Of a stretch of DNA of 64,000 nucleotides, positions 1 to 64,000 are shown piece by piece (positions within the stretch are counted from its first letter, which is position 1; each line of letters starts with the position of its first letter). The position numbers were made by a program, and so were the translations under genes. Source of the stretch: Gammaproteobacteria bacterium (GTDB taxonomy: Bacteria > Pseudomonadota > Gammaproteobacteria > Pseudomonadales > Pseudohongiellaceae); NCBI GenBank assembly GCA_030832825.1, contig JAURIJ010000010.1:1-64000 (forward strand), written 5' to 3'. The notes beneath the pieces were generated by a model that did not search any database, was not told where the DNA came from, and was given only the letters and a program-made list of their open reading frames with translations.

Positions 1-1
1 C

Positions 2-286
2 TGCGGGGAGCTGGCAGTGGCCGAGACCCTGCTCAAGATCAAGCGTCTGCTGCTCAGTCGCCCGGCGCTCCTGCCCCAGGACGCCATGGCCTTCGCCGAG
101 CGCGACGTCGAGACACGCATCAAGGCATTGCTGCTGGCGTCCAGCCGGGTGACACTGCAGCGCTGGCAGCTGATGTGGCTGCTCGCACTCGGTTCGGCCC
201 TGCTTGTGGCCATGATTGGCCCCCTGCATCATGGCTCGGAGTGGGTCATTGCCGCGCTGGGTGACCACGCCGGCATGCCCCACTGA
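2..286 (+). CDS. C-terminal part of a probable M56 (BlaR1-type) membrane peptidase
   Basis: The gene runs in from outside the window; an open frame is read from base 2 to the TGA at 284-286, giving about 94 residues. The pattern of a LAVAETLLKI helix, an acidic ERDVETRIKALL stretch and a final hydrophobic helix (WLLALGSALLVAMIG) resembles the end of the M56/BlaR1 membrane metallopeptidase domain, where a cytoplasmic amphipathic part is followed by the last transmembrane helix. The catalytic HExxH would lie upstream and is not visible. M56 proteins often pair with a BlaI-type repressor; none can be seen here. The family call is by eye on a fragment and could be wrong; that it is the tail of a membrane protein is more secure. 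Confidence 0.45.
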   Translation, partial: CGELAVAETLLKIKRLLLSRPALLPQDAMAFAERDVETRIKALLLASSRVTLQRWQLMWLLALGSALLVAMIGPLHHGSEWVIAALGDHAGMPH

Positions 287-380
287 GTCGGGAACGAAAC
301 CGGCGGCCAGGACTCCAAGGAGCGTGTGTCCTCGCCCGCCGGAACGCACGCCCTGATCCAGGTTTCACAGGACTGTTCGC

Positions 381-1376
381 ATGACAACGTTTGCCCGCCT
401 CTCTCTCCCTTCCTGCGCTCTGCTGGGCGCCGCATTCCTGGGGCTTGCCGCGCCAGCGCAGGCGCAGCCAGACAACGGTGCGGGCGCTCGACTGCGTCTT
501 CCGGACATGCCGGCCATCACCGAGACATCGGCCTGGAGCTGGCTGGAAACCCGGCGTGACAATGTCTCGCGCAATGTCTCCGGCATCGGCCGTGGCCTGG
601 ACGACTGGCTGTCGGGTGGCGGGGTGGGCGAGCACAGCAATCAGAGCTATCTGCGCGTGAAGGTGAATCAGCAGGTCAGCGAGAAAGGGGACTATCACTC
701 CACGGCGCGACTGAGCGGCCGCATCGACCTGCCCCAGGCCACCGAGCGCTGGAAACTGGTGTTCGAGTCGGAGCAGACCGAGACGGACTCGCTGCGCGAC
801 GAACGTCTGAGCAATATCCGCCCGTCGGAGTTCTCCGGGGGCTTCAGCTATGAACTGCCCGAGCGCGACGGTCTGCGCTTCTCCCATGACGTCGGCGTGA
901 AGGGGCGCATCCCGCTGGACCCGTTCTACCGCTTCCGCACGCGCTATGGTCTGGAGCTGAATGACATCTGGTATTTCGGCGCCGATCACAAGCTCTGGTA
1001 CTACCATGCCGAGGGCTGGGGTCAGGACGGCCGCATCTATTTCAGTCGCGAGCTGAACGACACGATGTTCCTGCGCTTCGACACCGACCTGGACTACAAG
1101 GACCGCTACAACCAGTTCGAGTTCGCCCAGACGGTCTCGGTGCATCAATCCCTGGGTGAGCGCGAGACGCTGACCTACGAGGCCGGCGTGCTCGGCCTGA
1201 GCCAGCCCAATCCCCGCATCGAGAACTACTACGTGCAGACGGTGTATCGCAAGGCGGTGTACGAGGACTGGCTGGTGATGGAACTGGTGCCGCAGCTGAT
1301 CATGGCCCGCGACGAGAGCTGGGACCCGGAGCCGCGCTTCCAGTTCAATTTCGAGATCTACTTCTTCGACTTCTGA
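381..1376 (+). CDS. Exported outer-membrane beta-barrel-like protein, function unknown
   Basis: 331 residues with a clear signal peptide (about residues 1-28, ending APAQAQ). The mature part is rich in alternating polar and aromatic residues (for example YGLELNDIWYFGADHKLWYY) and ends in phenylalanine (IYFFDF), the usual signature of an outer-membrane barrel recognised by the Bam machinery. I see no catalytic motif and do not recognise the family. The start has an in-frame ATG 94 bases after the previous stop, with an AGGA-like element upstream. It converges on the DUF6351 gene downstream. A structural or channel role is an inference from the barrel pattern only. Confidence 0.65.
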   Translation: MTTFARLSLPSCALLGAAFLGLAAPAQAQPDNGAGARLRLPDMPAITETSAWSWLETRRDNVSRNVSGIGRGLDDWLSGGGVGEHSNQSYLRVKVNQQVSEKGDYHSTARLSGRIDLPQATERWKLVFESEQTETDSLRDERLSNIRPSEFSGGFSYELPERDGLRFSHDVGVKGRIPLDPFYRFRTRYGLELNDIWYFGADHKLWYYHAEGWGQDGRIYFSRELNDTMFLRFDTDLDYKDRYNQFEFAQTVSVHQSLGERETLTYEAGVLGLSQPNPRIENYYVQTVYRKAVYEDWLVMELVPQLIMARDESWDPEPRFQFNFEIYFFDF

Positions 1377-1400
1377 GTGTGCCTGCCTGGCCTGTCGCCC

Positions 1401-3494
1401 TCACAGCGGCAGGCGCAGCCAGGGGCCTTCCACGCGCTGCTGGCCTTCGCCAGGCTGACTGGCATCGCATACGCCCTGCGCGAACACCGCTTCCAGTCTT
1501 GCCCACTGCGCGTCGCTGAAGCTTACCCCGTAGGCGTTGCGCTCCAATGGCTGGCGCGCACAGACAATCCCGTCTTCCGCGAGTGCGCTACCGGCTGCCA
1601 GGCGGGGGCTTGCGTGCACCGGATACAGCTCCAGACACTGCCCCGGCGCGGCGATGTCCAGCGTTTCGTCGATACGTTCGCCTGCGGCCGTCCAGCAGGC
1701 ATCCGCGGCTTCAGCCGGTCGGGCCCGGCTCACCCGAGTGCGGGGCGGAGCGTCCGGGTCCTGCGTCTGCAGCGCATCCAGCCACTGCGTCATGGTCTGC
1801 AGCGCCAGCGCGCGCAGCGGCTCGAGCGGCAGGGTGTCGGCCTGCACCCAGATGCGCTGGTTGTCGGCGTCCAGGTTGGCCTGGCGCAGTCGCTCGCGGA
1901 TCTGCAGATCACGCAGGAAGTCATGCACGTCGCCCCGTCCGTCGCCATAGGCGCGATAGTGCAAGATTGGCGTGCTGGCCAGGGCGCCGGCCCCGCGATT
2001 GACGCGCCCGCTGCGATAGGCCAGCGCGACCCCGTCGGCCTGCGCCTGAGTGCGCTCTGGGACCCAGCGGCCGTCGCGGTCCACGCCTCCCACCTGCTCA
2101 TTCAGCTCGACGAAAGCCTCTGCGCTGATACGCCCGTCCCGCAGTGCCTGCAGGCCATACTGCACGCCGCGATTGTCCAGCACCTGATGGGCGAAGCCGG
2201 TGCTCGGGTCTCGCCCCACGCTCGCCACATTGGTGTCGAACAAGGTGCAGCGCGCGCCGCCGGGGTTGCGCTCGGGGTGGTAGACCAGCGCCTCATCGAT
2301 GCCGCAGCCTGCTCCCGCCACGAGGACATCGGCCGGAGTGTCTGCCCATACCGCGCAGGTGCCAGGCGCAAACCCTTCCACCGCCTGGCGCTGCTCCGGG
2401 GTCCAGGACAGGCTCGACTGCTCGAAATAGCGCTGCAGCAGCCGGCAGTCCGTCACGGCATTGCGCATGCTGAAAGCGTCGGGGTAGCTCATGCCGGGCA
2501 GCAGCCCGTTCAGCAGGCCCGGGTAGTTCTGGGCGATCAGCAGGATCAGCGCGGCGCCGCCGGCCTCTCCCAGTCCCAGCGACCACACGGGCTCGCCGTA
2601 TTGCTCGATGAAATGCTCCTTCAGCAGCATGGTAGTCTCGGCGGCGAGAACGTCATTGCACTGATGCCCCATCACCATGAACGACGACACCCCATGGGCA
2701 AAGCCTTTGCCGAGCAGCGTGGCATCCAGAACGCTCTCCAGGGCGCGGGAGCCCTGGTTGTACTGGGTGCCGCAGCCGCCGCCGTAACTCAAGGCCAGGC
2801 GCTGGTTCCAGCTGCGCACGGCATCCCATTCGCCATAGGTGCGGCGGGGGTCATCCAGCACGGCGATGTGATAGAGCGCCCGATTGCGCGTCCCCGACTC
2901 CACTCGCACGACGAACGGCACGCGCTCGCCCGGGCGAATTTCGGTGTAGGCCAGGTCGTCGGGGTAGGGAGCCGTGATATCCCTGATCGGGACGAAGTCT
3001 CCGGCCTGGCTGCGGTAGAAATGGCGAATCTGCGTCACGGTGGCGCAATCGGCATCCAACGGTTCGCCGAAGCCTTGCTCGGCGGACGTGCAGACAAAAG
3101 GTTGCAGAGGCGGGCCGCTGAAGATCGGGCCCGACGCCGGATGATTGAGCAGGGTGATCTGCGAGCGGGCACTGCCTGCGCCGTCCATGGCGACCAGCAC
3201 ATTGGGTCCATTCTGCAGGCCGGTGACGAGTCCCTTGAGTCGGTTGTCACGCGGGTCGAGTGCGAATGAATCGCTGATGTCGCGGCCTTCCAGCGCGACC
3301 TGCACGGTGTTCAGCGGGACGCCCGAACTGGTGATCGAGACCAGCGCGTCGCCGCCACTGACCATGTCGGGACGAGCCGAAAGCACATGGATGGCGATGG
3401 ACTGAGCGGGTGCGGGATCAGGCGGGGGAGTGTCGCGACTGCAGGCCACCAGCAGAAAGGCAAGCAGTGTGGCGGGCAACAGGGTGCGTGGCAT
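1401..3494 (-). CDS. DUF6351 family exported lipoprotein
   Basis: 697 residues. The N-terminus is a lipoprotein signal: a hydrophobic run followed by the lipobox LVAC with Cys at about residue 18, so the mature protein should be lipid-anchored. Residues 30-130 look like an Ig-like beta domain; the rest has the look of a large alpha/beta-hydrolase-like secreted protein, including SYGGGCGTQYNQG and GLGEAGGAALILLIAQNYPG. The overall sequence matches what is annotated as DUF6351, a family of unknown function in aerobic bacteria. Several cysteines in the mature part may form disulfides. It lies downstream of amtB on the same strand with a 52-base gap, so it may be read through from glnK-amtB, though there is no functional reason to link them. 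Confidence 0.7.
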   Translation of the reverse strand: MPRTLLPATLLAFLLVACSRDTPPPDPAPAQSIAIHVLSARPDMVSGGDALVSITSSGVPLNTVQVALEGRDISDSFALDPRDNRLKGLVTGLQNGPNVLVAMDGAGSARSQITLLNHPASGPIFSGPPLQPFVCTSAEQGFGEPLDADCATVTQIRHFYRSQAGDFVPIRDITAPYPDDLAYTEIRPGERVPFVVRVESGTRNRALYHIAVLDDPRRTYGEWDAVRSWNQRLALSYGGGCGTQYNQGSRALESVLDATLLGKGFAHGVSSFMVMGHQCNDVLAAETTMLLKEHFIEQYGEPVWSLGLGEAGGAALILLIAQNYPGLLNGLLPGMSYPDAFSMRNAVTDCRLLQRYFEQSSLSWTPEQRQAVEGFAPGTCAVWADTPADVLVAGAGCGIDEALVYHPERNPGGARCTLFDTNVASVGRDPSTGFAHQVLDNRGVQYGLQALRDGRISAEAFVELNEQVGGVDRDGRWVPERTQAQADGVALAYRSGRVNRGAGALASTPILHYRAYGDGRGDVHDFLRDLQIRERLRQANLDADNQRIWVQADTLPLEPLRALALQTMTQWLDALQTQDPDAPPRTRVSRARPAEAADACWTAAGERIDETLDIAAPGQCLELYPVHASPRLAAGSALAEDGIVCARQPLERNAYGVSFSDAQWARLEAVFAQGVCDASQPGEGQQRVEGPWLRLPL

Positions 3495-3546
3495 GACGAC
3501 TCCGGACGAAGCGCCGCGCCGGGAGGGAGCCCGGCGCGGGCAGGTG

Positions 3547-4863
<1,317 letters not shown>

Positions 4864-4874
4864 GCGGGCTCTCC

Positions 4875-5381
<507 letters not shown>

Positions 5382-6620
5382 TCATCCTCCCAGTGCATTC
5401 GCGCGCGCCTTGTCGCGCTGCAGGGCCTGCACGGAGCGAATCAGTGGCAGCATGATCAGCACGAAAATGATGATCGAAGCAACACCGAGGGCGCCGAATG
5501 CGACCCGCAACCCCTGCGTCTCGGCCACGCGTCCCAGCAGCGGGCCGGTGAGCATGAAGCCGAAGCGAAAGTTCAGACTGGTGAGCGAGTTCACCGTCGC
5601 TCGCACATTGCCCGGCACGCGGCGATTGAGCGCATTCACCATGATCACCTGACACAGGCCGCGGCAGAAGAACAGGATGAATCCCACGAGGATTCCCGCC
5701 CAGCCCTGCAGCCACGCCATGCCGAAATGCCCGAGCACCGGCAGCAGACCGATCAGCGCCAGAGCGAACACCGGCCCCCGGTGGCGCTCCAGATAATGCC
5801 CGCACTGACTGGCCACGCCGACGATGACACTCTGAGCGAACCACAACGCGCCGAACATCACCAGCGACAAGCCCTGCGCCTCCCAGTAGGGCTGCGCCAG
5901 CCAGGCCACGTGAAAGGTGCAGAGGTTGTAGAGCGGAATCGCCACGAAAGTCTGCCGCAGCACCTTGTCGCCCAGCATCAGGTGCGCGTAGATCGCCCTG
6001 AAGCCACGCAGCGGTCGGGTGCCAGGTGCCTCACGATACGGGGGCTCGTGCAGCAGCAGTGCCAGCACGAGGCAGACCCAGGCCACACCGGCCTGGGTCG
6101 CCACCATCAGGTCGAAGGAATTCACGGCCAGCGCGCCACCCGCCAGTGCCCCCGCCCCTTCGGCAAATGCCTTGGTGGACGACAGATGCGCGATGCTGCC
6201 TGTGTGCGCGTCTTCCGAGTCTGACAGCGCCTTCTCAGTGTCATACAGCAGTGCCAGATCCGCGCCCGACATCATGCTCGCGGCCACGCCCAGCAGGCAC
6301 TCGAAGATCAGCAGTTGCACGAAGCTGTCGGCGAACACCAGCCAGCCGTAACCCAGCCCGTGAGCGATGCTGCCGATCAGCAGCACCGTGCGGCGCCCGA
6401 AGCGATCCGCCAGCATGCCCGAAGGTGCCTCGAGTACCACGATGAAGCCGGCATAGACGGCCTGCAGATAGAAGATCTCGCTCAGGCTCAGCCCCTTCGA
6501 CTCGAGGAACGGCACGATCACCGGCACGATCAGCATGAACATGTGAAAGAAGGCCAGCGCATGGATGATGCGGATATTGCGCTGCAGTGCCGCAGTGCTG
6601 AGCTGGTTTTTCACAGGCAT
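5382..6620 (-). CDS. MFS transporter
   Basis: 412 residues with about twelve transmembrane helices and the MFS loop signature GMLADRFGRRTVLL after helix 2. An ATG at 6618-6620 is chosen because a strong GGGGGA ribosome site lies just before it; an upstream in-frame ATG would add eleven unlikely residues. The substrate cannot be read from sequence. The acidic central loop (LLYDTEKALSDSEDAHTG) is of the kind seen in MFS proteins with a GADLALLYD motif, often annotated as drug or sugar exporters. It stands between glnK and a small terminated unit and shows no obvious functional partner. Confidence 0.85.
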   Translation of the reverse strand: MPVKNQLSTAALQRNIRIIHALAFFHMFMLIVPVIVPFLESKGLSLSEIFYLQAVYAGFIVVLEAPSGMLADRFGRRTVLLIGSIAHGLGYGWLVFADSFVQLLIFECLLGVAASMMSGADLALLYDTEKALSDSEDAHTGSIAHLSSTKAFAEGAGALAGGALAVNSFDLMVATQAGVAWVCLVLALLLHEPPYREAPGTRPLRGFRAIYAHLMLGDKVLRQTFVAIPLYNLCTFHVAWLAQPYWEAQGLSLVMFGALWFAQSVIVGVASQCGHYLERHRGPVFALALIGLLPVLGHFGMAWLQGWAGILVGFILFFCRGLCQVIMVNALNRRVPGNVRATVNSLTSLNFRFGFMLTGPLLGRVAETQGLRVAFGALGVASIIIFVLIMLPLIRSVQALQRDKARANALGG

Positions 6621-6673
6621 AAGTCCCCCTCTGCACACCCGTGGTGGATGCACACTGGCAATTGTTCAGGTCG

Positions 6674-6716
6674 AAAAAAAAGGCCTCGGAGTTCGGTGGG
6701 AACTCGGAGGCCTTTT
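6674..6716 (-). terminator. Strong rho-independent terminator (minus strand)
   Basis: Arms 6678-6694 and 6700-6716 pair over 17 positions with one mismatch around a 5-base loop. On the minus strand the stem is followed by eight T residues (plus-strand A at 6674-6681). It closes the small unit that carries the 36-codon ORF at 6746-6856. It could also act weakly on the plus strand. Confidence 0.85.
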
Positions 6717-6745
6717 CAGGGTTCAATCATTATTGAATCAGAAGT

Positions 6746-6856
6746 TTACTCCAAGCCACCCTCCCGGGCGTTCTTCACCGCAATATGCAGCGCGCGCACA
6801 TCGACGCGGGTCGATGTGTGCATGCAGACTGTGCGGCTGGTGCGTGGGGCAAACAT
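6746..6856 (-). CDS. Small ORF (36 codons) in its own promoter-terminator unit
   Basis: A 36-residue frame starts at an ATG whose complement is 6854-6856 and stops at TAA 6746-6748. It reads MFAPRTSRTVCMHTSTRVDV and continues with LHIAVKNAREGGLE, a basic N-terminal half followed by a short amphipathic stretch; there is no membrane helix. A GAGAC element lies seven bases before the start. What makes it credible is context: a good sigma-70 promoter (6898-6925) lies about 40 bases upstream and a strong terminator (6674-6716) about 30 bases downstream, so a transcript of about 220 nucleotides is expected. The product could be a small protein, or the transcript could be a regulatory RNA with an accidental frame. 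I do not recognise it. Confidence 0.45.
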   Translation of the reverse strand: MFAPRTSRTVCMHTSTRVDVRALHIAVKNAREGGLE

Positions 6857-6897
6857 GATGAGTCTCTGGTGTTGCAATCGGGTTCAAGAAGGCGCGA

Positions 6898-6925
6898 AGT
6901 CTATGCCTTTGCAATGGCATGTCAA
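6898..6925 (-). promoter_or_regulatory. Sigma-70 promoter for the small unit
   Basis: On the minus strand a perfect -35 TTGACA (6920-6925) is followed after 16 bases by TAGACT (6898-6903). The predicted start near 6890 leads into the 36-codon ORF and the terminator at 6674-6716. It lies just after the SirB2 stop, so the unit can be expressed independently. Confidence 0.6.
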
Positions 6926-6942
6926 GCGAAAAACTGTTCGTT

Positions 6943-7311
6943 TCAGAAAATGGTCTTGGTCGATGCCACCATGAAGATGTAGCCGGCAGTGACCAGGGCC
7001 AGCGCGAAGAACGCGATGCGGGCCTGACGTGTGCGGGCGGTGCGCATGACGGCGACGCCGAGGCCGATGTAGACCAGCAGGCCCACGATCTTGGCACCGA
7101 CCCATGGCGCCACCCAGGGGTACATGCCGGACATCACCACCAGCGTGATGGCTGTCAGCAGCAGGAAGGTGTCGATGACGTGGGGCAGCACACGCACCAG
7201 CTTCTTCTCGACGATCGGTGACTCATTGATCTTGAGGATTCCGCGCACTAGAAAACCGAGGACGGAAATCGAGGCGAGGGACATGTGCAGGATCTTGATG
7301 AAGGTATACAT
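6943..7311 (-). CDS. SirB2 family membrane protein
   Basis: 122 residues with four predicted transmembrane helices, starting MYTFIKILHMSLASISVLGF and carrying LPHVIDTFLLLTAITL and a PWVGAKIVGLLVYI segment typical of the SirB2 family. SirB2 was named from Salmonella, where it was linked to SirA regulation, but its molecular role is not known. Length matches the family. It stands alone between a hydrolase gene (66-base gap) and the small terminated unit downstream. The family call is confident, the function is not. Confidence 0.85.
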   Translation of the reverse strand: MYTFIKILHMSLASISVLGFLVRGILKINESPIVEKKLVRVLPHVIDTFLLLTAITLVVMSGMYPWVAPWVGAKIVGLLVYIGLGVAVMRTARTRQARIAFFALALVTAGYIFMVASTKTIF

Positions 7312-7377
7312 GATGCGCTTGGGGCTCCTGTTGCTGCGGGTAGTGGGTGGCAGTGCGGGCGATGATAGAGCAAAGGG

Positions 7378-8046
7378 TCAGCGCAGGGAATCGAGCCAGG
7401 GTTGCAGTTCATCCCAATCGATGGGGAAGACGTGGCTGGCACCGGGAGCGAGGCGTGCGTCCACCTGTGCCCCGGCAGCCGTCAAGGTGTCGCGAATGGC
7501 GGGCAGTTGCTTGTCCCAGCGCAGGTAGTCGTTCTCGCCGATGCGCAGAAACACGGGCAAGCCGGTGAAGTCACCCGGCGCGCTGCTGTCACGCAGGATG
7601 CCGGGCACGGCCACGACGCCGTAGTAATTGCCAGGCGTGCGTCCGGCGATTTCCAGTGCCGACGTGCCGCCATCGGACACGCCAACGAGCAGTGTCTTGC
7701 CGACTTCGATGGCGGGGAGTTGCTGCAGCTGCGCGATGATCTGGGGAATTCGCTCGCCGTTGCGACCCGCGAAACCCCCGGCTTCGGGAGCCACGGGGAA
7801 GGCGATCACCCAGCCACGGCTGGCCAGTTCGTGACCGAGCCAGAACTGGGCGCGCACGATGTACTCATTGGCGGCGCCACCGGACATCAGCACGCTGAGC
7901 GGCCACGGCCCTTCGCCGCTGGACTTGGGGTAGAACACGAAGACTTTCACCGAGCTGCCATCGTCGAGCATGATCTGCTCTTCCGCCGCCCATGTGAGAA
8001 CGGGAAGCAGCAGGATCAGGAATGCAAACGTGCGCAACAGATTCAT
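7378..8046 (-). CDS. Exported alpha/beta hydrolase
   Basis: 222 residues. The ATG at 8044-8046 is chosen because it gives a clean signal peptide (about 20 residues ending TWAA); the longer frame adds a non-signal extension. The fold is a small dienelactone-hydrolase/esterase-like domain: nucleophile elbow VGVSDGG (Ser as nucleophile), a likely Asp in the GENDYLRW region, and the catalytic His in GASHVFPID near the C-terminus. The full triad is therefore present, and activity on a short ester or polymer in the periplasm is plausible. The substrate is unknown. No obvious operon partner; the SirB2 gene follows after 66 bases. Confidence 0.75.
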   Translation of the reverse strand: MNLLRTFAFLILLLPVLTWAAEEQIMLDDGSSVKVFVFYPKSSGEGPWPLSVLMSGGAANEYIVRAQFWLGHELASRGWVIAFPVAPEAGGFAGRNGERIPQIIAQLQQLPAIEVGKTLLVGVSDGGTSALEIAGRTPGNYYGVVAVPGILRDSSAPGDFTGLPVFLRIGENDYLRWDKQLPAIRDTLTAAGAQVDARLAPGASHVFPIDWDELQPWLDSLR

Positions 8047-8163
8047 GAGCCTTGCCAGGTGCTTGAGTGTTGCTCCGAAGTCTAGCAGCAAACCGCGGAC
8101 TGCAAGCAGGGATTCGACAAACAGCCTGTGTTCTTCGCTCGTCGCACGGCGGGGCCGGCCGTG

Positions 8164-10377
8164 TCAATCGGCCGTCAGTCTGACGGGGACGGCCTTGAAG
8201 CCCGGTGTCTGGCTGCGCGGGTCGGTGTGCAGCGGCACCAGCACATTCGCCTCGGGGAAATACATCAGCAGATTGCCGCGCCGGATGTCGAAGGGTTTCA
8301 CCTTCAGTCCCGCCAGGTGACCCGCGCTGCTGTGCAGCGTGACGCGCTGGTCCTCCAGCAGGCCGGCCGCACGCATGTCGGCAGGATGCATCATCACGAT
8401 GTGCCGCTCGCTCTGGCGCCGATAGGTGTCCTTGTCCGTGTACACGATGGTGTTGAACTGGCCTTCGCTGCGCACCGTGCTGAGCATGAATTCGTCATCG
8501 CCAAGGTCAGGTCGGGCGGCCTGCGCGGCCGGCCGCAGGAAGTGTGCGCGGCCATCCGTCGTGGCGAAGCGGGGCTCGGACAGATGGCGTTCGCCCACAT
8601 GGAATTCCTGCTTCGTCTCGTCGATCTCGCTCAGTGCGGCGTAGCCGGGAATCACGCGGGCGATGGCCTGGCGGATAGTGCGGTGCTCGGCAAAAGGCGC
8701 GAAATCCAGTGTCTCGCGCGGGATCACCCGGGCAGCGATGTGGCTCAGCAATTCGACTTCGGAACACAGGCCGTCGATGCGCTCGAAGCCGCCGTCGCTC
8801 AGACGCACGTAGTTGAACATGGACTCCTGCGTGGTGGGCTGGGTCTCTTCGTCACGCACGCGAATCGGCAGCACAAGGGACTCCTCGCCGAGGCCATGGA
8901 CGTGGCCGAGGTTGAGTGTCGAGCTCAGCTGCACGCGAAAGGGAATCGCCGCAAGCGCCTGCGCCGTGAAACGACTGTCCGGACTCGCCGCATACAGATT
9001 GCCGCCAAGCATCACGGCCGCATCGATGCGCCCTTCATGCGCGGCGCGCAGGCAGGCCAGGGTGTCCATGCCGGCCGACTGAGGCAGGCGTATGCCGAGG
9101 CTGGTCTCCAGTCGCTCGAACACCTGCTGCTTCAGCGCCGGAGTGACGCCCATGGAGCCCACGCCCTGCACATTGCTGTGCCCGCGCAGCGGCAGCAGCC
9201 CCTTGCCCGGCGCGCCCAGCATGCCGCGCAGCAGCGCCAGATTGCTGATGGCCTCGATGTTCTCCACGCCATGTCGATGATGCGTGACGCCCATGCCCCA
9301 CGCGAACACGCAGGCGCGACTTTGCTGGTACAGCGCGGCGAGCTGTCGCAGCTGCGCCTCGTCCACGCCGCACTCCTCGCACAGCCGCGCCCAGTCGAGT
9401 GCGCGCAGGTGCTCGGCATAGTCGGCAAAACCCGTGCAGTGCTCGGCAATGAAGCGGGCGTCCTCGCCGCCATGCTCGAGCACTGCCTTGGCGATGCCCT
9501 GCAACAGTGCCAGGTCGCCTCCAACGTGGGGCTGCACATAGAGCGAGGCCACGGGAGCGCCGCCCACAATCATGGAATGCAGATGACTGGGCGAGGCGAA
9601 GCGCAGCAGGCCCGGCTCGCGCACCGGATTGATCACGACCACCTGGCCGCCGCGGCGCCGGCACTCGATCAGCACCTTGAGAAAACGCGGATGATTCGAC
9701 GCGGGATTGGCACCGATGACGAAGAAGGTGTCGGCCAGCGGCAAGTCCTGGAACTGCACCGTCGCCGTGCCCGTGCCAATCGCCGCCTGCAGGCCGACGC
9801 CCGAGGCCTGGTGGCAGTAGTAGGAACAGTTGTTGACGTGATTGCTGCCGAACACCCGAGCGAACACTTGCAGCAGGAAGGCGGCTTCATTGGACGAGCG
9901 CCCCGAGGCGTAGAAGAAGCTGCGCTGCGGGTCCGTGTGGCGCAGTCTGTCGCTGATCCGCGTGATGGCCTCTTCGTGGCTGATCACCTGATAGCGATCG
10001 GCCCCGGGGGCCTTGTACAGCGGGTGGGCGAGACGCCCGAGGGCCTCCAGTTCGCGGCCGCTGAGCGTGGCGAAATCCTGCAGCGAGGTATGTTCGAACA
10101 GCGTGCGGGGAATGGCCGGGCGCAGATCGCCCGACTGGGCCTGCAGGTTCTTGTTGCAGATCTCGATGCCGTGGCTGTGCTCGTTGTGCAGGCCGCCGCG
10201 CTGGCCGCCCGTGCCGAAGGCGCAGGCCTTGCAGGTGTTCTTCGAGCGCACGGCCTCCGCGAGCCGCCGCGGGCCGGCCTCGGCGGCGAGCCCCAGGACA
10301 TAGCGCACGGCCTTCAGGCCGCCGCCGGTGGGCAGCGAGTGCTCGTCAAGCACATCATCGGACACCAAGGTACTCAC
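8164..10377 (-). CDS. FdhF/YdeP family molybdopterin oxidoreductase
   Basis: 737 residues of the DMSO-reductase superfamily, closest in look to the E. coli YdeP group (alpha subunit of an FdhF-like enzyme). Near the N-terminus NTCKACAFGTGGQRGG has the family's CxxC rather than a full four-cysteine iron-sulfur motif. Cofactor-binding stretches are visible: NNCSYYCHQASG around residue 182, FFVIGANPASNHPRF, WGMGVTHHRHGVENI, and a C-terminal molybdopterin-binding domain from about residue 610. YdeP is linked to acid resistance in E. coli; the reaction is not established. No formate dehydrogenase beta or gamma subunit lies nearby. The gene overlaps the upstream small membrane gene by 4 bases (ATGA), so the two are translationally coupled. 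Confidence 0.85.
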   Translation of the reverse strand: MSTLVSDDVLDEHSLPTGGGLKAVRYVLGLAAEAGPRRLAEAVRSKNTCKACAFGTGGQRGGLHNEHSHGIEICNKNLQAQSGDLRPAIPRTLFEHTSLQDFATLSGRELEALGRLAHPLYKAPGADRYQVISHEEAITRISDRLRHTDPQRSFFYASGRSSNEAAFLLQVFARVFGSNHVNNCSYYCHQASGVGLQAAIGTGTATVQFQDLPLADTFFVIGANPASNHPRFLKVLIECRRRGGQVVVINPVREPGLLRFASPSHLHSMIVGGAPVASLYVQPHVGGDLALLQGIAKAVLEHGGEDARFIAEHCTGFADYAEHLRALDWARLCEECGVDEAQLRQLAALYQQSRACVFAWGMGVTHHRHGVENIEAISNLALLRGMLGAPGKGLLPLRGHSNVQGVGSMGVTPALKQQVFERLETSLGIRLPQSAGMDTLACLRAAHEGRIDAAVMLGGNLYAASPDSRFTAQALAAIPFRVQLSSTLNLGHVHGLGEESLVLPIRVRDEETQPTTQESMFNYVRLSDGGFERIDGLCSEVELLSHIAARVIPRETLDFAPFAEHRTIRQAIARVIPGYAALSEIDETKQEFHVGERHLSEPRFATTDGRAHFLRPAAQAARPDLGDDEFMLSTVRSEGQFNTIVYTDKDTYRRQSERHIVMMHPADMRAAGLLEDQRVTLHSSAGHLAGLKVKPFDIRRGNLLMYFPEANVLVPLHTDPRSQTPGFKAVPVRLTAD

Positions 10378-10766
10378 GGCGCGTCCTGCAGGCCGAGCAC
10401 TTCCATGCGTTCACTGGCGGCGACGGTCACGCGCACGCCCTGCACGGTGGTGAAGGCGCGCTCGTCAAGCTCGCTGCGGCGCACCTCATAGGTGATCGGC
10501 GCGCTGCCGCCCTCGCGGTGCAGCACGACCTGCAGCACGGTGTTGTCCTGCTGCCACTGCAGGTAATAGAGATAGCTGCCCAGCCCCAGCATCAGGGCCA
10601 GGAACAGCCAGGCGGCGAAGCGGTAGTCATTGAGCGCGGGAGCCGCTGCCTGTGGCAGGGCGCGGCCGTTGCCGGTCGCATCGCGCAGGCGCTGCTGACG
10701 CACCTGGCGCAGCCACAACAGGCCCAACAGCACGACGATGAAGGTCAGAAGGAATTTGCCAAACAT
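10374..10766 (-). CDS. Small two-helix membrane protein coupled to the YdeP-type oxidoreductase
   Basis: 130 residues. A hydrophobic helix at 1-20 (FGKFLLTFIVVLLGLLWL) and a second at about 47-68 flank a short basic loop; the remaining 60 residues look like a soluble beta-rich domain (ITYEVRRSEL, VQGVRVTVAAS). I do not recognise the family. It is the first gene of a two-gene unit, overlapping the oxidoreductase start by 4 bases, so it may anchor or assist that enzyme; this is an inference from coupling only. It is divergent from the zinc-ADH-like gene. Confidence 0.7.
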   Translation of the reverse strand: MFGKFLLTFIVVLLGLLWLRQVRQQRLRDATGNGRALPQAAAPALNDYRFAAWLFLALMLGLGSYLYYLQWQQDNTVLQVVLHREGGSAPITYEVRRSELDERAFTTVQGVRVTVAASERMEVLGLQDAP

Positions 10767-10853
10767 GCCCGGGTCCGCGTGAACACTTTGCCCGCATCAT
10801 AGCAGCGGGCTTCGCGGCTTCGCCAGCGCACAGGCGCCGCGGCCATGCGCGGA

Positions 10854-10883
10854 TTGTGGCCGCCGCCCGGGCAGTGCCATAAT
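10854..10883 (+). promoter_or_regulatory. Candidate sigma-70 promoter for the zinc-ADH-like gene
   Basis: TTGTGG at 10854-10859 and CATAAT at 10878-10883 with an 18-base spacer, in the 195-base divergent gap. The -10 is good and the -35 weak. It precedes the ATG at 10962 by about 80 bases. Confidence 0.35.
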
Positions 10884-10961
10884 ACGGGCCCACACACGCG
10901 GGCACTCCCTGCCAACCCCCTGAGCGCGAGAATTCTCGAAGAAAAACAAAGAGGAAGCACC

Positions 10962-11987
10962 ATGAAAGCCGTTGGAGTCCACAATTCGTTGCCCGTCACA
11001 GATCCTCAGGCGTTGCAGGATGTCGATATCCCCGCGCCGGTTGCCAGCGGGCGCTTCCTGCTGGTGCGCGTGCGTGCCGTTTCCGTCAATCCCGTGGACA
11101 CCAAGATCCGCCTGAATGCCGGCAGTCGTCTGGAACAGCCTCGCATCCTCGGCTGGGATTGTGCCGGGGTGGTGGAAGCCGTGGGCGAGCAGTGCTCGCT
11201 GTTCAAGCCGGGCGATGAGGTCTATTACGCCGGCGACGTGACCCGGGCCGGCTGCAACTGCGAACTGCATCTGATCGACGAGCGCATCGTGGGCCGCAAG
11301 CCGGCCAGTCTCGCCTTCGACGATGCGGCCGCCATGCCGCTCACCACGATCACGGCCTGGGAGGCACTGTTCGAGCGTCTGGGCATCGTGCGGGATCGCG
11401 CCGCCAACAAGGGCAAGTCCATCCTGATCATCGGCGGTGCCGGGGGCGTGGGCTCCATCGCCATCCAGCTGGCCAAGCAGCTCGCCGGCCTGCACGTGAT
11501 TGCCACGGCCTCGCGTCCGGAGACGGAAAAGTGGTGCATGGACATGGGCGCCGACGAAGTCATCAATCACCGCGAGGCGCTGGCCGACGAATTCAAGCTG
11601 ATCGGCTGCAGCAACGTGAACTACATTCTTTGTCTGGTGGGCACCGCGCAGCACTGGCATGGCATGGCCGATGTGATCGCGCCCCAGGGCGGTATCTGCC
11701 TGATCGTGGACACCGAAGCGAACCAGCCGGTCAATATCAATCTGTTCAAGCCCAAGAGCGTGGCCATCAGCTGGGAGTTCATGTTCACGCGTGCCCGCTT
11801 CCAGACGCCGGACATGGCCGAACAGGGCGTGCTGCTGAACGAAGCCGCGCGGCTGCTTGACGAGGGCGTCCTGCGGCACACCCGCACCGAACATTACGGG
11901 CAGCTCACTGCCGCCAATCTGCTGAAGGCGCACGCGAAGCTCGAGTCCGGCACCATGCTGGGCAAACTGGTACTGACGGTCGGCTGA
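10962..11987 (+). CDS. Zinc-type alcohol dehydrogenase-like (quinone oxidoreductase) protein
   Basis: 341 residues of the medium-chain dehydrogenase/reductase superfamily. The ATG at 10962 follows a GAGGAAG ribosome site. The GroES-like N-terminal domain (residues 1-130; LGWDCAGVVEAVGEQC) is followed by an NAD(P)-binding Rossmann domain with IIGGAGGVGSIAIQLAKQLAG around residue 155. The catalytic zinc Cys/His set of true alcohol dehydrogenases is not evident, and the sequence fits the zinc-binding ADH family group annotated as adh_fam_1, most likely an NADPH-dependent quinone or enone reductase. It stands alone ahead of the ribF operon. Confidence 0.85.
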   Translation: MKAVGVHNSLPVTDPQALQDVDIPAPVASGRFLLVRVRAVSVNPVDTKIRLNAGSRLEQPRILGWDCAGVVEAVGEQCSLFKPGDEVYYAGDVTRAGCNCELHLIDERIVGRKPASLAFDDAAAMPLTTITAWEALFERLGIVRDRAANKGKSILIIGGAGGVGSIAIQLAKQLAGLHVIATASRPETEKWCMDMGADEVINHREALADEFKLIGCSNVNYILCLVGTAQHWHGMADVIAPQGGICLIVDTEANQPVNINLFKPKSVAISWEFMFTRARFQTPDMAEQGVLLNEAARLLDEGVLRHTRTEHYGQLTAANLLKAHAKLESGTMLGKLVLTVG

Positions 11988-12036
11988 AGGGCGGTGTCTT
12001 CACACGCTGCCCCGGCCCCCCACAGGAGACGATGAA

Positions 12037-12258
12037 ATGGATCGCATGATCGGCATCTTGCAACTGCTGCTGTCCGGGGTGCTCGGCACCATGGCGCTGG
12101 CCACGCTCTTCAACATGGCCCTGATCGCCATGCGTCCCGAGACTGTCTCGGTCGCGAGTGCCGCCATGGGGCAGCTGGTCGTGGTGATCTTCCTGGCCGT
12201 CTGGTCCCGGGTGTTCTTCGTGAAAGGGCAGGAGCGGGTGCGCAGCAGCAAGTCATGA
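12037..12258 (+). CDS. Small two-helix inner-membrane protein ahead of ribF
   Basis: 73 residues. Two hydrophobic segments (about 5-30 and 42-62), with a basic C-terminal tail (KGQERVRSSKS). A CAGGAGACG ribosome site precedes the ATG. Its stop overlaps the ribF start by 4 bases (ATGA), so it is translationally coupled and belongs to the ribF-ileS-fkpB-ispH operon. In many gammaproteobacteria murJ stands ahead of ribF; here this short protein takes that place and is not related to MurJ. I do not recognise a family. Confidence 0.7.
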   Translation: MDRMIGILQLLLSGVLGTMALATLFNMALIAMRPETVSVASAAMGQLVVVIFLAVWSRVFFVKGQERVRSSKS

Positions 12259-13214
12259 GAGTCATCGAGGACCTTGCCACATTCCGGCAGCACCACCAGG
12301 CCAGTGTGCTCACCATCGGCAAGTTCGACGGCGTGCACACCGGCCACCAGCTGATCCTGCAGCAATTGCGCAGCAAGGCCGCCGAGCACGGCGTGCCGGC
12401 CGTTGTCGTGCTGATCGAGCCGCACCCCGAGGAATTCTTCGCTGCCAGTGCGCAGGACTGCCCCGCACGCCTGAGCGAGCTGGAGGAAAAACTGGTGCTG
12501 CTCGAGGCCCAGGGCGTCGACGTCGTGTACAAGCTGCGCTTCGATGCGGCGCTGCAGGCACAGAGCGCCGAGGACTATGTCCAGGAGTTTCTGGTGCGCG
12601 GCCTGGGCGTCGAGTGCCTGATCATCGGCAATGATTTCCGCTTCGGTCACCAGCGGCGTGGCGATTTCGCCATGCTGCAGGCCTTCGGCACGCGTCACGG
12701 TTTCGAGCTGGTGGAGTCGGCCAGCTGCGAGCACGAGGGCGTGCGCATCAGCAGCACCTATGTGCGCCAGCAATTGCAGCAGGGGGATTTCGAGCTGGTG
12801 GAACTGCTGCTGGATCGGCCCTACGGCATCGCGGGCACCGTGGTGAAGGGGCAGCAACTCGGGCGCGACCTGGGCTTCCCCACCTGCAACGTCAAACTCA
12901 ATCGCAAGTCACTGCCGCTGCATGGCGTGTATGCCTGCGAAGTGCAGGTGAACAATGCAGACCTGGCCGAGCGCTTCCTGAAGGGCGCGGCCAACATCGG
13001 CTATCGTCCGACGGTGACGGACAGCAGCAAGGCCGTGCTGGAGGTGCATCTGCTGGATTTCGACAGCGACCTCTACGACGAGCACATCACCGTGATCTTC
13101 CGCCACAAGATTCGCGACGAGCAGAAGTTCGCCTCGCTGGAAGCGCTGCAGGCACGCATCGCCATCGACGTGCAGACCGTGCGCGATTTCTTCGCCAAAG
13201 ACATGCCACTGTGA
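12255..13214 (+). CDS. ribF: Bifunctional riboflavin kinase / FAD synthetase
   Basis: 319 residues, normal length. The N-terminal FAD-synthetase (adenylyltransferase) domain has TIGKFDGVHTGHQ (usually GNFDGVHLGH; here Lys replaces Asn) and the IGNDFRFGHQRRGD motif. The C-terminal flavokinase domain starts near residue 183 with RPYGIAGTVVKGQQLGRDLGFPT and includes YRPTV. It converts riboflavin to FMN and FMN to FAD in the cytoplasm. It overlaps the upstream small membrane gene by 4 bases and precedes ileS by 38 bases, as in other gammaproteobacteria. Confidence 0.96.
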   Translation: MRVIEDLATFRQHHQASVLTIGKFDGVHTGHQLILQQLRSKAAEHGVPAVVVLIEPHPEEFFAASAQDCPARLSELEEKLVLLEAQGVDVVYKLRFDAALQAQSAEDYVQEFLVRGLGVECLIIGNDFRFGHQRRGDFAMLQAFGTRHGFELVESASCEHEGVRISSTYVRQQLQQGDFELVELLLDRPYGIAGTVVKGQQLGRDLGFPTCNVKLNRKSLPLHGVYACEVQVNNADLAERFLKGAANIGYRPTVTDSSKAVLEVHLLDFDSDLYDEHITVIFRHKIRDEQKFASLEALQARIAIDVQTVRDFFAKDMPL

Positions 13215-13252
13215 TCGACCCATGAATTCGAGACCAACGACGAGACTGACAA

Positions 13253-16078
13253 ATGACTGACTACAAGAGCACCCTGAACCTGCCGCAGACGGACTTCCCC
13301 ATGAAGGCCGCTCTGGCGCAGCGCGAGCCGGAGATGCTGGCACGCTGGCAGGCCATGGATCTGTACGGCCGCATCCGGGCAAAGAGTGCGGGCCGACCTC
13401 GTTTCATCCTGCATGACGGCCCGCCCTATGCCAACGGCGAGCTGCATCTGGGCCATGCGGTCAACAAGACGCTCAAGGACATCATCGTCAAGTCACGCAC
13501 GCTGGCCGGCTTCGATGCCCCCTATGTGCCGGGCTGGGACTGTCACGGGTTGCCCATCGAGATCAATGTCGAGAAGAAACTGGGCAAGGCCGGCAAGAAG
13601 GTCTCCTTTGCCGAATTCCGCAAGGCCTGCCGCGAGTATGCCGCGAAGCAGGTCGAGATCCAGAAGGCCGATTTCGTGCGTCTGGGCGTGCTGGGCGAGT
13701 GGGATCACCCCTACCTGACCATGGATTACAAGTCCGAGGCTGACACCGTGCGCGCGCTGGGGCGCATCGCGCAGAACGGCCATCTGGTGAAGGGCTACAA
13801 GCCGGTGTACTGGAGCGTCGTGGGCGCTTCCGCGCTGGCTGAGGCTGAAGTTGAGTATCAGGAGAAGACCTCCTTCGCCATCGACGTGCGGTTCGCGGTC
13901 GCGGACAAGGCCGCCGTCCTGGCGTGTTTCGGTGCTGAGGTCTCTGTCCCCGAGGGGGCACCGCTGTCCGTCGTGATCTGGACCACCACCCCCTGGACGC
14001 TGCCCTCCAACCAGGCCGTGTGCCTGAATGCCGAGCTGGACTACGCGTTGGTGAACTGTGAGATCGAAAACGGCCGCGAGACCATCGTCGTGGCCGCCGC
14101 CATGGTCGAGGATATCCTGCAGCGCTATGGCTGCGAGACCTTCGAGGTGCTCGGCCGCGTGAAGGGGCAGCAGCTGGAGGGGCAACTGCTGCAGCACCCG
14201 TTCCTGAGCCGCCAGGTGCCGGTGATCCTGGGCGAACACGTCACCACCGACGCCGGCACCGGCGCTGTGCACACCGCGCCCGATCACGGCGTGGATGACT
14301 TCAACGTCGGCCGCGCCTACGGCATTGGCACGCTGAACCTGGTGGACGACGAAGGCGTGTTCACGGCGGCGGCCGGCGAGTTCGCGGGCGAGCATGTCTA
14401 CAAGGCGGACGAGCGCGTCATCGAGGTGCTCAAGCGCGAGCACGCGCTGGTGGCGCTGAAGAAGATCGTGCACAGCTACGCCCATTGCTGGCGCACCAAG
14501 ACTCCGTTGATCTACCGCGCCACGCCGCAATGGTTCATCAGCATGAACGAGCAGGGCCTGCTGGCGTCCGCGCTGGAAGCCACCGCCAGGGTGCAGTGGA
14601 TTCCCGACTGGGGTCAGGCTCGCATCGAGCTGATGCTCAAGGGCAGCCCGGACTGGTGTGTCTCGCGGCAGCGCACCTGGGGCGTGCCGATCACGCTGTT
14701 CGTGCACAAGCAGACCCAGGCGCTGCACCCGCGCACTGCCGAGCTGGTCGAGGAAGTCGCCCTGCGCATCGAGCAGGGCGGCATCGACGCCTGGTTCGAG
14801 CTGACTGCCGAGGACCTGCTGGGCGAGGAAGCCGCGCAGTACAGCAAGGTCACGGACACGCTGGATGTCTGGTTCGACTCCGGCGTCACGCATTACTCTG
14901 TGCTGCAGCAGCGCGAAGGCCTGGGTTTCCCGGCCGACCTCTATCTGGAAGGCTCGGACCAGCATCGCGGCTGGTTCCAGTCCTCGCTGAAAACCTCCAT
15001 CGCCATGTACGGCTGTGCGCCCTACCGGCAGGTGCTGACGCACGGTTTCACCGTCGATGCCAAGGGTTACAAGATGTCCAAGTCCCTCGGCAACACCATC
15101 TCCCCGAAGGAAGTGTTCCAGGAATACGGCGCCGATGTGCTGCGCCTGTGGGTGGCCTCCACCGATTTCCGCGGCGAGATGACAGCGTCGAAGGAAGTGC
15201 TGCTGCGCGTGGCCGACAGCTACCGCCGCATCCGCAACACCGCGCGCTTCCTGCTGGCCAATCTCACCGGCTTCGACCCGGCGGCCAATCTCGTGGCCCC
15301 GGCCGACATGATGGCGCTGGACCACTGGATCGTGCGCCAGGCGCAGTTGCTGCAGCAGCAGGTGGTGCAGGACTACACCGATTACCACTTCCTGGGCGTG
15401 TACCAGAAGGTCCACAACTTCTGCGTGATCGAGCTCGGCAGCTTCTATCTGGACGTGATCAAGGACCGCCAGTACACCACGCGGGAAGACTGCCTGGCCC
15501 GGCGCTCCACGCAGAGCGCCCTGTATCACATCGTGCAGATCCTGGCCCGACTGATCGCCCCCATCACCAGCTTCACCTCCGACGAGATCTGGGTGGGCAT
15601 CCCGGGGCAGCGCGAGGAATCGGTGTTCCTGAGTCAGTTCAGCGACACCCTGGCCCTGTTGCCCGAGCACGCCACCATGAGCGATGCCTTCTGGGAACAG
15701 GTGATGCAGGTGAAGACCGCCGTGAACAGGGAGCTGGAGCGCCAGCGCAACGAGAAGCGCATCGGCGCCGGTCTGGGGGCCGAAGTCACGCTGTACTGTG
15801 ACGCGCCGCTGCAGGCCCTGCTGGCGCAGCTCGAGGACGAACTGCGCTTCGTGCTGATCGTGTCCCAGGCCCGTCTGCGTCCGCTGGGCGAGGCGCAGGA
15901 CGCGGCCGAGACCGAGCTGGCCGGGCTGCGTCTGCAGATCACGCCGTCGTCGCATGCGAAGTGCGTGCGCTGCTGGCACCACCGCCCCGACATCGGCGTG
16001 CATGCCGAGCACCCGGAGCTGTGTGGCCGCTGCGTCGAGAACATCGTGGGCACTGGGGAAATCCGTCAACATGCCTGA
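13253..16078 (+). CDS. ileS: Isoleucyl-tRNA synthetase
   Basis: 941 residues, class I synthetase charging tRNA-Ile. HIGH-type signature HLGH at residues 65-68; KMSKS at 607-611; the editing (CP1) domain lies in between, with [11 protein letters not shown] and the [10 protein letters not shown] editing site. The C-terminal zinc-binding knuckles CVRCW and CGRC are present. The TGA stop overlaps the fkpB start by 8 bases. In most gammaproteobacteria lspA lies between ileS and the peptidyl-prolyl isomerase gene; here it is absent (see findings). The gene itself is complete. Confidence 0.98.
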
Positions 16079-16565
16079 GTCCCCGAACACAGCGCAGGGC
16101 ATCGTCCCCGGCGCCCGCGTCACCCTGCATTTCGCCCTGGCGCTGGCCGATGGCACGCCCATCGACAGCAATTTCGACAAGGCGCCGGCCAGTTTCGTGA
16201 TGGGCGACGGCAGTCTGCTGCCAGGATTCGAGCAGGCCTTGCTCGGGGCCGTGAGCGGACAGCGCATCGACGTGCTGCTGCCGCCGGAGCAAGGCTTCGG
16301 GGTTGGCAACGCCGACAATGTGCAGGTGCTGCCGCGTCGCCGCTTCGCTGCGCTGCTGGCCAATTCCACCGATCCGGTGGTAGAGGGCACCGTGCTGTCG
16401 TTCACCGACACGGGGGGCTTCGAGATTCCCGGCGTGGTGAAGTCGATCGACGAGGATACGCTGGTGGTGGATTTCAATCATCCGCTCGCCGGTCGCGAGA
16501 TTCGATTCAACGCACACATCCTGGCCGTGCTGGCGCCGGGCGTGCAAGCCATGGAGATTCGCTGA
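16071..16565 (+). CDS. fkpB: FKBP-type peptidyl-prolyl cis-trans isomerase FkpB (SlpA-like)
   Basis: 164 residues. The ATG at 16071 sits inside the end of ileS (8-base overlap); longer frames upstream are out of context. The FKBP part runs over residues 15-70 ([38 protein letters not shown]) with the insert-in-flap domain from about 75 to 130, as in SlpA/SlyD. It lacks the His-rich tail of SlyD. It catalyses proline isomerisation with chaperone activity. The TGA of this gene overlaps the ATG of ispH by one base (TGATG), so ileS, fkpB and ispH are tightly coupled. Confidence 0.93.
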
Positions 16566-17563
16566 TGAGTGCCGTTCAACACGTCACACCCGCCCCCGGG
16601 GCCGCCCAGGCCCAGATCAAGCTGGCCAATCCACGCGGCTTCTGTGCCGGGGTGGATCGTGCCATCGACATCGTCAACCGGGCGCTGGACATCTACGGCG
16701 CGCCGATCTATGTGCGTCACGAAGTGGTGCACAACAAGTTCGTGGTCGACACGCTGCGCCAGCGCGGCGCGATCTTCGTGGACGAACTCTCCGACATCCC
16801 CTCACAGGACGCGCAGGGGCGCCCGGCCATCGTCGTCTTCAGTGCCCATGGCGTGGCCCAGGCGGTGAAGGAGGAAGCCGAGCAGCGCGGCTTCAAGATC
16901 TTCGACGCCACCTGCCCACTGGTGACCAAGGTGCATCTGGAAGTCATCAGCTTCAGCGCGGCCGGCCGCGAATGCGTGTTGATCGGGCACCAGTTTCATC
17001 CCGAAGTGGAAGGCACCATGGGCCAGTACGATGAGAGCCGTGGCGGCCGCATCTATCTGGTTGAATCGGTGGACGATGTGCAGCGTCTGCAGGTGCGTGA
17101 CCCGGAAAGGCTCTCCTATGTCACGCAGACCACGCTGTCCATGGACGACACCTCGCGCATCATCGACGCCCTGCGCGAGCGCTTCCCGCAGATCGAGGGG
17201 CCGCGCAAGAAAGACATCTGCTACGCCACACAGAATCGCCAGGATGCCGTGAAGCAGCTGGCGCTGGAGTGCGAACTGCTGCTGGTGGTGGGCTCGCCGA
17301 ACAGCTCCAATTCCAATCGTCTGAAGGAGTTGGCCGAGCGGCTGGGCTGTGAGTCCTACCTGATCGACAGCGTGGACGACATGCAGCCGCAGTGGTTCGA
17401 GAGCAAGAGCCGTTTTGGCGTGACTGCGGGTGCCTCGGCGCCGGAAGTCCTGGTGCAGCAGGTAGTGGACCGGCTGCGACAGATCTGCGGCATGGAACCT
17501 GAAGAGCTGGACGGCGTGGAAGAGAACATCGTGTTCAGCATGCCCAAGGAACTGCGCCGCTGA
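16565..17563 (+). CDS. ispH: 4-hydroxy-3-methylbut-2-enyl diphosphate reductase
   Basis: 332 residues; last step of the MEP isoprenoid pathway, reducing HMBPP to IPP and DMAPP with a [4Fe-4S] cluster. The three cluster cysteines are Cys27 ([13 protein letters not shown]), Cys117 ([11 protein letters not shown]) and Cys219 ([10 protein letters not shown]). The substrate-binding [11 protein letters not shown] is at about 243-253. The N-terminus carries about 18 extra residues ahead of the conserved core, within the range of homologs. It is the last gene of the ribF-ileS-fkpB-ispH run. Confidence 0.97.
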
Positions 17564-17574
17564 AGCAGCGGCGC
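17554..17574. terminator. GC-rich hairpin overlapping the ispH stop
   Basis: A perfect 9-bp inverted repeat (17554-17562 and 17566-17574) with a 3-base loop spans the ispH stop codon at 17561-17563. It has no T-run on either strand. It may act as a barrier or Rho-assisted end between the two convergent operons. Confidence 0.35.
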
Positions 17575-17582
17575 ACGCGGCC

Positions 17583-17897
17583 TCAGAAGATCCAAGCGAT
17601 CATCAGCCAGAGGATCACGAAGAAGGCCAGAAAACCGATCAGCATGAACTGCAGTTCGCCCAGCAGCCCGTCGCCCGAGGCGATGGCGAACACCACCAGG
17701 ATCAGCAGCGTCAGGAAGAACGCGATCACGGCGGCATCGCGCATGCCGAGCCCCGGCGCCAGATGCGTGGCCACCAGTTCCCCCACCAGCGGCAGCATCA
17801 GCGCGGCTGCCGCCACCAGCAGCAACACCAGCACGATCAACGCAATGGCGATGCGGCGGGAATCGTCCTTGTCCTTCTTGTCGGTCTCTCCCACCAT
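17583..17897 (-). CDS. Small inner-membrane protein, three helices
   Basis: 104 residues. A charged N-terminus (GETDKKDKDDSRR) is followed by three hydrophobic segments at about 16-43, 53-72 and 80-104, ending WLMIAWIF. No catalytic or binding motif is visible and I do not recognise the family. It is the last gene of a three-gene minus-strand unit, starting 2 bases after the stop of the PH-domain gene. It may be a partner of that protein. Confidence 0.65.
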   Translation of the reverse strand: MVGETDKKDKDDSRRIAIALIVLVLLLVAAAALMLPLVGELVATHLAPGLGMRDAAVIAFFLTLLILVVFAIASGDGLLGELQFMLIGFLAFFVILWLMIAWIF

Positions 17898-17899
17898 GT

Positions 17900-18277
17900 T
17901 CAGTCTTCCTTCTGATTGGCCTTGATGATTTCCCGGATCTTGTTGGGATCAGGCATGCCTGCGGCCACGATCTCGGGCTGATCGCCCGAGGTGTACAGTT
18001 CGATGGTGCCGGTGCCGAAGATCCGGTTGAAGAACGACTGTTTGACTTTCACCGTGCGCACACTGTCGATGTCGATTTCGGAACGCTCCTTGCTGAGCAG
18101 TCCTTTCTCGTAGAGCACGTGGTTCTCGTTGATGGACAGGCGCGAGGACTTGTTCTGCAGATGCCACCACAGCAGGATCAGGATGCCGATGCCCAGCGGG
18201 ATCAGCAGGATGCACAGCACAAAGCCGAAGGGGTGGTTCTTGAACATCACAGGGTGGGCGTCGTAAAGCATGTTCAT
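17900..18277 (-). CDS. Bacterial PH-domain membrane protein
   Basis: 125 residues. A membrane segment at about 18-40 is followed by a PH-like domain of the bPH2/YdbT type: LSINENHVLYEKGLLSKERSEIDIDSVRTVKVKQSFFNRIFGTGTI. The IFGTGTIELYTSG segment is characteristic of the bacterial PH family. Such proteins sit in the inner membrane and are thought to mediate protein or lipid contacts; the specific role here is unknown. An AGGA ribosome site lies 8 bases before the start, one base after the stop of the upstream hydrolase, so all three genes look co-transcribed. Confidence 0.8.
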   Translation of the reverse strand: MNMLYDAHPVMFKNHPFGFVLCILLIPLGIGILILLWWHLQNKSSRLSINENHVLYEKGLLSKERSEIDIDSVRTVKVKQSFFNRIFGTGTIELYTSGDQPEIVAAGMPDPNKIREIIKANQKED

Positions 18278-18278
18278 G

Positions 18279-19169
18279 TCAAAGTCCTGCTTCCATGAGA
18301 AAGTCCTGAATGCTGACGTAGATGCGTTCGCGTTCCTCGGCCGTGAAACGACCGTGTCCGCCGCCGGGAATCGTCAACAGCTGGTTGCGCACATTGGTGG
18401 CGGCCAGTGCCCGGTGCAGCTCCACACCGTGGGCATAGGGGACCACCGCGTCGGCATCGCCATGGATGCTCAGGATCGGCGGCAGGTCATTGCGCACGTA
18501 GCGTATGGGCGACAGGCGCTGGGCCAGCGCCATGGGCTGAGCCACGCCATTGAACCAGCGCGCGGCATTCTCGGCAAGATTGGGCCCCTGGATCACATCC
18601 TGCACGTCGGTGACGCCGAACCAGTTGATGGCGGCCGCCACGGGCGGCGTGGTGCCATCGGGGCAGCCGGAGGCAAAGCCTTCGCTGTCGGGAATCATGG
18701 CCACGGAAAGCGCCAGGTGTCCGCCGGCAGACTGCCCGCTCACCACCAGCTTCTGCGTGTCAATGTTGAAGCGCTCGGCTTCCGTGGCGATGGCGCGCAG
18801 GGCGCAGAAGGCATCGATCAGGGCCGCGGGCGCCGGAGCCGTGCCCCCGAGGCGGTAGCCCACATTCACCACGTTCCAGCCCATCTCCAGCCAAGGCATG
18901 AGCGCCAGAATCTGAGCGTTCTTGTTGCCCGCCACCCAGAAGCCGCCGTGAAAGAACACCAGGGTTGGCTGCGGCGTGGTGACATCGCGTCGCGCGTAGA
19001 CATCCATGGCCAGCTGCGCCCCGGCCTGCGAGGTGTAGGGCACGTCGATGTTGACCTGATAGCGTGTCTCGATGGCAGTGGCAAAGCCGGCGGACTCCGC
19101 GAGTTGCGCCGAGGCCGGGGCGGTGAGCAGGCTGGCGAGAAGAGCCGCCAGCAGGGAATCGGTTCGCAT
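18279..19169 (-). CDS. Exported alpha/beta hydrolase (HSL/carboxylesterase type)
   Basis: 296 residues with a signal peptide (about 1-22, ending APASAQ). The esterase features are complete: oxyanion-hole motif FFHGGFW near residue 75, nucleophile elbow SGQSAGGH near residue 146, an Asp in IHGDADAVVPY and the catalytic His in GGGHGRF. It should act on small esters or peptides in the periplasm; the arrangement resembles hormone-sensitive-lipase/BD-FAE esterases. The start is supported by an AGGAAG ribosome site. It heads the unit that continues with the PH-domain and membrane genes. Confidence 0.85.
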   Translation of the reverse strand: MRTDSLLAALLASLLTAPASAQLAESAGFATAIETRYQVNIDVPYTSQAGAQLAMDVYARRDVTTPQPTLVFFHGGFWVAGNKNAQILALMPWLEMGWNVVNVGYRLGGTAPAPAALIDAFCALRAIATEAERFNIDTQKLVVSGQSAGGHLALSVAMIPDSEGFASGCPDGTTPPVAAAINWFGVTDVQDVIQGPNLAENAARWFNGVAQPMALAQRLSPIRYVRNDLPPILSIHGDADAVVPYAHGVELHRALAATNVRNQLLTIPGGGHGRFTAEERERIYVSIQDFLMEAGL

Positions 19170-19332
19170 GATGTCTTCCTGTTTTCAGTATCGTCTCGTC
19201 AATAAGTGGAGCGCTGCAGAGTGTAGCCTGATTCTGCGCATCAGGCACAGCGCGCCCCGTGAAGCTGTTCGAAAGTCATTCAAGTAGTAGCGCAAGTATC
19301 GGTGAATGGAGACGAATCCCCCGTCCAAGGGT

Positions 19333-19361
19333 AGTGAAGTTCACTTTTGCTCGGCTATACT
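19333..19361 (+). promoter_or_regulatory. Promoter/operator candidate of the malonate cluster
   Basis: A good -10 (TATACT, 19356-19361) lies 42 bases before the madL start. A perfect small palindrome AGTGAA-G-TTCACT (19333-19345) overlaps where a -35 would be; no consensus -35 is visible. This arrangement fits an activator or repressor site. No regulator gene is adjacent. Confidence 0.35.
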
Positions 19362-19403
19362 TCGACTTGAATGCCTCCATCACAATGTCAACAAGGAATG
19401 TCC

Positions 19404-19793
19404 ATGATCATCTACGGTGTGGCACTGCTGGCAGCCTGCCTGCTCACAGGTCTCTATCTTGGTGAACTGCTCGGTCAATTGCTCGGCGTGCAGGCCAACG
19501 TCGGCGGCGTGGGTCTCGCGATGCTGCTGCTGGTAATGGCCGGCGGCTCGCCCCGTATGCGCTCGCTCACCACTGGCGCATCCGGTGAAGGCGTGAAGTT
19601 CTGGAGCGCCATGTACATTCCAATCGTGGTCGCCATGGCCGCCAGCCAGAATGTCGTGGCGGCCGCCAGTGGTGGCATGCTCGCCGTGCTCGCCGGAGTG
19701 CTGGCCGTCGTTGTCAGTTTCGCGCTGGTGCCGGTGCTCAGCCGCATCGGACCGCAGAGTCCGCCCCTGCCCCCGCTGGAACAGGAGCCCTGA
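19404..19793 (+). CDS. madL: Malonate transporter, MadL subunit
   Basis: 129 residues with about four transmembrane helices. The start is placed at the ATG at 19404 because an AAGGA site lies 6 bases upstream and the protein then begins MIIYGVALLAACLLTG, the usual MadL start. The motif GGVGLAMLLLVMAGGSPRM is characteristic. MadL and MadM together form a sodium-coupled malonate importer. The stop overlaps the madM start by one base (TGATG). The short cytoplasmic tail is proline-rich. Confidence 0.92.
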   Translation: MIIYGVALLAACLLTGLYLGELLGQLLGVQANVGGVGLAMLLLVMAGGSPRMRSLTTGASGEGVKFWSAMYIPIVVAMAASQNVVAAASGGMLAVLAGVLAVVVSFALVPVLSRIGPQSPPLPPLEQEP

Positions 19794-20551
19794 TGGAAAC
19801 CTTGCGCGCAGTCATTCAGGCTAATGGCCTCGTGGTGGCATTTCTGGTGGTCGGTGCGGCCGTCTGGCTGTCTTACTGGGCGTCACGGCACCTTACTCGA
19901 GGGCGCATTCACGGCTCGGCCATCGCCATCATTCTCGGGCTGCTGGCTGCCTATGCTGCTGGCCTTGCGAGTGGGGGCACCCGAGGCGTGGTGGACATAG
20001 GGCTGCTGGCCGGCATCGGCCTTATGGGCGGCGGCATGATGCGGGACTTCGGTATCGTCTCCACAGCCTTCGGAGTGCAGTTGTCCGAGTTGCGTCAAGC
20101 CGGCATCGTGGGTGTGGTGTCAATTCTTGCCGGAGTGCTGGTCTCGTTCATTGCCGGCGCGCTGATTGCCCTGGCGTTCGGGTATACCGATGCCGAGAGC
20201 ATCACCACCATCGGTGCCGGCGCGGTCACCTACATCGTCGGGCCTGTGACTGGCACTGCGATCGGGGCCAGTTCGGACGTCATTGCGCTGGCAGTCGCTG
20301 CCGGCGTGGTGAAGTCCATCCTGGTCATGATCGGCACGCCACTGGTGGCACGCCACATCGGGCTGAACAATCCGCAGTCGGCAATGGTGTTCGGTGGTCT
20401 GATGGGCACCACCAGCGGCGTGGCTGGCGGACTGGCCGCCACCGACCCGCGTCTGGTGCCCTACGGCGCCATGACGGCCACGTTCTATACCGGGGTCGGC
20501 TGTCTGCTCGGCCCTTCCGTTCTCTATTTCATCGTTCGCGCACTCGTGTGA
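19793..20551 (+). CDS. madM: Malonate transporter, MadM subunit
   Basis: 252 residues with about seven or eight transmembrane helices. Glycine-rich segments GIGLMGGGMMRDFGIV and GAGAVTYIVGPVTGTAIGASSDVIALA match the MadM family. It is translationally coupled to madL. With madL it should import malonate, and the acyl-CoA synthetase encoded next would activate it. No malonate decarboxylase (mdc) or malonyl-CoA decarboxylase gene is in the visible neighbourhood. Confidence 0.93.
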   Translation: METLRAVIQANGLVVAFLVVGAAVWLSYWASRHLTRGRIHGSAIAIILGLLAAYAAGLASGGTRGVVDIGLLAGIGLMGGGMMRDFGIVSTAFGVQLSELRQAGIVGVVSILAGVLVSFIAGALIALAFGYTDAESITTIGAGAVTYIVGPVTGTAIGASSDVIALAVAAGVVKSILVMIGTPLVARHIGLNNPQSAMVFGGLMGTTSGVAGGLAATDPRLVPYGAMTATFYTGVGCLLGPSVLYFIVRALV

Positions 20552-20585
20552 AGAGTGCCGCTTGTCGCACAAGGAAGACGTCACA

Positions 20586-22097
20586 ATGAGTTCAGGCAGT
20601 CACACGGAGCAGCGCGCCTTTCCCGCGCTGAGTTTCGGCAATACAGCAGTGGCCCTGCAGACCACGGCGGGCGAGTGGACCTATTCCGATCTGCACGAGC
20701 GCATCAACAAGATGGCGGCCGGACTGCTGGAGGGCAGCACTGATCTGAAGGAGGAGCGCATCGCCCTGATGATCCCGGGCGGCGTGGACTATGTCACCAC
20801 CTTGCTGGGGATCTGGCGTGCCGGTGGTATCGCCGTGCCCTTGAACGTGGCAGGCGCACTGCCGGAACTCGAGCACGCGCTGACCTGTGCTCAGGTCACA
20901 CGTCTGGTGGTCTGTCTTTCCCTGGACACCGATCACATCGTGGCCCTGCACATCCTCTGCCAGGCCTTGAAGATCGAAATGCTCACCGTGGCGGAAACCC
21001 TCGCTGACGGTGTCGGCAAGCTCCCCGTGCTTGCGCCCGAGCGACGCGCCATGATCCTGTTCACCAGCGGCACCACCAACAAGCCCAAGGGCGTGGTGAG
21101 CACGCATCGCAACATCCGCGCGCAGGTCACCACGCTGCTGGAGGCCTGGGGCTGGCAGGCCAAGGATTCCATCCCGCTGTTCCTGCCGCTGCATCACATT
21201 CACGGCATCATCAACATCCTTTGCTGCGGCCTGTGGATCGGCGCGCGCGTCGCCCTCTTCCCGCGCTTCGACATGGACCTGGTGATGACTCAGGTGCGCC
21301 TGCGCAAGTACACGGTGTTCATGGCGGTGCCCACCATCTACGTGAAGATCATTCAATACTTGGAAGCCCTGGATGCCGGCAAGCGCGAGGCCGTGACCTC
21401 GGCGTTCAAGGCCATGCGGCTCAATGTCAGCGGTTCGGCGGCCTGTCCCGTCAAGCTGTTCAATCAGTGGAAGGCGCTCACTGGCCAGACCCTGCTGGAG
21501 CGCTATGGCATGACCGAGATCGGGATGGGCATCTCCAACCCCTACCTCGGCGAGCGTCGCGCCGGTGCCGTCGGCCTGCCGCTGAAAGGGGTCGAGGTGG
21601 CACTGTTCGATGATGCCGGCGCCGTGATCGACAAGGACGAGGTCCCCGGCGAGATTCGCGTGCGCGGCCCCAACGTGTTCCTGGAATACTGGAACAATCC
21701 CGAAGCCACCGCGGAAAGCTTCGTTGACGGCTGGTTCCGCACCGGGGATGTCGCCGTGCGGGAGAAGGGCTATTACCGCATCATGGGGCGCTCGTCCGTG
21801 GACATCATCAAGTCCGGGGGCTACAAGCTCTCTGCACTGGAGATCGAGGGCACCCTGCTCACTCACGAGAAGATCGCCGAGTGTGCCGTGATTGGCATGG
21901 ACGACGAGACCTGGGGCGAGGCGGTGACAGCCTTCGTGGTGCTCAAGCCCGGCCAGTCGCTGAGCCTGCCCGAGCTGAAGTCCTGGTGCGAATCGCGCAT
22001 GTCGCCCTACAAGATTCCCAAGTCTCTGCGCGTGCTTGAGGCGATGCCCCGCAATGCCATGGGCAAGGTCATCAAGCCGGATCTGAAGCGTCTGTGA
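20586..22097 (+). CDS. Probable malonyl-CoA synthetase (MatB-like acyl-CoA ligase)
   Basis: 503 residues of the AMP-forming acyl-CoA synthetase family. The ATG at 20586 follows an AAGGAAG site. P-loop-like motif LFTSGTTNKPKGVV is near residue 157, the adenylate-binding YGMTEIGM near 315, the hinge region GRSSVDIIKSGGYKLS near 403, and the catalytic Lys in NAMGKVIKPDL at the end. The KSGGYKLSALEIE and TEIGM details are typical of the MatB/ACSF3 group. The location 34 bases after madM makes malonate the likely substrate: malonate + CoA + ATP gives malonyl-CoA. Substrate choice is an inference from context plus family likeness. Confidence 0.82.
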   Translation: MSSGSHTEQRAFPALSFGNTAVALQTTAGEWTYSDLHERINKMAAGLLEGSTDLKEERIALMIPGGVDYVTTLLGIWRAGGIAVPLNVAGALPELEHALTCAQVTRLVVCLSLDTDHIVALHILCQALKIEMLTVAETLADGVGKLPVLAPERRAMILFTSGTTNKPKGVVSTHRNIRAQVTTLLEAWGWQAKDSIPLFLPLHHIHGIINILCCGLWIGARVALFPRFDMDLVMTQVRLRKYTVFMAVPTIYVKIIQYLEALDAGKREAVTSAFKAMRLNVSGSAACPVKLFNQWKALTGQTLLERYGMTEIGMGISNPYLGERRAGAVGLPLKGVEVALFDDAGAVIDKDEVPGEIRVRGPNVFLEYWNNPEATAESFVDGWFRTGDVAVREKGYYRIMGRSSVDIIKSGGYKLSALEIEGTLLTHEKIAECAVIGMDDETWGEAVTAFVVLKPGQSLSLPELKSWCESRMSPYKIPKSLRVLEAMPRNAMGKVIKPDLKRL

Positions 22098-22157
22098 TTG
22101 CCACTGATGCCGTTGCAGAGGCAGCAGCGGCCCGTGCAGAACGGGTCAGCGCCGATC

Positions 22158-23774
22158 TCAGAGACGGCACTCATAGGTAGCCGGAACCGGCAGCGCCTTC
22201 CAGGCAGGGAATTGCTGGTAGAAGGCTGGCAATGACGTCCCAAAGGCGTTCTGGAATGCCGACTCGGCCGTATTGCCTGCCGCTATCGCAGCCCCGTAGG
22301 TCAGCAGTGCGTTGGCACTGGATGAGCTCATCAGCTGTAGCACCCCCAGCATCGCCAGGGGATACACCGGCCCCTGCCGGCTGAAACTCTGCGCCGACTC
22401 CAGGAGGTTCAGGTCTGGCAGTCCCGGCGGCTGGCTTGTCGCGAAATCCGTGACTTCCTTGAGCATGCAGCCGCGCGCCGTGCTGATGGGCACCATTCCC
22501 TGCTGCGCAATTCCCAGCCAGCCCAGGTATTCCGCTGCTCCTTCGATCATCCAGTGCAGGCCTGCAGGCTGCGGTCCGCCAATCCAGCGTTGCTCGAACT
22601 GCAGCAGGTGAAACACTTCGTGGATGATGATCTTCCGGCGTGTCACCGGGCCGTGCACTGTCCAGCCTTGATTGGCGACACAGATCGTCATGTTCCTTGC
22701 GCCAGTGAATGCCGAGGCGCCGCCGCTGGTGCATCCCCTTGCGGTTCTCGAAGTGGCAATCGTGGTGCTCTGCTGCACGGTGCGTCCCAGAGTACTTTGA
22801 TAGAAACTGCTGGCGAACTGCACGGCATCCTGAATCAGCTGGCGGTCTTCACTGCTGGTGGCTGCGTCGAACTGGAACGCGAAGACACTTCCAGTGGGGG
22901 TTGGGGACGGACTGGGGCTCGGGGCGGCGGTGGGCGCGCCCAGACGTACCCTGAAACTGCCAGGGGCATGGGCGCTGATCCCGAAGTGCGCTGGCACCAC
23001 TTCCAGCCCGGCGTTCTGGTACAGCAGGCGCACGGCCGCTTCATCGCTGCAATTGGCGCGCAGCAGATACTCTCCCGCCGCGAGCGTCGTGATGTTCCAG
23101 GTGTACTCGGCGCCCGGGGTACCAGTGGCGAAGGCGGTGCCATCACGTTCCAGAACGACGAGATTGGCATCGCCCTGCGGGTCGACGCATTGCGGCAGCG
23201 TCATGGTGACAGACGCCGGGCGCAGGCCATTGCTGAAGTCACGCAGTTAGCTGACCTGGAAGCTGCCAAGACTTGAGCCGAGCTGCGTGGAGTTGCCGTT
23301 GATGTTGCGCAGCACGGCGAGGCTGGCGGCGTCGTTGCGCAGGCGCAAGTCTGCCTCTGTCCCGGGCACATGGTCGAACATCAGACTCACGACACGGCCA
23401 TCCAGCGTCGGGTCTGCCCGGGTAATCAGCACCTGGTCACGATAGACCCCGGTGCGGAAGCTGCCACTGCAGTCCTTGCCTGTGCTGCTGTCAAAGGGGG
23501 TGGCGCTGTCGACACGAAAGACCAGGTCAGGGCTCACCAGACGCAGCGTCAGTGCCAGCAGTCGGTCCTGTCCGCTAGTGTCCTTTTCCACCTCGCACGC
23601 CGCATTATGCAGTGTGACACAGCTGTTCAGCAGTCCGGTGCCGCCGTCGTACAAACCGACATTGTTGTAAGGGGTCAGGGTGCCAGCCGGAGGTGCGTCG
23701 GCGTGTCTCCATGCAGCAGGCAACAGCAAGGTCGACAGCAAAAAAAGGCAGGTCAATCCGGGATGTCTGTGCAT
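22158..23774 (-). pseudogene. Exported zinc-peptidase-like gene split by an in-frame TAA
   Basis: Two minus-strand frames (23247-23774 and 22158-23204) are in the same phase with a single TAA between them (23247-23249), and the 14 codons after the stop stay open up to the second ATG. Read through the stop, the gene encodes about 538 residues. The first part starts at the ATG 23772-23774 with an AGGA site and has a signal peptide and a beta-rich cysteine-containing domain. The second part starts in the middle of another beta domain (GEYLLRANCSDEAAVRLLY), has a PSPSPTPTG linker, and then a metallopeptidase-like domain with HEVFH (22608-22622) and a downstream MIEGAAEYLG that could give the third ligand. 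The second ATG has no ribosome site. Nonsense mutation, programmed readthrough or a base error remain possible. Confidence 0.75.
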
Positions 23775-23859
23775 GGCGCATGGTCCTGACAGTGCAATGA
23801 CGAGCAGGATAGAAGCCCGTGAGCTGGCTGTCCATTGCCGGGTTGACATTCGCTTTATG

Positions 23860-23895
23860 CTTGCTTGATACTTGCAATATCAAGTAATAAGCAAG
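23860..23895. promoter_or_regulatory. Nested palindromic operator in front of the MarR gene
   Basis: Inner repeat CTTGATA (23864-23870) and TATCAAG (23878-23884) with a 7-base centre; outer repeat CTTGCTT (23860-23866) and AAGCAAG (23889-23895). A perfect -35 TTGACA stands at 23843-23848, and the expected -10 position (about 23866) falls inside the palindrome. The layout is what autoregulation by the MarR protein would need. Confidence 0.6.
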
Positions 23896-23905
23896 GAGAT
23901 TGCAA

Positions 23906-24328
23906 GTGAGTGTCGGAGCGGAAGGCAAAGTGCTGCTGGGGCTGTCTCATGTGCAGACGCGGCTGCACAAGCGCCAGGACCAATGGTTGGCTGCCCATGG
24001 CATCAGCTTCAAGGAATTTCAGGTGATGAGTGCCCTGAGCGAGGCAAGCACGCATTCTCTGAAGCGCATCGATCTGGCGGAAAAGGTGGGTCTCAGTGCG
24101 TCCGGGGTCACCCGCATGCTGCTGCCCATGGAAAAGATCGGGCTCATCAGCAAGGAGGAGGGGGCGCGGGACGCCCGCGTCAGTCTGGTGCGACTTTCCG
24201 CGGCCGGCGAGCGCATACTGGCGGACGCCGAGAAGTCCTTCACGCAGGGTGCCCGCGCGTTCATGAAGTCGCTTTCTGAAGAGCAGCGTGCGGCGCTGGC
24301 CACGCTGTCCAGGGTCGTTCTGCCATGA
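23906..24328 (+). CDS. MarR family transcriptional regulator
   Basis: 140 residues. A GTG at 23906 is preferred over the TTG six bases earlier because the AAGGAG site at 23893-23898 is seven bases from it. The winged-helix core is clear: LKRIDLAEKVGLSASGVTRMLLPMEKIGLI as helix-turn-helix, then the wing with the family motif GARDARVSLVRLS. MarR proteins dimerise and usually repress their own operon, releasing DNA on binding a small phenolic or on cysteine oxidation; no cysteine is present here. The nested palindrome at 23860-23895 is the likely operator. The downstream acetyltransferase overlaps by 4 bases and is probably the regulated gene. Confidence 0.92.
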   Translation: MSVGAEGKVLLGLSHVQTRLHKRQDQWLAAHGISFKEFQVMSALSEASTHSLKRIDLAEKVGLSASGVTRMLLPMEKIGLISKEEGARDARVSLVRLSAAGERILADAEKSFTQGARAFMKSLSEEQRAALATLSRVVLP

Positions 24329-24861
24329 CGCACATGTTCAACACCCAGCCCACGCTCATCGGCCCTTTGGTGGCGCTGCGCCCGCTCGTGGCAGAGGACT
24401 TCGAAGCCTTGTACGCCGCAGCCGCAGACCCACTGATCTGGGCGCAACACCCGCAACCCACGCGCTGGCAGCGCGAGGTCTTTGCGGAACACTTCTTCAA
24501 GAGCGCGCTGGCCGGCGGCAGTGCCTTCGTGGTGCTGGACAACGCCAGCGGCGCCATCATCGGGTCCACGCGCTACTACGACTGGCAGCCCCAGTCTCGC
24601 AGCATCGCGCTGGGCTTCACCTTTCTGGCGCGAGCCTGGTGGGGCGGGCCGGCCAATCAGGAAATGAAGCAGTTGCTGCTCGAGCATGCCTGGCACTGGG
24701 TGGACACGGTGTGGTTTCACATCGGCGCGCAGAACCTGCGCTCGCGGCGCGCGCTGGAGAAAATCGGCGGCCGCTTCAGCCATGTGGAAGAGCGCAGCGG
24801 CGGCGGGACGCTGGTGTCCACTGCGTTATATCGGATCGACGCGCCGGGTCGCCGCGTCTGA
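24325..24861 (+). CDS. GNAT acetyltransferase (RimJ/RimL-like)
   Basis: 178 residues of the GNAT fold. The opening TLIGPLVALRPLVAEDFEAL is the usual first strand of the RimL-like group, and the acetyl-CoA site includes an unusual ARAWWGGPANQEMKQLLLEHA segment, matching the W(G)GGxxN variant of this subfamily. The NLRSRRALEKIGG helix near residue 145 is typical. The substrate may be a protein N-terminus or a small amine. It overlaps the MarR gene by 4 bases, so it is likely controlled by that regulator. Confidence 0.88.
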   Translation: MTHMFNTQPTLIGPLVALRPLVAEDFEALYAAAADPLIWAQHPQPTRWQREVFAEHFFKSALAGGSAFVVLDNASGAIIGSTRYYDWQPQSRSIALGFTFLARAWWGGPANQEMKQLLLEHAWHWVDTVWFHIGAQNLRSRRALEKIGGRFSHVEERSGGGTLVSTALYRIDAPGRRV

Positions 24862-24887
24862 TCAGCCTGGCCCGCCACACCTGCCAC

Positions 24888-26948
24888 TCAAGGCAGCTGC
24901 GCGGCATTCTCCCGCGCGATCGCCAGCAGCGTGTCGCGGAATTCGGGCAGCAGAAATCCCTCGGCGATCAACGTGTCCGTGGCCTGCGTGTAGGCCTGCA
25001 GATAGTCCTGCGCACGCGGGTAGCGGGTGCTCACGGGCGCGCGCGGGTCCTTCCTGGTCGCCGCTTCCTGCGCGGTTGCCGCAAAGGGCAGATAACCCCC
25101 CGACAGACGCAGCAGTTCGGTGTCCGCACCGCTGCCGGCGCTGCGCAGATTCCACGGCACGAAAGTACCAAGGGGCACGACCGTCAGAGGGGGCAGCACC
25201 GTGCTGGCGCCCGAGTCATTGTTGTCGGCATTGACGGCAGGAACCCGTGCGCCATACCAGGACTGTGTGGAGGCCGGGTGCTGATCGACGATGCCCTGCT
25301 CGCGAAAGCGCGGGCCGAAATCCACATGACCCACCTGATACATGGCCTTGGGATGCGCAATGCCGGGCAGCGGGTTCCAGGCGGCGGGATTGATGCGACC
25401 ATCCCCCAGATGCGAGGGCACGAGCGAGCCGTCGGCAATTCGCGGATAGCGGCTGGGAGGAGGCGGGGTGTCCGTGCGCACCCAGTCGACCAGGCGCGCC
25501 AGCAGCGAATCGGCGATGGGAGACCACAGATTCGGATTCGCTCCCAGCTGCCCGGCGCCGGCCGGTCCGGGGCGGCCTGTCCCCGAGCCATGGGCGGAGC
25601 CACCGAGGGTATAGAAGCGCACATTGGCCGGGATGTCGGCATCGTGCTGGCCCAGCGGGTCGGTGTGGGCCAGCGAGCCTGCACGGATCCAGTATTCATT
25701 GGACGTCTGCACGTGCATCAGCCGCGGCTCGGTGCCACTTTCGCGCGCCCGCTTCAGAATGCCGTCGGTGCGGCCCGTGAACGGGTCCACGCTGTCGCCA
25801 TAAGTGAAAGGAAAATGGTCGTTCGGGAACAGATGGTATTCATGCTGCCCGTTGGTACTGGTGGGCATGGCGAAGCGCAGATTGAACATGCCGAAGCCGC
25901 CGCCTGCGATGACAGGCATCATGCCGTCGAACACGCGTCGGCCCGCCAGATCCTCGTTGAACCCCTGGTACAGAAACTGTCGCAGCAGGCGACCGCTCTG
26001 GGAATTACCCCAGGCGACGGCATGGGCGAACGCCGGCATTTGCAGCGCTTCCAACGTGGCGCGCAGCGACGCGTCTGTCGTGCCGTGACGCAGCAGGGCG
26101 ATGACGTCGCGAATGCCGGCGAGGCCGGCGCCGGCCAGCACAGGATCCTGCGCCTCATAGATCAGCTCATACAACACGCCCGGCACCAGACCGCCGGCCA
26201 CGCTCAGGGTGATGCGGACCTGCTCGCTGTCCGCCACTTCCTCCACCCGCAGACTGAAGTCCTCGCGCGGCACCGCTTCGCGCGGGTCGGCCTGATTCAG
26301 GCGCCGCGTGAGCGTGGCTTCGCGCAGGCCGTCAGCCGTGGGCCGGTAGGCCAGATGGGCGGCCCCGGCGATGGACGTCTCGGCAGCGGGTGCGTTCACG
26401 TAGACTTCGTAGCGGACACTGCCTGTCACCGGCGCCGCCGGACTGCCCGTGACGGGGACGTGCAGGCGCTGGCGCTCGTCGCCCGCCTCCAGCTCGGCGA
26501 TCCAGCCGGTGCTCAGAAACGTGTGACCTTGAGTGCTCAGCGGGTGCTGCAGCGACAGGTCAGGCGGCAGAGAGCTGCGGCCACGATTGTTGACCTGGTA
26601 GAGCAGGGTGTCGCTGAGCGGGCCGCTGCGTGGCACCAGCAGGCGAAAGTCGGCGCTGAATTCGACCAGGCCGGCCGCATTGCGGGGGGCCAGTGCCAGG
26701 TCGACGATCTTCTGGTTGCCGGGCGCCTGGGGGTCGAGCGTGAGATGCAGCAGCCCGGTGACGGATTCGTACTGCACGGCGGAGTCGGGGGCGCCCAGCA
26801 GCTCGCGGCCGTTAATCTCGATGCGCGAGACATCGGCGAGGGCCTGGCCCTGATGCAGCACCAGCAGGGGAAGCAGCGCTGCGGCCAACGCAGTGCGCAG
26901 TGAAAGCCTGAAGATATGTGTTTGCAATTTTGTGTTTCCGTTCGTCAA
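24888..26948 (-). CDS. Exported alpha/beta hydrolase domain protein (PF20091-like)
   Basis: About 686 residues. No ATG lies near the N-terminus; the longest frame starts at a TTG (26948) and the exact start is uncertain, but a signal peptide (LRTALAAALLPLLVLHQGQALA) follows directly. The first half is beta-rich. The nucleophile elbow GNSQSGRLLRQF lies near residue 313, and a later His-containing GSAHGSG may belong to the active site. This pattern fits the large secreted alpha/beta hydrolase family (Abhydrolase_10) of unknown substrate. A 109-base divergent gap separates it from the YHS gene. Confidence 0.75.
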   Translation of the reverse strand: MTNGNTKLQTHIFRLSLRTALAAALLPLLVLHQGQALADVSRIEINGRELLGAPDSAVQYESVTGLLHLTLDPQAPGNQKIVDLALAPRNAAGLVEFSADFRLLVPRSGPLSDTLLYQVNNRGRSSLPPDLSLQHPLSTQGHTFLSTGWIAELEAGDERQRLHVPVTGSPAAPVTGSVRYEVYVNAPAAETSIAGAAHLAYRPTADGLREATLTRRLNQADPREAVPREDFSLRVEEVADSEQVRITLSVAGGLVPGVLYELIYEAQDPVLAGAGLAGIRDVIALLRHGTTDASLRATLEALQMPAFAHAVAWGNSQSGRLLRQFLYQGFNEDLAGRRVFDGMMPVIAGGGFGMFNLRFAMPTSTNGQHEYHLFPNDHFPFTYGDSVDPFTGRTDGILKRARESGTEPRLMHVQTSNEYWIRAGSLAHTDPLGQHDADIPANVRFYTLGGSAHGSGTGRPGPAGAGQLGANPNLWSPIADSLLARLVDWVRTDTPPPPSRYPRIADGSLVPSHLGDGRINPAAWNPLPGIAHPKAMYQVGHVDFGPRFREQGIVDQHPASTQSWYGARVPAVNADNNDSGASTVLPPLTVVPLGTFVPWNLRSAGSGADTELLRLSGGYLPFAATAQEAATRKDPRAPVSTRYPRAQDYLQAYTQATDTLIAEGFLLPEFRDTLLAIARENAAQLP

Positions 26949-27057
26949 AGTCGTGGCAATCCCTCAGGGGGCAGGTCTAGAATCCCCACATCCCGAACAG
27001 GGTCTTTGCCTGATACTCTCTCAACACTCACGCAATAACAACAAGAAGGAATGTTCC

Positions 27058-27582
27058 ATGAAAGCACTCGCTCGTGTTACCGCGCTCTGCGGTCTGAGTC
27101 TGGTCAGTGGGTTTGCCTCTGTCGTCAGCGCCGCGGAAGCAGTCCCGGTCTACATCAACAACAACGGCATCGCCTTCTCGCGCATGCAGGACGGTCAGGT
27201 CATTGCCTATGACCCGGTGGCAGCCTTTGACGAGAACACCATTGCCGTTGCCGACTGCAACGCCTTCAAGGCCGAGCTCAAGGGCGTGAGCTGGTGCTTC
27301 TCCAGCCTCACCAATCAGGAAGCCTTCGTCGCCGCCACCGGCGAGAACGGCAGCAATCGCTACGTGCCCTTCGGCGGGGGGCATTGCTCGCTGGGCCTCG
27401 CCAACGGCAATCTGGTGGCTCGTGGCGACCCGCGCACGGCAGTGCGTATCGGCAATGAGCTGATCCTGAACGGCAATTTCGATGTGCGTGCGCGCTTCCT
27501 GCAAGACACCGAGCGCAATCTGGACAACGCCCGTCTGCGCTTCCAGCTGGCCATCCAGAGCGGCGATCTCGTCGAGAACTGA
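27058..27582 (+). CDS. Exported YHS-domain protein
   Basis: 174 residues. The ATG at 27058 has an AGGAATG site and gives a signal peptide ending VVSAAEA near residue 25. The remainder follows the YHS-domain (seleno)protein pattern: AYDPVAAF, then KGVSWCFSSLTNQEAFVA, YVPFGGGHCSLGLANG and a C-terminal LNGNFDVRARFLQD. In related proteins the GGYCAYAV position carries a Cys; here GGGHCSLGLA keeps it. YHS domains are linked to metal or heme handling, but this family has no settled function. It is the only gene between two convergent and divergent neighbours, so a partner cannot be named. Confidence 0.75.
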   Translation: MKALARVTALCGLSLVSGFASVVSAAEAVPVYINNNGIAFSRMQDGQVIAYDPVAAFDENTIAVADCNAFKAELKGVSWCFSSLTNQEAFVAATGENGSNRYVPFGGGHCSLGLANGNLVARGDPRTAVRIGNELILNGNFDVRARFLQDTERNLDNARLRFQLAIQSGDLVEN

Positions 27583-27602
27583 GCGGCCCACTGGCAGCTG
27601 AG

Positions 27603-28103
27603 TCAGTAGACATCCCCGTCGAGATTGAGCTGCCAGTAGCCCACATCCAGCCATTGCCCGAACTTGTAGCCCACTTCCGCGAAGTGGGCCACCTTGCGCA
27701 TGCCGAATTTCTCGTGCAGCGCCACGCTGTGCGCGTTGGGTAAGGCGATGCAGGCCAGCACCGCGTGGATCGGCAGTTCCCGCAGGGCGGCAAACAGCTG
27801 CGTGTAGAGCGCGCTGCCAGTGCCGGCGCCGCGCTGCTGCGGATGCAGGTAGATGGAGATTTCCACACTGTGCCGATAGGCATGCCGCACCTTCCACGGG
27901 CTGGCGCAGGCAAAGCCGAGCAGTGCGCCGTTGCGCTCGGCCACCAGCCAGGGCAGACCGGCCGCTTCGACGGCGGCGAGTCGGCTCGCCATGTCGGCAC
28001 CCGACAGTGCCTTTTCCTCGAAGCTGATGGTGGTTGACTGGACGTAGTGCGAATAGAGGGCGGCAATCTGTGGAGCATCGTCTTGGTGGGCGCTGCGGAT
28101 CAT
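27603..28103 (-). CDS. GNAT N-acetyltransferase, phosphinothricin-acetyltransferase-like
   Basis: 166 residues from the ATG at 28101-28103; the longer frame adds a non-homologous extension. The Pat/YncA features are visible: IRSAHQDDAPQIAALYSHYV at the start, the STTISFEE segment, SVEISIYLHPQQRGAGTGSALY for acetyl-CoA binding, and NAHSVALHEKFGMRKVAHFAEVGYKFGQWLDVGYWQL at the end. Members acetylate phosphinothricin, methionine sulfoximine or related amino acids. No resistance gene context is present, so this is probably a general amino-acid analogue acetyltransferase. Confidence 0.88.
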   Translation of the reverse strand: MIRSAHQDDAPQIAALYSHYVQSTTISFEEKALSGADMASRLAAVEAAGLPWLVAERNGALLGFACASPWKVRHAYRHSVEISIYLHPQQRGAGTGSALYTQLFAALRELPIHAVLACIALPNAHSVALHEKFGMRKVAHFAEVGYKFGQWLDVGYWQLNLDGDVY

Positions 28104-28311
28104 GGAGGCGGCTCGTGCAAGGATTTCCGGAACTGGCTGCGCGCAGCCGCAAGCGCTGCGCGGCGCCATCTTAGCGGCACCTCCACAGAGGGCTCAATGG
28201 CGCTGAGGCAGGTCTGGTGATTTTCTTGTGTCGGCAAGTGTGCTACTACTGGCCGCGTTCTTGTTCGACACACAACAACAAGCAAATGTTTCGACTCCCG
28301 AGGGCACTCCC

Positions 28312-29061
28312 ATGACTCGCATCGCGCTCGCCCTGGCTCTCGTCGCCAGCCTGTTCACTCTTCCCGTTCACGCTCAGAATGCCTCCGCCCTGAATGCCGC
28401 GCTGGCTGCCGCCGAGGGCAGACCGGCTGCCGACAAGGATGCCGATGCCCGACGCAAGCCTGCGGAAACCCTCGACTTCTTCGGCATCGGGCCGGGAATG
28501 ACCGTGGTGGATCTGATCGCCTCCGGTGGCTATTACACGGAAGTGCTGGCCAATGCCGTCGGCTCGAATGGCAAGGTCTACATGCAGAATGCCCCGTCGG
28601 CCCTGACCGGCGAGCGTGGCGAACGCACCGCGCAGGCCATCAATGACCGACTGGCTGGCGGCCGTCTGGCCAATGTCGAGCGTCTGAACCGCGACCCCCA
28701 CGACCTCGGCTTGCCCGATGGTTCCCTGGATGGCGCCGTCATCGCGCTGGAATATCACGAGCTGTACCGCAATGCCGATCCGCAGACGGAAGCCCGTTTC
28801 CTGGCGGAAATGAAGCGTGTGCTCAAGTCCGGCGGCGTGCTCGGCATCATCGACCACGCCGGCAATGCCGGCAACGACAATGGCCCCATGCATCGCGCCG
28901 AACTTGACAAGGTGCTGGCAGGCGCCGCAGCGGCGGGCTTCATCGTGGACGGTACCAGCGATCTGCTGCGCAATCCGGCCGATGACCGCAGCCTCACGGT
29001 GTTCGATGCCAGCATCCGCGGCGTGACCGACCAGTTCATCGTCAAGCTGCGCAAGCCCTGA
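28312..29061 (+). CDS. Exported class I SAM-dependent methyltransferase-like protein
   Basis: 249 residues. The ATG at 28312 gives a clear signal peptide (ALALVASLFTLPVHAQ). The methyltransferase part has the motif I region FGIGPGMTVVDLIASGGYYTEVL (glycines in place) and a later ALEYHELYRN and VLKSGGVLGIIDHAG, as in the Rossmann methyltransferases. Export is odd, because S-adenosylmethionine is cytoplasmic; similar exported proteins are widespread in proteobacteria and their substrate is not known. It heads a run with the rhodanese (29-base gap), the TsuA-like carrier and a 59-residue protein, so a link to sulfur chemistry is possible. Confidence 0.8.
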   Translation: MTRIALALALVASLFTLPVHAQNASALNAALAAAEGRPAADKDADARRKPAETLDFFGIGPGMTVVDLIASGGYYTEVLANAVGSNGKVYMQNAPSALTGERGERTAQAINDRLAGGRLANVERLNRDPHDLGLPDGSLDGAVIALEYHELYRNADPQTEARFLAEMKRVLKSGGVLGIIDHAGNAGNDNGPMHRAELDKVLAGAAAAGFIVDGTSDLLRNPADDRSLTVFDASIRGVTDQFIVKLRKP

Positions 29062-29090
29062 TTCTGGAACGTCTGCCAAACGCCCTGGAC

Positions 29091-30050
29091 ATGAAAATGA
29101 CGACATATCGCCTCTTCAGTTCTCTGTTGCTCTGCGCCGCGCTGGCCTTCCTGGCAAGCCCGTCGTGGGGAGCCCCTGAGCGCTGGCACCGCCTGATGGA
29201 GCCGCAGCAGCTCGCGTCCATCCTGGCGCGGGTGCCGCAGACGCGGGTGCTGCAAGTCACCGGAGATCACGCAGCGGGCCATATCCCCGGTGCGGTGGCG
29301 GCGCCCTATGCACTGTTCCGCGGCCCGCAGGAGAATCCCGGCCAGTTGCCGGAGCTGGGCGAGCTGACCGCGCTGGTGCAGCGACTCGGCATCACGGCGG
29401 ACACGCCCGTGGTGGTGGTGCATCAAGGCAGCAACGCCGCAGACTTCGGCGCGGCGGCAAGGGTGTACTGGACCCTGAAATCCCTGGGCGTGCAGGATCT
29501 CGCCATCCTCAACGGCGGTCATGCGGCCTGGAGTGCGGCAGGGATGCCGGTGAGCACCGACCCGGTCAGCGTGACGCCGTCGCAGTTCACGCCGCAGTGG
29601 CGTGATGACTGGCGCGTGACCACCTCCGAGGTGGAAGCGCTGGTGGCCAATGGCGGTGCCCGGCTCATCGATGCGCGGCCGCCGAGTTTCTTCCAGGGGC
29701 TGCAAGCCAGCACCGGCCTGCCCGGCACCATTCGTGGCGCCGGCAATCTCGCCTTCGAGAGCTTCTTCGATGGCGCAAGGTTGAAGCCTCGGGCCCAGGT
29801 CAGTGCGATTCGCGCGGCCTACCCGCAACCGGACGCGCCCGTCACCGTGTCCTTCTGCAATACCGGCCATCAGGCGGCCGTGAACTGGTTCATCCTGAGC
29901 GAGTTGCAGAATGTGCCCAACACGCGCCTCTATGCCGAGAGCATGACGGAATGGAGTCTGCAGGCGCGCCCCATGGACAATCAGCCGAGTGCGCTGCGCC
30001 ATTACTGGCAGATGACCACTGACTGGATCGGAACTCTGTTCGGCGCCTGA
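29091..30050 (+). CDS. Exported tandem rhodanese sulfurtransferase
   Basis: 319 residues with a signal peptide (about 1-27, ending SPSWGA). Two rhodanese domains: residues 33-160, where the active-site loop is HQGSNAADFG without a cysteine, so this half is inactive; and residues 175-300, with Cys256 in the loop FCNTGHQAA. The inactive/active order is as in bovine rhodanese and 3-mercaptopyruvate sulfurtransferases. It would move sulfane sulfur from thiosulfate or a mercaptan in the periplasm. The stop is followed 3 bases later by the TsuA-like gene, so delivery of sulfur to that carrier is a natural hypothesis. Confidence 0.9.
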   Translation: MKMTTYRLFSSLLLCAALAFLASPSWGAPERWHRLMEPQQLASILARVPQTRVLQVTGDHAAGHIPGAVAAPYALFRGPQENPGQLPELGELTALVQRLGITADTPVVVVHQGSNAADFGAAARVYWTLKSLGVQDLAILNGGHAAWSAAGMPVSTDPVSVTPSQFTPQWRDDWRVTTSEVEALVANGGARLIDARPPSFFQGLQASTGLPGTIRGAGNLAFESFFDGARLKPRAQVSAIRAAYPQPDAPVTVSFCNTGHQAAVNWFILSELQNVPNTRLYAESMTEWSLQARPMDNQPSALRHYWQMTTDWIGTLFGA

Positions 30051-30053
30051 CCC

Positions 30054-31205
30054 ATGAACTCTTCTGTCGTCAATCCGTCCCCGCGCAGGGCCGCCCTCGT
30101 GCTGCTGGCCTTCTTGGCAGTCTTTCTCACCTTTGCCACAGCCGGCCCGCGTGCGGCGCTTCTGATGCTGGTCGGGCTCGGCTTCGGCCTCACGCTGGAA
30201 GGGCTGCGCTTCGGCTTTGCCGGCCCCTGGCGCACCCTGGTCACCGAGCGCGACGCGCGCGGACTTCTGGCCCAGTTCTTGGCCATCGGGCTGACGGCGT
30301 GCATTTCCATGCCCCTGCTGGCGAGCTTTCCCACCGAACTCAATGGCGCCCACGCGCCCATCGGCCTGGCCATGGTCGTGGCGGCCTTCGTCTTTGGCGC
30401 CGCCATGCAGCTCGTCATGGGCTGTGGCTCGGGCACCCTGGTCAATGCCGGCAGTGGCAATGCCATCGCCCTGGTGGCCCTCGTCGGCTTCGTGGCCGGC
30501 AGTTTCCTAGGCACCTTGCATCTGGCGTGGTGGGGCAGCTTTGGCGTGCTGCCGCTGCTCACTCTGCAAGGGCAGTTCGGCACGACCGGCGGGCTCGCCA
30601 TGACCTTGCTGGGCCTCGGCGTGCTCGCGGCGCTGGCTCTGTGGCGAGCCTTGCCGGGCAAGCGCTTGCCGCCGCGACGTCTGTGGCTGGCGGCTGCGCT
30701 CATCGCGCTGCTGGCTGTCCTGAACCTGGTGATCGCCGGGCAGTCCTGGGGCGTGGTCTATGGCCTGGGGCTGTGGGGCGCGAAGCTGGTCTCTGCGGCG
30801 GGCGCCGATCTGAGCGGCACGCTCTTCTGGGGCAGCGCCGGCCATGCCGAACGCCTGAGTCAGTCGTTGCTCACCGATGTCACCTCGCTGACCAATATCG
30901 GCCTGATTCTCGGTGCCTTCCTCGTCATGCGCTGGCGTGCGGTGCCCGACCCGCAGGTGACGCCGCTCACGGCGCGCAGCTGGCTGGTGGTGCTGCTGGC
31001 GGGGCTGGTGCTGGGCTACAGCGCGCGCGTGGCGCTGGGCTGCAATGTGGGGGCGTTCTTCAGTGGCGTGTCCACCGGCAGTCTGCACGGCTGGGCCTGG
31101 TTCGTGGCGGCCTTCGCAGGCTCGCTGCTGGGCATCCGCCTGCGGCCGCGTCTGTTGCTGCCCCTGCTGCCTGCGAGTGGTAGCGGGACAGGAGGAGGGC
31201 GCTGA
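30054..31205 (+). CDS. YeeE/YedE (TsuA-like) thiosulfate or sulfur carrier
   Basis: 383 residues with about nine or ten transmembrane helices. The YeeE/YedE signature cysteines are present: Cys124 in MGCGSGTLVNAG and Cys330 in LGCNVGAFFSGV, the two inverted half-motifs that form the thiosulfate path in TsuA. A further Cys at about 83 lies in a helix. E. coli TsuA works with the TusA-like protein TsuB; no TusA-like gene is seen here, and instead a periplasmic rhodanese precedes it by 3 bases. It should import thiosulfate or a persulfide-bound sulfur. The stop overlaps the next start by one base. Confidence 0.9.
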   Translation: MNSSVVNPSPRRAALVLLAFLAVFLTFATAGPRAALLMLVGLGFGLTLEGLRFGFAGPWRTLVTERDARGLLAQFLAIGLTACISMPLLASFPTELNGAHAPIGLAMVVAAFVFGAAMQLVMGCGSGTLVNAGSGNAIALVALVGFVAGSFLGTLHLAWWGSFGVLPLLTLQGQFGTTGGLAMTLLGLGVLAALALWRALPGKRLPPRRLWLAAALIALLAVLNLVIAGQSWGVVYGLGLWGAKLVSAAGADLSGTLFWGSAGHAERLSQSLLTDVTSLTNIGLILGAFLVMRWRAVPDPQVTPLTARSWLVVLLAGLVLGYSARVALGCNVGAFFSGVSTGSLHGWAWFVAAFAGSLLGIRLRPRLLLPLLPASGSGTGGGR

Positions 31206-31384
31206 TGCTGGCCTTGCTGCAAGCCAGTCGCCCTCGTGTAGGCGGCCTGAGCCTGATTCTGGTGCTGTTGCTGCTGCTGGTCGATCACGGCCAGTCGCGC
31301 CCCATCAATCCCTATCAGGCCCCGGCCCCCGTGGCTCTGGGCTCCGGCGTGGCGCCGACGGCGGCCCACTGCACGGCGCCCTGA
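31205..31384 (+). CDS. 59-residue single-helix protein coupled to the TsuA-like gene
   Basis: A short frame starts at the ATG that overlaps the TsuA-like stop (TGATG) and stops at TGA 31382-31384. The product starts MLALLQASRPRVGG and has one hydrophobic helix (LSLILVLLLLLVDHG) and a soluble tail rich in Pro and Ala with a single Cys four residues from the end (HCTAP). The coupling and the cysteine suggest a role beside the sulfur carrier, for example holding or delivering sulfur, but this is an inference. No homolog is known to me. Confidence 0.5.
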   Translation: MLALLQASRPRVGGLSLILVLLLLLVDHGQSRPINPYQAPAPVALGSGVAPTAAHCTAP

Positions 31385-31394
31385 GCGCGCTGCA

Positions 31395-32322
31395 TCAGTC
31401 GCTGCGACCGGCAGCTTCGCGGGCGATGCGCAGCGTGGCCTCGGTGCTGCCAGAGATGCCGGCATCGCCCCAGTAACCCATGGTCGGCATCAGGAAACCC
31501 TGCTCCAGACGCTGCACGATATCCCCCGCATTGGTGGTGATGCCGCAGGGCACATTGTGCTGCTTGCACAGCGCGACCACGCTCGCGATGGCCTCCTGCA
31601 CTTCCGGGTGATTGCCCGGTAACCCCATGTTCATCGACAGGTCGGCCGGGCCGACGAAGATCGCGCCCACGCCCGGCGTGGTCATGATGGCTTCGGCATT
31701 GCGCACGCCTTCTGCCGATTCGATCTGCAGCACGGTCAGCAGCTCGCCGCGTTCATTGAGGGGCCAGGTGTCCGCTATTTGCGTGTAGTCGGGCACACCC
31801 CAGTACCAGGTGGCCACGCCCGGCGAGGACCCGCGCACGCCGATGGGCTCCATGATCTGCGAACCGCGCGGCTGCGGGTAGCGCATGGCGGACACGGCAC
31901 GGCGGGCCTGCTCGGCATTCTCGACATAGGGGAACATGATGCCGAAGGCGCCGATGTCCAGGATCTGCTTCACCATCCACTCCGGATCATTGCGGCCGTT
32001 GTCCGGCAGACGCACGCGTGGTGCGCATCTGCGTGTGGCCCTGCTCGGCGATGCGCTGGACGTCGGTCATGCCCAGCAGGAACTGCAGCAGGGTTTCCAT
32101 GTTGAAGGCGGTGTGCTCCATGTCGATCAGCACATGGTCCAGATTGGAACGTGCCAGGGCTCGCGCATTGGCCAGCGAGATGTCGCCGGAGAACAGGCTG
32201 AACACGGGTTCTCCCTTCGACAGAGTCTCGATGCTGCGATTCAGGCGCACCTATTCCTGTGCGATGGCGGCCGTGGCGGCCAGACCCAGCAGACATGCCA
32301 GGCTCAGAGCTTTCAATTTCAT
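31395..32322 (-). pseudogene. Exported HpcH/HpaI aldolase family protein with a TAG stop and a frameshift
   Basis: Reading from the ATG at 32320-32322, a signal peptide of 23 codons (MKLKALSLACLLG..IAQE) is followed immediately by an in-frame TAG (32251-32253), then the same frame continues VRLNRSIETLSKGEPVF through DMEHTAFNMETLLQF until about 32010. There the aldolase sequence jumps to another frame (VRLPDNGRNDPEWMV) that runs to the stop at 31395; removing one base, near the CACCACGCGTGCG stretch, restores it. The second half has the metal-site Glu (LQIESAEGVRN) and FVGPADLSMNMGLPG. Two independent lesions argue for true decay. HpaI aldolases cleave 4-hydroxy-2-oxo acids; an exported version is unusual. 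Confidence 0.85.
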
Positions 32323-32394
32323 TGGATGGACCTCGTGACGATGGGTGTCACTGTTGAATGGTGACGGGCGACGGCATGGTAGCAAGCAGAGGTG

Positions 32395-33117
32395 TCAGGT
32401 CAACCAGAAAGCGCCGCTGTCTCGCAGCTCCTCCGTGTCGAGCGCGCAACTGCGGCCTTCGGCGAGATCTGCCGGCAGTGTCACAACACCGATTCGCACT
32501 CGGTGCAGCGCCAGCACCGGGTTGCGGAAGCGGCCGAACATGCGCTTGATCTGGTGGTAGCGGCCCTCCACCAGGGTGACCCGTGCCAGCGTGTCGTCGA
32601 GGATATCGAGGCGCGCGGGTCGAGTGATGATGTCCTCGCAGGCGAAGTGCATGCCGGCCGCAAAGGCGTCGACCATCTCCTTCGTGAGCCAGTCCCGCAC
32701 ACGCACTTCGTAGACCTTTTCCACGGCGGCGTCGGGGGCCATCAGCGCGCGGGACCAGCGACCGTCGTTGGTCAGCAGCACCAGTCCCGAGCTTGCCCGG
32801 TCGAGGCGGCCCACGAGATGCAGGGTGTCGCGCGCGGGATGCTCCAGCAGGTCAATGACGGTGGTGTGCACGGCATCGCGAGTGGCACTGAGCACGCCCG
32901 CCTGCTTGTGCAGTTTCAGATAGACGGGCGTCGCACAGGGCAGTGCCTCGCCGTCCACCGCCACGCGCGCGAACTGATCCACCGGCTGGTTGACCGCGTT
33001 GGCCACTTGTCCGTCCACCACGATGCGCCTCTGGGCCAGCAGTGCCCGCACGGCGCTTCGTGGCAGTCCGAGCGTCTGGTTCAAGTAGCGATCAAGTCGA
33101 TGGGTTAAGCCGGGCAT
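32395..33117 (-). CDS. rsuA: 16S rRNA pseudouridine synthase of the RsuA family
   Basis: 240 residues. An S4 RNA-binding domain occupies residues 1-60 (LDRYLNQTLGLPRSAVRALL, RRIVVDGQV). The catalytic domain has the family motif VGRLDRASSGLVLLTNDG, with the Asp of GRLD as the nucleophile, and the later EKVYEVRV and EGRYHQIKRMFG. The DGRWSRALMAP part resembles RsuA (uridine 516 of 16S rRNA) more than RluB/E/F, but members are close and RluE or RluF cannot be excluded. It is a single gene with no obvious partner. Confidence 0.82.
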   Translation of the reverse strand: MPGLTHRLDRYLNQTLGLPRSAVRALLAQRRIVVDGQVANAVNQPVDQFARVAVDGEALPCATPVYLKLHKQAGVLSATRDAVHTTVIDLLEHPARDTLHLVGRLDRASSGLVLLTNDGRWSRALMAPDAAVEKVYEVRVRDWLTKEMVDAFAAGMHFACEDIITRPARLDILDDTLARVTLVEGRYHQIKRMFGRFRNPVLALHRVRIGVVTLPADLAEGRSCALDTEELRDSGAFWLT

Positions 33118-33271
33118 GCAGGGGAATCGTCCGTGTCAGGTGAAACGTCTCTTCAAACTGGACAAGTGCGGAGCACAGGGTTACCTTCGGGGCGTCTTGT
33201 CGGTCAAGAATGCCGAAAGTCGCAACAGCATTACCTTACCCAACACGCAAGTGCTTTGACAGGAGTGAACA

Positions 33272-34435
33272 ATGAAAAGAAAAGCCCTGTACGGCCTTAC
33301 CCTGGGAGCAGCGCTCACGCTGGCGGCCAGCCCGCCTGATGTGTTCGCCCAGGCCATGGAATCGGTGGAGCCCTTCAAGGTCGGCACCTTTGCCATCAAC
33401 GATGTGCCCACTGTCGGCCTCGTGCTGCGCAATGACCAGCTGATTGTCGATCTGGCCGCTGCCAACCGGGCGCTGGAGCTGCTGCCGCAGTACGCCAGCA
33501 TGAACATGCCCGACAACATGATCGGTCTGATCGAGCAGTACGAATACGGTCTCAAGTACCGCATCTATGAGCTCGTGAACTGGATGGTGGAAGAGGACCT
33601 GCTGGAGGGGCGTGAGCTGCGCAGCTTCGTGCATCCCGTCGAGTCGGTGGACATCATGGCCCCGATCCAGTACCCCAGCAAGATCATGAATGCCGCCGTC
33701 AACTTCTACACCCACGCCTGTGAAGGCTGCAACGACGACGAACTGGCCAGCCGCATCCGCGAGCGCCAGGAGAACCGCGGCGTGCCCTACCTGTTCCTCA
33801 AGCCCACGCGCGGCGCCGTGATCGGCGATGGCGATGACATCATCATGCCGTTCGGCCGCGACCGCATCGAATGGGAAGTGGAGATGGCCATCGTGTTCGG
33901 CCGCACCGGCAAGTATGTGTCGGCCACGCGGGCCTATGACCACGTGTTTGGCTACATGGTGGCCATGGACATCTCCGACCGTGGGGGCCGTCCGCCAGGT
34001 GGTTACGGCGTGACCTCCGACTGGTTCGTGGGCAAGGGGCATGACACCTTTGCGCCGCAGGGCCCGTGGATTGTGCCCAAGGAGTTCTTCGGCGACCCGA
34101 TGGAGCGTCTGCACCAGACCCTGGTGATCGATGGCGTGACCGTGCAGGAAGCGAAGGCCGGCGACATGATCCACAACATTCCCGAGCTGATCGAGTACGC
34201 CTCGTCGCTGATCACGCTCTTCCCGGGCGATGTGCTGCAGAGTGGCACATCGGGCGGCACTGGCGCAGGCCGCGTCGAACGCGCCAGCGGGTCCGGTTAC
34301 CTCATCGATGGCGAAACCATCAGCGCCAGCATCGAGGGCATTGGCACCCTGACGCACACCGTGCGTGTGGAGCAGAGTGTGCCGGCCGATCTGTCCGGCT
34401 CGCAGCTGCCTCCGGTGAGCACCTACCGCGACTGA
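33272..34435 (+). CDS. Exported fumarylacetoacetate hydrolase family protein
   Basis: 387 residues. The ATG at 33272 follows an AGGAGTG site and gives a signal peptide ending DVFAQA near residue 28. The FAH-fold core is visible: an N-terminal extension, VDIMAPIQYPSKIMNAAVNFYTH, then KPTRGAVIGDGDDIIMP, the metal-binding EWEVEMAIVFGRTGKYV, GYMVAMDISDRG and DVLQSGTSGGTGAGR. Most FAH-family enzymes (hydrolases, isomerases and decarboxylases of 2-keto acids) are cytoplasmic, so export is notable. Upstream a 154-base gap follows rsuA (divergent). A strong terminator at 34450-34478 ends the transcript, so it is a one-gene unit. Confidence 0.88.
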   Translation: MKRKALYGLTLGAALTLAASPPDVFAQAMESVEPFKVGTFAINDVPTVGLVLRNDQLIVDLAAANRALELLPQYASMNMPDNMIGLIEQYEYGLKYRIYELVNWMVEEDLLEGRELRSFVHPVESVDIMAPIQYPSKIMNAAVNFYTHACEGCNDDELASRIRERQENRGVPYLFLKPTRGAVIGDGDDIIMPFGRDRIEWEVEMAIVFGRTGKYVSATRAYDHVFGYMVAMDISDRGGRPPGGYGVTSDWFVGKGHDTFAPQGPWIVPKEFFGDPMERLHQTLVIDGVTVQEAKAGDMIHNIPELIEYASSLITLFPGDVLQSGTSGGTGAGRVERASGSGYLIDGETISASIEGIGTLTHTVRVEQSVPADLSGSQLPPVSTYRD

Positions 34436-34449
34436 GATGTGTGAAAGGA

Positions 34450-34478
34450 AAAAGCCCGGCACTGCCGGGCTTTTTTTT
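34450..34478 (+). terminator. Rho-independent terminator of the exported FAH gene
   Basis: Stem GCCCGGC (34454-34460) and GCCGGGC (34464-34470) with a 3-base loop and AAA/TTT extension, followed by eight T residues (34471-34478). It stands 15 bases after the stop. Confidence 0.9.
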
Positions 34479-34530
34479 GCCTGAGGGTTCTGCGGGCTGC
34501 CATGCATGAGTGACGGCAAGCTCGCGGCGC

Positions 34531-34884
34531 TCACTGGCGCAGGATCTTCACCAGCGGCCGGCCCTTCGCCAACTCGTCCACCAGCTTGTCCAGCCAGCGG
34601 ATCTTCTGCATGAGCGGGTCGGCGATCGTTTCCACGCGCACACCGCAGACGGTGCCCGTGATCAGCGCGGTGCCGGGGTTCATGGCCGGCGCCTCTGCAA
34701 AGAAGCGTTCGAAACTCACCGCCTGCGCGATCTGGTCTGCCAGCGAGTTGGCGTCATGGCCTGTCAGCCAGCAGATCACCTGGTCCAATTCCTCGCGGCT
34801 GCGCCCCTTGCGCGCGACCTTGTTGACATACAGGGGATACACGGACGCGAAGGACATGGCGAAGATCTTGTGCGGGCTGCTCAT
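34531..34884 (-). CDS. DUF2200 domain protein
   Basis: 117 residues. The ATG at 34882-34884 follows a CAGGAG site; the longer frame upstream is unrelated sequence. The family features are visible: [22 protein letters not shown] at the start, [17 protein letters not shown], and [36 protein letters not shown] at the end. DUF2200 proteins are small, soluble, occur singly in many bacteria and have no proven function; the fold is helical. It is convergent with the FAH gene and divergent from the GFA gene. Confidence 0.85.
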
Positions 34885-35072
34885 GGCGGGCTCCTGAATG
34901 GACGGCTCTGTTGCTGATGGTGGCGTCCTGGCGTCCTGCGAGCAAGTCGCCATGGGCCTGTTCGCCGCAGGCATTGAGACGGCTGTCGCGGGGCGGGTAG
35001 ACTCCTCGGACCTGCCACTTTCCCTGCTGCTGCGCGAGCAGCAGTGCGTCCCTCCACAAGGAGCTCTTTGAA

Positions 35073-35471
35073 ATGAATGACCAAGGTCATTGCCTGTGCG
35101 GGGCCATCCGCTACGAACTTTCCGGCGCGCCGCTGCATGTGGCGCTGTGTCATTGCAGCGACTGCCGTCGCAGTGCCGGCGCACCGTGTGTGTCCTGGGC
35201 CATGTTTCAGGAGGGGAGCCTCACCGTCAATGCCGGCCAGCCGAAGACCATCAATTCCTCCGGCACCGCCATGCGCAGCTTCTGCCCGGACTGCGGCACG
35301 GGGCTGTTCTATCGCAATGCGGTGAATCTGCCCGGCATCGTGGATGTGCAGACAGCCACACTGGATGACCCGGATGCCCTGGCACCCACCCTGCAGATCC
35401 AGGTGGCCGAGCGATTGGGGTGGATGGCACACATGCACGAATTGCCGGCCTTCGAGCGCTTCCCTGGCTGA
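35073..35471 (+). CDS. GFA family zinc-binding protein
   Basis: 132 residues of the glutathione-dependent formaldehyde-activating (GFA/CENP-V) family. The zinc-binding cysteines are in [21 protein letters not shown] and [11 protein letters not shown]. Most members are not shown to act on formaldehyde; they bind zinc and probably a thiol-containing substrate. Here there is no formaldehyde oxidation cluster nearby, so the name is only a family label. Length is normal and the start is clear. Confidence 0.9.
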
Positions 35472-35511
35472 GTTATCCCGTCAGCATGCAGTCCGTGCGT
35501 ACACTCGCTGC

Positions 35512-36285
35512 TCAGGCGTCTTGCGTGTCGCGCGCACGTGCTGCCCAATGTGATTTCCTGCCTTTCATGCCAGGCGGCAGCGCCAGCCCGACGCGACAGT
35601 GCGTGAAGGGATCAGTGCGATGCACGTGCTCCAATATCAGGGCCGCGGCATCGGCATACGGAACGATCATTTGCGGAATCTTCGCGGCGAAAAGCGGCAA
35701 CAGCAGCGGCCCCGGCAACAGGCGTGCCAGTGCGGGGAGGGGGGCAGGCAGGGCATTCGCGGATACCCGCAGCGCGGCAACACCGAGCGCCTCGCTGTCG
35801 ACCATGGGGCCAGGGCAGAGCAGACGCCAGTCCAGCGGGCTGCGCTGCAGCCGCTCGTGATTGACGCGATGCGGCCAGTAGGTGTCGCGCACCTTGGGCA
35901 ATTCCACGCCACGACGACCGGCAGCATCCAGGTCCAGCAGAGCGGCGCCGCCCAGGAACCAGCACACCGGGCGCCGCTCGGCCGGCAGGGTCTCCAGCGC
36001 AGTCACCACCTTGTCGACCATGGCCACGAAGGCCTCGCCCTGAGTCACCACGCTGGCACAGAACACCAGCACTTCATGCCCGTCCACAAACCCCGCCAGT
36101 TGCGCCAGCGAGGCCGTGTCCAGATCGAGTTCGCTGACCTGGGCGCGGGCCTCCACATCAGGCGCCAGCCGACGCCGGTCACGCACGGCGACCGACAGCG
36201 GCCAGCCGCGTTCCAGCGTCTGTCTGGCGACATGGCGACCCAGATTGCCGGTGGCACCGAGCAGGGCGAGTGAGGGACTGTGCAT
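35512..36285 (-). CDS. NAD(P)-binding atypical short-chain dehydrogenase-like protein
   Basis: 257 residues. The Rossmann start LALLGATGNLGRHVARQTLERGW has the GxxGxxG pattern of atypical SDR proteins (NAD(P)H-binding, PF13460 type). It binds a nucleotide near D57-like residues and carries a C-terminal half with a FAAKIPQMIVPYADAAALI segment typical of this group. No Tyr-xxx-Lys catalytic pair is obvious. It converges on the GFA gene. The function may be redox sensing or epimerase-like, but it is not known. Confidence 0.82.
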   Translation of the reverse strand: MHSPSLALLGATGNLGRHVARQTLERGWPLSVAVRDRRRLAPDVEARAQVSELDLDTASLAQLAGFVDGHEVLVFCASVVTQGEAFVAMVDKVVTALETLPAERRPVCWFLGGAALLDLDAAGRRGVELPKVRDTYWPHRVNHERLQRSPLDWRLLCPGPMVDSEALGVAALRVSANALPAPLPALARLLPGPLLLPLFAAKIPQMIVPYADAAALILEHVHRTDPFTHCRVGLALPPGMKGRKSHWAARARDTQDA

Positions 36286-36315
36286 GGGGCTGCTCCCGTG
36301 TCAGGCGCCGCGAAG

Positions 36316-36708
36316 TCAGCCGGGACGGTGGATGGCGCAGAGCTTGTGGCCGTCTGGATCGCGCACATAGGCGAGGTACATGGTGCCCAGACTGCCCTGA
36401 CGCGGGCCCGGCGCGTCTTCGATGGAGGTGCCGCCGTGCGCCACCGCCGTGTCGTGGAAGGCCTGCAGTTGCTCGGGCGAACTGCATTTGAAGCCGATGG
36501 TGGCGCCATTGGCGACCGTTGCAGGCTCGCCATTGATGGGCTCGGTGAGGCAGAAGGTGCTGCCGTCGTGACGGTAGAACAGGCGCACGTGACCGCTGGG
36601 GCCGACGTTGCGTGCGGGTTCGCCCGCGCCGAGAACACCGAGTACGGCGTCGTAGAAGCGCTTGGCGCGCTCGATGTCATTGGTGCCGATCATGATGTGG
36701 TTGAACAT
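36316..36708 (-). CDS. VOC family (glyoxalase/bleomycin resistance-type) protein
   Basis: 130 residues with the two paired beta-alpha-beta-beta-beta units of the vicinal-oxygen-chelate fold. The start FNHIMIGTNDIERAKRFYDAVLG is typical, and the C-terminal RDPDGHKLCAIHRPG carries the metal-ligand region. The first half has a His near residue 3 as possible ligand. It is close to the group often annotated as glyoxalase-like proteins; the substrate cannot be decided. It precedes the NAD(P)-binding gene by 30 bases on the same strand, so the two may be co-transcribed. Confidence 0.88.
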   Translation of the reverse strand: MFNHIMIGTNDIERAKRFYDAVLGVLGAGEPARNVGPSGHVRLFYRHDGSTFCLTEPINGEPATVANGATIGFKCSSPEQLQAFHDTAVAHGGTSIEDAPGPRQGSLGTMYLAYVRDPDGHKLCAIHRPG

Positions 36709-36805
36709 GGAAAAGCCTCGTGAAGGTGACTCTGATTAGACGCATAGTGCCGCGTAAAGGCTGCCCTGTCGACGCCAACGATGGGCTGGCTGTCGTGCAG
36801 CGCTT

Positions 36806-37093
36806 TCAGCCGGCGAGCGTGCCTGCCTCGAGCAGGTCCAGATAGAGGAACTCAGGTGCATTGACGCCAGCCAGCCTGCGAATCTCCACCAGTCTGGGAG
36901 ACTCGAAGAATGCCTTGGCCGCTGCAATGGAGGTCCAGGCCGAGAAATGCACGATCCTGTTGGCGTCGTACTCGTGCTTCAACACCTGGTAGCTGCGCTC
37001 TCCGGCTTCCCGGCGGATGTCCGCCGCCTTGTCGAAAACTTGCTTCCAGACCGGGTAGTCCTCGACTTCATGGATGATCAACACGTACTGCAT
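36806..37093 (-). CDS. Small alpha-beta-barrel (cyclase/monooxygenase-like) protein
   Basis: 95 residues from the ATG at 37091-37093. It looks like a dimeric alpha-beta barrel (ABM-like): MQYVLIIHEVEDYPVWKQVFDK, then RVYQ-like strand ERSYQVLKHEYDANRIVHFSAW and KAFFESPRLVEIRRLAGV. In this superfamily the motif pattern of strand, W/H-containing helix and final strand is common in small monooxygenases and in enzymes of polyketide and heme chemistry; many members are without known function. No partner gene is near. Confidence 0.65.
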   Translation of the reverse strand: MQYVLIIHEVEDYPVWKQVFDKAADIRREAGERSYQVLKHEYDANRIVHFSAWTSIAAAKAFFESPRLVEIRRLAGVNAPEFLYLDLLEAGTLAG

Positions 37094-37464
37094 GGGCGTC
37101 TTGCTGACTTGGGTTGGGTGTGACGTGCTGTCGCTCGAACGCCGGCACGCGGGGTGCACGATCATGCGTCATGAGCACCTTGTGAGTCACTCCACGGCAC
37201 ATCGATACGTCCCCATCTTCTGGGCATCACCGCCGAGGGGGGGAACTGCTCCAGGAAACCGCGTACTCGCCTGGCGCCAGGGCGTCGCCCACCTGCTGCA
37301 GCAGAATGGCACTGCGTGTCAGATCGGGCGCTGCGTCGAAGAACAGTTGCAGGTATTGCGGGGTGCTGCCCAGCGCGGCGTTGGCGGGAGGCTCGCTGTG
37401 CTGCAGATAGTTCAGGAAAACGTCGTTGAACAGTTCCGTGCGCGTCCCGATGCCCCCAGAACCA
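37094..37464. other. 371-base stretch without a confident gene; possible remnant
   Basis: No start codon with a good ribosome site lies here. On the minus strand one frame is open from 37568 to 37227 and contains, after the end of the oxygenase gene, a coding-looking stretch (RTELFNDVFLNYL, LQLFFDAAPDLTRSAIL). It has no start of its own and is out of frame with the oxygenase, so it may be the remnant of another gene or chance. I do not recognise it. Confidence 0.35.
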
Positions 37465-38067
37465 TCACGAGCCCTGCGGCGCCGCCAATACGTTGAAACT
37501 GATGCCAATGCGGTCGCGGTCGCTGGTGTTCTCTTCCACGCCATGCTCCAGCCAGCCTGGGAAAACATAGATGCGGCCCTCTTCCGGACGCATGCGGATC
37601 TCCTCGGCGGTGAAGTCGGACACCTTGTCCACCGGGTAAGTCAGCATGCGCGAGGCCACGCGCGGGTCACGGAAATAGATGCTGCCGCATTCGGGTGCCT
37701 TCAGGCTGATGTAGTAGACACCGCTGAAATGGCAGTTGGCGTGGAAGTGCAGCTTGTTGGACGCACCGGGCGGGCTGATGTTCAGCCAGGACTGCAGCAG
37801 GAACTGCATGCCCGGGCGGAAGTTCAGGGACTCGCCGATGCGGTCGCAGATCTGCAGGATGCGCAGATTGATGTCGTTGAACTCGGGCAGCTCCTGCAGG
37901 ATGTTCAGGCTTTGCCAACCGTGGATGTTGGTGTTCTGCACCCCGGCCGGGTCGCGCTGACGCAGCTCGAGGGCGCGCTGCAGCAGGCTGGCGTTGAAGG
38001 CCTCGCGGTCATCGAAGAGAGTGGTCCAGACCATGCTGGGGAACAGTGCTTGAGGAATGATTTGCAA
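37465..38067 (-). CDS. 2OG-Fe(II) oxygenase family protein (TIGR02466-like)
   Basis: 200 residues, the usual length of this group. The iron ligands appear as the first His in NKLHFHANCHFSGVYYISL and the second His in YVFPGWLEHGVEEN, with the Arg of DRDRIGISFN as the 2-oxoglutarate clamp. The jelly-roll fold continues to the C-terminus. TIGR02466 proteins are small putative dioxygenases of unknown substrate, related to prolyl hydroxylases. It is divergent from the exported 159-residue gene with a 230-base gap. Confidence 0.85.
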   Translation of the reverse strand: MQIIPQALFPSMVWTTLFDDREAFNASLLQRALELRQRDPAGVQNTNIHGWQSLNILQELPEFNDINLRILQICDRIGESLNFRPGMQFLLQSWLNISPPGASNKLHFHANCHFSGVYYISLKAPECGSIYFRDPRVASRMLTYPVDKVSDFTAEEIRMRPEEGRIYVFPGWLEHGVEENTSDRDRIGISFNVLAAPQGS

Positions 38068-38202
38068 AGTCGTGTTTCCTTGTAGTGGTGAATGACAGTT
38101 GTTGTGGAAGAGAGTTGTTGTGAAAGAGGCCGCGCACGGTGTTCAGAGCAGCGTGGTGGCGAGAACAGGGTGTGGCCGTTCTGAAAAGGCCCGAAGATAT
38201 AT

Positions 38203-38232
38203 TTGAATCGCCCGTCCGTCCAGTTTCATAAT
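38203..38232 (+). promoter_or_regulatory. Candidate sigma-70 promoter for the 159-residue exported protein
   Basis: TTGAAT (38203-38208), 18-base spacer, CATAAT (38227-38232), 65 bases before the ATG at 38298. Confidence 0.45.
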
Positions 38233-38297
38233 GCTCCGGGATCAGGCGGGCGCCGCGGGGGCGCCGGCATCACCCACACAGAAGAGAGCGCGCGAGC

Positions 38298-38777
38298 ATG
38301 AGCACACACGCAGGTAAGAGAGCGGCAGTACTGACGATGGCATTGCTGGGGGCGCTGGCCGTGCTGCCGGCGCAGGCGGCCGAGGACGAGCAGGTGGTGA
38401 TCGAGGATCTGACGCCGGCCCAGCTGCGGGAAGAGATCGAGAAGATCCAGACCGAGTTCTATGCGGTGTTCAATCGCCATAATGAAGACGACGCCTTCGA
38501 TGTCATCTGTCAGGAGTTCACCCCCACAGGATCGAACATTCCGCGGACGGGGTGCGAGCCTGGCTTCGTGACGGTGCGCCGGGGCGCGAACGCCAACGAC
38601 TATCGCCTGGGCACCGACGAGCTGCTGACCCAGGACGCCCTCATGCGGGAATTGCAGCCCCAGTTTGCCCAGTTGACCGAAAAGATGAATGCCCTGGCCG
38701 CCACGGACCAGTATTTCCGCGAGCTCGGCCAGATCCTGCAGATGCTGAACGAGCGTCTCAGGGAAATAACACGCTGA
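38298..38777 (+). CDS. Exported protein of unknown function, 159 residues
   Basis: A signal peptide (about 1-27, ending LPAQAAE) is followed by a mostly helical mature part with heptad-like segments (LREEIEKIQTEFYAVFNR near the start and LMRELQPQFAQLTEKMNAL near the end). Two cysteines (VICQEF and GCEPG) may form a disulfide, with the FTPTGSNIPR loop between them. The C-terminal QILQMLNERLREI helix is amphipathic. I do not recognise the family. It precedes the TonB receptor gene by 271 bases with no terminator seen, so co-transcription is possible. Confidence 0.7.
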   Translation: MSTHAGKRAAVLTMALLGALAVLPAQAAEDEQVVIEDLTPAQLREEIEKIQTEFYAVFNRHNEDDAFDVICQEFTPTGSNIPRTGCEPGFVTVRRGANANDYRLGTDELLTQDALMRELQPQFAQLTEKMNALAATDQYFRELGQILQMLNERLREITR

Positions 38778-39048
38778 AAGCGTTACCAAAAGAAGCAAAA
38801 GTGTTACGTGATACCGATATCCACAAACCGTTCGTTCTGTCGCAAAAACCTGCAACTCGACGGAGGTGGCCCATTACAAATTGTTGCTATTGCGCCCGCG
38901 CTGGGACACTATTCGCGGCGTTCCATATCCAATTGGTTCCCAGTCGGGGGGGACTTGGCAATGAGCAGGGATACTCATGGCCTCACGCCGCCCTTCCTGT
39001 TCCATATTCATGCTATTGATAAAAAAAACCATCCAGTAGGAGAGTTGT

Positions 39049-42015
39049 ATGCGAAAGAATGCACCCCACAAGCGCAGGCTGTTGAGCGCGGCGATTTCCC
39101 TGTCCATGCTTCCCATTGCCCACCAGTCTTTCGCTCAGGCCGCACCTGAAGTCGAAGAAGTGGTGGTTACCGGCTCCTATATTCGACGTTCCGAAGGATT
39201 CCAGGCCGCGTCACAGGTCACCCAGCTCAGCGCTGATGACCTCGCCGATGCAGGCACACTGAACCTCGGCGAAGTCATGCAGAGCATGTCCTTCGTTGGC
39301 GGTCCGTCATCTTCCACCACGAACACCATCCAGGGTACGTCTTCACGCAGTCAGACCATCGACCTGCGCGGCCTGGGTTCCCGTTCCACCTTGACTCTGG
39401 TCGACGGCAAGCGTGTCGCCGACGAGAACGTGCAGGTGATGATCCCGACCATCGCGATTCAGCGCATCGACATTGTGGCGGACGGCGCAGCCGCTCTGTA
39501 CGGTAACGAGGCAGTGGCAGGCGTGGTGAACTTCGTGCCGTACACGTCCTATGACGGCGGCAAGGTCGAAGTGTACGGCGAGCGTGATGGCGAAGGCGAT
39601 TACGACGAGCAGTCCGCCCAGGCCATGTGGGGCGGCGACATCGGCGGCCTTGACGTGCTTTTCGCTGGACAGTACCGCACCAACAGCCGTCTGGGGTGGG
39701 ATGAGCGTCCCTACCTGGCGCAGTCCGGCATGAACTACTCCTCACTGGCTCCGGGTAACTACCGTGTCCCGGTGCGTAACGCTGCCGGTCAGTACACTGG
39801 CACCTTCACCAGCGCTGCTGACCCGAACTGCGCCCCTGCAGCGGAGCGTAAGGGCTATGTGGCCGATGCCAAGAACAACCCCTACGGCATGCGCGTGGGC
39901 ACCAACTGCTGGTTCGACTACGGCGATACCCGCAGCTACCGCGAGCCCACTGACACTGCGTCCTTCTTCGCGAACGCGACCTGGGATGTCAGCGAGGATC
40001 TGGTCCTCAAGGCCCAGTACTTCCGCTCACGCCTGGCCGAGACGTCCTACACGTCGACGTCCAACCCGGGTAACTCCCGCATCGGCGAACTGCCCTCCAT
40101 TCGTGGCGAGCAACCCGGCAACCCTTTCCTTGCGAAGAACGCTGCCGGTCAGCAGCTGTACGGTGTTGACGCCAATCGCGACGGTATCCCCGATCGTGGC
40201 ACGGTGGACCTGAACAAGGACGGCCGCATGGACTACATCGTGTCCGGCACCACGGCAAACGGCGTTCTGCTGCACGAAGACGTGTTCGCCCGCTCCCTGC
40301 GTCCGATTAACAAGACGCACACCACGTCCGATGGTCACACCGCTGACGGCGACAACATGTCCGGCAGCTCCGACCACAATAGCCGTTTGAGCCTGCAAGC
40401 CGACTTCACCGTGCCCTTCATAGAAGGCTGGGAAGGTATGGCGTCATACTCACGCAGCGTGAAAGACCTGCGGTACATGTCCAACCAGAACTACAGCATC
40501 TCTGCCATGAAGCAGGGCTTGAACTGTGACGTGCTGCGCGACCGCGATGCCTGCTACAACCCGTTCTTCGTGGTCGACCAGTCCACTAACAACACCAAGG
40601 ACGTGATGAACGCCATCGCCGCTCGCACTCCAGAGTGGAGTGAATTCCATCTGGATACTGTGGATCTGATTCTGAATGGTGAAGTACCACTGGGCGGCTT
40701 CGAGCTCCCAGGCGGCCCGATCGGCGCTGCCGTGGGTTACCAGTGGCGTGGCGACAAGTACACCAACACGCCTTCCGTGGCGGAAATGCGCGGCGACACC
40801 TGGATCGGCAGCCCTTTCCCAGAAACCATCACCTCCGGTTCCCGCGAAGTTGATGCCTATTTCTTGGAAATGGCAATCCCCGTCCTGGAAACCGTGGAAA
40901 TCGAAGCCGCTGTCCGTCAGGAGAAGTTCAGCACTGGCCAGAAGTCCACTGACCCGAAATTCGGGATCACCTGGGCCGCGGCAGACTTCCTGACCCTGCG
41001 TGCCACCACGGGTGATGCGTTCATTGCACCGTCACTGACGCAACTGCTCGACCCGGTAAGCTGTGGTCTGTCCACGGTGTCTGACCGTTTCTCGCCGTTC
41101 TCCGCGTTCACCACTGCCTGCTCCGGCGGCAACCCGGCGCTGGAAAACGAGTACTCCACGTCCAAGCAACTGGGAATGGATCTGTCCTTCGGTGAGTTCG
41201 ATCTTTCCATCACCTGGAACCAGACCGATTTCGACAACCGTATCGTGGGCATCTCCGGCCAGCAGGTCATGAACAATGACTTCGAAGCCTTCAAGAAGTG
41301 GTCAGGCTTCACCGGTTCAGGCGTTGGCGCTGCCAACCAGCCGACCCGTGCTCAGCTGCAGGCCTGGCTGAAAAGCGGTCTGTCCAACCCGGAAATCCTG
41401 CGTGACCCGGACGACCTCGGCAACCTGCTGCAGATCACCTCTCCGGGCAACGTGAACGCCCAGAGCGTGAAGGTCACCGCGTACGACATCCAGGGTAACT
41501 ACCGTTTCAGCCTGGGCGACTGGGGTGACTTCCGCATGAACCTGCAAGCCACGATGATGGATTCCTTCGAGTTCCAGGACAACGCAGCTGCTGCCGTACA
41601 GGAAGGTCTGGGCAAGACCAACCTGCTGACAGCCACCGCGCCTGCCGTGCCCGAGTGGAAAGCCAACCTGCGTCTGGGCTGGGTCATGGGCAGCCACGCA
41701 GTGACTGGTACTGTGCACTACGTGAGTGCGCTGGATTGGGATGGCACCAACTACATCCCGTCAATCCTGCAGTTCGCCAACACCAACCCGAACCCGACTA
41801 TCATCGGTGGTCAGGTCAAGGCCTGGACAGATTTCGACCTGGCCTACACCTACCGTGGTCTGAGCCTGTATGACGGTGAAGTGGGTGTAAGCGTGGGTGC
41901 ACGCAATCTGTTCGACCGTGCTGCTCAGCGTACTCCTGACTTCGCCGGCGTGATCGGCGAGCTGCAGGACCCGATGGGTCGTTCACTCTACGCTCGCGTG
42001 ACTTACGACTTCTAA
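39049..42015 (+). CDS. TonB-dependent outer-membrane receptor
   Basis: 988 residues. The ATG at 39049 follows AGGAGAG (39038-39044). A signal peptide (about 1-30) is followed by the TonB-box-like EEVVVTGSYIRRSE at 35-48, the plug domain (LNLGEVMQSM, QTIDLRGLGSRSTLTLVDGKRVAD, DGAAALYGNEAVAGVVNFV) and a long barrel that ends in TYDF. The plug signature and the long loops are typical of the large receptors for glycans, peptides or other big substrates in marine gammaproteobacteria. The substrate is unknown because no PUL-like genes are adjacent; yjdM, a P460-like gene and a PQQ dehydrogenase follow. A strong terminator ends it. Confidence 0.95.
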   Translation: MRKNAPHKRRLLSAAISLSMLPIAHQSFAQAAPEVEEVVVTGSYIRRSEGFQAASQVTQLSADDLADAGTLNLGEVMQSMSFVGGPSSSTTNTIQGTSSRSQTIDLRGLGSRSTLTLVDGKRVADENVQVMIPTIAIQRIDIVADGAAALYGNEAVAGVVNFVPYTSYDGGKVEVYGERDGEGDYDEQSAQAMWGGDIGGLDVLFAGQYRTNSRLGWDERPYLAQSGMNYSSLAPGNYRVPVRNAAGQYTGTFTSAADPNCAPAAERKGYVADAKNNPYGMRVGTNCWFDYGDTRSYREPTDTASFFANATWDVSEDLVLKAQYFRSRLAETSYTSTSNPGNSRIGELPSIRGEQPGNPFLAKNAAGQQLYGVDANRDGIPDRGTVDLNKDGRMDYIVSGTTANGVLLHEDVFARSLRPINKTHTTSDGHTADGDNMSGSSDHNSRLSLQADFTVPFIEGWEGMASYSRSVKDLRYMSNQNYSISAMKQGLNCDVLRDRDACYNPFFVVDQSTNNTKDVMNAIAARTPEWSEFHLDTVDLILNGEVPLGGFELPGGPIGAAVGYQWRGDKYTNTPSVAEMRGDTWIGSPFPETITSGSREVDAYFLEMAIPVLETVEIEAAVRQEKFSTGQKSTDPKFGITWAAADFLTLRATTGDAFIAPSLTQLLDPVSCGLSTVSDRFSPFSAFTTACSGGNPALENEYSTSKQLGMDLSFGEFDLSITWNQTDFDNRIVGISGQQVMNNDFEAFKKWSGFTGSGVGAANQPTRAQLQAWLKSGLSNPEILRDPDDLGNLLQITSPGNVNAQSVKVTAYDIQGNYRFSLGDWGDFRMNLQATMMDSFEFQDNAAAAVQEGLGKTNLLTATAPAVPEWKANLRLGWVMGSHAVTGTVHYVSALDWDGTNYIPSILQFANTNPNPTIIGGQVKAWTDFDLAYTYRGLSLYDGEVGVSVGARNLFDRAAQRTPDFAGVIGELQDPMGRSLYARVTYDF

Positions 42016-42076
42016 GTCATCCCGCGCGTCAAGCCGTGCAGGTGGCGGGCAGTCGACGTCCCTCACGGCAGCTACC

Positions 42077-42106
42077 GAAAGAGGCCCCTGCGGGCCTCTT
42101 TTTTTT
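42077..42106 (+). terminator. Rho-independent terminator of the TonB receptor gene
   Basis: Stem GAGGCCC (42081-42087) and GGGCCTC (42092-42098) with a 4-base loop, AAA before and eight T residues (42099-42106) after. It separates the receptor from the convergent yjdM gene. Confidence 0.9.
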
Positions 42107-42111
42107 CCTGA

Positions 42112-42453
42112 TCAGGCCTTGCGCACAAACTCCGATTTCAGCTTCATGGCGCCAATGCCATCGATCTTGCAGTCGATGTCGTGATCGCCGTCCACCAGGC
42201 GAATGTTCTTCACCTTGGTGCCGACCTTCACGACCAGCGAGCTGCCCTTGACCTTGAGGTGCTTGATGACAGTGACACTGTCGCCGTCCTGCAGCACGTT
42301 GCCATTGGCGTCCTTGATGACGCGCACTTCCTCCGTGGCACCCTTCGCCGCCTGCGCCGACCATTCATGGGCGCATTCCGGGCAGACCAGCAGATCGCCG
42401 TTCTCGTAGGTGTATTCGGAACCACATTGCGGGCAGGGGGGAAGGGAACTCAT
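42112..42453 (-). CDS. yjdM: YjdM (PhnA family) zinc-ribbon protein
   Basis: 113 residues from the ATG at 42451-42453; upstream sequence in frame is unrelated. An N-terminal zinc ribbon [21 protein letters not shown] is followed by the SH3-like PhnA domain ([37 protein letters not shown]). The family name comes from an old link to alkylphosphonate use that later work did not support; it is often found singly. Length and motifs are normal. Confidence 0.93.
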
Positions 42454-42612
42454 GCGGAAAAACCTCGTGTGACGTGTGGGATTGCGAAGGGGCGGGATTC
42501 TACGCCTGGCCGGGCGTTCGACCAAGCCGCCGGCTTGTCTTGCCCGGTGCCGAGGAGGACAATGCCGCCACCCCGGCGGAAATCGGTCCGCCCACAGTCA
42601 CGAGGATTTCCC

Positions 42613-43146
42613 ATGCTCAAGAAGACCTTCACCAGAACACTGCTGGCGGGTGCTGCCCTGCTGCTGGCAGGCCAGGCTATGACGGCCGACAACAGCAAGC
42701 AGATCGAGGTGTCCGATGCCTCGTTCGACTGTCTCACGGCCATGACCCAGGTTGGCGAATACTTCGTCGACAATCTGCTGGGCAATCTCGACGCCACCGT
42801 GGCGGTGGCCCAGTCAGCCACCGGCGGCAAGTTCCCGCCCGGTTCCGTCGTCTCCCTGATTCCCTCGGAAGTCATGGTCAAGCACCAGGAAGGCTGGAAT
42901 CCGGCCACCAATGACTGGGAATTCTTCGAACTGCAGGTCTCTCCTGAAGGCAGCAGCATCGCCGTGCGTGGCACCACCGAGGTGGTCAACAGCCGGGGTG
43001 GCAACTGTTTCGGTTGCCACAATCTGGCCCGCCCTGAGTGGGATCTGACCTGTGGCACGGACCATGGCTGTGCGCCGCTGCCCGTCTCACGCGAACAGAT
43101 TCGAGCCATCCAGAGTGGCGATCCGCGCTGCGTGCGCGAGAACTGA
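42613..43146 (+). CDS. Exported cytochrome P460-like protein (single CxxCH)
   Basis: 177 residues. A signal peptide (about 1-25, ending QAMTA) precedes a mature domain with one heme-binding motif, CFGCH at residues 132-136, near the C-terminus. The arrangement resembles the cytochrome P460 family, where a c-type heme is crosslinked to a lysine; candidate strands include FFELQVSPEGSSIAVRG. Such proteins oxidise hydroxylamine or are of unknown role. Additional cysteines (residues 40, 147, 153 and near the end) could form disulfides. It stands 144 bases before the PQQ dehydrogenase on the same strand, so it could be its electron acceptor, an inference from position. Confidence 0.65.
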   Translation: MLKKTFTRTLLAGAALLLAGQAMTADNSKQIEVSDASFDCLTAMTQVGEYFVDNLLGNLDATVAVAQSATGGKFPPGSVVSLIPSEVMVKHQEGWNPATNDWEFFELQVSPEGSSIAVRGTTEVVNSRGGNCFGCHNLARPEWDLTCGTDHGCAPLPVSREQIRAIQSGDPRCVREN

Positions 43147-43290
43147 GTGCACAAATGTTGATCTTAGTGGTGTTCGACTCCTTCTTCCGGGCGTCCTATC
43201 CGCGCGCTTGCAGTGGTTAAGCTGCAGTTAAGTGGTGTCGTGGCATTGTCGGCCCATCGGCATGTCGCCGTCTGAAGAAGGAGAGTTCCC

Positions 43291-45489
43291 GTGAGATCAG
43301 TCATTCCCGCCTTGTCTGCCCTGGTCCTGAGCCTCGCCGGCACTGTCGCGCTGGCGCAGGAAGTCGAGTTCGCTCGCGGCCAGGCCACCTTCGAGGAAGA
43401 GTGTTCCCGCTGTCACGTGCCGGTCGAGATGCAGGCGCGTCTGAATGCGCGCTGGATCGGGCGGCCAGGCGGCGAACTGTATGAGCTGATCCGCACCACA
43501 ATGCCCGCGGAAACCCCGGGCTCCCTCAGCAATGCCCAGTACATGGATCTGGCGGCCTTCCTGATGCGCAATGCCTCCGTGTCCTTGCCGGACACCCTGA
43601 GCGCCGATGCGCTGCTGGCGACGAGCATCACGCCCGCCGCCACTGCCGAGGGCGCCGATGACAGCTTCGCCTGGACCGCCTTCAATGGCAGCAATGCCTC
43701 CACGCGCTACGCGCCGCTGGATCAGATCAACGTCGACAACGTGGACGAGCTGGAGATCGCCTGGGAATTCGATGCCGGCGCCTTCGGCCCCGAGCGCGAG
43801 TCCACCAGTGTCACCACCCCATTGATGGTCAACGGCCGCGTCTATGTCACGGCCGGTGCCACCCGCAATGTCGTCGCGCTGGATGCCGCCACCGGCCAGA
43901 TCCAGTGGATGTGGCGCCCCGACGAGGGCGAGCGCTTCGACGACGCCCCGCGCAAGGGCTCGGGCAAGGGCCTGACCTGGTACGACAACAATGGTCAGGA
44001 ATCCATTTTCACCATCACCCCGGGGTATTACCTCGTGGCGCTGGATGCCCGCACCGGGCGCGAGATCGAGAGCTTCGGCAAGCACGGCAGGGTGGATCTG
44101 CAGCAGGGCCTGCGTCGTGGGCCCGGTCGGGACGACCTCGACATCGGCATGTCCTTCATGCCCATGGCCGTGGACGGCGTCGTGATTGCCGGTGCCGCGC
44201 ATCTGGTGGGCATGCGGCCGATCTCGGCGAGCAATGTGAAGGGCGATATCCGCGGCTTCGATGCCACCACGGGCGAGCTGTTGTGGACGTTCAAGACCAT
44301 TCCCGAGCCGGGTGAGCCCGGGTTCGAGACCTGGCTGGCCGGCGCGGATTTCACGGGCAATGCCGGCGTCTGGGCCCCCATGTCGGCCGACGAGGAACTC
44401 GGCCTGGTGTATCTGCCCGTCGAATCCGCCACTGGCGATCGCTACGGCGGCGATCGACCGGGCAACAATCTCTACGCCAGCTCCACGGTGGCGCTGGACT
44501 ACAAGACGGGCGAAGTGCGCTGGCATTTCCAGAGCACGCATCACGACATCTGGGACTGGGACACCCCGTCGGCGCCGATCCTGGCCGACCTGCCGGACGG
44601 TCGCAAGGCGCTGATCCAGACGCTGAAGCAGTCGCACCTGTTCACCTTCGACCGTGCCACGGGCGCGCCCCTGTTCCCCATCGAGGAGCGTGCCGTGCCC
44701 GCCACGGACGTGCCCGGCGAGTGGACCGCAGCGACCCAGCCTTACCCGGTATTGCCGTTGCCCTACGACAGACAGGGCTTCCAGGAAGACGATCTGGTCG
44801 ACTTCACGCCCGAGATCGTGGCCAAGGCCCGGGAGGCGGCGCGTCCGTTCCGCTTCAGCACTTCCGTGTTCACACCGCCCTCGCTGTTCAAGGACCCGAA
44901 GGATGGCACCGACGGCACGCTGCACCTGCCGTCGTCCACCGGGGGCTCCAACTGGGAAGGAGCAGCCTATGACCCGGAAACGGGTCTGCTCTACGTGCCT
45001 TCGCGCACCGCGACCAGTGTGCTCTCGCTGGTGAACGACCCTGATGTTTCCAGTGTGCAGTTCATCGCTGGCGGAAGCCGCACACCCTCTGTGGATGGCA
45101 TTCCCCTGGTCAAGCCGCCCTATGGCCGCATCACCGCCATCGACATGACGAGCGGCGACCATGTCTGGCAGGTGGTCAATGGCGACACGCCCGAGTCGAT
45201 CAAGAACCATCCGCTGCTGCAGGGTGTCGACATCGGCCGCACCGGCAAGCCCACGCGCTCCGGCCTGGTGCTGACGAAGTCGCTGCTGTTTGCCGGCGAG
45301 GGCGTGGGCGGGGACCCGGTGCTGTGGGCTCATGACAAGGCGACGGGTGACATCGTGGCCCGTCTCGACATGCCCGGCGTGGTGACCGGCGTGCCCATGA
45401 CCTACATGCACGAAGGCAAGCAGTACCTGGTGATGGCGGTGAGCCCGCGCGGCGAAGCGGCGCGCATCGTGGCGCTGGCGTTGCCCTGA
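43291..45489 (+). CDS. Cytochrome c - PQQ-dependent dehydrogenase fusion
   Basis: 732 residues. A GTG start at 43291 follows AAGGAGAG. A signal peptide (about 1-22) is followed by a c-type heme domain with CSRCH at residues 38-42 and the likely axial Met71, then the eight-bladed quinoprotein domain from about residue 130, with WTAFNGSNASTRYAPLDQIN (blade start), SFMPMAVDG, the repeated W-motif-like DATTGELLWTFKT and DYKTGEVRWHFQS, HHDIWDWDTPSAP and SSTGGSNWEGAAYDPETG. The heme at the N-terminus is the reverse of most quinohemoprotein alcohol dehydrogenases, which have it at the C-terminus. It should oxidise an alcohol or sugar in the periplasm and pass electrons to the heme. No adjacent PQQ biosynthesis genes are visible. 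Confidence 0.9.
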   Translation: MRSVIPALSALVLSLAGTVALAQEVEFARGQATFEEECSRCHVPVEMQARLNARWIGRPGGELYELIRTTMPAETPGSLSNAQYMDLAAFLMRNASVSLPDTLSADALLATSITPAATAEGADDSFAWTAFNGSNASTRYAPLDQINVDNVDELEIAWEFDAGAFGPERESTSVTTPLMVNGRVYVTAGATRNVVALDAATGQIQWMWRPDEGERFDDAPRKGSGKGLTWYDNNGQESIFTITPGYYLVALDARTGREIESFGKHGRVDLQQGLRRGPGRDDLDIGMSFMPMAVDGVVIAGAAHLVGMRPISASNVKGDIRGFDATTGELLWTFKTIPEPGEPGFETWLAGADFTGNAGVWAPMSADEELGLVYLPVESATGDRYGGDRPGNNLYASSTVALDYKTGEVRWHFQSTHHDIWDWDTPSAPILADLPDGRKALIQTLKQSHLFTFDRATGAPLFPIEERAVPATDVPGEWTAATQPYPVLPLPYDRQGFQEDDLVDFTPEIVAKAREAARPFRFSTSVFTPPSLFKDPKDGTDGTLHLPSSTGGSNWEGAAYDPETGLLYVPSRTATSVLSLVNDPDVSSVQFIAGGSRTPSVDGIPLVKPPYGRITAIDMTSGDHVWQVVNGDTPESIKNHPLLQGVDIGRTGKPTRSGLVLTKSLLFAGEGVGGDPVLWAHDKATGDIVARLDMPGVVTGVPMTYMHEGKQYLVMAVSPRGEAARIVALALP

Positions 45490-45820
45490 GGGTGGAGCGC
45501 GGTCTGATGGCGTCGACCCGGCCCCGAGCGGCGGGCGCCCCGTTCCGCGACTGACCCGCAGCGGTCCCCGCTGCCCTCGCATCGCCGGGAGCCTCGGTCT
45601 CCCGGCTCACTCGGTGCGGGTATCTTATGTCGCTGAACGGGGCGCCCGCCGCCCGAGGCCTCGTTCAGTGCCAGATCCGCTCAGAACGACTGGCGTTGCA
45701 GCCGCAGAAGGCGCGGACGGCGACTCGGGGCCGGGTCGATTCGCCACGCAAATCTTCGCTTGCCAGCAAGCTCCCACTGCGGGCAAGCTCCCACGCATCA
45801 CACACTCGAGGGCGCCCCGC
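45490..45820. repeat. Structured 331-base stretch with mutually exclusive inverted repeats
   Basis: No gene lies here. Two 32-base arms (45520-45551 and 45629-45660) match at 29 positions as an inverted repeat. Their 77-base loop holds two perfect hairpins (45559-45573, 6-bp stem; 45584-45606, 8-bp stem). A second inverted repeat pairs 45513-45528 with 45724-45739 over 16 perfect positions, and its left arm overlaps the first stem, so the two cannot form at once. A hairpin TCGTTC/GAACGA (45661-45689) and a 12-base direct repeat (GCAAGCTCCCAC at 45766 and 45783) follow. It lies between the PQQ dehydrogenase gene and lemA. An RNA leader, terminator region or REP-like element are all possible. 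Confidence 0.6.
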
Positions 45821-46417
45821 ATGAGCATCACCCCCATCATCATTCTGGCGGCAGCAGCGCTGCTCGTCGTCTACGGCATCGGCATCTACAACCAGCTGGT
45901 CGCCCTGCGCAACCGCTTCCAGAACGGCTTCGCGCAGATCGAGGTGCAGCTCAAGCGGCGCCACGACCTCATTCCCAACCTGGTGGACACCGCCAAGGCC
46001 TACATGGCCCACGAGCGCGATACGCTCGAGGCCGTGATCGCCGCCCGCAATGCGGCCGCTTCGGGGCTTGCCGCTGCGGCCGCCAATCCGGCCAGCGCGG
46101 CAGCGATGGCCGAACTCGGCGCGAAGGAAGGAGCCCTGGGCGCCGCGCTCGGACGCCTGAACGTGGTCATGGAGGCCTATCCCGACCTCAAGGCCAGCCA
46201 GAACATGCTGCAGCTCTCCGAGGAGCTGACCAGCACCGAGAACAAGGTCGCCTTTGCCCGTCAGGCCTTCAACGATCAGGTGATGGCCTACAACACCTAT
46301 CGCCAGTCCTTTCCACCCGTGGCGTTTGCCGGCCTCTTCGGTCACGGCAGCGATGCCGCGCTGCTGCAGTTTGCCGACAGCGCGCAGATCCAGAGCGCCC
46401 CCAAGGTCAGCTTCTAA
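45821..46417 (+). CDS. lemA: LemA family protein
   Basis: 198 residues. The ATG at 45821 begins MSITPIIILAAAALLVVYGIGIYNQLVALRNR, a single N-terminal membrane anchor, and the LemA core follows: FAQIEVQLKRRHDLIPNLVDTAKAY, KASQNMLQLSEELTSTENKVAFARQAFND. LemA proteins are helical, membrane-anchored and often next to a peptidase or membrane protein. The next gene, 18 bases on, encodes an M48 protease, the common pairing. A long structured stretch with alternative hairpins lies directly upstream. The function of the pair is unclear. Confidence 0.95.
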   Translation: MSITPIIILAAAALLVVYGIGIYNQLVALRNRFQNGFAQIEVQLKRRHDLIPNLVDTAKAYMAHERDTLEAVIAARNAAASGLAAAAANPASAAAMAELGAKEGALGAALGRLNVVMEAYPDLKASQNMLQLSEELTSTENKVAFARQAFNDQVMAYNTYRQSFPPVAFAGLFGHGSDAALLQFADSAQIQSAPKVSF

Positions 46418-46435
46418 GCTCGCCCTGACGCCGCC

Positions 46436-48409
46436 ATGGACTTCTTCCGCTCGCAGGATGTCGCCCGGCGCAACACCACGCGTCTCGTGCTGCTGTTCGC
46501 GCTGGCGCTGCTCTGCCTGATCGGCATCACCAATCTGCTGCTCCTGGCCGGTCTGGGATTCTTCGCCCAGACGATCGACGCGCCGCTGTTCCAGCGCATC
46601 GACTGGGTGCTGCTGGCGTGGGTCAGCGGTGCCATTCTCGTGGTGGTGGCCTTTGGCAGTCTGTACAAGATCCTCAGTCTGGCCGGGGGCGGCGCACGCG
46701 TGGCCGAGCTGCTGCAGGGGCGACTGCTGCTGCCGGGCAGCCGTGAGCTGCGCGAACAGCGCATCCTCAATGTGGTGGAGGAGATGGCGATCGCCGCTGG
46801 CACGCCGGTGCCGCCCGTCTATGTGCTCGACGAGCCCGGCATCAATGCCTTCGCGGCGGGCTATGCGCCCTCGGATGCCGTCATCGGCATCACCCGGGGC
46901 GCCATCGAGACCCTGAGCCGCGATGAGCTGCAGGGCGTCATCGCCCACGAATTCAGTCACATCCTGCATGGCGACATGCGCCTGAACATTCGGCTCATCG
47001 GGGTGCTGCACGGCATTCTGGTGCTGGGCATCATGGGCGAATACCTGCTGCGCTCCACCCGCCACAGCAGCAGACGTTCCAAGGACAGCGGCAATATCGC
47101 CGTGGTGGGGCTGGCGCTGCTGGTGATCGGCTATGCCGGCACTTTCTTCGGCAACCTGATCAAGGCCGCCGTGAGCCGCCAGCGCGAGTTTCTGGCCGAT
47201 GCCTCGGCGGTGCAGTACACCCGCAACCCGGCCGGCATCGCCGGGGCGCTCAAGCGTATTGGCGGCAGCGCGGCCGGCTCGCAGCTGGCCAATCCCGCTG
47301 CCGCCGAGATCAGCCATGCCCTGTTCAGCGAGGGGCTGTCGCGGCGCTTCAGCGGCCTGTTCGCCACCCACCCGCCGCTGGGCGAACGCATCCGTCGCAT
47401 TGAGCCGGACTGGGACGGACGCTTCGATCTGCCGGCCGCCACTGCGCCGCTGGCCGAGGGGGTGTCTCACGCTGCAGCGGCGGCGGAGCCGCTGGCAGCC
47501 GAGGCCGCTGCCAACGCAGGGCAGGCGGCCGCCCTGTCGGCGCTGGCCGTGAGCGCCGCCTTGCTGGCCCAAGCCGGCAATCCGCGCGAAGCCGATGTGC
47601 AGCAGGCCCGCCAGCTGCTCGCCAGCCTGCCGCCAGCGCTCTTGCAGGCGGCGCATCAGCCGGCCAGCGCCAGTGCGCTGGTGTGTCTGCTGTTGCTGGA
47701 CGCGCGGCCGGAACAGGCGGCGCAGCAAGAGGCGCTGATTGCCGACAAGGCGGCTCCGGCGGTGGGGCAGGCGCTGCAGACCCTGCTGCCCGCCGCCGGT
47801 GCGATTCGCCCCGAAGCGCGGCTGCCGCTGCTGAGTCTGGCATTGCCCGCCTTGCGCCAGCTCAGCCCGGCGCAGTACGCCAGCCTGCGTGAGGTGCTGC
47901 TGGCCCTGATCCAGAGCGACGGCCGCATCAGTCTGTGGGAGTGGGTGCTGCAGCGCGTGCTGGTGCAGCAGCTGGATGGCGTGTTCGCGCCACGCAGCCG
48001 TCTGCATCACACGGCGCACCGCAGTCTGCAGCAGCTGCAGGCTGAGGTGGTGGTGCTGCTGGGCTTCGTCCTGCGGGTCGGCGCGGCTCGCGCGCAGGAC
48101 GCGCCGCAGCAGCACGCGCTCCCCCCGCAGGCACAGGCCCTGTTCGACGAGGTGCTGACCGGGCTCGGGCTGCCCAGTGCGCCGCTGCCGCCCCTGGAGC
48201 AGCTGCGTCTGCCGCCGGTCAATGCCGCGCTCGATGCCCTGCAGGCTCTCAAGCCACTGCAGAAGCCGGCCTTCCTCAAGGCCTGCGCGGCGCTGATCAT
48301 GGCCGATGGCGTGGCGGCCGTGGCGGAGCTGGAGATTTTCCGTGCCCTGGCGGCGGCCCTGGATTGCCCGCTGCCGCCCCTGCCTGCCACACTGACGGCC
48401 AGCGCCTGA
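46436..48409 (+). CDS. M48 family metallopeptidase with long C-terminal extension
   Basis: 657 residues. Two membrane helices near the start (about 16-45 and 58-82) lead to a catalytic domain with HEFSH at residues 171-175 and the third zinc ligand Glu251 in REFLADASAV. Two more helices (about 186-205 and 222-243) lie between. This is the HtpX-like arrangement, but HtpX has about 290 residues; here an extra 300-residue C-terminal region rich in Ala, Leu and Gln follows, with no recognised motif (many predicted helices). It is expected to be a quality-control protease of the inner membrane. It lies 18 bases after lemA, the usual neighbour. Confidence 0.88.
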   Translation: MDFFRSQDVARRNTTRLVLLFALALLCLIGITNLLLLAGLGFFAQTIDAPLFQRIDWVLLAWVSGAILVVVAFGSLYKILSLAGGGARVAELLQGRLLLPGSRELREQRILNVVEEMAIAAGTPVPPVYVLDEPGINAFAAGYAPSDAVIGITRGAIETLSRDELQGVIAHEFSHILHGDMRLNIRLIGVLHGILVLGIMGEYLLRSTRHSSRRSKDSGNIAVVGLALLVIGYAGTFFGNLIKAAVSRQREFLADASAVQYTRNPAGIAGALKRIGGSAAGSQLANPAAAEISHALFSEGLSRRFSGLFATHPPLGERIRRIEPDWDGRFDLPAATAPLAEGVSHAAAAAEPLAAEAAANAGQAAALSALAVSAALLAQAGNPREADVQQARQLLASLPPALLQAAHQPASASALVCLLLLDARPEQAAQQEALIADKAAPAVGQALQTLLPAAGAIRPEARLPLLSLALPALRQLSPAQYASLREVLLALIQSDGRISLWEWVLQRVLVQQLDGVFAPRSRLHHTAHRSLQQLQAEVVVLLGFVLRVGAARAQDAPQQHALPPQAQALFDEVLTGLGLPSAPLPPLEQLRLPPVNAALDALQALKPLQKPAFLKACAALIMADGVAAVAELEIFRALAAALDCPLPPLPATLTASA

Positions 48410-48431
48410 TGCGCCTCCTGGAGTCCTCTCG

Positions 48432-49733
48432 ATGACATCCCCGCTGTCCCAGCGTCTTGCCCACTGGTTGCAGTTGCGCGGCATCCATTACGGCTGGGTG
48501 GTTGCCGCCACCACCTTCCTGACCATGCTTGCCACCGCCGCCGCCATGGGCTCGGCCGGCATCATGATCGCGCCCTTGCAGGCGGAATTCGGCTGGACCA
48601 CGGAGCAGGTGTCCACCGCCATCGCCATCCGGCTGGTGCTGTTCGGCGTGTTCGGCCCCTTCGCGGCGGCGTTCATGAACCACTTCGGCGTGCGTGCCGT
48701 CGTGGCCTTTGCGCTGGGCCTGATCTGCAGCGGTCTGCTGCTGTCGTTCCTGATGACACAGCTGTGGCAGCTGCTGTTGCTGTGGGGCGTGGTGGTGGGC
48801 ATCGGCACAGGCATGACGGCTTTGGTACTGGGGGCGACGGTGGCCACCCGCTGGTTCCAGCAGCGACGCGGACTGGTGATGGGCTTGATGACGGCGAGCA
48901 CGGCCACCGGACAGATGGTGTTCCAGCCCCTGCTGGCCGCCCTCACCGAGGCGAGTGGCTGGCGTGCCGCCATCGGCCTGATCGTGGTGTTCATGCTGGC
49001 GATCATGGCGTTGATCCTGCTGCTGATGCGCGATCACCCCTCCGCCGTGGGCCTGCCGCTGTATGGCGCTGCCGAGGTTTCGCCCGCGCCGGCGCGCAGC
49101 ACGCGCTTCGCGGCCCTGGCCATGGCGCCGCTGCAGAACCTGCGCGAGGTGTCCCGCACGGGCACGTTCTGGGTGCTGTTCCTGAGTTTCTACGTGTGCG
49201 GTTTCAGCACCAATGGCCTGATCCACACACACTGGGTGCCGATGAACCATGACTTCGGCATCGCGGCGCTGAGTGCAGCGGCGATGCTGGCGGTGATCGG
49301 AGGCTTCGATTTCGTGGGCACCATTCTCTCGGGCTGGCTGTCCGATCGTTACGACAACCGCTGGCTGCTGTTCTGGTTTTACGGCCTGCGCGGGGTGTCG
49401 CTGATCTTCCTGTCGTTCTCGGGCTTTGCGCCCATGGCCCTGCTGGTGTTCGCGGTGTTCTACGGGCTGGACTGGGTGGCCACGGTGCCGCCCACGGTGA
49501 AACTGACCGCCGCCCGCTACGGCGCGGCGACGGCCAGCATGACCTTTGGCTGGATCTTTGCGGGGCATCAGATCGGTGCCGCCTCCGCCGCGTGGATCGC
49601 GGGGGTGCTGCGCACCGATCTGCAGACCTACATGCCCGCCCTGCAACTGGCCGGGGCGCTGTGCATGATGGCGGCCATGGTGGTGCTGCTGGTGCGGCGC
49701 GAGGCCCCTCCGCTTCAGGCCAGCGCGGGGTAG
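48432..49733 (+). CDS. MFS transporter
   Basis: 433 residues with about twelve transmembrane helices, starting with a long soluble N-terminal segment and the helix YGWVVAATTFLTMLA. The loop between helices 2 and 3 carries a weak MFS signature; a GWLSDRYDNRWLL segment follows helix 8, typical of the OFA/monocarboxylate-like group. Substrate unknown. It starts 22 bases after the M48 gene. Its last 19 bases overlap the end of the convergent old yellow enzyme gene. Confidence 0.85.
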   Translation: MTSPLSQRLAHWLQLRGIHYGWVVAATTFLTMLATAAAMGSAGIMIAPLQAEFGWTTEQVSTAIAIRLVLFGVFGPFAAAFMNHFGVRAVVAFALGLICSGLLLSFLMTQLWQLLLLWGVVVGIGTGMTALVLGATVATRWFQQRRGLVMGLMTASTATGQMVFQPLLAALTEASGWRAAIGLIVVFMLAIMALILLLMRDHPSAVGLPLYGAAEVSPAPARSTRFAALAMAPLQNLREVSRTGTFWVLFLSFYVCGFSTNGLIHTHWVPMNHDFGIAALSAAAMLAVIGGFDFVGTILSGWLSDRYDNRWLLFWFYGLRGVSLIFLSFSGFAPMALLVFAVFYGLDWVATVPPTVKLTAARYGAATASMTFGWIFAGHQIGAASAAWIAGVLRTDLQTYMPALQLAGALCMMAAMVVLLVRREAPPLQASAG

Positions 49734-50767
49734 TCGGTGTAGCCGGTGCTGCCCTCGGCGTAGATGGTGGCCGGGTTCAGCGGGTTGAGGTCGGTCTGGC
49801 TGCGCAGACGCGGCACCAGGTCGGGGTTGGCGATGTACCAGCGGCCGAAGGCCACGGCGTCGCCCACGCCCTCGTTGATCAGCTGTTGCGCCTGTTCCAC
49901 CGTCATCCCTTCATTCACGATCACCGGTCCGCCAAAGGCTTTCTTCAATGCGGGGGTGATGGCCGGGGCGTTGAAGTGCTCGCGCGTGCACAGGAAGGCG
50001 ATGCCACGCTTGCCCAGTTCGGTGGCCACGTAGGTGAAGGTGGCCAGCGGGTCGGCGTCGCCCATGTCGTGGCCGTCGCCGCGCGGCGCCAGGTGCATGC
50101 CCACGCGGTCGGCGCCCCAGACACAGATCACCGCGTCGGTGACTTCCAGCATCAGGCGCGCACGGTTCTCCACGCTGCCGCCGTATTCATCGGTGCGCTG
50201 ATTGGTGCTGCTCTGCAGGAACTGATCCAGTAGATAGCCGTTCGCCCCATGAATCTCCACGCCGTCGAAACCGGCCTTCTTCGCGTTCTCGGCGCCCTTG
50301 CGATAGGCCTCGACCACACCCGGCAGCTCGTCCGTACGCAGCGCGCGGGGCGTCTCGTAGGCGGTTTCCGGCCGCACCAGGCTCACATGGCCCTTGGCCG
50401 CGAGGGCACTGGCGGACACGGGCGGCTCGCCGTCCAGGTACATGGAATGGGAGATGCGGCCGACATGCCACAGCTGCAGCACGATCTTGCCGCCGGCCTT
50501 GTGCACGGCGTCAGTCACCAGCTTCCAGCCTTCCACCTGGGCGTCGTTCCAGATGCCGGGGGTGTTGGGATAGCCCACGCCCTGGGGCGTCACGGAGGTG
50601 GCTTCGCTGATGATCAGGCCGGCATTGCCGCGCTGGCGGTAGTACTCGGCCATCAACGCATTGGGCACGCGGCCTGCGCTGGCGCGGCAGCGCGTGAGCG
50701 GAGCCATGATGATGCGATTGGGCAGCGCCAGAGCGCCGAGTTGCACGGGGTCGAATAGGGTTTTCAA
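49715..50767 (-). CDS. Old yellow enzyme family alkene reductase
   Basis: 350 residues from a TTG at 50765-50767, chosen because an AGGA site lies 8 bases before it; the only in-frame ATG upstream would add 25 unlikely residues. The FMN barrel is complete: KTLFDPVQLGALALPNRIIMAPLTRCRA, WHVGRISH, EIHGANGYLLDQFL, YGGSVENRARL and the C-terminal GDAVAFGRWYIANPDL. It should reduce activated alkenes or nitro compounds with NADPH. The stop overlaps the end of the convergent MFS gene by 19 bases. Confidence 0.93.
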   Translation of the reverse strand: MKTLFDPVQLGALALPNRIIMAPLTRCRASAGRVPNALMAEYYRQRGNAGLIISEATSVTPQGVGYPNTPGIWNDAQVEGWKLVTDAVHKAGGKIVLQLWHVGRISHSMYLDGEPPVSASALAAKGHVSLVRPETAYETPRALRTDELPGVVEAYRKGAENAKKAGFDGVEIHGANGYLLDQFLQSSTNQRTDEYGGSVENRARLMLEVTDAVICVWGADRVGMHLAPRGDGHDMGDADPLATFTYVATELGKRGIAFLCTREHFNAPAITPALKKAFGGPVIVNEGMTVEQAQQLINEGVGDAVAFGRWYIANPDLVPRLRSQTDLNPLNPATIYAEGSTGYTDYPALA

Positions 50768-50934
50768 GACGGGATCCTCGGAATGTGGGGGATGAGCGGT
50801 TGGCGCCTGGCGCTGCCCCAGAAGTGCGGGCGGGGGACGCACAATTCAAGGCAGCCCGCCGCCACGCGGGCACTCTCGCGTGGGTAGCCGTGGCACGCCT
50901 TCTTCAACAAGAACGCACAGGGAAGGACACCGAC

Positions 50935-51225
50935 ATGACGCGACACTTCCTCCTCGTGGGCACCCGCAAGGGCGCCTGGACCCTCACTGGCGATGCCCAG
51001 CGTCGCCACTGGCAGATCAGCGGCCCGCAGCATCTGGGCGCCGTCATCAGTCATTATGTGGCCGACCCGCGTCGGCCTGGGCGGCTGCGCATGGCGGTGG
51101 ACGAGCACGGCAATATCCGCCGGCACATCGCGATGTTCGTGGGGGAGACGATGGTGCGCAGACTGGATGCGCCCGTGCCCGCGGGCGGGCGTGTGCAGAT
51201 CGTCGGGGCGCTGAGCGGGGGGTGA
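50935..51225 (+). CDS. Chimeric protein: BNR-repeat start joined to a MoaD/ThiS-like tail
   Basis: 96 residues. The first 50 (MTRHFLLVGTRKGAWTLTGD, HWQISGPQHLG, YVADPRRP) look like the start of the exo-alpha-sialidase/BNR-repeat family, which normally runs about 370 residues. Without a break, residues 56-96 (DEHGNIRRHIAMFVGETMV.. ending GALSGG) look like the end of the MoaD/ThiS-like small protein that commonly sits beside it. In other genomes the BNR gene precedes the MoaD-like gene. A large in-frame deletion joining the two is the simplest reading; the gene is open from start to stop and ends in Gly-Gly as ubiquitin-like proteins do. Function, if any, is unknown. Confidence 0.65.
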   Translation: MTRHFLLVGTRKGAWTLTGDAQRRHWQISGPQHLGAVISHYVADPRRPGRLRMAVDEHGNIRRHIAMFVGETMVRRLDAPVPAGGRVQIVGALSGG

Positions 51226-51249
51226 CCCCGGCTCAGCCCCCGGTTCTGC

Positions 51250-51852
51250 TTACATCGGTTTGATCGAGACGTTGCGGAAACGCACCACGCCGCGTGCCCA
51301 CTGCAGGGCGATCGGGCCGCTGGCGAACTGACCGTCCATCGCATGTACTGTCTGCACGCCATTGAGCACCACGGTCATGTGCTCGCCGTCCATGGTGATC
51401 TGATAGGTGTTCCACTGACCGCCCGCCTTGGGGAAGGGCTCGGCCACCGGCGCGATGTGCACGATGCCGCCGGTGCCGAAGGTCAGGTCGGGGCGCTGGT
51501 CGAAGATGTTGGCTTCATAGCAGCTGCGGTCGGTGATGGCCGCCGGGTCCTGGCAGCGCATGTAGACGCCGCTGTTGGCGTCTTCGCTCACGAAGAACTC
51601 CACGGTCAGCAGGAAGTTGGAATACGACTCCTTGGTCAACAGGAACGACGCGCCGGAGCCCTCGGTGGCCTGAATCGTGCCATCGGTGGCGCTCCAGTTG
51701 GCGTCGCCCACCACGGTGAAATTGTCCATGCCGTTGGCGCCATCGATCAGGCGCACCCAGCCCTCGTCGGCCGACTGCGCCTGCGCGCCCAGACTGCCCA
51801 GACCCAGAATTGCTGCCAGCAGCGGCGCTGCCATGTGCATGTGTTTCTTCAT
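51250..51852 (-). CDS. Exported DUF1080 (3-keto-disaccharide hydrolase-like) protein
   Basis: 200 residues. A signal peptide (about 1-25) is followed by the DUF1080 jelly-roll domain: WVRLIDGANGMDNFTVVGDANW, the LLTKESYSNFLLTVEF strand, SGVYMRCQDPA, and GQWNTYQITMDG near the end. Members are periplasmic glycan-processing proteins, some shown to hydrolyse 3-keto-disaccharides; a disaccharide target fits the neighbouring quinoproteins only loosely. It lies 29 bases downstream of the NosR-like gene on the same strand. Confidence 0.88.
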   Translation of the reverse strand: MKKHMHMAAPLLAAILGLGSLGAQAQSADEGWVRLIDGANGMDNFTVVGDANWSATDGTIQATEGSGASFLLTKESYSNFLLTVEFFVSEDANSGVYMRCQDPAAITDRSCYEANIFDQRPDLTFGTGGIVHIAPVAEPFPKAGGQWNTYQITMDGEHMTVVLNGVQTVHAMDGQFASGPIALQWARGVVRFRNVSIKPM

Positions 51853-51881
51853 TGCTTGCTCCCGAAGGTTGAGGGCCCGCT

Positions 51882-53906
51882 TCAGGCGGAAACGGGCTCG
51901 ACGATGTTCACGACCGGAATGGCCTGCTTGGCCTTGCGACGGCGCTCGATTTCATCCACGGAATGCCGGCAGGTGCCCGCCTTCTGGATGAGCTTGGTCT
52001 CGCAGACATCGCAACGCACGCATTCCTTGAAATCGATCTTCTCGCGCCGGATCGCCCCGGTGGGGCAGGCCTGCTCGCATACCTTGCAGGTGCTGCACTG
52101 CGGCACGCGGGCGATGCGGCGCGGGCTGACCAGCGCGATCAGCCCGAGAGCGGCGCCCAGCGGACAGACATAGCGGCAGTAGGCGCGCTCGACCACGAAA
52201 CAGGCCGCCAGGATCACCAGCAGAATGGCCCACAGCAGCACGGACGGGCTGAAGAAGAACAGGGTGCCGAAGGGCTCGAAGTACTGGAAGATGCTGGCAT
52301 TGGCGTTGACGGAGGCCGTGCCCAGGATCAGCGCCAAGATGGCGTATTTCACGTAGATCGCGTTGTCATGCAGCTTCTGCGGCACCGTGATCTGCCACTT
52401 CTTCGGCGCGAAGCGCGCGATGAAATCCTGCACGGCGCCGAACGGGCAGAGTGAGGAACAGAACACGCGGCCCCAGATGAGCGTGGTGATGAGCGTGAAC
52501 ACCACGATCATCAGCGTGGGCAGATTGTTGGTGATCATCTCGGGGCCCATCTTGATCACGTTGGCAATGTGGGACACCGACAGGAAACCGTTCTTGTAGA
52601 AGCCCAGATAGAGCATGGTGGCCGTCATCGTGCCCCAGCGCAGCACGGCGTTCTTGCTGAAGAAGGCCGCCAGCACGAAGCCCAGCAGGATCGACAGCAG
52701 GATCACATCCACCCAGGGCACCACGCCCCAGGGCGGCGCCAGACGCAGGCGCTCGAAGAAGCTGGCATCGGCCAGACGCGCTTCCAGCAGCTGTTCCGCC
52801 GAGAGCACCGGCTCGCCGCGCGCCAGCGTGAGGCCGACACCGGTGACCTGGTATTCCAGTACCACATCGCCCGCGCCACCGGGGGTGTGATAGATCAGGT
52901 TGAAGGGCTGGGTGACATCGAAATCCGGGTGCACTGTGAGTGACACGGCATAGTTGGCGTGGCCTGCCACCAGACCTTCCGTGGCCATGCCCATGTTGCC
53001 GAAGCGCGTGCCGGCCACGCGGCGGATGTTCTCGCCCTGTTGCATGGACATGGGGAACTGGCGGAAGCCGTCGCCCGCGCCCGGGCCGCTCGGGGCCAGC
53101 AGCAGGATCGCGCCACCGCCGGAGCGGAAGGTGGCATCGGCCTCGGCCAGCTCGAAGGCCTCGCGACCCACCATGAATTCGCCGATGGCGCGCTTGCCGA
53201 TGTAGGTCACCGCCAGGGTGATGTCATTGCCTTCGGCCGATTTGACCGTCATCTGCCGGATCACGCCCTGGTCGATCAGGGCGTCCCAGCTGTAGGGTTC
53301 CAGCAAGGCGCGGGTGTTGTCGATGGTCATTTGCTCTTCTTCCGTGCCGGCGCCGAAGTTCAGGTAGGCGCGGGCGACCTTGCGCGCGACTTCCCCCACG
53401 CTGCGTGTCATGGCCGCGCTGGTGGCGGTGGCGCTGGAGAGGCCGTCGATGTCGACATCCAGGCGGAACTGATCGGTGATGGGCTTGCGGCGGAACTGGG
53501 AGAGGAACACGGAATCGTCGATGAAGTCGCCGCGGGAGAACAGATAGGACTCGTAGTAGTCCAGCACCTTCATGCTGGTGACCACGCCGTTCATGTCCAT
53601 GCCGATCAGCATGTCGATGGGGCCGGCGTAGCCGCGCTGCTCTGGCGGGTAATCGTCGGTCAGGAACACGAAGCCGACCTGCTCCTGCACGCCAGTGTCC
53701 GGGTTGATGCGGTAGCCGCGATAGACGGGGGCCTCGCCGCCTTCCTTCTCGGAGAAGGTGTCGGCGATGGGCAGCACTTCCTTCAGGTACTCGGGCCTGA
53801 CCTCCATGGAGAACGGAGTCTGGGCAAGCGCAGGGCTGGAGAGCGTGGAGCCAAGCTGGAGGAAAAGGGTGGTCAGCAGTACAACGGCGAGATTCACGTG
53901 GCGCAT
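51882..53906 (-). CDS. NosR-like flavo- and polyferredoxin membrane protein
   Basis: 674 residues. A signal peptide leads into a periplasmic domain with an FMN-attachment-like sequence LSSATATSAAMTRS (the Thr or Ser acceptor). Then about six transmembrane helices carry two CxxxCP motifs (CSSLCPFG, CRYVCPLG) that coordinate iron-sulfur clusters at the membrane, and a C-terminal ferredoxin-like part has CSTCKVCEQACPTG and CVRCDVC. This order matches NosR/NirI-type electron donors. NosR serves nitrous-oxide reductase, but no nos genes are near and this protein stands alone with a DUF1080 gene, so it probably feeds another periplasmic reductase. Confidence 0.9.
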   Translation of the reverse strand: MRHVNLAVVLLTTLFLQLGSTLSSPALAQTPFSMEVRPEYLKEVLPIADTFSEKEGGEAPVYRGYRINPDTGVQEQVGFVFLTDDYPPEQRGYAGPIDMLIGMDMNGVVTSMKVLDYYESYLFSRGDFIDDSVFLSQFRRKPITDQFRLDVDIDGLSSATATSAAMTRSVGEVARKVARAYLNFGAGTEEEQMTIDNTRALLEPYSWDALIDQGVIRQMTVKSAEGNDITLAVTYIGKRAIGEFMVGREAFELAEADATFRSGGGAILLLAPSGPGAGDGFRQFPMSMQQGENIRRVAGTRFGNMGMATEGLVAGHANYAVSLTVHPDFDVTQPFNLIYHTPGGAGDVVLEYQVTGVGLTLARGEPVLSAEQLLEARLADASFFERLRLAPPWGVVPWVDVILLSILLGFVLAAFFSKNAVLRWGTMTATMLYLGFYKNGFLSVSHIANVIKMGPEMITNNLPTLMIVVFTLITTLIWGRVFCSSLCPFGAVQDFIARFAPKKWQITVPQKLHDNAIYVKYAILALILGTASVNANASIFQYFEPFGTLFFFSPSVLLWAILLVILAACFVVERAYCRYVCPLGAALGLIALVSPRRIARVPQCSTCKVCEQACPTGAIRREKIDFKECVRCDVCETKLIQKAGTCRHSVDEIERRRKAKQAIPVVNIVEPVSA

Positions 53907-54005
53907 GGGGGACGGGTGTCCTGTTCTTGTTATGGCGACGGCAGTCGTTCTTGAGTGGCCGGTACTATAACGTGGTGAACCGGATTGCTCCAGCAGGCAA
54001 TCGGT

Positions 54006-54422
54006 TCAGGAGAAGGGGTTGAGCAGGCGGACGCCGGTCCCTGTGAAGTCTCGTGTGTTGCGGGTCACCACAGTCAGATCGTAGACCAGCGCCGTGGCTG
54101 CAATCTGCTTGTCGATGACGGCATCAGGCTCGGGCACCCTCAGGCGCCCCCAGACCTCGGCACAATGATGGTCGAAGGGCAGGATGTGATGGCTGAAGCG
54201 CTCCACAAGACTGCGCAGCCATTGCTCCAGCATTTCACTCTGTTGTCTGTCGCCACGCCAGGCACAAAGCGCGATGCCTCGTCGAATCTCTCCCACGCTG
54301 ATGACGCTGATATAAGAGCGCGCCGATTCGTGCTGAAGTCCCGTAAAAAAGGCCTGCACGCCCGGATTGGCGAGATGTCGTTTGCGTTGTTCGCTGATCA
54401 CGTTGGTGTCAATCAGGTACAT
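54006..54422 (-). CDS. PIN-domain toxin (VapC/FitB type)
   Basis: 138 residues, the size of FitB. The ATG at 54420-54422 begins MYLIDTNVISE, the first PIN acidic residue; the others are in VGEIRRG, DAVIDKQIAA and TRNTRDF, so the set of Asp/Glu looks complete. It should be an Mg2+-dependent RNase. The gene overlaps the end of the antitoxin gene by 14 bases, the normal coupling of such pairs. Similar to FitB of Neisseria. The toxin appears intact. Confidence 0.93.
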   Translation of the reverse strand: MYLIDTNVISEQRKRHLANPGVQAFFTGLQHESARSYISVISVGEIRRGIALCAWRGDRQQSEMLEQWLRSLVERFSHHILPFDHHCAEVWGRLRVPEPDAVIDKQIAATALVYDLTVVTRNTRDFTGTGVRLLNPFS

Positions 54423-54642
54423 GGCGGGTCGTCTCAGTGCCGCTGCGGACGAAATCCTCGTCGCGGCCGACATTCGGCATTTCCGCCAGAACCTGTTCGA
54501 AACGTCTTGGCACCGGAAGCGACAAGGCTTCCTCCAGAATTCGCCGATGTTCGGCCTCGGCACTCACGCCCTTTGCCCCGGCCTGGGACTTCAGTGCACG
54601 CACAATTGCTTCGTCAACGTTTCTCACGATCAGGTTCGCCAT
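54409..54642 (-). CDS. FitA-like ribbon-helix-helix antitoxin
   Basis: 77 residues. The start MANLIVRNVDEAIVRALKSQAGAKG is the ribbon-helix-helix DNA-binding domain of FitA/StbC-type antitoxins. The tail (RRFEQVLAEMPNVGRDEDF) would wrap into the toxin's active site. It overlaps the toxin by 14 bases. A set of short direct and inverted repeats upstream (54662-54696) is the likely operator, as RHH antitoxins with their toxin repress their own promoter. An AAGGGAG site precedes the ATG. Confidence 0.93.
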   Translation of the reverse strand: MANLIVRNVDEAIVRALKSQAGAKGVSAEAEHRRILEEALSLPVPRRFEQVLAEMPNVGRDEDFVRSGTETTRHVPD

Positions 54643-54661
54643 CTTGCCAGTCTCCCTTCAA

Positions 54662-54696
54662 GCTATAGCACAGGAAAAATGATAGCAGTGATAGCA
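54662..54696. promoter_or_regulatory. Operator/promoter of the FitAB pair
   Basis: On the minus strand a -10-like TATCAT follows two TGCTATCA copies (plus TGATAGCA at 54680-54687 and 54689-54696, nine-base period), and a palindrome GCTATAGC lies at 54662-54669. The repeats overlap the -10, which suits autorepression by the antitoxin. The -35 is weak. Confidence 0.5.
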
Positions 54697-54722
54697 TTCG
54701 CCAGAAACGCCCGCGCGCTGCG

Positions 54723-55730
54723 CTAGTTCCCCTGCTCCGCCGCCATGCGCTCCTCGGCACGCGCGCCGGACAGAATGCCTTCCAGCGCGTAATTGCCCTC
54801 GTGGCAGGCGTATTCGTAGATCGGGTCTTCGCTGCGCGTCCAGTTCAGCACGGCCGTCCAGGGCGACACCCAGGTTTCGGCATCCTCGATGGTGAATTCG
54901 TACTGCAGATTGTCATGCGCCGTGCGCGTGAAGCGCTCCTTGAACACTCGGTTGCCACGTGAGCCGCGGAACTCGCTGGCATCCGAGAAATTGCGCGTCT
55001 CGATCACCAGGGTGTCGCCCTCGAACCAGCCGCGCGAATCCCCGTGCCACAGACGGATCTTCTCGTCGACATGGGGCCCGGCATCCAGCGGAATCAGCCG
55101 CACGTCGTGGATCATCTCCTGAATGATCGCCACATGCGTGGCGCTCTGCACGATCTGGTAGTAGCTGTTGTAGCCCGCGAGCATGTAAGGCATGCCGTAG
55201 GTGATGCAGCGTTCCTGCAGCGGGCGCGAGGTGTAGGAATCGGACGGGTTCGCGCGGCGCTCCTGGATCTCCGCCACCATGCGCTCGCGCGCGGCCGGCA
55301 GCATTTCCGGCAGGCGGCCGTTGGCCGGGTCGACGATCAGCGAGGTGCGGTTCTCCAGTGTGCGGCTGGCCATCCATGTCTGGTCGTAATTGCCGGTGGC
55401 CGGGTCGTAGGATTCCACGGTGCCCGAGATGGCGGCGCTCAGGAAACCGTCGCCGAACAGGGCATCGCCCGTGCCGGCCTCGATCTCGGCGGCACGTGCC
55501 GCCAGGGCGGCGAATTCGTCATCGGTGAGCGTGGCGCGGTCGGCGAATTCCGCCGGGCGCTGCAGCGGCGTGGTGCTGTTGTTGGCCCACACGCCCTGCA
55601 GGTCGGGCTGGTCGTCAACCGTGCGCGGCGCCACGTAGGCGTCCTGGGCGAGAGCCGGGGCGAGCGCGGCACCTGCGAGGATCAGGGCGACAGCGTGGGC
55701 GAGAGTCTTGCGAATGTGCTTGTGCTTCAT
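54723..55730 (-). CDS. Exported protein of unknown function, paralog of the next gene
   Basis: 335 residues with a signal peptide (about 1-28, ending ALAQ). The mature part follows the same plan as the neighbour upstream: an N-terminal part starting DDQPDLQGVW, a middle with the QSATHVAIIQEMIHDVR, then HGDSRGWFEGDTLVIETRNF, ERFTRTAHDNLQYEFTIEDAETWVSPW and a final YACHEGNY stretch. The GWFEGDTLVI motif and the paired pattern indicate a common family of secreted proteins found in many aerobic bacteria. No catalytic site is evident. It stands 12 bases downstream of its paralog. Confidence 0.8.
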   Translation of the reverse strand: MKHKHIRKTLAHAVALILAGAALAPALAQDAYVAPRTVDDQPDLQGVWANNSTTPLQRPAEFADRATLTDDEFAALAARAAEIEAGTGDALFGDGFLSAAISGTVESYDPATGNYDQTWMASRTLENRTSLIVDPANGRLPEMLPAARERMVAEIQERRANPSDSYTSRPLQERCITYGMPYMLAGYNSYYQIVQSATHVAIIQEMIHDVRLIPLDAGPHVDEKIRLWHGDSRGWFEGDTLVIETRNFSDASEFRGSRGNRVFKERFTRTAHDNLQYEFTIEDAETWVSPWTAVLNWTRSEDPIYEYACHEGNYALEGILSGARAEERMAAEQGN

Positions 55731-55742
55731 GTCAGGGTCTCC

Positions 55743-56567
55743 TCAGGGTTCGGTGCGCTCGGCACCTTTCACGAGATGGCCGTACAGCAGCTCCTCGGCA
55801 AACTCGACACATTTGAATTCCAGCAGCTGGGCGTTCTCGTCCAGGCGGCGGTAAAGGGGCATCTTCATGCTCCAGGGGCGGGTGTAGACGCCCGGGTCCT
55901 CCAGCGTCACTTCGTACTGGATGACGTCGCGGCTCAGATGCGTGTAACGCTCGGTCACCTTCAGCTGTTCGGTGTGGTGGTTGCCCGAGTGATCGAGCCA
56001 GGAGTCCGGCATCTGCTCGGTGACGTCGATCACCAGGGTGTCGCCTTCCCAGCGGCCCAGCGAATGCCCCATCCAGCTCGGCACGGGGGCGGCGAAGTCG
56101 GGGCGGTCCATGTAGACGATGCGGTTCGCACTGGCGAACTCGTAGGCCATGACCACGTGCTCGGGCGACTGCACGATCTGGAACGGGAAGGGCATGTAAT
56201 TGGCCCGGGGCACGCCGGGCATGTAGCACTTGACCACCGGGTCGCGCGCCAGCCAGTCGGCCTGGTTCTCCTGCTGCTTGGCGCGGGCTTCCGGGGTGTA
56301 GGGGATCTCGCCGCCTTCCACCACGCCCAGACCGGCCGGAATGGCGCCGAGGGCGGCCCAACGGTAGTCCGGGCCCATGCGAGCGTTGTGGGGTTCAATG
56401 CCCCAGTGATTGTTGCCCAGAGCCTGCCACAGACCGTTGAAGTCCGGCTTGCCGTCGGCGGTGCGTGGAATGTCGGTGGGTTGCGCGCTGGCACTGCCGG
56501 CCAGCAGCGACAGGCTGAGGCCCAGTGCGGCGGACAGTGCGGTGAAGCATGGGAGGATTTTCGCCAT
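55743..56567 (-). CDS. Exported protein of unknown function, paralog of the previous gene
   Basis: 274 residues from the ATG at 56565-56567, with a signal peptide (about 1-28, ending GSASAQ). It shares the plan DGKPDFNGLWQ, then VQSPEHVVMAYEFA, GRWEGDTLVIDVTEQM, ERYTHLSRDVIQYEVTLEDPGVYTRPW, and a C-terminal LEFKCVEFAEELL with the same Cys/Glu pattern. The core is shorter than in the paralog. Tandem paralogs of this kind suggest duplication and a role in sensing or binding a shared substrate; no enzyme motif is visible. An operon with the next gene is likely. Confidence 0.8.
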   Translation of the reverse strand: MAKILPCFTALSAALGLSLSLLAGSASAQPTDIPRTADGKPDFNGLWQALGNNHWGIEPHNARMGPDYRWAALGAIPAGLGVVEGGEIPYTPEARAKQQENQADWLARDPVVKCYMPGVPRANYMPFPFQIVQSPEHVVMAYEFASANRIVYMDRPDFAAPVPSWMGHSLGRWEGDTLVIDVTEQMPDSWLDHSGNHHTEQLKVTERYTHLSRDVIQYEVTLEDPGVYTRPWSMKMPLYRRLDENAQLLEFKCVEFAEELLYGHLVKGAERTEP

Positions 56568-56688
56568 GGTCTTGAATTTCCTGATTATTGTTATAGACCG
56601 GGCCGTCGAGGGCAGGGCCGGTTCTTGTGGCTTTGTGGCCTGTACTATCCCACGAGCCTTTGCGCGAAAGCAACCGTGGCAGGATCGC

Positions 56689-56959
56689 TCAGCCGCGCTG
56701 TGCGACGGCCTGCACCACGGCCGCCATGCCCGTGTGGAAGCTGCCTTCCACGACCTCGCGCTCGAGCTCCCGCAGCACTGTGTAGTGCAGGCCCGGCAGC
56801 TCCCGGCGCAGGGTGTCGACATCGATCAGCATGTCCACGTCCTTCGGCCAGACACAGCAGCCGGCTGCCCGGGGCAAGCGTACTGGCATGCTCGCGCAGG
56901 AAGTCGTTCGGCTCGGTGCCAAAGATGTAGTGCGGGGCGCTGTAGCGTTCGTTCCACAT
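56689..56959 (-). pseudogene. SAM-dependent methyltransferase with internal deletion
   Basis: The minus-strand ATG at 56957-56959 opens MWNERYSAPHYIFGTEPND and reads through GSRLLCLAEG for about 40 codons, the usual start of the TehB-like class I methyltransferase family (which continues GxGRNAVxLA). At 56840-56850 the sequence passes, with a shift of frame, to PKDVDMLIDVDTLRREL, EREVVEGSFHTGMAAVVQAV, the normal end of the same family, finishing at 56689. About 330 bases of the middle, including most of the SAM-binding fold, are missing. It cannot be a working enzyme. Confidence 0.75.
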
Positions 56960-57252
56960 GGGTCGGGTCTCGATGGCAGGCTGATGGGGGGCAGACGAAT
57001 GGTAGCCGCTTTGCCCTGCGGCGTCCTGTCGCGCAGCCCTTGCAATGGCGGCGCACCGCCCCCAAAGCTGGCAGGCGCAAGTCCGGAACACAAGATTGGC
57101 CGTATTCGAAACTAAACCGGCTCCCGCGCGGTCTTAGCCCGCACGCACAGCGATACGCAGGTGTGTCGTTGCGAGCGCCAGAAGCATGTTCAGCGTGTAC
57201 ACTTGGCGGCGGTCACCAGACACTTCATTGACGATTTACAAGGAGAAGAATC

Positions 57253-58419
57253 ATGTTCAAACCATTACTGGCAGCTACCGCCCTCTGGGTCGGCATGGGG
57301 GCCGCCGGCGTCGTGCAGGCGCAGTCCGACGTCACCCAGTCCGTGCTGCATGATTTCAAGATCGTGACCGTGGCCGACGGCCTGCAGATTCCCTGGTCCA
57401 TGGCCTGGCTGCCGAACGGCGACATGCTGATCACCGAGCGCGTCGGTCGTCTGCGCATCGTGCGAGACGGTCAGCTGCTGCCCGACGCCGTGCCCGGTGT
57501 GCCCGAAGTGTTCACCACCGGCGGTCAGTCCGGCCTGTTCGATGTGCTGCCCCATCCGGACTTCGCCAACAACCAGTACCTCTACATCAGCTTCGCGAAG
57601 CCGCTGGCTGAGCAGGGCGCTTCCACCACCACCGTCGTGCGCGGCCGTCTGGTCAATGACGAGTTCGTGGATGTGGAAGAGATCTTCGTGGCCAATGCCA
57701 ATGGTCAGGGCCACTACGGCGGCCGCATGGTGTTCGACGAGGAGGGCCATCTGTTCCTGTCCCTGGGCGACCGCATGGCACCGCCCACTGGCGATCTGGC
57801 AGCCCACCCGGCCCAGGACATCTCCAACCACCACGGCGTGATCGTGCGTCTGAACGACGACGGCAGCGTGCCCAGCGACAACCCCTTCGTGGGTCAGAGC
57901 GGCGCCGAGCCGGCCATCTGGACCTACGGTCACCGCAGCCCGCAGGGTCTGTTCTACGACGCCGTCACCGACAAGCTGTGGATGACCGAGCACGGCCCCC
58001 AGGGCGGTGACGAGCTGAACCTGGTCGAGCCCGGCAAGAACTACGGCTGGCCCGTGATCGGCCGCGGCGTGAACTACGGCGCCGGCACCCCGATCCACCA
58101 GTCCATCGCTGCCGATGGCATGGAAAGCCCCGAGTACTACTGGGTGCCCTCCATCGCCGCGTCCGGCCTGATCGTGTACAACGGCTCGCAGTTCCCGCGC
58201 TGGAACGGCAACATCATCGCCGGCGGCCTGGCAGGTGAGCAGCTGGCTCGTCTGACCCTGACCGAAGACGGCGTCGGTGTGGCCACCGAAGAGACCCTGC
58301 TGCACCACATCGGCCGTATCCGCGATGTGCGTCAGGGCCCGGACGGCTACATCTACGTTGCTCTGGAAGACCGCAGCCGCGCCCCGACTGCCGTGGTGCG
58401 TCTGGAACCGGCGGACTGA
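57253..58419 (+). CDS. Exported PQQ-dependent sugar (aldose) dehydrogenase
   Basis: 388 residues. The ATG at 57253 follows AAGGAGAAG. A signal peptide (about 1-23, ending VVQAQ) precedes a six-bladed propeller of the soluble aldose-sugar-dehydrogenase family: PWSMAWLPNGDMLITERVGRL, the catalytic-His-like HYGGRMVFDEEGHLFLSLGDR, IWTYGHRSPQGLFYD, MTEHGPQGGDELNLVEPGKNYGWP. It should oxidise aldoses in the periplasm with PQQ and calcium. A terminator at 58468-58520 ends the gene. No PQQ biosynthesis genes are visible in the window. Confidence 0.92.
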   Translation: MFKPLLAATALWVGMGAAGVVQAQSDVTQSVLHDFKIVTVADGLQIPWSMAWLPNGDMLITERVGRLRIVRDGQLLPDAVPGVPEVFTTGGQSGLFDVLPHPDFANNQYLYISFAKPLAEQGASTTTVVRGRLVNDEFVDVEEIFVANANGQGHYGGRMVFDEEGHLFLSLGDRMAPPTGDLAAHPAQDISNHHGVIVRLNDDGSVPSDNPFVGQSGAEPAIWTYGHRSPQGLFYDAVTDKLWMTEHGPQGGDELNLVEPGKNYGWPVIGRGVNYGAGTPIHQSIAADGMESPEYYWVPSIAASGLIVYNGSQFPRWNGNIIAGGLAGEQLARLTLTEDGVGVATEETLLHHIGRIRDVRQGPDGYIYVALEDRSRAPTAVVRLEPAD

Positions 58420-58467
58420 GATCGCTCTGATTGGGGTCAGCAACACCTGACCTTGGCATGACCCATC

Positions 58468-58520
58468 GAACCCCCTGAAGTGCTGGCCGCAAGGCGAGTG
58501 CTTCAGGGGGTTCTTCATTT
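58468..58520 (+). terminator. Rho-independent terminator of the PQQ sugar dehydrogenase gene
   Basis: Perfect 13-bp stem (58468-58480 and 58501-58513) with a 20-base loop; a short T-rich stretch follows. Confidence 0.65.
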
Positions 58521-58529
58521 CGGGCCCAG

Positions 58530-58670
58530 GCCAATGGCAAGACGGTGGTCATGCTGCGCCAGATCCACCCCTCGCGGGCGCATCGCGATCGGGGCATTGG
58601 CTTCGGCGCGGTGGAGTATGGCTATCAGACGCTGGACAAGCTGGCGGGGTTTGTCAGGGCTCGAGGCTGA
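58530..58670 (+). pseudogene. Possible gene remnant at the end of the PQQ unit
   Basis: An open frame (GKTVVMLRQIHPSRAHRDRG, then FGAVEYGYQTLDKLAGFVRA) ends at TGA 58668-58670 and has a protein-like composition, but the frame is closed by a stop just upstream and no start with a ribosome site exists. It overlaps the tail of the convergent GNAT gene by 17 bases. It looks like the C-terminal scrap of a lost gene. I do not recognise the family. Confidence 0.3.
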
Positions 58671-59196
58671 CCCGCGCCAGCAGGATATCGCGCTGCGGAT
58701 CATCCCCCAGCGCGAAGCAGTGCTCGCCCACTTCCGTGAAACCATGCCGGCGATAGAAGGCGATGGCGCGCGGGTTGTGCTCCCACACCCCCAGCCACAC
58801 CGTGTCGCAAGCGCGTTCGGTGAGTGCCTGCAGGCACGCCGACATGAGCGTGTGCGCGATGCCTTGCCCGTGCCAGGGTCGGTCGACATAGAAGCGCTGG
58901 ATCTCGCCGGGGCGAGCGCCCGGCACACACGCCGGTGCCGCCGCCAGACGCAGTTGAGCGTAGGCGACGAGCGTGCCCGCGAGGTCGGCCACCAGCGTCA
59001 CCAGGTCGTCTCGCGCGATCTCCGCCGCCTGCATGGCCGCGCCATAGTGCGTGCGGCAATGCAGGTCCATGTTGTGCGCCGAATTCTGCGCCGCGAAGGT
59101 GTCGCGAAAGGTTTGCTCAGCCAGTGCAGCCAACGCCGCGGCATCCTGCGTGGTGGCGCGACGGATCGACGGCGTGACGCTCTTCAGCCCGGGCAT
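58654..59196 (-). CDS. GNAT acetyltransferase
   Basis: 180 residues from the ATG at 59194-59196. GNAT fold features: SIRRATTQDAAALAALAEQTFRDTF, the EIQRFYVDRPWHGQGIAHTLM acetyl-CoA motif, and NPRAIAFYRRHGFTEVG near the end. The ATG overlaps the stop of the upstream GNAT gene by one base, so the two acetyltransferases are coupled. Substrates unknown. The first GNAT belongs to a different subgroup. Confidence 0.9.
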   Translation of the reverse strand: MPGLKSVTPSIRRATTQDAAALAALAEQTFRDTFAAQNSAHNMDLHCRTHYGAAMQAAEIARDDLVTLVADLAGTLVAYAQLRLAAAPACVPGARPGEIQRFYVDRPWHGQGIAHTLMSACLQALTERACDTVWLGVWEHNPRAIAFYRRHGFTEVGEHCFALGDDPQRDILLARVSLEP

Positions 59197-59669
59197 CACG
59201 CGGTGTGCTCCGCATTCAGCACTTGCCGCATCACGGTCACGCTCTGGCCGCGATAGTCCTCGACGGCGAGCGTCTGCCAGCCACGCCGGCCGTAGTAGGG
59301 CGCCTGGCTGGGGGTGAAGAGAAACAGCTCGGGGTGACCGGCGTCGCGCGCCAGCGTCACGATGTGGGCGATCAACGCCTCGGCGATGCCCCGGCGCCGG
59401 CAATCCTCCCGCACGTAAACTGCCGCCAGCCAGGGGCTCTGCTGCGGCCGCGTGTCCATGTCGTTCTGCACGAGCGCCGCCGTGCCCAGCGGTTGCTCTC
59501 CGTCCATCCACACCACCATGCGCGGCAAGGCGTCGTCGGTCAGATAGCGGGCCATGCGCGCGATGCGCTGCTCGAGGCTCTGGCCGGGGTTGAGCGTCGC
59601 CCATTCCGCGTGATGCCAGCGGGCGAGGGTGGGGATGAGGTGGGGGGCGTGTTTGAGGTCGGTGATCAT
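59196..59669 (-). CDS. GNAT acetyltransferase
   Basis: 157 residues. Features: WLAAVYVREDCRRRGIAEALIAHIV, the acetyl-CoA motif, and YYGRRGWQTLAVEDYRGQSVTVM near the end. The first gene of a two-gene acetyltransferase unit, coupled to the next by a one-base overlap. Its upstream neighbour on the same strand is the DNA glycosylase gene, ending 12 bases before. Substrate unknown; the sequence resembles the small-molecule acetyltransferases often annotated as YjbC/PhnO-like. Confidence 0.88.
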   Translation of the reverse strand: MITDLKHAPHLIPTLARWHHAEWATLNPGQSLEQRIARMARYLTDDALPRMVVWMDGEQPLGTAALVQNDMDTRPQQSPWLAAVYVREDCRRRGIAEALIAHIVTLARDAGHPELFLFTPSQAPYYGRRGWQTLAVEDYRGQSVTVMRQVLNAEHTA

Positions 59670-59681
59670 CGGTTGCTCAGC

Positions 59682-60842
59682 TCACAAGGAATGGCGAACC
59701 GTATCACAGCCCTGAAACTGACAGAACCCTGCGACAGCCTCTGCGAATGCCGCTGCAAATGCCTCGTCCTCCAGGCCGTCGCGCTCCATGTGCAGCGACT
59801 TGATCTCCAGCAGTCTGTCCTTGCGATGGGACTTGCAATCCATCCTGCCGACAAACTCATCGCGATAGAGCAGCGGCAAGCAGAAATAGCCGTATTGCCG
59901 TTTGGCGGCGGGGACATAGCATTCGATCTGGTAGTCATACGAGAACAGCGACTTGACGCGTTCGCGTTGAATGACACTGTTGTCGAAGGGCGAAAGAATG
60001 ACGACACGGTCTTGCAGTCTCGCCAGCGGCCTCTCCAGCGCCCCCGCTTCCACGATGAAGTCGTCGCCATTGCCGAGTCGAATCTGCTCCAGCGTGCCCT
60101 GCGCCAGCCTGTCGTGCACCAGCGCCTTGACCGCTGCGCGCAATGCAGTGTTGCGACGCTGGTAGGTCAGCCCTTTGAGTGACACAAGCCCGTGGCTGCG
60201 CAACTGCTGTTCCAGAATGTGGGCAGAGAACTCTTCCATGTCAGGCATTCTGGTATCAACGTGAGAGGGCAGCACCCGCTCGGTCAAGTCATAAGACTTC
60301 TGGAAACCGGCACGGTCGCTCACCATCAGGTCGCCTTGCATGAACAACTGTTCGAGCGCCTTCTTGGCAGGCTTCCAGTCCCACCAGCCGGAGCGCTTCT
60401 GCGCACTGGCCTTCATGTCGCGAGAGCGAATCGGACCCTCGGAACGGATGCGCGCCACCAGCTCCGCCATGAGCTTCTTGTCCGGGTTTCTGAACCAGCG
60501 TGTCTGGCCATTCTTGATGGCCTGCTTGTAGGGCAGGGAGAAGCGGAAGTCGGCCATTGGCAGTAGCGCCGCTGCATGCGTCCAGTACTCAAAAATGTCG
60601 CCATCACGCAACAGCTGATTCGTCATGTCAGGCGTGAATTGCGGCACCCTGGAGCGCAGAACATGGTGGTGTGCCCGCTCCACCACCGACAGGGTGTCGA
60701 TCTGGACATAGCCGAGGTGATTGATGGCCTTGCGTGCCCCCGCGATGCCACGACCAAAGGGCTGATCCTGCAGCAGGCCTTGCGCGGTCAAGGCCAGTCG
60801 ACGCAGGCGAGTCATGTCCTGGGGTTTGTCCATTGGAATCAT
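59682..60842 (-). CDS. YcaQ-type (AlkX) DNA glycosylase, winged-helix protein
   Basis: 386 residues of the HTH_42/YcaQ family. Near residue 45 the motif HLGYVQIDTLSVVERAHHH carries the QxD signature of the AlkX group; the AlkZ group has QxQ. These enzymes excise DNA interstrand crosslinks or alkylated bases. The winged-helix part follows (residues 130-220) and a C-terminal beta barrel. Its ATG overlaps the stop of the ImmA/IrrE-like gene by 4 bases, so it is read from the same operon as the HigBA-like module, an unusual context for a repair enzyme. It precedes the two GNAT genes. Confidence 0.85.
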   Translation of the reverse strand: MIPMDKPQDMTRLRRLALTAQGLLQDQPFGRGIAGARKAINHLGYVQIDTLSVVERAHHHVLRSRVPQFTPDMTNQLLRDGDIFEYWTHAAALLPMADFRFSLPYKQAIKNGQTRWFRNPDKKLMAELVARIRSEGPIRSRDMKASAQKRSGWWDWKPAKKALEQLFMQGDLMVSDRAGFQKSYDLTERVLPSHVDTRMPDMEEFSAHILEQQLRSHGLVSLKGLTYQRRNTALRAAVKALVHDRLAQGTLEQIRLGNGDDFIVEAGALERPLARLQDRVVILSPFDNSVIQRERVKSLFSYDYQIECYVPAAKRQYGYFCLPLLYRDEFVGRMDCKSHRKDRLLEIKSLHMERDGLEDEAFAAAFAEAVAGFCQFQGCDTVRHSL

Positions 60843-61348
60843 CTTGGGGTTGGCCTGAGCTGCGCGAGATCAGACTCCGTGGGGACACCCGGGGTTGGAA
60901 ACTCCATTTTCCGCAACGCCGCAAACTCCTTCACTGTCATGCCAAGCAGTTCCGCTGCCTTTGATTCTCCCAGCCGATCCTCGGCCAGTGCGCGATATAC
61001 CAGTTGCTTGAACAACGAGGTGTTCTCCTGGGGGTACTGTTCGCCCGGCTCCCGCTCCGCCTCTTTCCATGCGCGCAGGTGGGTTTGCCACAATGTCTTG
61101 AAGGCGGTTGTGCTGATGACGCCGAGATCATGCGCGCGGTAAGACCACGCCTGCATGCTCAGCCCCCAGTCCTGCTTCAGCAAATACAGCTCCTGCAGTT
61201 CCAGCTGCGAGCGGCGTTCCCCCAGGCATTGCAGCACGGCGGGTTTTGGCGCCAGGAACGCACCGGCAAACCGATGGCAGGCCAGCTCTTCATCTTCCTT
61301 GCAAGCCTGCAAGTAAAGAACTTTTGTGATATGGCTCGACACCTTCAT
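60839..61348 (-). CDS. ImmA/IrrE family protein lacking the N-terminal catalytic part
   Basis: 169 residues. The ATG at 61346-61348 overlaps the HigA stop by 4 bases. The recognisable part is the C-terminal ImmA/IrrE domain: [48 protein letters not shown], and [16 protein letters not shown]. Family members carry an HExxH zinc motif ahead of the CHRFAGAFL part; here nothing of the kind precedes it, and only about 30 residues stand before. It is either a truncated gene or a protease-dead variant. It overlaps the glycosylase gene by 4 bases. Confidence 0.65.
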
Positions 61349-61632
61349 GCCGCCACAAGCTTCCGGACCTGCAATTGCCCCCGCAATTGCTCGGCGTGCC
61401 AAAGTTCGTACTGCGATTGTTGGTTGAGCCAGCTTTCTGCAGAAGTGTCAAAGGCGATGGAGAGGCGTACAGCCATTTCAGGGCTGATGCCCGCCCGACC
61501 ATTGAGGATGGCACTCAGTGTCTTGCGACTGACACCAAGTGCATCGGCGGCTTCTGTCACGGAAAGGCCCAACGGATCGAGGCAGAGTTCCTTGATGATC
61601 TCCCCGGGGTGGGGCGGGTTGTGCATCAGCAT
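61345..61632 (-). CDS. higA: HigA family antitoxin
   Basis: 95 residues with the Cro/CI helix-turn-helix and the family motifs: [18 protein letters not shown] at the start, [27 protein letters not shown] and [19 protein letters not shown]. An AGGA site precedes the ATG. HigA usually follows higB; here the higB copy just upstream is broken by a deletion (61642-61813). The ImmA-like gene follows with 4 bases of overlap. HigA may still regulate its own promoter. Confidence 0.9.
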
Positions 61633-61641
61633 GGTGTTTCC

Positions 61642-61813
61642 TCAGTGATAGTCTTCATAGTGGACGGCCTCGGCATCTTCACCCACGAAAATGAACGTGA
61701 CGCGCCAATTCGCATTCACATTGACCGACCAGGTACCGGAGCGATTGCCAACCAGTTCGTGCAAGCGCAAGCCAGGTAAATCCATATCCCTTGTGTTTGA
61801 AACTCCGAATCAT
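61642..61813 (-). pseudogene. higB: higB toxin gene with an internal deletion
   Basis: The minus strand opens MIRSFKHKG from an ATG at 61811-61813, the exact HigB-type start, then the sequence passes with a frame shift after nine codons to LPGLRLHELVGNRSG, WSVNVNANWRVTFIF and ends HYEDYH, the typical HigB C-terminus, at TGA 61642-61644. An intact HigB gene has about 93 codons; about 107 bases of the middle are missing. Neither half is a complete RelE fold, so the toxin should be inactive while higA remains. Confidence 0.75.
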
Positions 61814-62021
61814 GATGGGCACTGTAACCTATGGCGTATCAGGTATCAACGAAGCGACGCAGCAGAAACTCTGCGGCTGCACTACCAGCCTAGCCCGCAC
61901 CACCCAATCCAGCCACGCGGTGTACATCCTCGATCAACAATCTGAAGCCAAAGTCCTGCATGCGATCCGGGGCCGGGAATGCCAGTGACCTGCGTGTTGC
62001 CCAAACCAGTTTCGGGCTCTA

Positions 62022-62046
62022 CTATTGGTTACCAATAGTTGGTAAC
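62022..62046. promoter_or_regulatory. Overlapping palindromes before parD
   Basis: CTATTGG-TTA-CCAATAG (62022-62038) and GTTACCAA-TAG-TTGGTAAC (62028-62046) are both perfect and share their middle. The AGGAGG site and parD start follow directly. A ParD-type antitoxin would bind here. Confidence 0.55.
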
Positions 62047-62057
62047 AGGAGGCAAGC

Positions 62058-62285
62058 ATGGCCAAGAACACCAGTATCTCCCTGGGGGCTCACTTCGAAG
62101 AGTTCATCGCACAACAGTTGCAAAGCGGTCGCTATGGCTCGGCCAGTGAAGTGGTGCGGACGGGTCTGCGCTTGCTCGAAGATGTGGAGGCCAGGCGCCA
62201 GCAGCTGCGTGCGTTGCTTGCCGAGGGTGAACAAAGCGGTTTTGCCAATTACAACTACAATGCACTCATGGATGAACTCGATTGA
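62058..62285 (+). CDS. ParD family antitoxin without a toxin
   Basis: 75 residues. The ribbon-helix-helix part ISLGAHFEEFIAQQLQSGRYGSASEVVRTGLRLLE is standard for ParD. A strong AGGAGG site lies 6 bases before the ATG. The ParE toxin normally starts at or within the ParD stop; here the next bases lead straight to the intergenic region before the FG-GAP gene and no RelE-like sequence follows, so the antitoxin is alone. It may act as a regulator through the palindromes upstream, or be a remnant. Confidence 0.88.
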   Translation: MAKNTSISLGAHFEEFIAQQLQSGRYGSASEVVRTGLRLLEDVEARRQQLRALLAEGEQSGFANYNYNALMDELD

Positions 62286-62393
62286 CCCTCAAGCACCCAT
62301 CTCGCCCTGCCCACCCCCATTGCCAACGCCCCCCTCCCCGCAGTTACCATCCGAACCATTCAGTTCAATTACACGCACGCAGAGGACGCCGCC

Positions 62394-63923
62394 ATGCTCA
62401 CTCCTTTCGCCACCCAACGCTGCGCCTGCCTGTTGGCACTGGCCTGCACGGCCCTGAGTCAGCCGCTGCAGGCGCAAGGCGTGGGCGATCAGCTCACCGA
62501 GGCCACCGCCAGCGACGGCCGCTACATCAGCTGGCGCGAGCACCTGGTGGATGATCCCGAGGCGCTCGACTTCGTGCTGAGCGGGGGCGATGGCCTGGTG
62601 ATGACCCACATCGACAAGGACGGGTTCGAGGACATCGTGTCCGTGCACGAATCCGACTCCAGTTACGATTCCGCGAGTTTCACGCCCGGCTTCGTGGCCC
62701 CGCCCGAGGGCCATGTGCGCATCGCCTTCGGCAGCGCCGACCCCACGCAATGGCACAACATCACCGTGGCCGAGGGGCTGGATGCCGCCGCGCCCGAAGA
62801 TGCCGCCGTGGCCGATGTGAATGGTGACGGGTTCATGGACATCCTGGTGGCCGCCGAGCTGTCGCATGTGCTCTATCTGCAAAACCCTGGGGTGCAGAAC
62901 CCCGGGGTGCCGCCCCTCGGCGCGCAAGAGCCAGCCGCCCAGCGCGCCAGTGGCGATGCGCGTACCGCGCCGTGGCCCCGCCTGAAGCTGCCGATGACGG
63001 AAGGCCGCGGCAGTTACATCCGCGTGTTTGCCGCCGACCTCGACGGCGACGGCGTGCCCGAAGTGATTGCCCCCAACAAGGGCGCCCAGATTCCCGGGCC
63101 GGCGGATTTCGCGGTGTCGAACCCCGTGTCGATCTTCAAGGTGACAGGTGACCCCTTGCAGGGCGACAGCTGGCAGGAGATCGAACTCGGCCGCTACAGC
63201 ATTCCGCAGAACTCTGAACCCGTGGATCTGGATGGCGACGGCGACCTGGACATCGTGATCGGCACCCGCGGCGAAGACCGCCTGGTGTGGTTCGACAACC
63301 CCGGCGACGGCACGCTGGCCCTGCGCGAACGCGCCATCGGCATCAACGGCGCACGCATGGCCGGCTTCAATCTGGTGTACGCCGACCTGAGCGGCGACGG
63401 CCGTCTGGACATCCTCGGCGCCGGCGTGGGCGCGGTGGGCAACGGTCTGGTGTGGATCGAGCAGCCCGCGCGCAAGGGCGACACCTGGAACGCCCATTTC
63501 ATCGGCACGTTTGCGCCGGACAGCATCACCGGCCTGGAAGTGGCGGACATCGACGGCGACGGCCACCCCGACGTGTTTGCCGGCAGTTACAGCCGTGGCG
63601 AGCGCGAAGCCGACGACGCCAATGCGCCACTGACCGACCCGCTGGGCCGACTGGGCTGGTTCCAGAACCCCGGCGTGACCGGCGAAGCCTGGACGCGCCA
63701 CGATGTGTCACGCCGCAAGCGCGGCATGTTCGACAAGTTCATCGCGCGCGACATGGACGGCGACGGCGATGCCGACTTTGTTGGCACGCGCGGCAACAGC
63801 TATCCCTACGATGGCGTGTTCTGGCTGGAGCAGGTGAGGGCAGAGGTGCCAGGTGTGCGGTTTGTAAGGGGACGGGGGAAGGATAGTGGGGAGGTGGGGG
63901 TGGTTCAACATGCTGGATCTTGA
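62394..63923 (+). CDS. Exported FG-GAP/VCBS repeat protein
   Basis: 509 residues. A signal peptide (about 1-28, ending QPLQAQG) is followed by repeated calcium-binding-like segments: DKDGFED, DVNGDGFMD, DLDGDGVPE, DLDGDGDLD, DLSGDGRLD, DIDGDGHPD and DMDGDGDAD, about seven copies, as in the FG-GAP/VCBS beta propellers. It is a secreted or surface protein that probably folds as one propeller and may bind ligands. No catalytic motif is present. The last 25 residues are basic and of lower complexity. Confidence 0.88.
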   Translation: MLTPFATQRCACLLALACTALSQPLQAQGVGDQLTEATASDGRYISWREHLVDDPEALDFVLSGGDGLVMTHIDKDGFEDIVSVHESDSSYDSASFTPGFVAPPEGHVRIAFGSADPTQWHNITVAEGLDAAAPEDAAVADVNGDGFMDILVAAELSHVLYLQNPGVQNPGVPPLGAQEPAAQRASGDARTAPWPRLKLPMTEGRGSYIRVFAADLDGDGVPEVIAPNKGAQIPGPADFAVSNPVSIFKVTGDPLQGDSWQEIELGRYSIPQNSEPVDLDGDGDLDIVIGTRGEDRLVWFDNPGDGTLALRERAIGINGARMAGFNLVYADLSGDGRLDILGAGVGAVGNGLVWIEQPARKGDTWNAHFIGTFAPDSITGLEVADIDGDGHPDVFAGSYSRGEREADDANAPLTDPLGRLGWFQNPGVTGEAWTRHDVSRRKRGMFDKFIARDMDGDGDADFVGTRGNSYPYDGVFWLEQVRAEVPGVRFVRGRGKDSGEVGVVQHAGS

Positions 63924-63928
63924 GCGAT

Positions 63929-64000
63929 TCAGGATTTGATGGTCACCACCAGCGGCACATGATCACTCAGTGACAACCACTCCGAAGCGTCTCCGATACT
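63929..64000 (-). CDS. C-terminal end of an endonuclease/exonuclease/phosphatase family gene
   Basis: On the minus strand a frame enters from outside the window and stops at TGA 63929-63931. The last 23 residues include WLSLSDHVPLVVTI, the SDHxP motif that ends the endonuclease/exonuclease/phosphatase fold (its His is catalytic). The rest lies beyond the window, so the specific function cannot be read. It converges on the FG-GAP gene with 5 bases between the stops. Confidence 0.75.
   Translation of the reverse strand, partial: SIGDASEWLSLSDHVPLVVTIKS

Follow-up and report, generated by a model that had tools for sequence, protein, structure and literature searches.

The locus

The window analysed here is a stretch of 64,000 nucleotides from a gammaproteobacterium of the Pseudohongiellaceae, and the features of interest lie between a SirB2-like gene and the gene of an MFS transporter. 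All are on the minus strand and are given in the order in which the strand is read.

6943-7311, minus strand: SirB2-like gene (Pfam SirB, E 2.5e-37), the upstream neighbour in this genus only and outside the switch discussed below
6898-6925, minus strand: predicted sigma-70-type promoter, -35 TTGACA (6925-6920), spacer 16, -10 TAGACT (6903-6898)
6674-6891, minus strand: predicted leader RNA of about 218 nt, its start near 6891 assumed from the -10 box, its end the U tract
6746-6856, minus strand: leader ORF of 36 codons, ATG to TAA, MFAPRTSRTVCMHTSTRVDVRALHIAVKNAREGGLE, with no clear Shine-Dalgarno sequence
6794-6821, minus strand: hairpin within the ORF, 12-nt arms and 4-nt loop, not common to the whole genus
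6749-6757, minus strand: element A, GGCUUGGAG, the last three ORF codons and putative 5' strand of the antiterminator, pairing extendable to about 6761
6722-6737, minus strand: small hairpin UUCAAUAAUGAUUGAA, lying between A and the terminator and showing compensatory changes within the genus
6716-6700 and 6694-6678, minus strand: arms of the terminator hairpin, 17 nt each
6699-6712, minus strand: element C, GGCCUCCGAGUUCC, within the terminator's 5' arm and alternative partner of A
6682-6694, minus strand: element D, GAACUCCGAGGCC, in the 3' arm of the terminator
6674-6681, minus strand: U tract of the terminator, eight T as read from the sequence
5382-6620, minus strand: MFS transporter gene, ATG at 6620, Shine-Dalgarno-like GAGGGGG at 6631-6625 (Pfam MFS_1, E 1.5e-24)

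The initial annotation had described a complete small transcription unit of about 220 nucleotides between SirB2 and the MFS gene, and most of its parts are as it had them. The -35 is perfect and the -10 follows at 16 bases, the 36-codon frame (6856-6746) is basic with a net charge of about +3 as counted by hand, and the predicted length agrees with the one proposed. The eight T residues behind the terminator stand as well, while the stem, given as 17 bp, contains one mismatch and has 16 pairs; this mismatch is probably the reason that the automatic terminator scan did not report the hairpin. The -35 box starts 17 bases behind the SirB2 stop codon. About 0.4 promoter-like sites (sd 0.7) are expected by chance in 1 kb, which makes a single site unremarkable, and the promoter alone is not beyond chance. 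It is conservation that decides on the reality of the unit. The fold of the predicted leader RNA is far beyond chance (z -5.1, 0 of 200 shuffles). Rfam gave no family at the gathering threshold, the one match in the window being NsiR1 at 15.5 of 39 bits, and in 13 related loci there were zero matches at threshold and only chance matches at permissive thresholds.

The nearest NCBIfam models to the MFS protein are the HP1165-type and TetA(P) exporters, with scores that fall far short of the cut-offs, and a PDB sequence search with it gave zero matches. Its AlphaFold model has a pLDDT of 89.7, and a Foldseek search with this model placed NorA first among solved structures with many other MFS folds, importers included, close behind. 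From these comparisons the protein is likely an exporter. A glnK-like P-II protein gene and a gene that by eye resembles amtB, for an ammonium transporter, follow on the same strand (3547-5213). A link to nitrogen control through these two genes was considered and dropped, as sigma-54 promoter patterns show no excess in the window (85 vs 104.6 expected). The interval from the MFS gene to glnK contains a strong inverted repeat, GTGCAGATGCAC...GTGCATCTGCAC (5338-5369), that lacks a minus-strand T tract, and a bidirectional terminator-like hairpin, AAAAAGCCCGGCACTGCCGGGCTTTTT, lies at 34449-34475.

Conservation and linkage to the transporter gene

The initial annotation had made the unit's recurrence in relatives a point on which it would stand or fall, and recurrence is what we find. 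SirB2 is present in 13 of 14 genomes of the genus and the unit lies directly behind it in all 13, with TTGA of the -35 box kept at the same place in every one of them and TTGAC in 12. In the genus alignment the -35 box, the end of the ORF and the terminator are all kept. In a DNA search two relatives matched over the whole unit (96% and 78% identity) and others over parts of it. The covariation analysis that had been proposed as a check is also positive, in that the terminator, a hairpin at the ORF end and a small A+U-rich hairpin covary within the genus (10 cells with two-sided changes vs a shuffled mean of 2.6; 0 of 500 shuffles). Beyond A, C, D and two small hairpins little of the RNA is conserved. 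Wherever the contig continues, the MFS gene or its remains come next; in one genome (G011) the contig ends before that gene.

Orthologues of the MFS gene came from 31 of 59 genomes of the family and 29 of 293 of the order, and from named genomes 80 of 162 loci were kept. The named-genome matches at 50-62% identity include several Pseudohongiella, and isolates such as Pseudohongiella nitratireducens SCS-49, Pseudohongiella sp. O18 and gamma proteobacterium NOR5-3 are among the named matches. The resulting 131 upstream regions were reduced to 103 distinct ones by removal of near-duplicates, one locus on a truncated contig (L068) and two weaker matches without loci not being included. A script found an intrinsic terminator upstream of the MFS gene in 95 of these 103 loci, and a short ORF usually precedes it, stopping 17-41 bases before the stem. 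The eight misses are L062 and L168, which by eye have a hairpin with a poor T tract, and the six Bacteriovoracales loci; these six are all that the set holds of that group, so that it offers a natural contrast. At four distant loci (L076, L077, L159 and L163) a gap of 195-279 bases separates the terminator from the matched part of the MFS gene, and this terminator may be another element. Only 11 of the 103 loci have SirB2 in the flank, and leader ORF and terminator precede nearly all gammaproteobacterial orthologues of the MFS gene, across the Pseudomonadales also where there is no SirB2. The description of the unit as free-standing has to be given up, given its tie to the MFS gene, the 92 of 103 loci with SirB2 outside the flank, and the complementarity between terminator arm and ORF end described below.

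Searching from the side of the peptide leads to the same gene. A leader-peptide profile run over 99 family genomes gave 34 matches at E<=1e-5, never more than one to a genome, and all 30 of the loci that were fetched have the MFS gene or its pieces behind the leader. The remaining four matches are the window itself, G011 with its contig end, and two genomes (G362 and G377) with no MFS match. Five genomes keep an intact leader though their MFS gene is in pieces (G345, G358, G364, G370 and G374), which counts against a strict link. In G008, G009, G358, G364, G370 and G374 the MFS gene is truncated or broken up, and other family genomes lack it; judged from these sequences it seems to have been lost repeatedly within the family. 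A search of plasmids gave no relative at E<=1e-20.

The leader frame

Pfam and NCBIfam gave zero matches to the leader peptide, and its protein matches in genus members are at 92% and 67% identity. The ribosome-binding sites at the start codons of the leader ORFs are weak. An intact frame is present in 11 of the 13 genus genomes with the unit, and these frames are 36 or 40 codons long; the middle of the ORF drifts and varies in length, and its end is conserved and of the CTTAGAGTA or CTTGGAGTA type in most rows of the alignment. The frame is lost in the other two genomes, through an internal stop in G009 and, in G008, for want of an ATG-started frame that gets to the conserved stop; in both the MFS gene is a C-terminal end only, which counts in favour of a leader that belongs to this gene.

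The synonymous-substitution test suggested in the initial annotation gave a divided answer, strong in the sister genus and weak in the genus of the window. Over the codons of GHQFCSRVVKN in the sister genus pN/pS is 0.34 in frame vs 1.05 and 1.02 in the other two frames (n=24, that is 24 of 25 rows, L059 being left out for a one-codon deletion). For sister pairs in the window's genus the values are 0.79 in frame vs 1.08 and 1.02, indicating weak selection. By these substitution patterns the leader frame of the sister genus is under purifying selection, and that of the window's genus is retained with a peptide that appears nearly free to vary. Some of the sister-genus constraint lies at the level of the RNA, where AUGACC and GGUCAU form a hairpin that is paired in 94.7% of cells. 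At the amino-acid level the motif G-H-x-F-C-x-R-V-V-K-N-W-E is kept, and its Cys is invariant in 24 of 24 leaders with its two codons split 12/12. The invariant Cys and His are not kept at the corresponding place in the window's genus, and neither the 36 aligned leaders nor the other leaders listed contain a run of codons for one amino acid.

Complementarity of the ORF end and the terminator

Element A (GGCUUGGAG) pairs with CUCCGAGUU in the terminator 5' arm C, and C also pairs with D to make the terminator; the A-C pair was derived from duplex prediction and from the fold of the transcript cut before D. In the window's genus 92.3% of A:C cells are paired, vs at most 57.3% with the partner slid along, and in 25 sister-genus sequences the values are 96.3% vs at most 66.7%. 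The corresponding 82.4% from alignment A3 is a lower estimate, as this alignment misplaces A in rows L069-L072 and L086. Covariation of A and C within the window's genus is no greater than in shuffles (73 of 500). Covariation in a single genus is too weak to prove the pairing, and a swap of A and C between distant loci was used in its place. Over 94 of the 95 loci, one being too short, native partners fit better than swapped ones (z -9.0, 0 of 5000 permutations), and with 25 diverse representatives z is -5.8, compared with +1.1 for a control stretch further upstream. A and C thus differ between distant clades yet are still complementary. Locus by locus, a shuffle test of A:C is less telling and reaches p<=0.05 in only 35 of 95 and p<=0.01 in 16 of 95.

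Some other families (L082, L085, L088 and similar loci) have a further sequence between the terminator and the MFS start, for instance GGGTTCTC or TTGGTTCTCCGG, with complementarity to the terminator 5' arm and loop. This is possibly a second layer of control; no such second stretch is seen behind the terminator in the window.

Calculated folding and ribosome position

In the window RNA cut before D the calculated probability that C pairs with A is 0.75 without a ribosome, 0.79-0.82 with a ribosome at any of four upstream positions, and 0.00 with a ribosome at the stop codon, where A is blocked by construction. The means over 68 loci are 0.60 for the free RNA, 0.62 for a ribosome 15 codons before the stop and 0.02 for one at the stop, and A:C pairing is back once at least seven to eight codons separate the P-site from the stop. 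With the sequence upstream of C shuffled, the mean drops to 0.21 from its native 0.74, and each of the 68 native values is above its own shuffled mean. Both of these tests used those of the 95 loci with an assignable leader ORF (36 assigned by motif and 32 by hand). Of the terminators upstream of the MFS gene 88 of 94 reach a probability of at least 0.5, vs 14 of 65 among the other terminators of these loci. In calculation, geometry and folds are consistent with a choice set by the place of the ribosome on the ORF.

Once D is present, the equilibrium fold of the full-length leader is always the terminator (P 0.90 in the window). Because the terminator wins at equilibrium, the choice of antitermination must be a kinetic one that is made during RNA synthesis. 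In known attenuators the choice is likewise made while the RNA is being synthesised.

Interpretation and alternative explanations

Two marks of a leader-peptide attenuator are present here: a short ORF lies between a promoter and an intrinsic terminator upstream of the MFS gene, and the terminator arm has an alternative partner upstream. With its 5' arm complementary to the ORF end, the hairpin is more readily understood as an attenuator than as a gene's 3' boundary. We hold it very probable, judging from sequence comparison, that the unit serves the downstream MFS gene as its 5' leader and is a ribosome-mediated transcription attenuator of the leader-peptide type. Comparison across loci establishes that the unit is linked in cis to the MFS gene, that two helices compete, that A and C have co-evolved and that the frame is selected in the sister genus. 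In the mechanism that we propose, RNA polymerase would start at the promoter behind SirB2 and make the leader, and a ribosome would translate the 36-codon ORF. Only a ribosome that has finished the ORF would cover A; standing at the stop codon, it would leave C free to form the C:D terminator, transcription would stop at the U tract with an RNA of about 220 nt as the product, and the MFS gene would be off. A ribosome held upstream, or one that never started, would allow A to pair with C before D is made, no terminator would form and the MFS gene would be on. The transcript is predicted to exist and the switch to act in the cell, with a signal that would slow ribosomes on the leader.

The initial annotation had left the choice between a small protein gene and a regulatory RNA, and something of both is kept, for the unit contains a small ORF whose frame shows signs of translation together with an RNA element; what is not kept is a gene in its own right, as the unit is a leader of the MFS gene. 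That the 36-residue basic peptide acts alone, the MFS gene having its own promoter, might be suggested by the complete look of the unit and by the conserved frame in the sister genus. We think this quite improbable when the unit tracks the MFS gene rather than SirB2, the peptide sequence is almost free to change in the window's genus, complementarity between terminator arm and ORF end far exceeds that of controls, and a search of the interval between the terminator and the MFS gene gave no promoter-like site. A trans-acting small RNA ending at the terminator would account for the strength of the fold, and terminated attenuators can leave stable RNAs. Selection on codons in the sister genus, the lack of an Rfam family, and conservation of just those parts that build the two competing helices make such an RNA extremely unlikely, and the terminated RNA may conceivably have a side role as well.

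Two further possibilities would keep the terminator as a switch with another sensor. One is an attenuator of like build that senses a single amino acid through tRNA charging, in the style of the trp and his leaders, with which it would share the layout of leader ORF and terminator; the invariant His and Cys codons of the sister-genus motif could be taken in its favour. We regard it as unlikely, however, in that no leader contains a run of a single amino acid, the Cys and His that are invariant in the sister genus are missing from the corresponding place in the window's genus, and the regulated gene codes for a transporter with efflux-type relatives and not for a biosynthetic enzyme. The other is a riboswitch-like attenuator that binds a metabolite or a protein, the ORF being incidental. 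The conserved hairpins beside the terminator would fit it, but there is no Rfam match, selection in the sister genus is purifying and in frame, and little of the RNA is conserved apart from A, C, D and the two small hairpins, which leaves this reading with a very slight probability.

Returning to the ribosome-mediated attenuator, the retention of the frame with a nearly free peptide in the window's genus fits a switch worked by the position of the ribosome better than a strict arrest peptide. The most likely natural signal would be a ribosome-targeting compound that is exported by the transporter, to which we give somewhat less than an even chance. The sister-genus motif sits exactly at the place where, in the proposed mechanism, a ribosome would have to pause for the antiterminator to stay free, its P-site about 8 codons short of the stop codon. 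A more speculative thought, which we put forward only tentatively and consider rather unlikely, is that the leader represents a new family of regulatory nascent peptides, in which the peptide in the tunnel senses a small molecule that the transporter exports (for example a ribosome-targeting natural product), and that this pair of sensor and exporter is older than the families of the Pseudomonadales.

An attenuator that is order-wide and uncatalogued would explain how a large uncharacterised family of transporters is switched on. It would also give a direct handle on the substrate, since anything that stalls ribosomes on the leader would be a candidate. More generally, a small gene that looks free-standing can be a regulatory leader. 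The open full text, to which subscription papers mostly do not belong, gave nothing on this leader or transporter, and no MFS case occurs in the passages of PMC2965389 that deal with premature terminators.

Comparison with known systems

Switches of this kind are known above all from the resistance genes of Gram-positive bacteria; the present one seems to be an old chromosomal part in Gammaproteobacteria of the sea and of fresh water. Mef(E) is an MFS exporter, as the protein of the window probably is. By analogy, the layout and logic proposed here match those of mef(E)L, BmrB and PA5471.1 and resemble those of mdtU. The mef(E)/mel operon of Streptococcus pneumoniae is described as having a leader peptide and a Rho-independent terminator before the efflux gene, with stalled ribosomes favouring an anti-attenuator (PMC4335068), and the window likewise has a leader peptide and an intrinsic terminator ahead of a transporter gene. 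Mef(E)L, however, is given as 8 codons (MTASMRLR) placed far upstream of its terminator (PMC4335068), whereas the ORFs described here have 29-55 codons, the last of which are the antiterminator strand, and there is no sequence relation.

The bmrB leader of bmrCD in Bacillus subtilis is reported as a 53-codon ORF with terminator and antiterminator in which the ribosome senses translation inhibitors (PMC4191407), and it shares with the window the leader ORF, the terminator/antiterminator pair and the transporter gene downstream. It differs in that its terminator falls within the bmrB reading frame and an ABC transporter is the target; blocking bmrB translation is also stated to lower expression (PMC4191407), while for the window leader the calculated folds predict read-through when no ribosome is present. 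The PA5471.1 leader of armZ in Pseudomonas aeruginosa comes from the same bacterial order and, going by its description in a review, has a leader peptide and a terminator and is induced by ribosome-targeting antibiotics (PMC12057347). It controls an anti-repressor and not a transporter, and attenuation there is described as proposed (PMC12057347). For mdtU, a 34-codon ORF upstream of the exporter gene mdtJI in Escherichia coli, the account is of Rho-dependent termination with spermidine as the signal, which differs from the present case; in mdtU as in our leaders, conservation is reported as strongest at the C-terminus, where it overlaps the base-pairing region (PMC7815308).
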